Positions 1 to 8,421 of a stretch of DNA of 8,421 nt are shown here, one piece after another. The translations under genes and the position numbers were made by a program. The notes below the pieces were generated by a model. That model saw only the letters and a program-made list of their open reading frames with translations, did no database searches and was not told where the DNA came from. The stretch is taken from positions 1 to 8,421 of the forward strand of contig CANJKQ010000022.1 of assembly GCA_947474905.1 (NCBI GenBank), read 5' to 3'. Numbering within the stretch: the stretch's first letter is position 1; every line of letters begins with the position of its first letter. The stretch is from Pseudomonadota bacterium (lineage in GTDB: Bacteria; Pseudomonadota; Alphaproteobacteria; Sphingomonadales; Sphingomonadaceae).

Positions 1-708
1 AAACGCTTCAACCAGACCAACGCTAATCACCACCGCATGAATGCCTAGCTGACCGACTTTGACGATTTTGCCCGTCGCATCATGGCTGGTACCCACCGCC
101 AAAGCGACAGTGCGTTCGATCATCTTGCCGTCGCGATCAAGCCGGATGGTCACCTTCGCGCCGGGGTGAGCCTGGACAAAGGTGAAGACGTCGTAAAAAT
201 CGCCAACCTCATGCCCGTCTATCGCCAGGATGCGGTCATTCGTTCGAATATCGGCGCGCGCCGCCACGCTTTTGGGCTCGACTTGCCCCACCAGCGTGCT
301 CGGGGGCTTGCCATAGACCATCGCGAAGCCAGCGAGGATGAGGAACGCAATCAACAGGTTGGTGAGCGGCCCCGCCGCGATGATGATCGCACGTTGCCAG
401 AGCGGCTTGGCGGGAAAAGTCGCATTACGCTCCGCCTCGGGCAGGGCCTGCCAGGCAGGGTCGCTCCGGCTCGACGCATCAAGATCGCCCGCAAAGCGGA
501 CATAACCGCCCAAAGGCAGCGCGGCGACTTTCCACCTGGTGCCGCGCCGATCAAAAAAACCGAACAGCTCGCGGCCAAAGCCGATCGAAAATTCCTCGGC
601 CTTTACGCCGAAAAACCGCCCTGCCGAATAATGGCCAAGCTCATGCAGGAAAATCAGCGGGCCGACGACCAGCGCAAAGGCGAACAACGAAATGAGGAAG
701 CCAAACAT
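1..708 (-). CDS. rseP: RseP/MmpA-type site-2 intramembrane zinc metalloprotease (N-terminal 236 residues; 3' end beyond the window)
   Basis: My own translation of the minus strand from the ATG at 708 stays open to the left edge, so the C-terminal part is missing. It is a polytopic inner-membrane protease that performs regulated intramembrane proteolysis, for example of anti-sigma factors or, in Caulobacter (MmpA), the PodJ fragment. Residues 1-20 form a hydrophobic first segment carrying the zinc-binding HELGH at 22-26 (HExxH: H22, E23, H26). The S2P-typical stretch PLGGYVRFAGD follows. A second hydrophobic segment begins near AGPLTNLLIAFLILAGF. A PDZ domain follows, recognisable from GQVEPKSVAARADIRTNDRI and the IDG after it. 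The second catalytic motif (NxxPxxxLDG type) would lie off the window. The ATG directly abuts the dxr stop codon (TAG-ATG, no gap), and dxr-rseP is a familiar neighbour pair, so it is probably co-transcribed and translationally coupled. The family call is secure; the substrate is unknown. Confidence 0.95.
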   Translation of the reverse strand, partial: MFGFLISLFAFALVVGPLIFLHELGHYSAGRFFGVKAEEFSIGFGRELFGFFDRRGTRWKVAALPLGGYVRFAGDLDASSRSDPAWQALPEAERNATFPAKPLWQRAIIIAAGPLTNLLIAFLILAGFAMVYGKPPSTLVGQVEPKSVAARADIRTNDRILAIDGHEVGDFYDVFTFVQAHPGAKVTIRLDRDGKMIERTVALAVGTSHDATGKIVKVGQLGIHAVVISVGLVEAF

Positions 709-1866
709 CTACGCGACTTTATCCTTCACCCGCTCCGCTGCCAATCGACGGGCCCCCGCGTCGATGACCAGCACGTCATCCAGCGTCGCGGGCGCCGCCG
801 GATCGTAGCTGTCCAGGATATCCTCGACGATTGCGGCAATTTCGAGGAAGCCGACGCGGCCGTCCAGAAAGGCCGCCACCGCAATCTCATTCGCGGCATT
901 CAGGACCGCCGGCCGCGCCCCGCCCGCATCCAGCGCCTCGCGCGCCAGCCGCAGCGCGGGAAAACGCACCGGATCGGGCGCGGAAAAATCGAGCCGGCCG
1001 ACGCTGACGAAATCGAGCGGCTCCATCGGTGTCGCAATCCGCTCGGGCCAGGCGAGGCAATGCGCGATCGGCACGCGCATATCGCTCGGCCCGAGCTGGG
1101 CCAGGATCGAGCCGTCGACATATTCGACCATCGAATGGATGACCGACTGGCGGTGGCAGATCACCTCAATCTGATGATTGGCGACCGGAAACAGGCGCGC
1201 CGCCTCGATGAGTTCCAGCCCCTTGTTCATCATCGTTGCCGAATCGACCGAAATCTTGGCGCCCATTGACCAATTGGGGTGGGCGACCGCCATTGCAGGC
1301 GTGACGCCGCGCATCTCGTCCAGACTTGCGTCGCGGAACGGACCGCCGCTCGCGGTCAGGATGATCCGGCGGATGCCCTCGGGCCGATCGAAATCAAAGC
1401 ATTGGAAAATCGCGTTATGCTCTGAATCAGCCGGCAGCAGCGTCGCGCCTGAGGCTGTCGCCGCCGTCAGGATCACGTCACCGGCCGACACCAACGGCTC
1501 TTTATTGGCCAGCACCACCGTGCCGCCGCGCGCAATCGCCGCCATCACCGGCTTCAGCCCCGCGCAACCGACAATCGCGCCCATGGTAAGGTCAGCGTCA
1601 AGCTCGGCGGTATCGGCGATGGCCTGCTCACCGCCCGCGCAGGCAATGCCCGTACCCGCCAGTCGCTCCTTCAGCGCTGTGAGGCAGCTTTCGTCCGCCA
1701 CAACCGCCAGCTTGGCATTGGTGCGGATGGCCGCAGCGGCAAGCTTTTCAACATCGCAATTGGCGGTCAGCGCCAGCACCTCAAAGGCTTCGGGCGAACG
1801 CTCCACCAGATCGAGCGTCGAGGTGCCGACCGAACCCGTCGCGCCCAGGATCGTCACCGTCTTCAT
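709..1866 (-). CDS. dxr: 1-deoxy-D-xylulose 5-phosphate reductoisomerase (DXR/IspC)
   Basis: This 385-aa cytoplasmic enzyme converts DXP to 2-C-methyl-D-erythritol 4-phosphate with NADPH and a divalent metal, the committed step of the MEP isoprenoid pathway. Visible landmarks are the NADPH-binding GATGSVG at residues 8-14, NKE at 121-123, the metal ligands in ADSEHN (D147, E149), SGGPFR at 173-178, HPNWSMGAKISVDSATMMNK at 196-215 and E218 in GLE, followed by a C-terminal helical domain with VLNAANEIAVAAFL. The length is normal for the family. The ATG at 1866 overlaps the cdsA stop as ATGA, which suggests coupling. The product feeds the isoprenoid supply used by UppS two genes upstream. One oddity is proline at position 124 in the ANKEPLV segment, where I expect serine or alanine; all other catalytic residues look intact. 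Confidence 0.97.
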   Translation of the reverse strand: MKTVTILGATGSVGTSTLDLVERSPEAFEVLALTANCDVEKLAAAAIRTNAKLAVVADESCLTALKERLAGTGIACAGGEQAIADTAELDADLTMGAIVGCAGLKPVMAAIARGGTVVLANKEPLVSAGDVILTAATASGATLLPADSEHNAIFQCFDFDRPEGIRRIILTASGGPFRDASLDEMRGVTPAMAVAHPNWSMGAKISVDSATMMNKGLELIEAARLFPVANHQIEVICHRQSVIHSMVEYVDGSILAQLGPSDMRVPIAHCLAWPERIATPMEPLDFVSVGRLDFSAPDPVRFPALRLAREALDAGGARPAVLNAANEIAVAAFLDGRVGFLEIAAIVEDILDSYDPAAPATLDDVLVIDAGARRLAAERVKDKVA

Positions 1867-2672
1867 GCCCAGAACCCTCTCACCTGTGGCAGCATAACCA
1901 AGAATGCCGCGATCGGCGCCACTGGCGCAAGTCCATCCAGCCGGTCAAGCAGCCCGCCATGGCCGGGAAGCAACGTACCGCTATCTTTCACGCCCGCCCG
2001 CCGTTTCAACCAGCTTTCGAACAGATCGCCCGCTTGCGCGACCAGCGCCAGCGCCGGGGTCGCCAGCGTCAACCGCCAGGGAAGCCCATAATAATGGTGG
2101 AAAACCGCGCCCAGCAGCGCCGCGCCCAGCACGCCGCCAAGCAGGCCTGACCATGTCTTGTTGGGGCTGATGACGGGCGCCAGCCTTGCCCCGCCAATCG
2201 CCCTGCCCGCAAAATAGGCGCCGATATCGCACGCCCAGACCAGCATGAACGTCCAGAAACAGAACAACAATCCGCGCGGTTGGTCGCGGATCAGCAACAG
2301 GCCCAGCACAGGCAGGCCGACATAAAGAATACCCGCCGCTGCCCATGGCCGCCGCGTCGCCGCAAGGGCAAACAGCGCGGCCCCGATCAGCAGCCCCAAA
2401 GTGAAATATTCCGCCCCGGCGCCGAGCGGCCGTGGCGCCATCACCGCCAGCGGCACGCCCAGGGTGAACTGCATCAGCCGCACCAGCCGGGACGGCAAAT
2501 CGATCAGCTTGCCCCATTCGCCGACCATGCCGATGCCGACGGCGGACATGACCACCCACAGGGACGCGCCGCCGAGCAGGATCGCCGTTACCGCGCCCAG
2601 CGCCAGGACTAGCCCGACCACCGCGCGCACCCTTAGCTCAGACGAAACCGCCGCCGGGTCCAACCGCGTCAC
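1863..2672 (-). CDS. cdsA: Phosphatidate cytidylyltransferase (CDP-diacylglycerol synthase)
   Basis: This inner-membrane enzyme makes CDP-diacylglycerol from phosphatidic acid and CTP, the precursor of phosphatidylserine, phosphatidylethanolamine and phosphatidylglycerol. The 269-aa protein is almost entirely hydrophobic, with about seven or eight membrane segments. Near the C terminus it carries the complete CDS signature from S220 to D246: SWLKR, then KDSG, then PGHGGLLDRLD. An earlier conserved block is WACDIGAYFAGRAIGG followed by ISPNKTWSG. I place the start at the GTG at 2672, which overlaps the uppS stop as GTGA. The frame stays open upstream to 2792, but that extension only reads through uppS codons and is arginine-rich shadow sequence. 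Its 3' end overlaps dxr by 4 nt. Its product is the substrate of PssA, encoded at the right edge of the same window. Confidence 0.95.
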   Translation of the reverse strand: MTRLDPAAVSSELRVRAVVGLVLALGAVTAILLGGASLWVVMSAVGIGMVGEWGKLIDLPSRLVRLMQFTLGVPLAVMAPRPLGAGAEYFTLGLLIGAALFALAATRRPWAAAGILYVGLPVLGLLLIRDQPRGLLFCFWTFMLVWACDIGAYFAGRAIGGARLAPVISPNKTWSGLLGGVLGAALLGAVFHHYYGLPWRLTLATPALALVAQAGDLFESWLKRRAGVKDSGTLLPGHGGLLDRLDGLAPVAPIAAFLVMLPQVRGFWA

Positions 2673-3412
2673 AACCCCCCGAACCGGCGCTGCCGCCGGG
2701 CGAATTGCGCAATCGCCTCGCCAAAGGCGCGCTCGTCGAAATCGGGCCATAGCGTGTCGACGAACAATAATTCGGCATAGGCGGCCTGCCACAACAGGAA
2801 ATTAGACAAGCGATGCTCGCCCGAGGTGCGGATGAGCAGATCGAGCGGGGGCAATTCACTGGTTTCGAGCGCCGCGCCAAAGCTCGTCTCGTCGATCGTG
2901 GCCGGGTCCACCGTGCCATCGCGCGCCGCCTCCGCCAGTCGCCGTGCCGCCGCCGCCAATTCCTGCTGCGCGCCATAATTGAGCGCGATCACCAGGATCG
3001 GCCCGGTATTCGCCGCCGTGCGCGCCAAGGCATCATCGACCAACGCCTTGATGTCGCTGCCAAAACGCTGATAATCGCCAATCACGCGCAGCCGCACATT
3101 GTCACGCACCAGCGTGTCGAGATCGGTGCGGATGAAGTGGCGCAGCAGGCCCATCAGGTCGCTGACTTCCTCTTCCGGCCGCCGCCAATTTTCCGACGAA
3201 AAGGCGTAGATCGTCAGCACCTCGACGCCCATTTCGCGCGCCGCGCGCGTCACCTTGCGCACCGCTTCCACGCCCTGGCGATGCCCGGCGATGCGCGGCA
3301 GGAAGCGCTGCTTGGCCCAGCGGCCATTGCCATCCATGATGATGGCGACGTGGCGCGGCACCTCCCCGGCCCCGGAGGCAGCAGACGCAGCCGGGGCGGA
3401 CAATGGCCTCAC
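2669..3412 (-). CDS. uppS: Undecaprenyl diphosphate synthase (di-trans,poly-cis, cis-prenyltransferase)
   Basis: This enzyme extends farnesyl diphosphate with isopentenyl diphosphate units to undecaprenyl diphosphate, the lipid carrier for peptidoglycan and surface polysaccharides. The 247-aa protein shows the UPP synthase core in order: [16 protein letters not shown] at residues 21-36 with catalytic D27, GHRQG at 43-47, YAFSSENW at 69-76, NYGAQQE at 145-151, and the signature [19 protein letters not shown] at 191-209 followed by WPDF at 222-225. The start is a GTG at 3412 whose last bases form the frr stop (GTGA). No other start codon lies before the core, so the first 19 residues are a short Ala/Pro/Ser-rich extension. 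The Shine-Dalgarno match is weak, so translation probably depends on coupling to frr. The 3' end overlaps cdsA by 4 nt. Confidence 0.96.
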
Positions 3413-3966
3413 TTGCCCAGGATTTCCTTTTCCTTGGCCGCCGCCGCCGCGTCGATCTCGGCGATGGTCGCGTCGGTCAGCTTCTGCACCTCGGTTTCGT
3501 GGCGCTTGCGCTCATCTTCGCCGAACACGCCCTTCTTTTCGTCGGTCTTAAGCGCGTCCATGCCGTCCCGCCGCACATTGCGCGCGGCGATGCGCGCCTT
3601 TTCGGCATATTGGCCGGCGAGCTTGGCAAGCTCCTTGCGGCGCTCTTCGGTCAAGTCGGGGATCGGGATGCGCAGCGTGGTGCCGTCGACGATGGGGTTA
3701 AGGCCGAGCCCCGCCGAGCGGATCGCCTTGTCGACCGCGCCGACATTGCTCTTGTCCCACACCTGCACCGACAAGAGGCGCGCTTCCGGCGTCGAAACGG
3801 TCGCTACCTGGCTGATCGGCATGTGCGAGCCATAAACCTCAACGGTGACAGGATCGAGCAGGCTGACCGACGCGCGGCCCGTGCGCAGCCCCACCAGATC
3901 GCCCTTCAGCGCCTCGACCGCGCCGTGCATGCGGCGCTCCAGATCGGCCTTGTCATAAGCGGCCAT
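3409..3966 (-). CDS. frr: Ribosome recycling factor
   Basis: This cytoplasmic protein works with EF-G to split post-termination ribosomes. The 185-aa length is that of the family. Recognisable stretches are an N-terminal helix with [20 protein letters not shown], then [11 protein letters not shown], the hinge and beta region with [60 protein letters not shown], the arginine- and lysine-rich C-terminal helix ([12 protein letters not shown]) and a final lysine-rich helix. The ATG at 3966 is preceded by a GGAG Shine-Dalgarno on the minus strand (3974-3977) with 7 nt spacing. That site lies just after the pyrH stop, and only 12 nt separate the two genes. The end overlaps the uppS GTG start. pyrH-frr-uppS is a very widely conserved order. 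Confidence 0.97.
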
Positions 3967-3978
3967 AATTTTTCTCCA

Positions 3979-4704
3979 TTATTCCTTGATATCGGTGACG
4001 ATTGTCGAAACACCCTGGCCCGACAGCACCGCCGCCAGATTGCCTTCCTGGCGGATGTTGAACACCACGATGGGAATGCCGTTTTCGCGGCACAGCGCAA
4101 CGGCGGTCGCGTCCATCACTTTCAGATTGTCGCTCAGCACGCGATCAAAACTCAGCATGTCATAGCGTTTGGCGGTGGCGACGATCTTGGGGTCGGCGTC
4201 ATAAACGCCGTCGACGCTGGTGCCCTTGAACAGCGCGTCGCAATTCATTTCCGCCGCGCGCAGCGCCGCCGCCGTGTCGGTGGTGAAATAGGGATTGCCG
4301 GTGCCGGCCGCGAAAATGACGATGCGGTCCTTCTCCAGATGCCGCTCGGCACGGCGGCGGATATAGGGTTCGCACACACTTGCCATCGGGATCGCCGATT
4401 GCACGCGCGTGGCGAAGCCCATTCGCTCCAGCGCATTCTGCACCGCGATCGCGTTCATCACCGTCGCCAACATGCCCATATAATCGGCGCTGGTCCGGTC
4501 AAAACCCTTGGCTGCCGCCGCCAGGCCCCTGAAGATATTGCCGCCGCCGACGACGACGCACAGCTCATGCCCCGCCTGCTTGGCGGCGCCGATTTCGCCG
4601 GCAACGCGATCAACGGTGGCGGGGTCGATGCCAAACTGCCCCTGCCCCATCAGCACTTCGCCGGACAGTTTGAGCAAGATACGTTTGAAACGGGGCTGGG
4701 CCAT
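3979..4704 (-). CDS. pyrH: Uridylate kinase (UMP kinase)
   Basis: This enzyme phosphorylates UMP to UDP with ATP in pyrimidine nucleotide synthesis. It belongs to the amino-acid-kinase fold and usually works as a hexamer regulated by GTP and UTP. The sequence shows [16 protein letters not shown] at the N terminus, [11 protein letters not shown] for the phosphate-binding glycine-rich loop, [33 protein letters not shown] for the nucleotide-binding region, and [15 protein letters not shown]. The start is uncertain between the ATG at 4704 (241 aa), with AGGA 3 nt upstream, and the ATG at 4716 (245 aa), which has no Shine-Dalgarno match. I prefer 4704, since the core motif begins a few residues after it and the family N terminus is short. 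Here pyrH is separated from tsf by the CxxCxxCC gene, whereas tsf-pyrH adjacency is common elsewhere. Confidence 0.96.
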
Positions 4705-4742
4705 TGATCCTGACATGGCTGGGGGTGAAAGCGCGGCGGACC

Positions 4743-5651
4743 TTAGTGGCGCCTGTTCATGATGCCAAGCACTGATGGCGGCGGTAGGGCACCCGCCTGT
4801 CGATAACCCTGATACGCCGCCTGCAGCGCGACAAGCGACGCGCGGACATCGGGCGCCGCCGTGCTTGCCTGCAACGTCGCGGTAATGAGCCGTATCTGCC
4901 GGTCAATCAACGCGGCAAACTCGACGGGCGCCATCAACCCGATATCGACGGCAATGCGCCACGCCACCGCCATCGACGTAGTGACCGACCCTGCCCCTGC
5001 GCTGGCATCGACCTCGGCGAGGCTTGGCAGGTCCTCGGCCTCACCCGCCGCCATTCGCTTGAGGATTGCCGCCGCCCACGGTCGGTCCTGAATGGCCCGC
5101 GCCCGCGCCTCGGCGCGCGCCGCGAGCAAATCGGGCGCAACGATCCTGCCTGCATCAATGACAAGCGGCGCAGCATCGCTCGTATCGCACCGATAACCAG
5201 GCGAGACGACGAAGTCCGCCAGATCTGCTGAGGCCGCCGCGTCCGTCCGCGAATAATGCAATGGCACCGAGCGACAGCTGAGCGGTCGCCGCGCGTGGAT
5301 GATGCACTTGCCATCGGCGAGCGCGCTGCACTGGCCCGCCCTCACATCATCGGCGAGGGCCGATAGGACGATATAACGGGTGTAGTCAACGCGCTTCCCG
5401 TCGCGCATCGCTTTGACGGGCTGCATTCGCGCCGCAAAGTCGCGCAGCAACCGCTTCCTTTCGAAAAACGCCGCCGGGGCCGCGCGCTCCCCCGTTGGTG
5501 GCTGTTGCGGCAGCCAATAGGCGCTGATCATCAGCCGCAGCACGAAATCATCCGCCAGCGCCGCCGCTTCCGACAGCGCCATTTCTGGCGCGCGGTTGCA
5601 GCAGGCGCCGCATGCCGTGCAGGCAAAATGCTGACGAGCCGGAGGGGTCAC
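4743..5651 (-). CDS. YkgJ-like CxxCxxCC zinc/iron-chelating-domain protein of unknown function
   Basis: This is a 302-aa protein with no signal peptide or membrane segment. The N terminus carries CTACGACC (Cys 11, 14, 17, 18), the hallmark of the YkgJ/CxxCxxCC family, proposed to bind Zn or an Fe-S cluster. Four further cysteines at 108, 116, 126 and 155 complete a typical pattern: [24 protein letters not shown], then GYRC. Residues 170-300 form an Ala-rich, mainly helical tail that I do not recognise. The start is a GTG at 5651, 41 nt downstream of the tsf stop. No start inside the gene would keep the first cysteine cluster, and the Shine-Dalgarno is poor. It lies between tsf and pyrH on the same strand, with gaps of 41 nt and 38 nt (to the pyrH start at 4704), so it is likely read from the rpsB-tsf transcript. 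The biochemical role is unknown; the family assignment is firm, the function is not. Confidence 0.85.
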
Positions 5652-5692
5652 GCGCCGTCGCTCGCCCGACGCGTGGCCCTTGATCCAGCCGG

Positions 5693-6640
5693 CTACGCTT
5701 GCGGCGCCGGTTCGGGCTGCTTGATGCCAGCCGCCGCCGCGACTTCGGCGGCGAAGTCGCTCGCTTCCTTCTCGATGCCTTCGCCGAGCTGGAAGCGGAC
5801 ATAATCCTTCAGCGTAATCGTCGTGCCGGCATCCTTCGCCGCCTTGGCAACGACATCGCTGATCGCGGTTTTGCCATCCATCACAAACAACTGGCTCAAC
5901 AGCGCGTTTTCCTTGGCGAATTTCTTCACCGCGCCATCGACCATCTTGGCAATGATGTCAGCAGGCTTGCCCGATTCGGCGGCCTTTTCGGTCGCAATCG
6001 CGCGCTCACGCTCCAGCACCTGCGGGTCGAGGCCGCTCTCGTCGAGCGCCAGCGGGAAAGCGGCGGCAATGTGCATCGCGAGCTGCTTGCCAAGCGGCGC
6101 CAGTACGTCATGGCTTGCCGGGCTTTCCAGCGCGACGAGCACGCCGATCTTGCCTAGGCCCGGCGCCTGCTGGTTGTGGACATAAGCCACCACCGCACCT
6201 TCGCTGACCTCCAGACGACGCGCGCGGCGCAGCGTCTGGTTTTCGCCGATCGTCGCGATGTTGGCGGTCAGCACTTCCTCGACGGTCTTGCCACCGAGCG
6301 GAGCGGCCTTGATCGTAGCGATGTCATCGCCAAGCTCAAGCGCGACCGAGGTCACGTCGCGGACGAACGTTTGGAACTGATCGTTCTTGGCGACGAAATC
6401 GGTTTCCGAATTGACTTCAACCGCCGCGCCCCGGGTGCCGGCGACTTCGACACCGACCAGCCCCTCGGCCGCCGTGCGGCTCGACTTTTTGGCGGCAGCG
6501 GCAAGGCCCTTGGTGCGCAGCCAGTCCATGGCGGCATCCATGTCGCCATTGGTTTCGGCGAGCGCCTTTTTGCAGTCCATCATGCCCGCGCCGCTCTTTT
6601 CGCGCAGATCCTTGACCATCGCTGCGGTGATATCGGCCAT
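5693..6640 (-). CDS. tsf: Translation elongation factor Ts
   Basis: EF-Ts is the guanine-nucleotide exchange factor that regenerates EF-Tu-GTP. The 315-aa protein has the N-terminal UBA-like domain ([30 protein letters not shown]), then the EF-Tu-contacting TDFVAKN at residues 80-86 within [16 protein letters not shown], two dimerisation and core subdomains, and a C-terminal helical part with [17 protein letters not shown]. The last ~15 residues are an Ala/Pro-rich tail. The ATG at 6640 is chosen because [13 protein letters not shown] is the canonical N terminus and a minus-strand AAGGAA lies at 6650-6655 with 9 nt spacing. An in-frame start at 6661 would add MYKESNN and is not supported. It follows rpsB after a 174-nt spacer with inverted repeats, so expression may differ from rpsB. 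Confidence 0.97.
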
Positions 6641-6665
6641 GTTGTTCGATTCCTTATACAATCAT

Positions 6666-6745
6666 CCGTTTATGCTGAGCTTGTCGAAGCGCTGCACTTC
6701 CCTCACGAGAAAGCACTGCCCTTGTACAAGCTCAGGGCGAACGGG
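6666..6745. repeat. REP-like palindromic intergenic element
   Basis: The two arms are CTGAGCTTGTCGAAG at 6675-6689 and, in reverse orientation, CTGAGCTTGTACAAG at 6721-6735. They match at 13 of 15 positions and have further partial pairing inward (CGCTGCACTTC against the GCACTGCCC side). The arms can fold into a long imperfect stem in either strand. The CTGAGCTTGT-CGAAG core with a GGGCGAACGG flank resembles an intergenic palindrome that I associate with sphingomonad genomes. That family link is from memory and was not checked. In the RNA it lies between the rpsB stop and the tsf ribosome binding site, where it could stabilise the upstream mRNA or reduce readthrough. The outer boundaries are approximate. 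Confidence 0.65.
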
Positions 6746-6754
6746 GTTAGGTCT

Positions 6755-6775
6755 GGCGGGCGCGTTAGGCCCGCC
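6755..6775 (-). terminator. GC-rich hairpin after rpsB (possible attenuator or weak terminator)
   Basis: GGCGGGC (6755-6761) and GCCCGCC (6769-6775) form a perfect 7-bp stem with a 7-nt loop, 39 nt past the rpsB stop on the minus strand. No U-run follows it in the transcript, so it is not a canonical intrinsic terminator. It could still pause polymerase, mark an RNA processing site, or give partial termination that sets the S2:EF-Ts ratio. Confidence 0.4.
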
Positions 6776-6814
6776 ACGTTTCAGTTCTGCGACGCCGCAA
6801 CTGCCGGCGCCGTA

Positions 6815-7636
6815 TCACGCGTCGATCTGGCGTTCGCCTTCAAGCGCGGCTTCGACATCGGTCGCGGCGGCGGGCTCTTCCGGATCGGTCAGCGCGACTT
6901 CGGGCAGCGGCTCGTCCATCGCGCCCAAATCAACGCCATAGCTGGCCTGCCGGTCCTGACCGCCGCGTGTGGCCGCAATCGCCACCGCCTCGCAGTAAAG
7001 CCGGATGGCGCGCGCCGCGTCATCATTGGCGGGCACTGGAAAGGCAATGCCGTCAGGCGAGACGTTCGAATCGAGGATCGCGACAACCGGAATGCCAAGC
7101 GTATTGGCTTCCTTGATCGCCAGCTCTTCCTTGTTGGCGTCAATCACGAACATCACGTCGGGGATGCCGCCCATGTCGCGAATGCCGCCCAGCGACAGCT
7201 CGAGCTTGTCGCGCTCGCGCGTCAGCTGCAGCACTTCCTTCTTGGTGAGGCCATGGGTGTCGCCCGACAGCTGCTCTTCCAGGCTCTTCAAACGGCGGAT
7301 CGAACCCGAGATCGTCTTCCAGTTGGTGAGCATGCCGCCCAGCCAGCGGTGATTGACGAAATGCTGGCCTGAACGCCGCGCCGCCTCTGCAATCGGCTCC
7401 TGCGCCTGGCGCTTGGTACCGACGAACAGCACCTTACCACCCGCCGCGACGCTGTGCGACACGAAATCAAGCGCACGCGCGAACAGCGGCACGGTCTGCG
7501 ACAGATCGAGGATGTGGATGCCGTTGCGCTCGCCGAAGATATAAGGCTTCATCTTCGGGTTCCAGCGATGCGTCTGGTGGCCGAAATGCGCGCCGGTTTC
7601 AATCAATTGCTGCATGGTGACGACAGGAGCCGCCAT
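6815..7636 (-). CDS. rpsB: Small-subunit ribosomal protein S2 (uS2)
   Basis: S2 is a 30S protein that assembles late, contacts S1 and is needed for translation initiation. The 273-aa sequence starts [20 protein letters not shown] and continues with the family motifs [59 protein letters not shown], the helical hairpin [10 protein letters not shown] to [14 protein letters not shown], then [31 protein letters not shown] and the [20 protein letters not shown] stretch. The last ~45 residues are an acidic Ala/Glu/Pro-rich tail, so the protein is longer than the 241-aa E. coli S2. The ATG at 7636 is preceded by a minus-strand AAAGGA (7643-7648) with 6 nt spacing. The frame is open up to 7759, but that part is leader sequence. 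It is the first gene of the minus-strand block after a divergent intergenic region with a structured leader. Confidence 0.98.
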
Positions 7637-7662
7637 ATTCGTTCCTTTCCGGTTTCGCCGCT

Positions 7663-7710
7663 GGGAAGCAAATATCCGGGCATGCCCGGACACCGGTATG
7701 TGCGCTTCCC
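7663..7710 (-). promoter_or_regulatory. Nested stem-loop in the rpsB 5' leader
   Basis: In the presumed rpsB leader an outer 7-bp stem, GGGAAGC at 7663-7669 with GCTTCCC at 7704-7710, encloses an inner perfect palindrome TCCGGGCATGCCCGGA at 7675-7690. In RNA the inner palindrome is a 6-bp stem with a CAUG tetraloop. The structure ends 14 nt before the rpsB Shine-Dalgarno (7643-7648). In E. coli, S2 represses rpsB-tsf through the rpsB leader. By analogy this could be an S2 autoregulatory site, but I do not recognise it as a named RNA family. Confidence 0.55.
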
Positions 7711-7730
7711 ATGAGGGATTTGAGGCGGCG

Positions 7731-7759
7731 CCGTTAGCGTGGCCGCGTGACGAAATCAA
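7731..7759 (-). promoter_or_regulatory. rpsB: Possible rpsB promoter
   Basis: On the minus strand a TTGATT (7754-7759) is followed after 17 nt by TAACGG (7731-7736). The -35 matches well and the -10 poorly, which is common for strong GC-rich alphaproteobacterial promoters. Transcription would start near 7724, leaving about 90 nt of leader that includes the nested stem-loop. The position is plausible but the evidence is weak. Confidence 0.35.
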
Positions 7760-7784
7760 GCCCGATATCGCAGGATCACGCCGT

Positions 7785-7798
7785 GAACAAATTGGAAC
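7785..7798 (+). promoter_or_regulatory. Upstream imperfect LexA-like half-site pair (GAAC-N6-GAAC)
   Basis: GAAC at 7785-7788 and GAAC at 7795-7798 are separated by 6 nt, one base short of the N7 spacing of alphaproteobacterial LexA boxes. Its second half lies in GGAACATAG (7794-7802), which recurs exactly at 7835-7843 in the better site, 41 bp downstream or about four helical turns. It may be a weaker auxiliary operator or a decayed copy. Confidence 0.35.
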
Positions 7799-7814
7799 AT
7801 AGCAAAAACTTTGC

Positions 7815-7844
7815 TTGACAGGCGGAACGATAACGGAACATAGT
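7815..7844 (+). promoter_or_regulatory. Promoter of the small membrane-protein gene
   Basis: TTGACA at 7815-7820 is a perfect -35 hexamer. After 18 nt, CATAGT (7839-7844) matches the -10 consensus at four of six positions; spacings of 16 or 17 give poorer hexamers. An A-rich inverted repeat, AGCAAA-AAC-TTTGCT at 7801-7815, touches the upstream edge of the -35 box. A start near 7851 gives a leader of about 50 nt before the ATG at 7903. It diverges from the rpsB transcript. Confidence 0.6.
7825..7839 (+). promoter_or_regulatory. LexA-like (SOS) operator, GAAC-N7-GAAC
   Basis: GAACGATAACGGAAC is two GAAC half-sites in direct repeat with 7 nt between them. On the other strand it reads GTTC-N7-GTTC, the established alphaproteobacterial LexA box. 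It occupies the spacer between the TTGACA -35 and the -10 of the plus-strand promoter, where a bound repressor would block RNA polymerase. An 8-base pattern can arise by chance, so the promoter position carries most of the weight. Confidence 0.55.
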
Positions 7845-7902
7845 TAGATCATAGCGAGACAGCCCCGGTATCGCCGCGCTGGTCAGACGAAGGAGCAGAA
7901 TG

Positions 7903-8112
7903 ATGGTGGCAGCAATCGAGTTCGGCCTTTTCCTCGGCGCGCTGGCGATGATCGGCTGGGTATTTGCAGCAACGCTGATGCCCGCCCTGCCCCGCATTAT
8001 CGCGCTGTTGACGGGGGAAGCAGCGGCCCATCAACCCTCCGCCCGGATCATTGTTCTGGCGCCGGGTCGGCGGGCGATGCCGACCGCGCCGGTTTGGCGC
8101 GCGGCCGCCTGA
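7903..8112 (+). CDS. Small single-span membrane protein of unknown function, putatively SOS-controlled
   Basis: This 69-aa protein is not recognised. Residues ~4-25 form a strongly hydrophobic segment (IEFGLFLGALAMIGWVFAATLM), followed by PALPRIIALL, which could extend the helix or lie at the membrane surface. The C-terminal ~30 residues are polar and basic (four arginines, one histidine) and are probably cytoplasmic by the positive-inside rule. There is no cleavable signal peptide. An AAGGAG at 7890-7895 is 7 nt from the ATG at 7903 and only 4 nt from the ATG at 7900, so I prefer 7903; the other start adds one methionine. It has its own promoter with a LexA-like operator and is the only plus-strand gene here. 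Its last 65 nt overlap the 3' end of pssA in convergent orientation. The ribosome binding site and promoter support a real gene; a role in the DNA-damage response is inference. Confidence 0.7.
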   Translation: MVAAIEFGLFLGALAMIGWVFAATLMPALPRIIALLTGEAAAHQPSARIIVLAPGRRAMPTAPVWRAAA

Positions 8113-8421
8113 CGCGGCGATAGGCGCGCGCACTGAACGGCAGCAACGCGAGATACGCCAGCGCCAGCGCGCTCAGCGTGTGCCATGGCGCCGAAGCGAA
8201 AGCGGCGGCAAACAGCACAACGACCGCCAGCGCCTCGAAGCGGATATTCTGCCGGAGCCGGAGCGACCCCCAGGAAAAGGTCGCAAGGCTCGATACCATC
8301 AGCACCGCGATCACCGCCACCCAGGGCGCAACCACCAGCGGCGCGCGCAGAACAGGCGCGTCGGTCAGGAACCACAGATACATTGGCAGCATGGCGAGCC
8401 CCGCCCCCACCGGCGCGGGCA
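8048..8421 (-). CDS. pssA: CDP-diacylglycerol-serine O-phosphatidyltransferase, C-terminal part (5' end beyond the window)
   Basis: The frame is open from the right edge to a TGA at 8048, giving about 124 C-terminal residues. The fragment begins PAPVGAGLAMLPMYLWFL and shows three or four hydrophobic helices. It contains LMVSSLATFSWGSLRLRQNI, which corresponds to the 'LMVS-x-x-T-x-S-x-K' helix end typical of bacterial PssA, and ends in a basic, Ala/Pro-rich tail. PssA makes phosphatidylserine from CDP-diacylglycerol and serine, the step towards phosphatidylethanolamine. Its substrate comes from CdsA, encoded further along the same strand. The catalytic CDP-alcohol phosphotransferase motif would lie outside the window, so the call rests on the C-terminal pattern and could be another member of that superfamily. 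A GTG inside the fragment at 8410 is not the true start. Confidence 0.75.
   Translation of the reverse strand, partial: PAPVGAGLAMLPMYLWFLTDAPVLRAPLVVAPWVAVIAVLMVSSLATFSWGSLRLRQNIRFEALAVVVLFAAAFASAPWHTLSALALAYLALLPFSARAYRRVRRPRAKPARSASPADPAPEQ
8058..8090. terminator. Hairpin in the convergent overlap of the small gene and pssA (possible bidirectional terminator)
   Basis: GGTCGGC (8065-8071) and GCCGACC (8079-8085) pair perfectly around a 7-nt loop. After a 2-nt bulge the stem continues with GGCGC (8058-8062) and GCGCC (8086-8090), giving 12 bp in total. No T-run follows on either strand. It lies where the two transcripts meet, inside both reading frames, so it may limit readthrough or may simply follow from GC-rich coding sequence. 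Confidence 0.3.

Follow-up and report, generated by a model that had tools for sequence, protein, structure and literature searches.

The stretch of DNA analysed here (the window) is 8,421 nt long and carries, divergent from rpsB, a short open reading frame preceded by a promoter and a LexA-type box (Table 1). The ORF encodes 70 residues from its first ATG and 69, the length given in the first-pass annotation of this DNA, from the second, and has one hydrophobic segment, as described there; the consensus TTGACA, the GAAC-N7-GAAC repeat within the promoter spacer and the strong AAGGAG listed there are likewise present. At its 3' end the ORF overlaps a convergent gene for a CDP-alcohol phosphatidyltransferase (pssA-like). 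The promoter, TTGACA and CATAGT separated by an 18-nt spacer, has 10/12 matches (mean of 0.1 in shuffles). The exact GAAC-N7-GAAC occurs as a single copy in the whole window, and at least one match is found in 43/200 shuffles of the window; the box by itself is therefore weak, and the case for LexA rests on comparison. Elsewhere in the window, a 302-aa ORF on the minus strand (4743-5651) has a cysteine cluster near its N-terminus and lies between two genes that are presumably tsf and pyrH.

Table 1. Features of the locus; coordinates are positions within the 8,421-nt window.
Feature	Position	Strand	Remarks
rpsB	6815..7636	-	divergent neighbour; anchor for the comparison
Upstream near-copy, GAAC-N6-GAAC	7785..7798	+	wrong spacing, perhaps a decayed second box
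-35 hexamer, TTGACA	7815..7820	+	across the family, 5-6/6 matches starting 9-12 nt before the box in 59/70 loci
LexA box, GAAC-N7-GAAC (GAACGATAACGGAAC)	7825..7839	+	in 70/73 loci; also at recA, lexA and uvrA in related genomes
-10-like hexamer, CATAGT	7839..7844	+	shares the last base of the box
Ribosome-binding site, AAGGAG	7890..7895	+	
Small membrane protein ORF	7900..8112	+	70 aa; 69 aa with the start at 7903
Most hydrophobic 19-residue stretch (residues 8-26) within the membrane helix	7921..7977	+	
CDP-alcohol phosphatidyltransferase gene (pssA-like, partial)	8048..8421	-	3' end overlaps the ORF at 8048-8112
C-terminal Ala-Ala-Ala and stop	8101..8112	+	candidate ClpXP-type degron

The comparison set consisted of the best 80 of 584 rpsB loci retrieved with the window's rpsB protein, with record labels naming Sphingomonadales genera, or only Sphingomonadales, Sphingomonadaceae, Alphaproteobacteria or Pseudomonadota, and once Actinobacteria. 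One locus with only 172 bp upstream (L007) was dropped, leaving 79 readable loci. A divergent ORF with an N-terminal membrane helix, starting at most 1300 bp from rpsB, is found in 72 of the 79, and 69 of these also have the box, an outcome in favour of LexA control, which orthologues without the paired motif would have spoken against. The range in which starts were looked for was 100-1300 bp from rpsB, which places the genes of L078 (1320 bp), L042 (1520 bp) and L053 (2582 bp) outside the range. No ORF of the family type was listed beside rpsB in L035, L053, L075 and L078, and the hydrophobic ORF listed in L042, L047 and L048 was judged by eye to lie outside the family. The counts exclude additional ORFs in L051, L058, L074 and L080 and, of the tandem pair in L062, the first copy; start codons were picked by Shine-Dalgarno score, and L019 was added by hand. 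With the window the family has 73 members of 63-109 aa (median 79), of which 71 entered the alignment (all except L061 and L069).

The proteins have little in common beyond their architecture. Mean column identity in the alignment is 22%, and a single-sequence search of the window protein against 5.8 billion proteins returned, apart from the protein itself, a single relative at 67%. No family match for the small protein was found in Pfam, NCBIfam, PHROG, PADLOC or the PDB; a hit to Pfam DUF6187 in 1/71 members (E 0.0018) was taken as chance. The structure model has one helix spanning residues 2-37, with a mean pLDDT of 96-99 over residues 1-30, followed by an unstructured tail of low confidence, and no second helix was seen in any of the 73 members. 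Insertion into the membrane is a well-supported prediction. The N-terminal flank carries a net charge of 0 or -1 and the segment after the helix is positive in 73/73 members, Arg being far more frequent than Lys in the whole family proteins (670 vs 46). By the positive-inside rule the positive flank marks the cytoplasmic side, and the C-terminal tail is accordingly predicted to be cytoplasmic in all 73. Loss of the frame in close relatives had been raised as a sign against the reading, and the outcome favours it: judged from substitution patterns, the frames are under purifying selection. Values of dN/dS lie between 0.10 and 0.46 for the 40 closest pairs listed, with the reservation that the 3' part of the ORF often overlaps another gene, and changes at the first, second and third codon positions number 1824, 1348 and 3220 over 95 pairs, the third being highest.

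The 260 bp preceding the ORF start hold 98 copies of GAAC-N7-GAAC at 70/73 loci (69 relatives and the window): one copy in 46 loci, two in 20, three in four and none in three. Each alternative spacing between 0 and 20 occurs 0-11 times in the same regions and the N7 motif in the opposite orientation three times, and no GAAC-N7-GAAC was found on either strand of 314,718 bases of control DNA taken from rpsB onwards. Whole genomes contain 69-156 box matches per 2.6-4.8 Mb (10 genomes), which sets the chance expectation at about 0.005-0.01 box per 260 bp. The second half-site is mostly GAACAT (A in 66/70, T in 47/70). The -35 match before the box, present at 59/70 loci, compares with 4.6/70 after shuffling of the flanks, and is absent from the Sphingobium and Sphingopyxis members. 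An exact box also lies within 450 bp before the match start of recA in 9/10, lexA in 10/10 and uvrA in 10/10 of ten related genomes, the window's own not being among them, as had been anticipated for a genuine LexA box. The LexA site of Caulobacter is given as GTTC-N7-GTTC (PMC12700426, PMC9578287). A protein profile yielded further relatives, and of the 29 best-scoring ones 27 carry the box and 27 have an Ala-Ala end. The two box-free proteins are those of L030 and L055 again, and species already in the set recur among several others, which leaves the 29 not fully independent. LexA control, proposed in the first-pass annotation from the window alone, has thus gained strong comparative support from sequence data, and the small gene is very probably a member of the LexA regulon.

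The claim of tandem LexA-like sites in the window stands in part. The 9-mer GGAACATAG is indeed repeated at 7794 and 7835, 41 bp apart, and two copies occur in 0/200 shuffles; the upstream copy, however, has a gap of 6, one base under the LexA spacing of 7, and GAAC-N6-GAAC is at background level in the family (3/73 loci). Since an extra exact box lies 5' of the -35 in 8/59 loci with a clear -35 at the main box (window counted), it is plausible that the near-copy is a decayed second LexA site. As to arrangement, in the loci with an extra exact box (L001, L005, L040, L064, L066 and L072-L074) the sites bracket the -35, and the window's off-spacing copy likewise lies 5' of its own.

The box lies between two divergent genes, only 146-200 bp from rpsB in many loci, and within 900 bp upstream of rpsB in 69/79 readable loci, so it could in principle serve rpsB or a divergent regulatory region, the ORF being incidental. 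This is highly improbable. The distance from box to ORF (median 112, sd 38) is held more tightly than that from box to rpsB (median 202, sd 142), the promoter is directed at the ORF, and the ORF is under selection. Where the ORF is separated from rpsB, the box follows the ORF: in the genomes of L042, L047, L053 and L078 an exact box is found at -52, -52, -52 and -113 before the small gene (4/4), and none within 900 bp upstream of rpsB. The overlap with the pssA-like gene is kept in all four, and three of the genes lie only 1.3-2.6 kb from rpsB (L042, L053 and L078; in L047 the gene is not within 4 kb). The box as an rpsB operator was rejected on the direction of the promoter, the tighter spacing to the ORF and the persistence of the box with it, and the ORF as a chance frame on the evidence of selection.

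The C-terminus ends in Ala-Ala in 65/73 members vs 9/533 control long ORFs of the same loci, the commonest family ending being Arg-Ala-Ala-Ala (RAAA). In 8/8 related genomes the tmRNA tag has IAA or LAA at its end, and Caulobacter ClpXP is described in a review as recognising non-polar C-terminal residues (PMC8973945). The tail is probably a ClpXP degron, and remains a candidate in view of its position on the DNA. In 64/71 loci the 3' end of the small gene runs into that of the convergent pssA-like gene (median overlap 62 bp), and in 61/73 loci, including the window, its stop codon lies antisense to a conserved V-K/R-R-x-R of the pssA-like protein; this register count is our own classification, with L012 assigned by eye from near relatives. 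The usual codons for that motif read GCN GCN GCN TGA on the other strand, that is, Ala-Ala-Ala-stop, so that the tail is not independent evidence in these 61 loci. Ala-Ala could then be a by-product of antisense coding, with no degron, a reading considered rather unlikely. It was on account of this confound that the tail was dropped as clean evidence, and the fair test of the degron lies in the 12 out-of-register loci alone (L022, L024, L026, L028, L044, L049, L058, L061, L069, L072, L073 and L074; five are Sphingobium, and L072 and L074 look related). Nine of these 12 end in AA (LAA, MAA, QAA, TAA) vs 9/533 controls (p about 1e-12, kinship among the loci being ignored), which argues against the by-product. 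The endings of the other three are TA, VR and RA; one of them, L061, is without a box too.

At the shared position, which could be read in 52 of 61 overlapping loci, the pssA-like gene uses AGG for 24/25 Arg, a codon that makes up 3.1% of those for Arg in long ORFs, as if the stop of the small gene were held by selection. This rare codon, which pairs with the stop, also occurs in 2/6 Arg cases out of register (L069 and L074), as a by-product of antisense coding would allow; the bias by itself therefore does not prove that the small gene is under selection here and serves as a supporting point.

The overlap of the two 3' ends, and the retention of the pair in 4/4 genomes with rpsB further away, would also suit a LexA-controlled gene acting on its phospholipid neighbour, either through an antisense SOS transcript or through a protein that modulates the enzyme. 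This is very unlikely, in that Sphingobium loci (L022, L024, L026, L028 and L049) keep gene and box after the overlap has been lost, and in L044 and L058 both are present without a pssA-like neighbour in the available flanking DNA.

On the most likely reading the product is an SOS membrane protein that is repressed by LexA, does not last long and probably brakes division in the manner of SidA, YneA or SosA. In the undamaged cell LexA would sit on GAAC-N7-GAAC between the -35 and the -10 and block RNA polymerase, as suggested by where the box lies and by its match to the one at recA, lexA and uvrA. On DNA damage LexA would be cleaved and the small protein made. It would then enter the inner membrane by its single N-terminal helix, the N-terminus outside and the Arg-rich disordered tail predicted to be in the cytoplasm. 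By analogy with SidA, DidA and YneA, the helix would most likely delay septation via the late divisome (FtsW/FtsI/FtsN). The cytoplasmic Ala-Ala tail may finally be read by ClpXP, so that the protein would be gone soon after LexA returns; such rapid clearance is plausible, being suggested by a conserved tail that resembles the tmRNA tag. Taken by itself the division role, which rests on analogy, is given somewhat better than even weight, and the combination of LexA control with a division role the same. Counting against the reading are the box-free loci (L030 and L055 with one-mismatch boxes only, L061 with none) and the genomes of L048 and L075, in which profile searches found no family member. 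The predicted cytoplasmic C-terminus, opposite in placement to that of SosA, also speaks against it.

Both the size and the single helix typical of SOS single-helix division inhibitors (SidA, YneA, SosA, ChiZ) are found in the family. SidA of Caulobacter crescentus is described as a small LexA-controlled inner-membrane protein in an organism with GTTC-N7-GTTC boxes (PMC4211646, PMC12700426), and the family resembles it as small membrane proteins with a LexA-type box in alphaproteobacteria. SidA is set apart by its length of 29 aa (PMC4211646), as compared with 63-109 aa and a long Arg-rich tail in the family. DidA of the same species, at 71 aa, with one membrane helix and induced by damage, is closer in build, but is reported to be induced by DriD independently of SOS, whereas the LexA box is nearly universal in the family; both SidA and DidA are described as acting on FtsW/I/N (PMC4211646). 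YneA of Bacillus subtilis and ChiZ of Mycobacterium are likewise SOS-induced with a single helix, as the family has helix and LexA box, and the helix of YneA is reported to interact with TM7 of FtsW (PMC13396833). They differ in carrying a LysM domain; a Pfam scan of 71 members gave no LysM match, and the family has a predicted cytoplasmic tail and an Ala-Ala end instead. SosA of Staphylococcus aureus is SOS-induced, 77 aa long and has an N-terminal helix; its exposed C-terminus is described as needed for activity, and control of its turnover has been proposed to lie in the C-terminal end (PMC6851548). The C-terminus of SosA is extracellular and a proposed substrate of CtpA (PMC6851548), while that of the family is predicted to be cytoplasmic. 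The C-terminal Ala-Ala of the family is also that of the tmRNA (ssrA) tag; the tag, however, is added by trans-translation and the family tail, mostly RAAA, is encoded by the gene itself.

Tentatively, the family may thus represent a sphingomonad SOS checkpoint protein unrelated to SidA in sequence, with its C-terminus cytoplasmic (opposite to SosA) and a genome-encoded ssrA-like degron. With such a degron, release from the checkpoint would depend on ClpXP in the cytoplasm instead of on an external protease. The same tentative proposal holds that conservation across the order might be limited to promoter, helix, charge pattern and the two C-terminal residues, the rest drifting.

TisB and DinQ of E. 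coli are membrane-acting stress peptides, and the main rival to a division brake is a LexA-controlled protein of this type, which would lower the membrane potential or slow growth and leave the divisome unblocked. Such peptides are likewise small single-helix SOS proteins with no recognisable domain, and fast drift with kept hydrophobicity would fit a loosely specific action on the membrane. We consider this unlikely, though less so than an action on the pssA-like neighbour, since the long Arg-rich tail and the conserved end appear to exceed what a pore-forming peptide needs. Nor was an antisense RNA partner found: an Rfam scan of the window gave no match at gathering score, a result with which such a partner would still be compatible.

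A search of open-licence literature (titles and starts of abstracts) on LexA, SOS, division inhibitors and rpsB in sphingomonads and alphaproteobacteria did not find the gene described, and division arrest after DNA damage in sphingomonads is apparently undescribed in that literature. If the division brake is correct, the order has a candidate gene for it, complete with promoter and candidate degron, and architecture and control of a checkpoint protein can be kept while the sequence drifts almost without constraint. Homology searches would miss proteins of this kind on account of that drift.

The family looks specific to Sphingomonadales. Profile searches of the order gave a match in at least 106/197 genomes (at most 28 candidates scored per genome), and in G009 the gene next to the same small gene belongs to the rpsB family TIGR01011. 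Of eight genomes without a convincing gene beside rpsB, those of L042, L047, L053 and L078 yielded members by profile, and that of L035 a weak one (L163) with the box in the opposite orientation only; the search of the L061 genome returned just an unrelated-looking match. Class-wide, 30 of 113 rpsB loci were taken, L124 and L134 not reading as rpsB where expected; the gene was found in 0/30 and the box within 900 bp in 1/30. At least 7/289 genomes of the class gave a profile match (at most 19 candidates scored in each), five of them (G008, G009, G020, G145 and G155) recurring in the order search and the remaining two spanning stop codons. It is the absence from the class-wide rpsB loci, and the scarcity of class matches that are not already in the order search, that suggest the restriction. 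Second profile matches lie elsewhere in the genomes of L018 (L165) and L016 (L166), each with one in-frame stop and no box in the 260 bp upstream; they may be paralogues or chance matches. In L062, a Novosphingobium, two tandem divergent copies lie 391-1079 upstream of rpsB (L157 and L167), with exact boxes before the second only.
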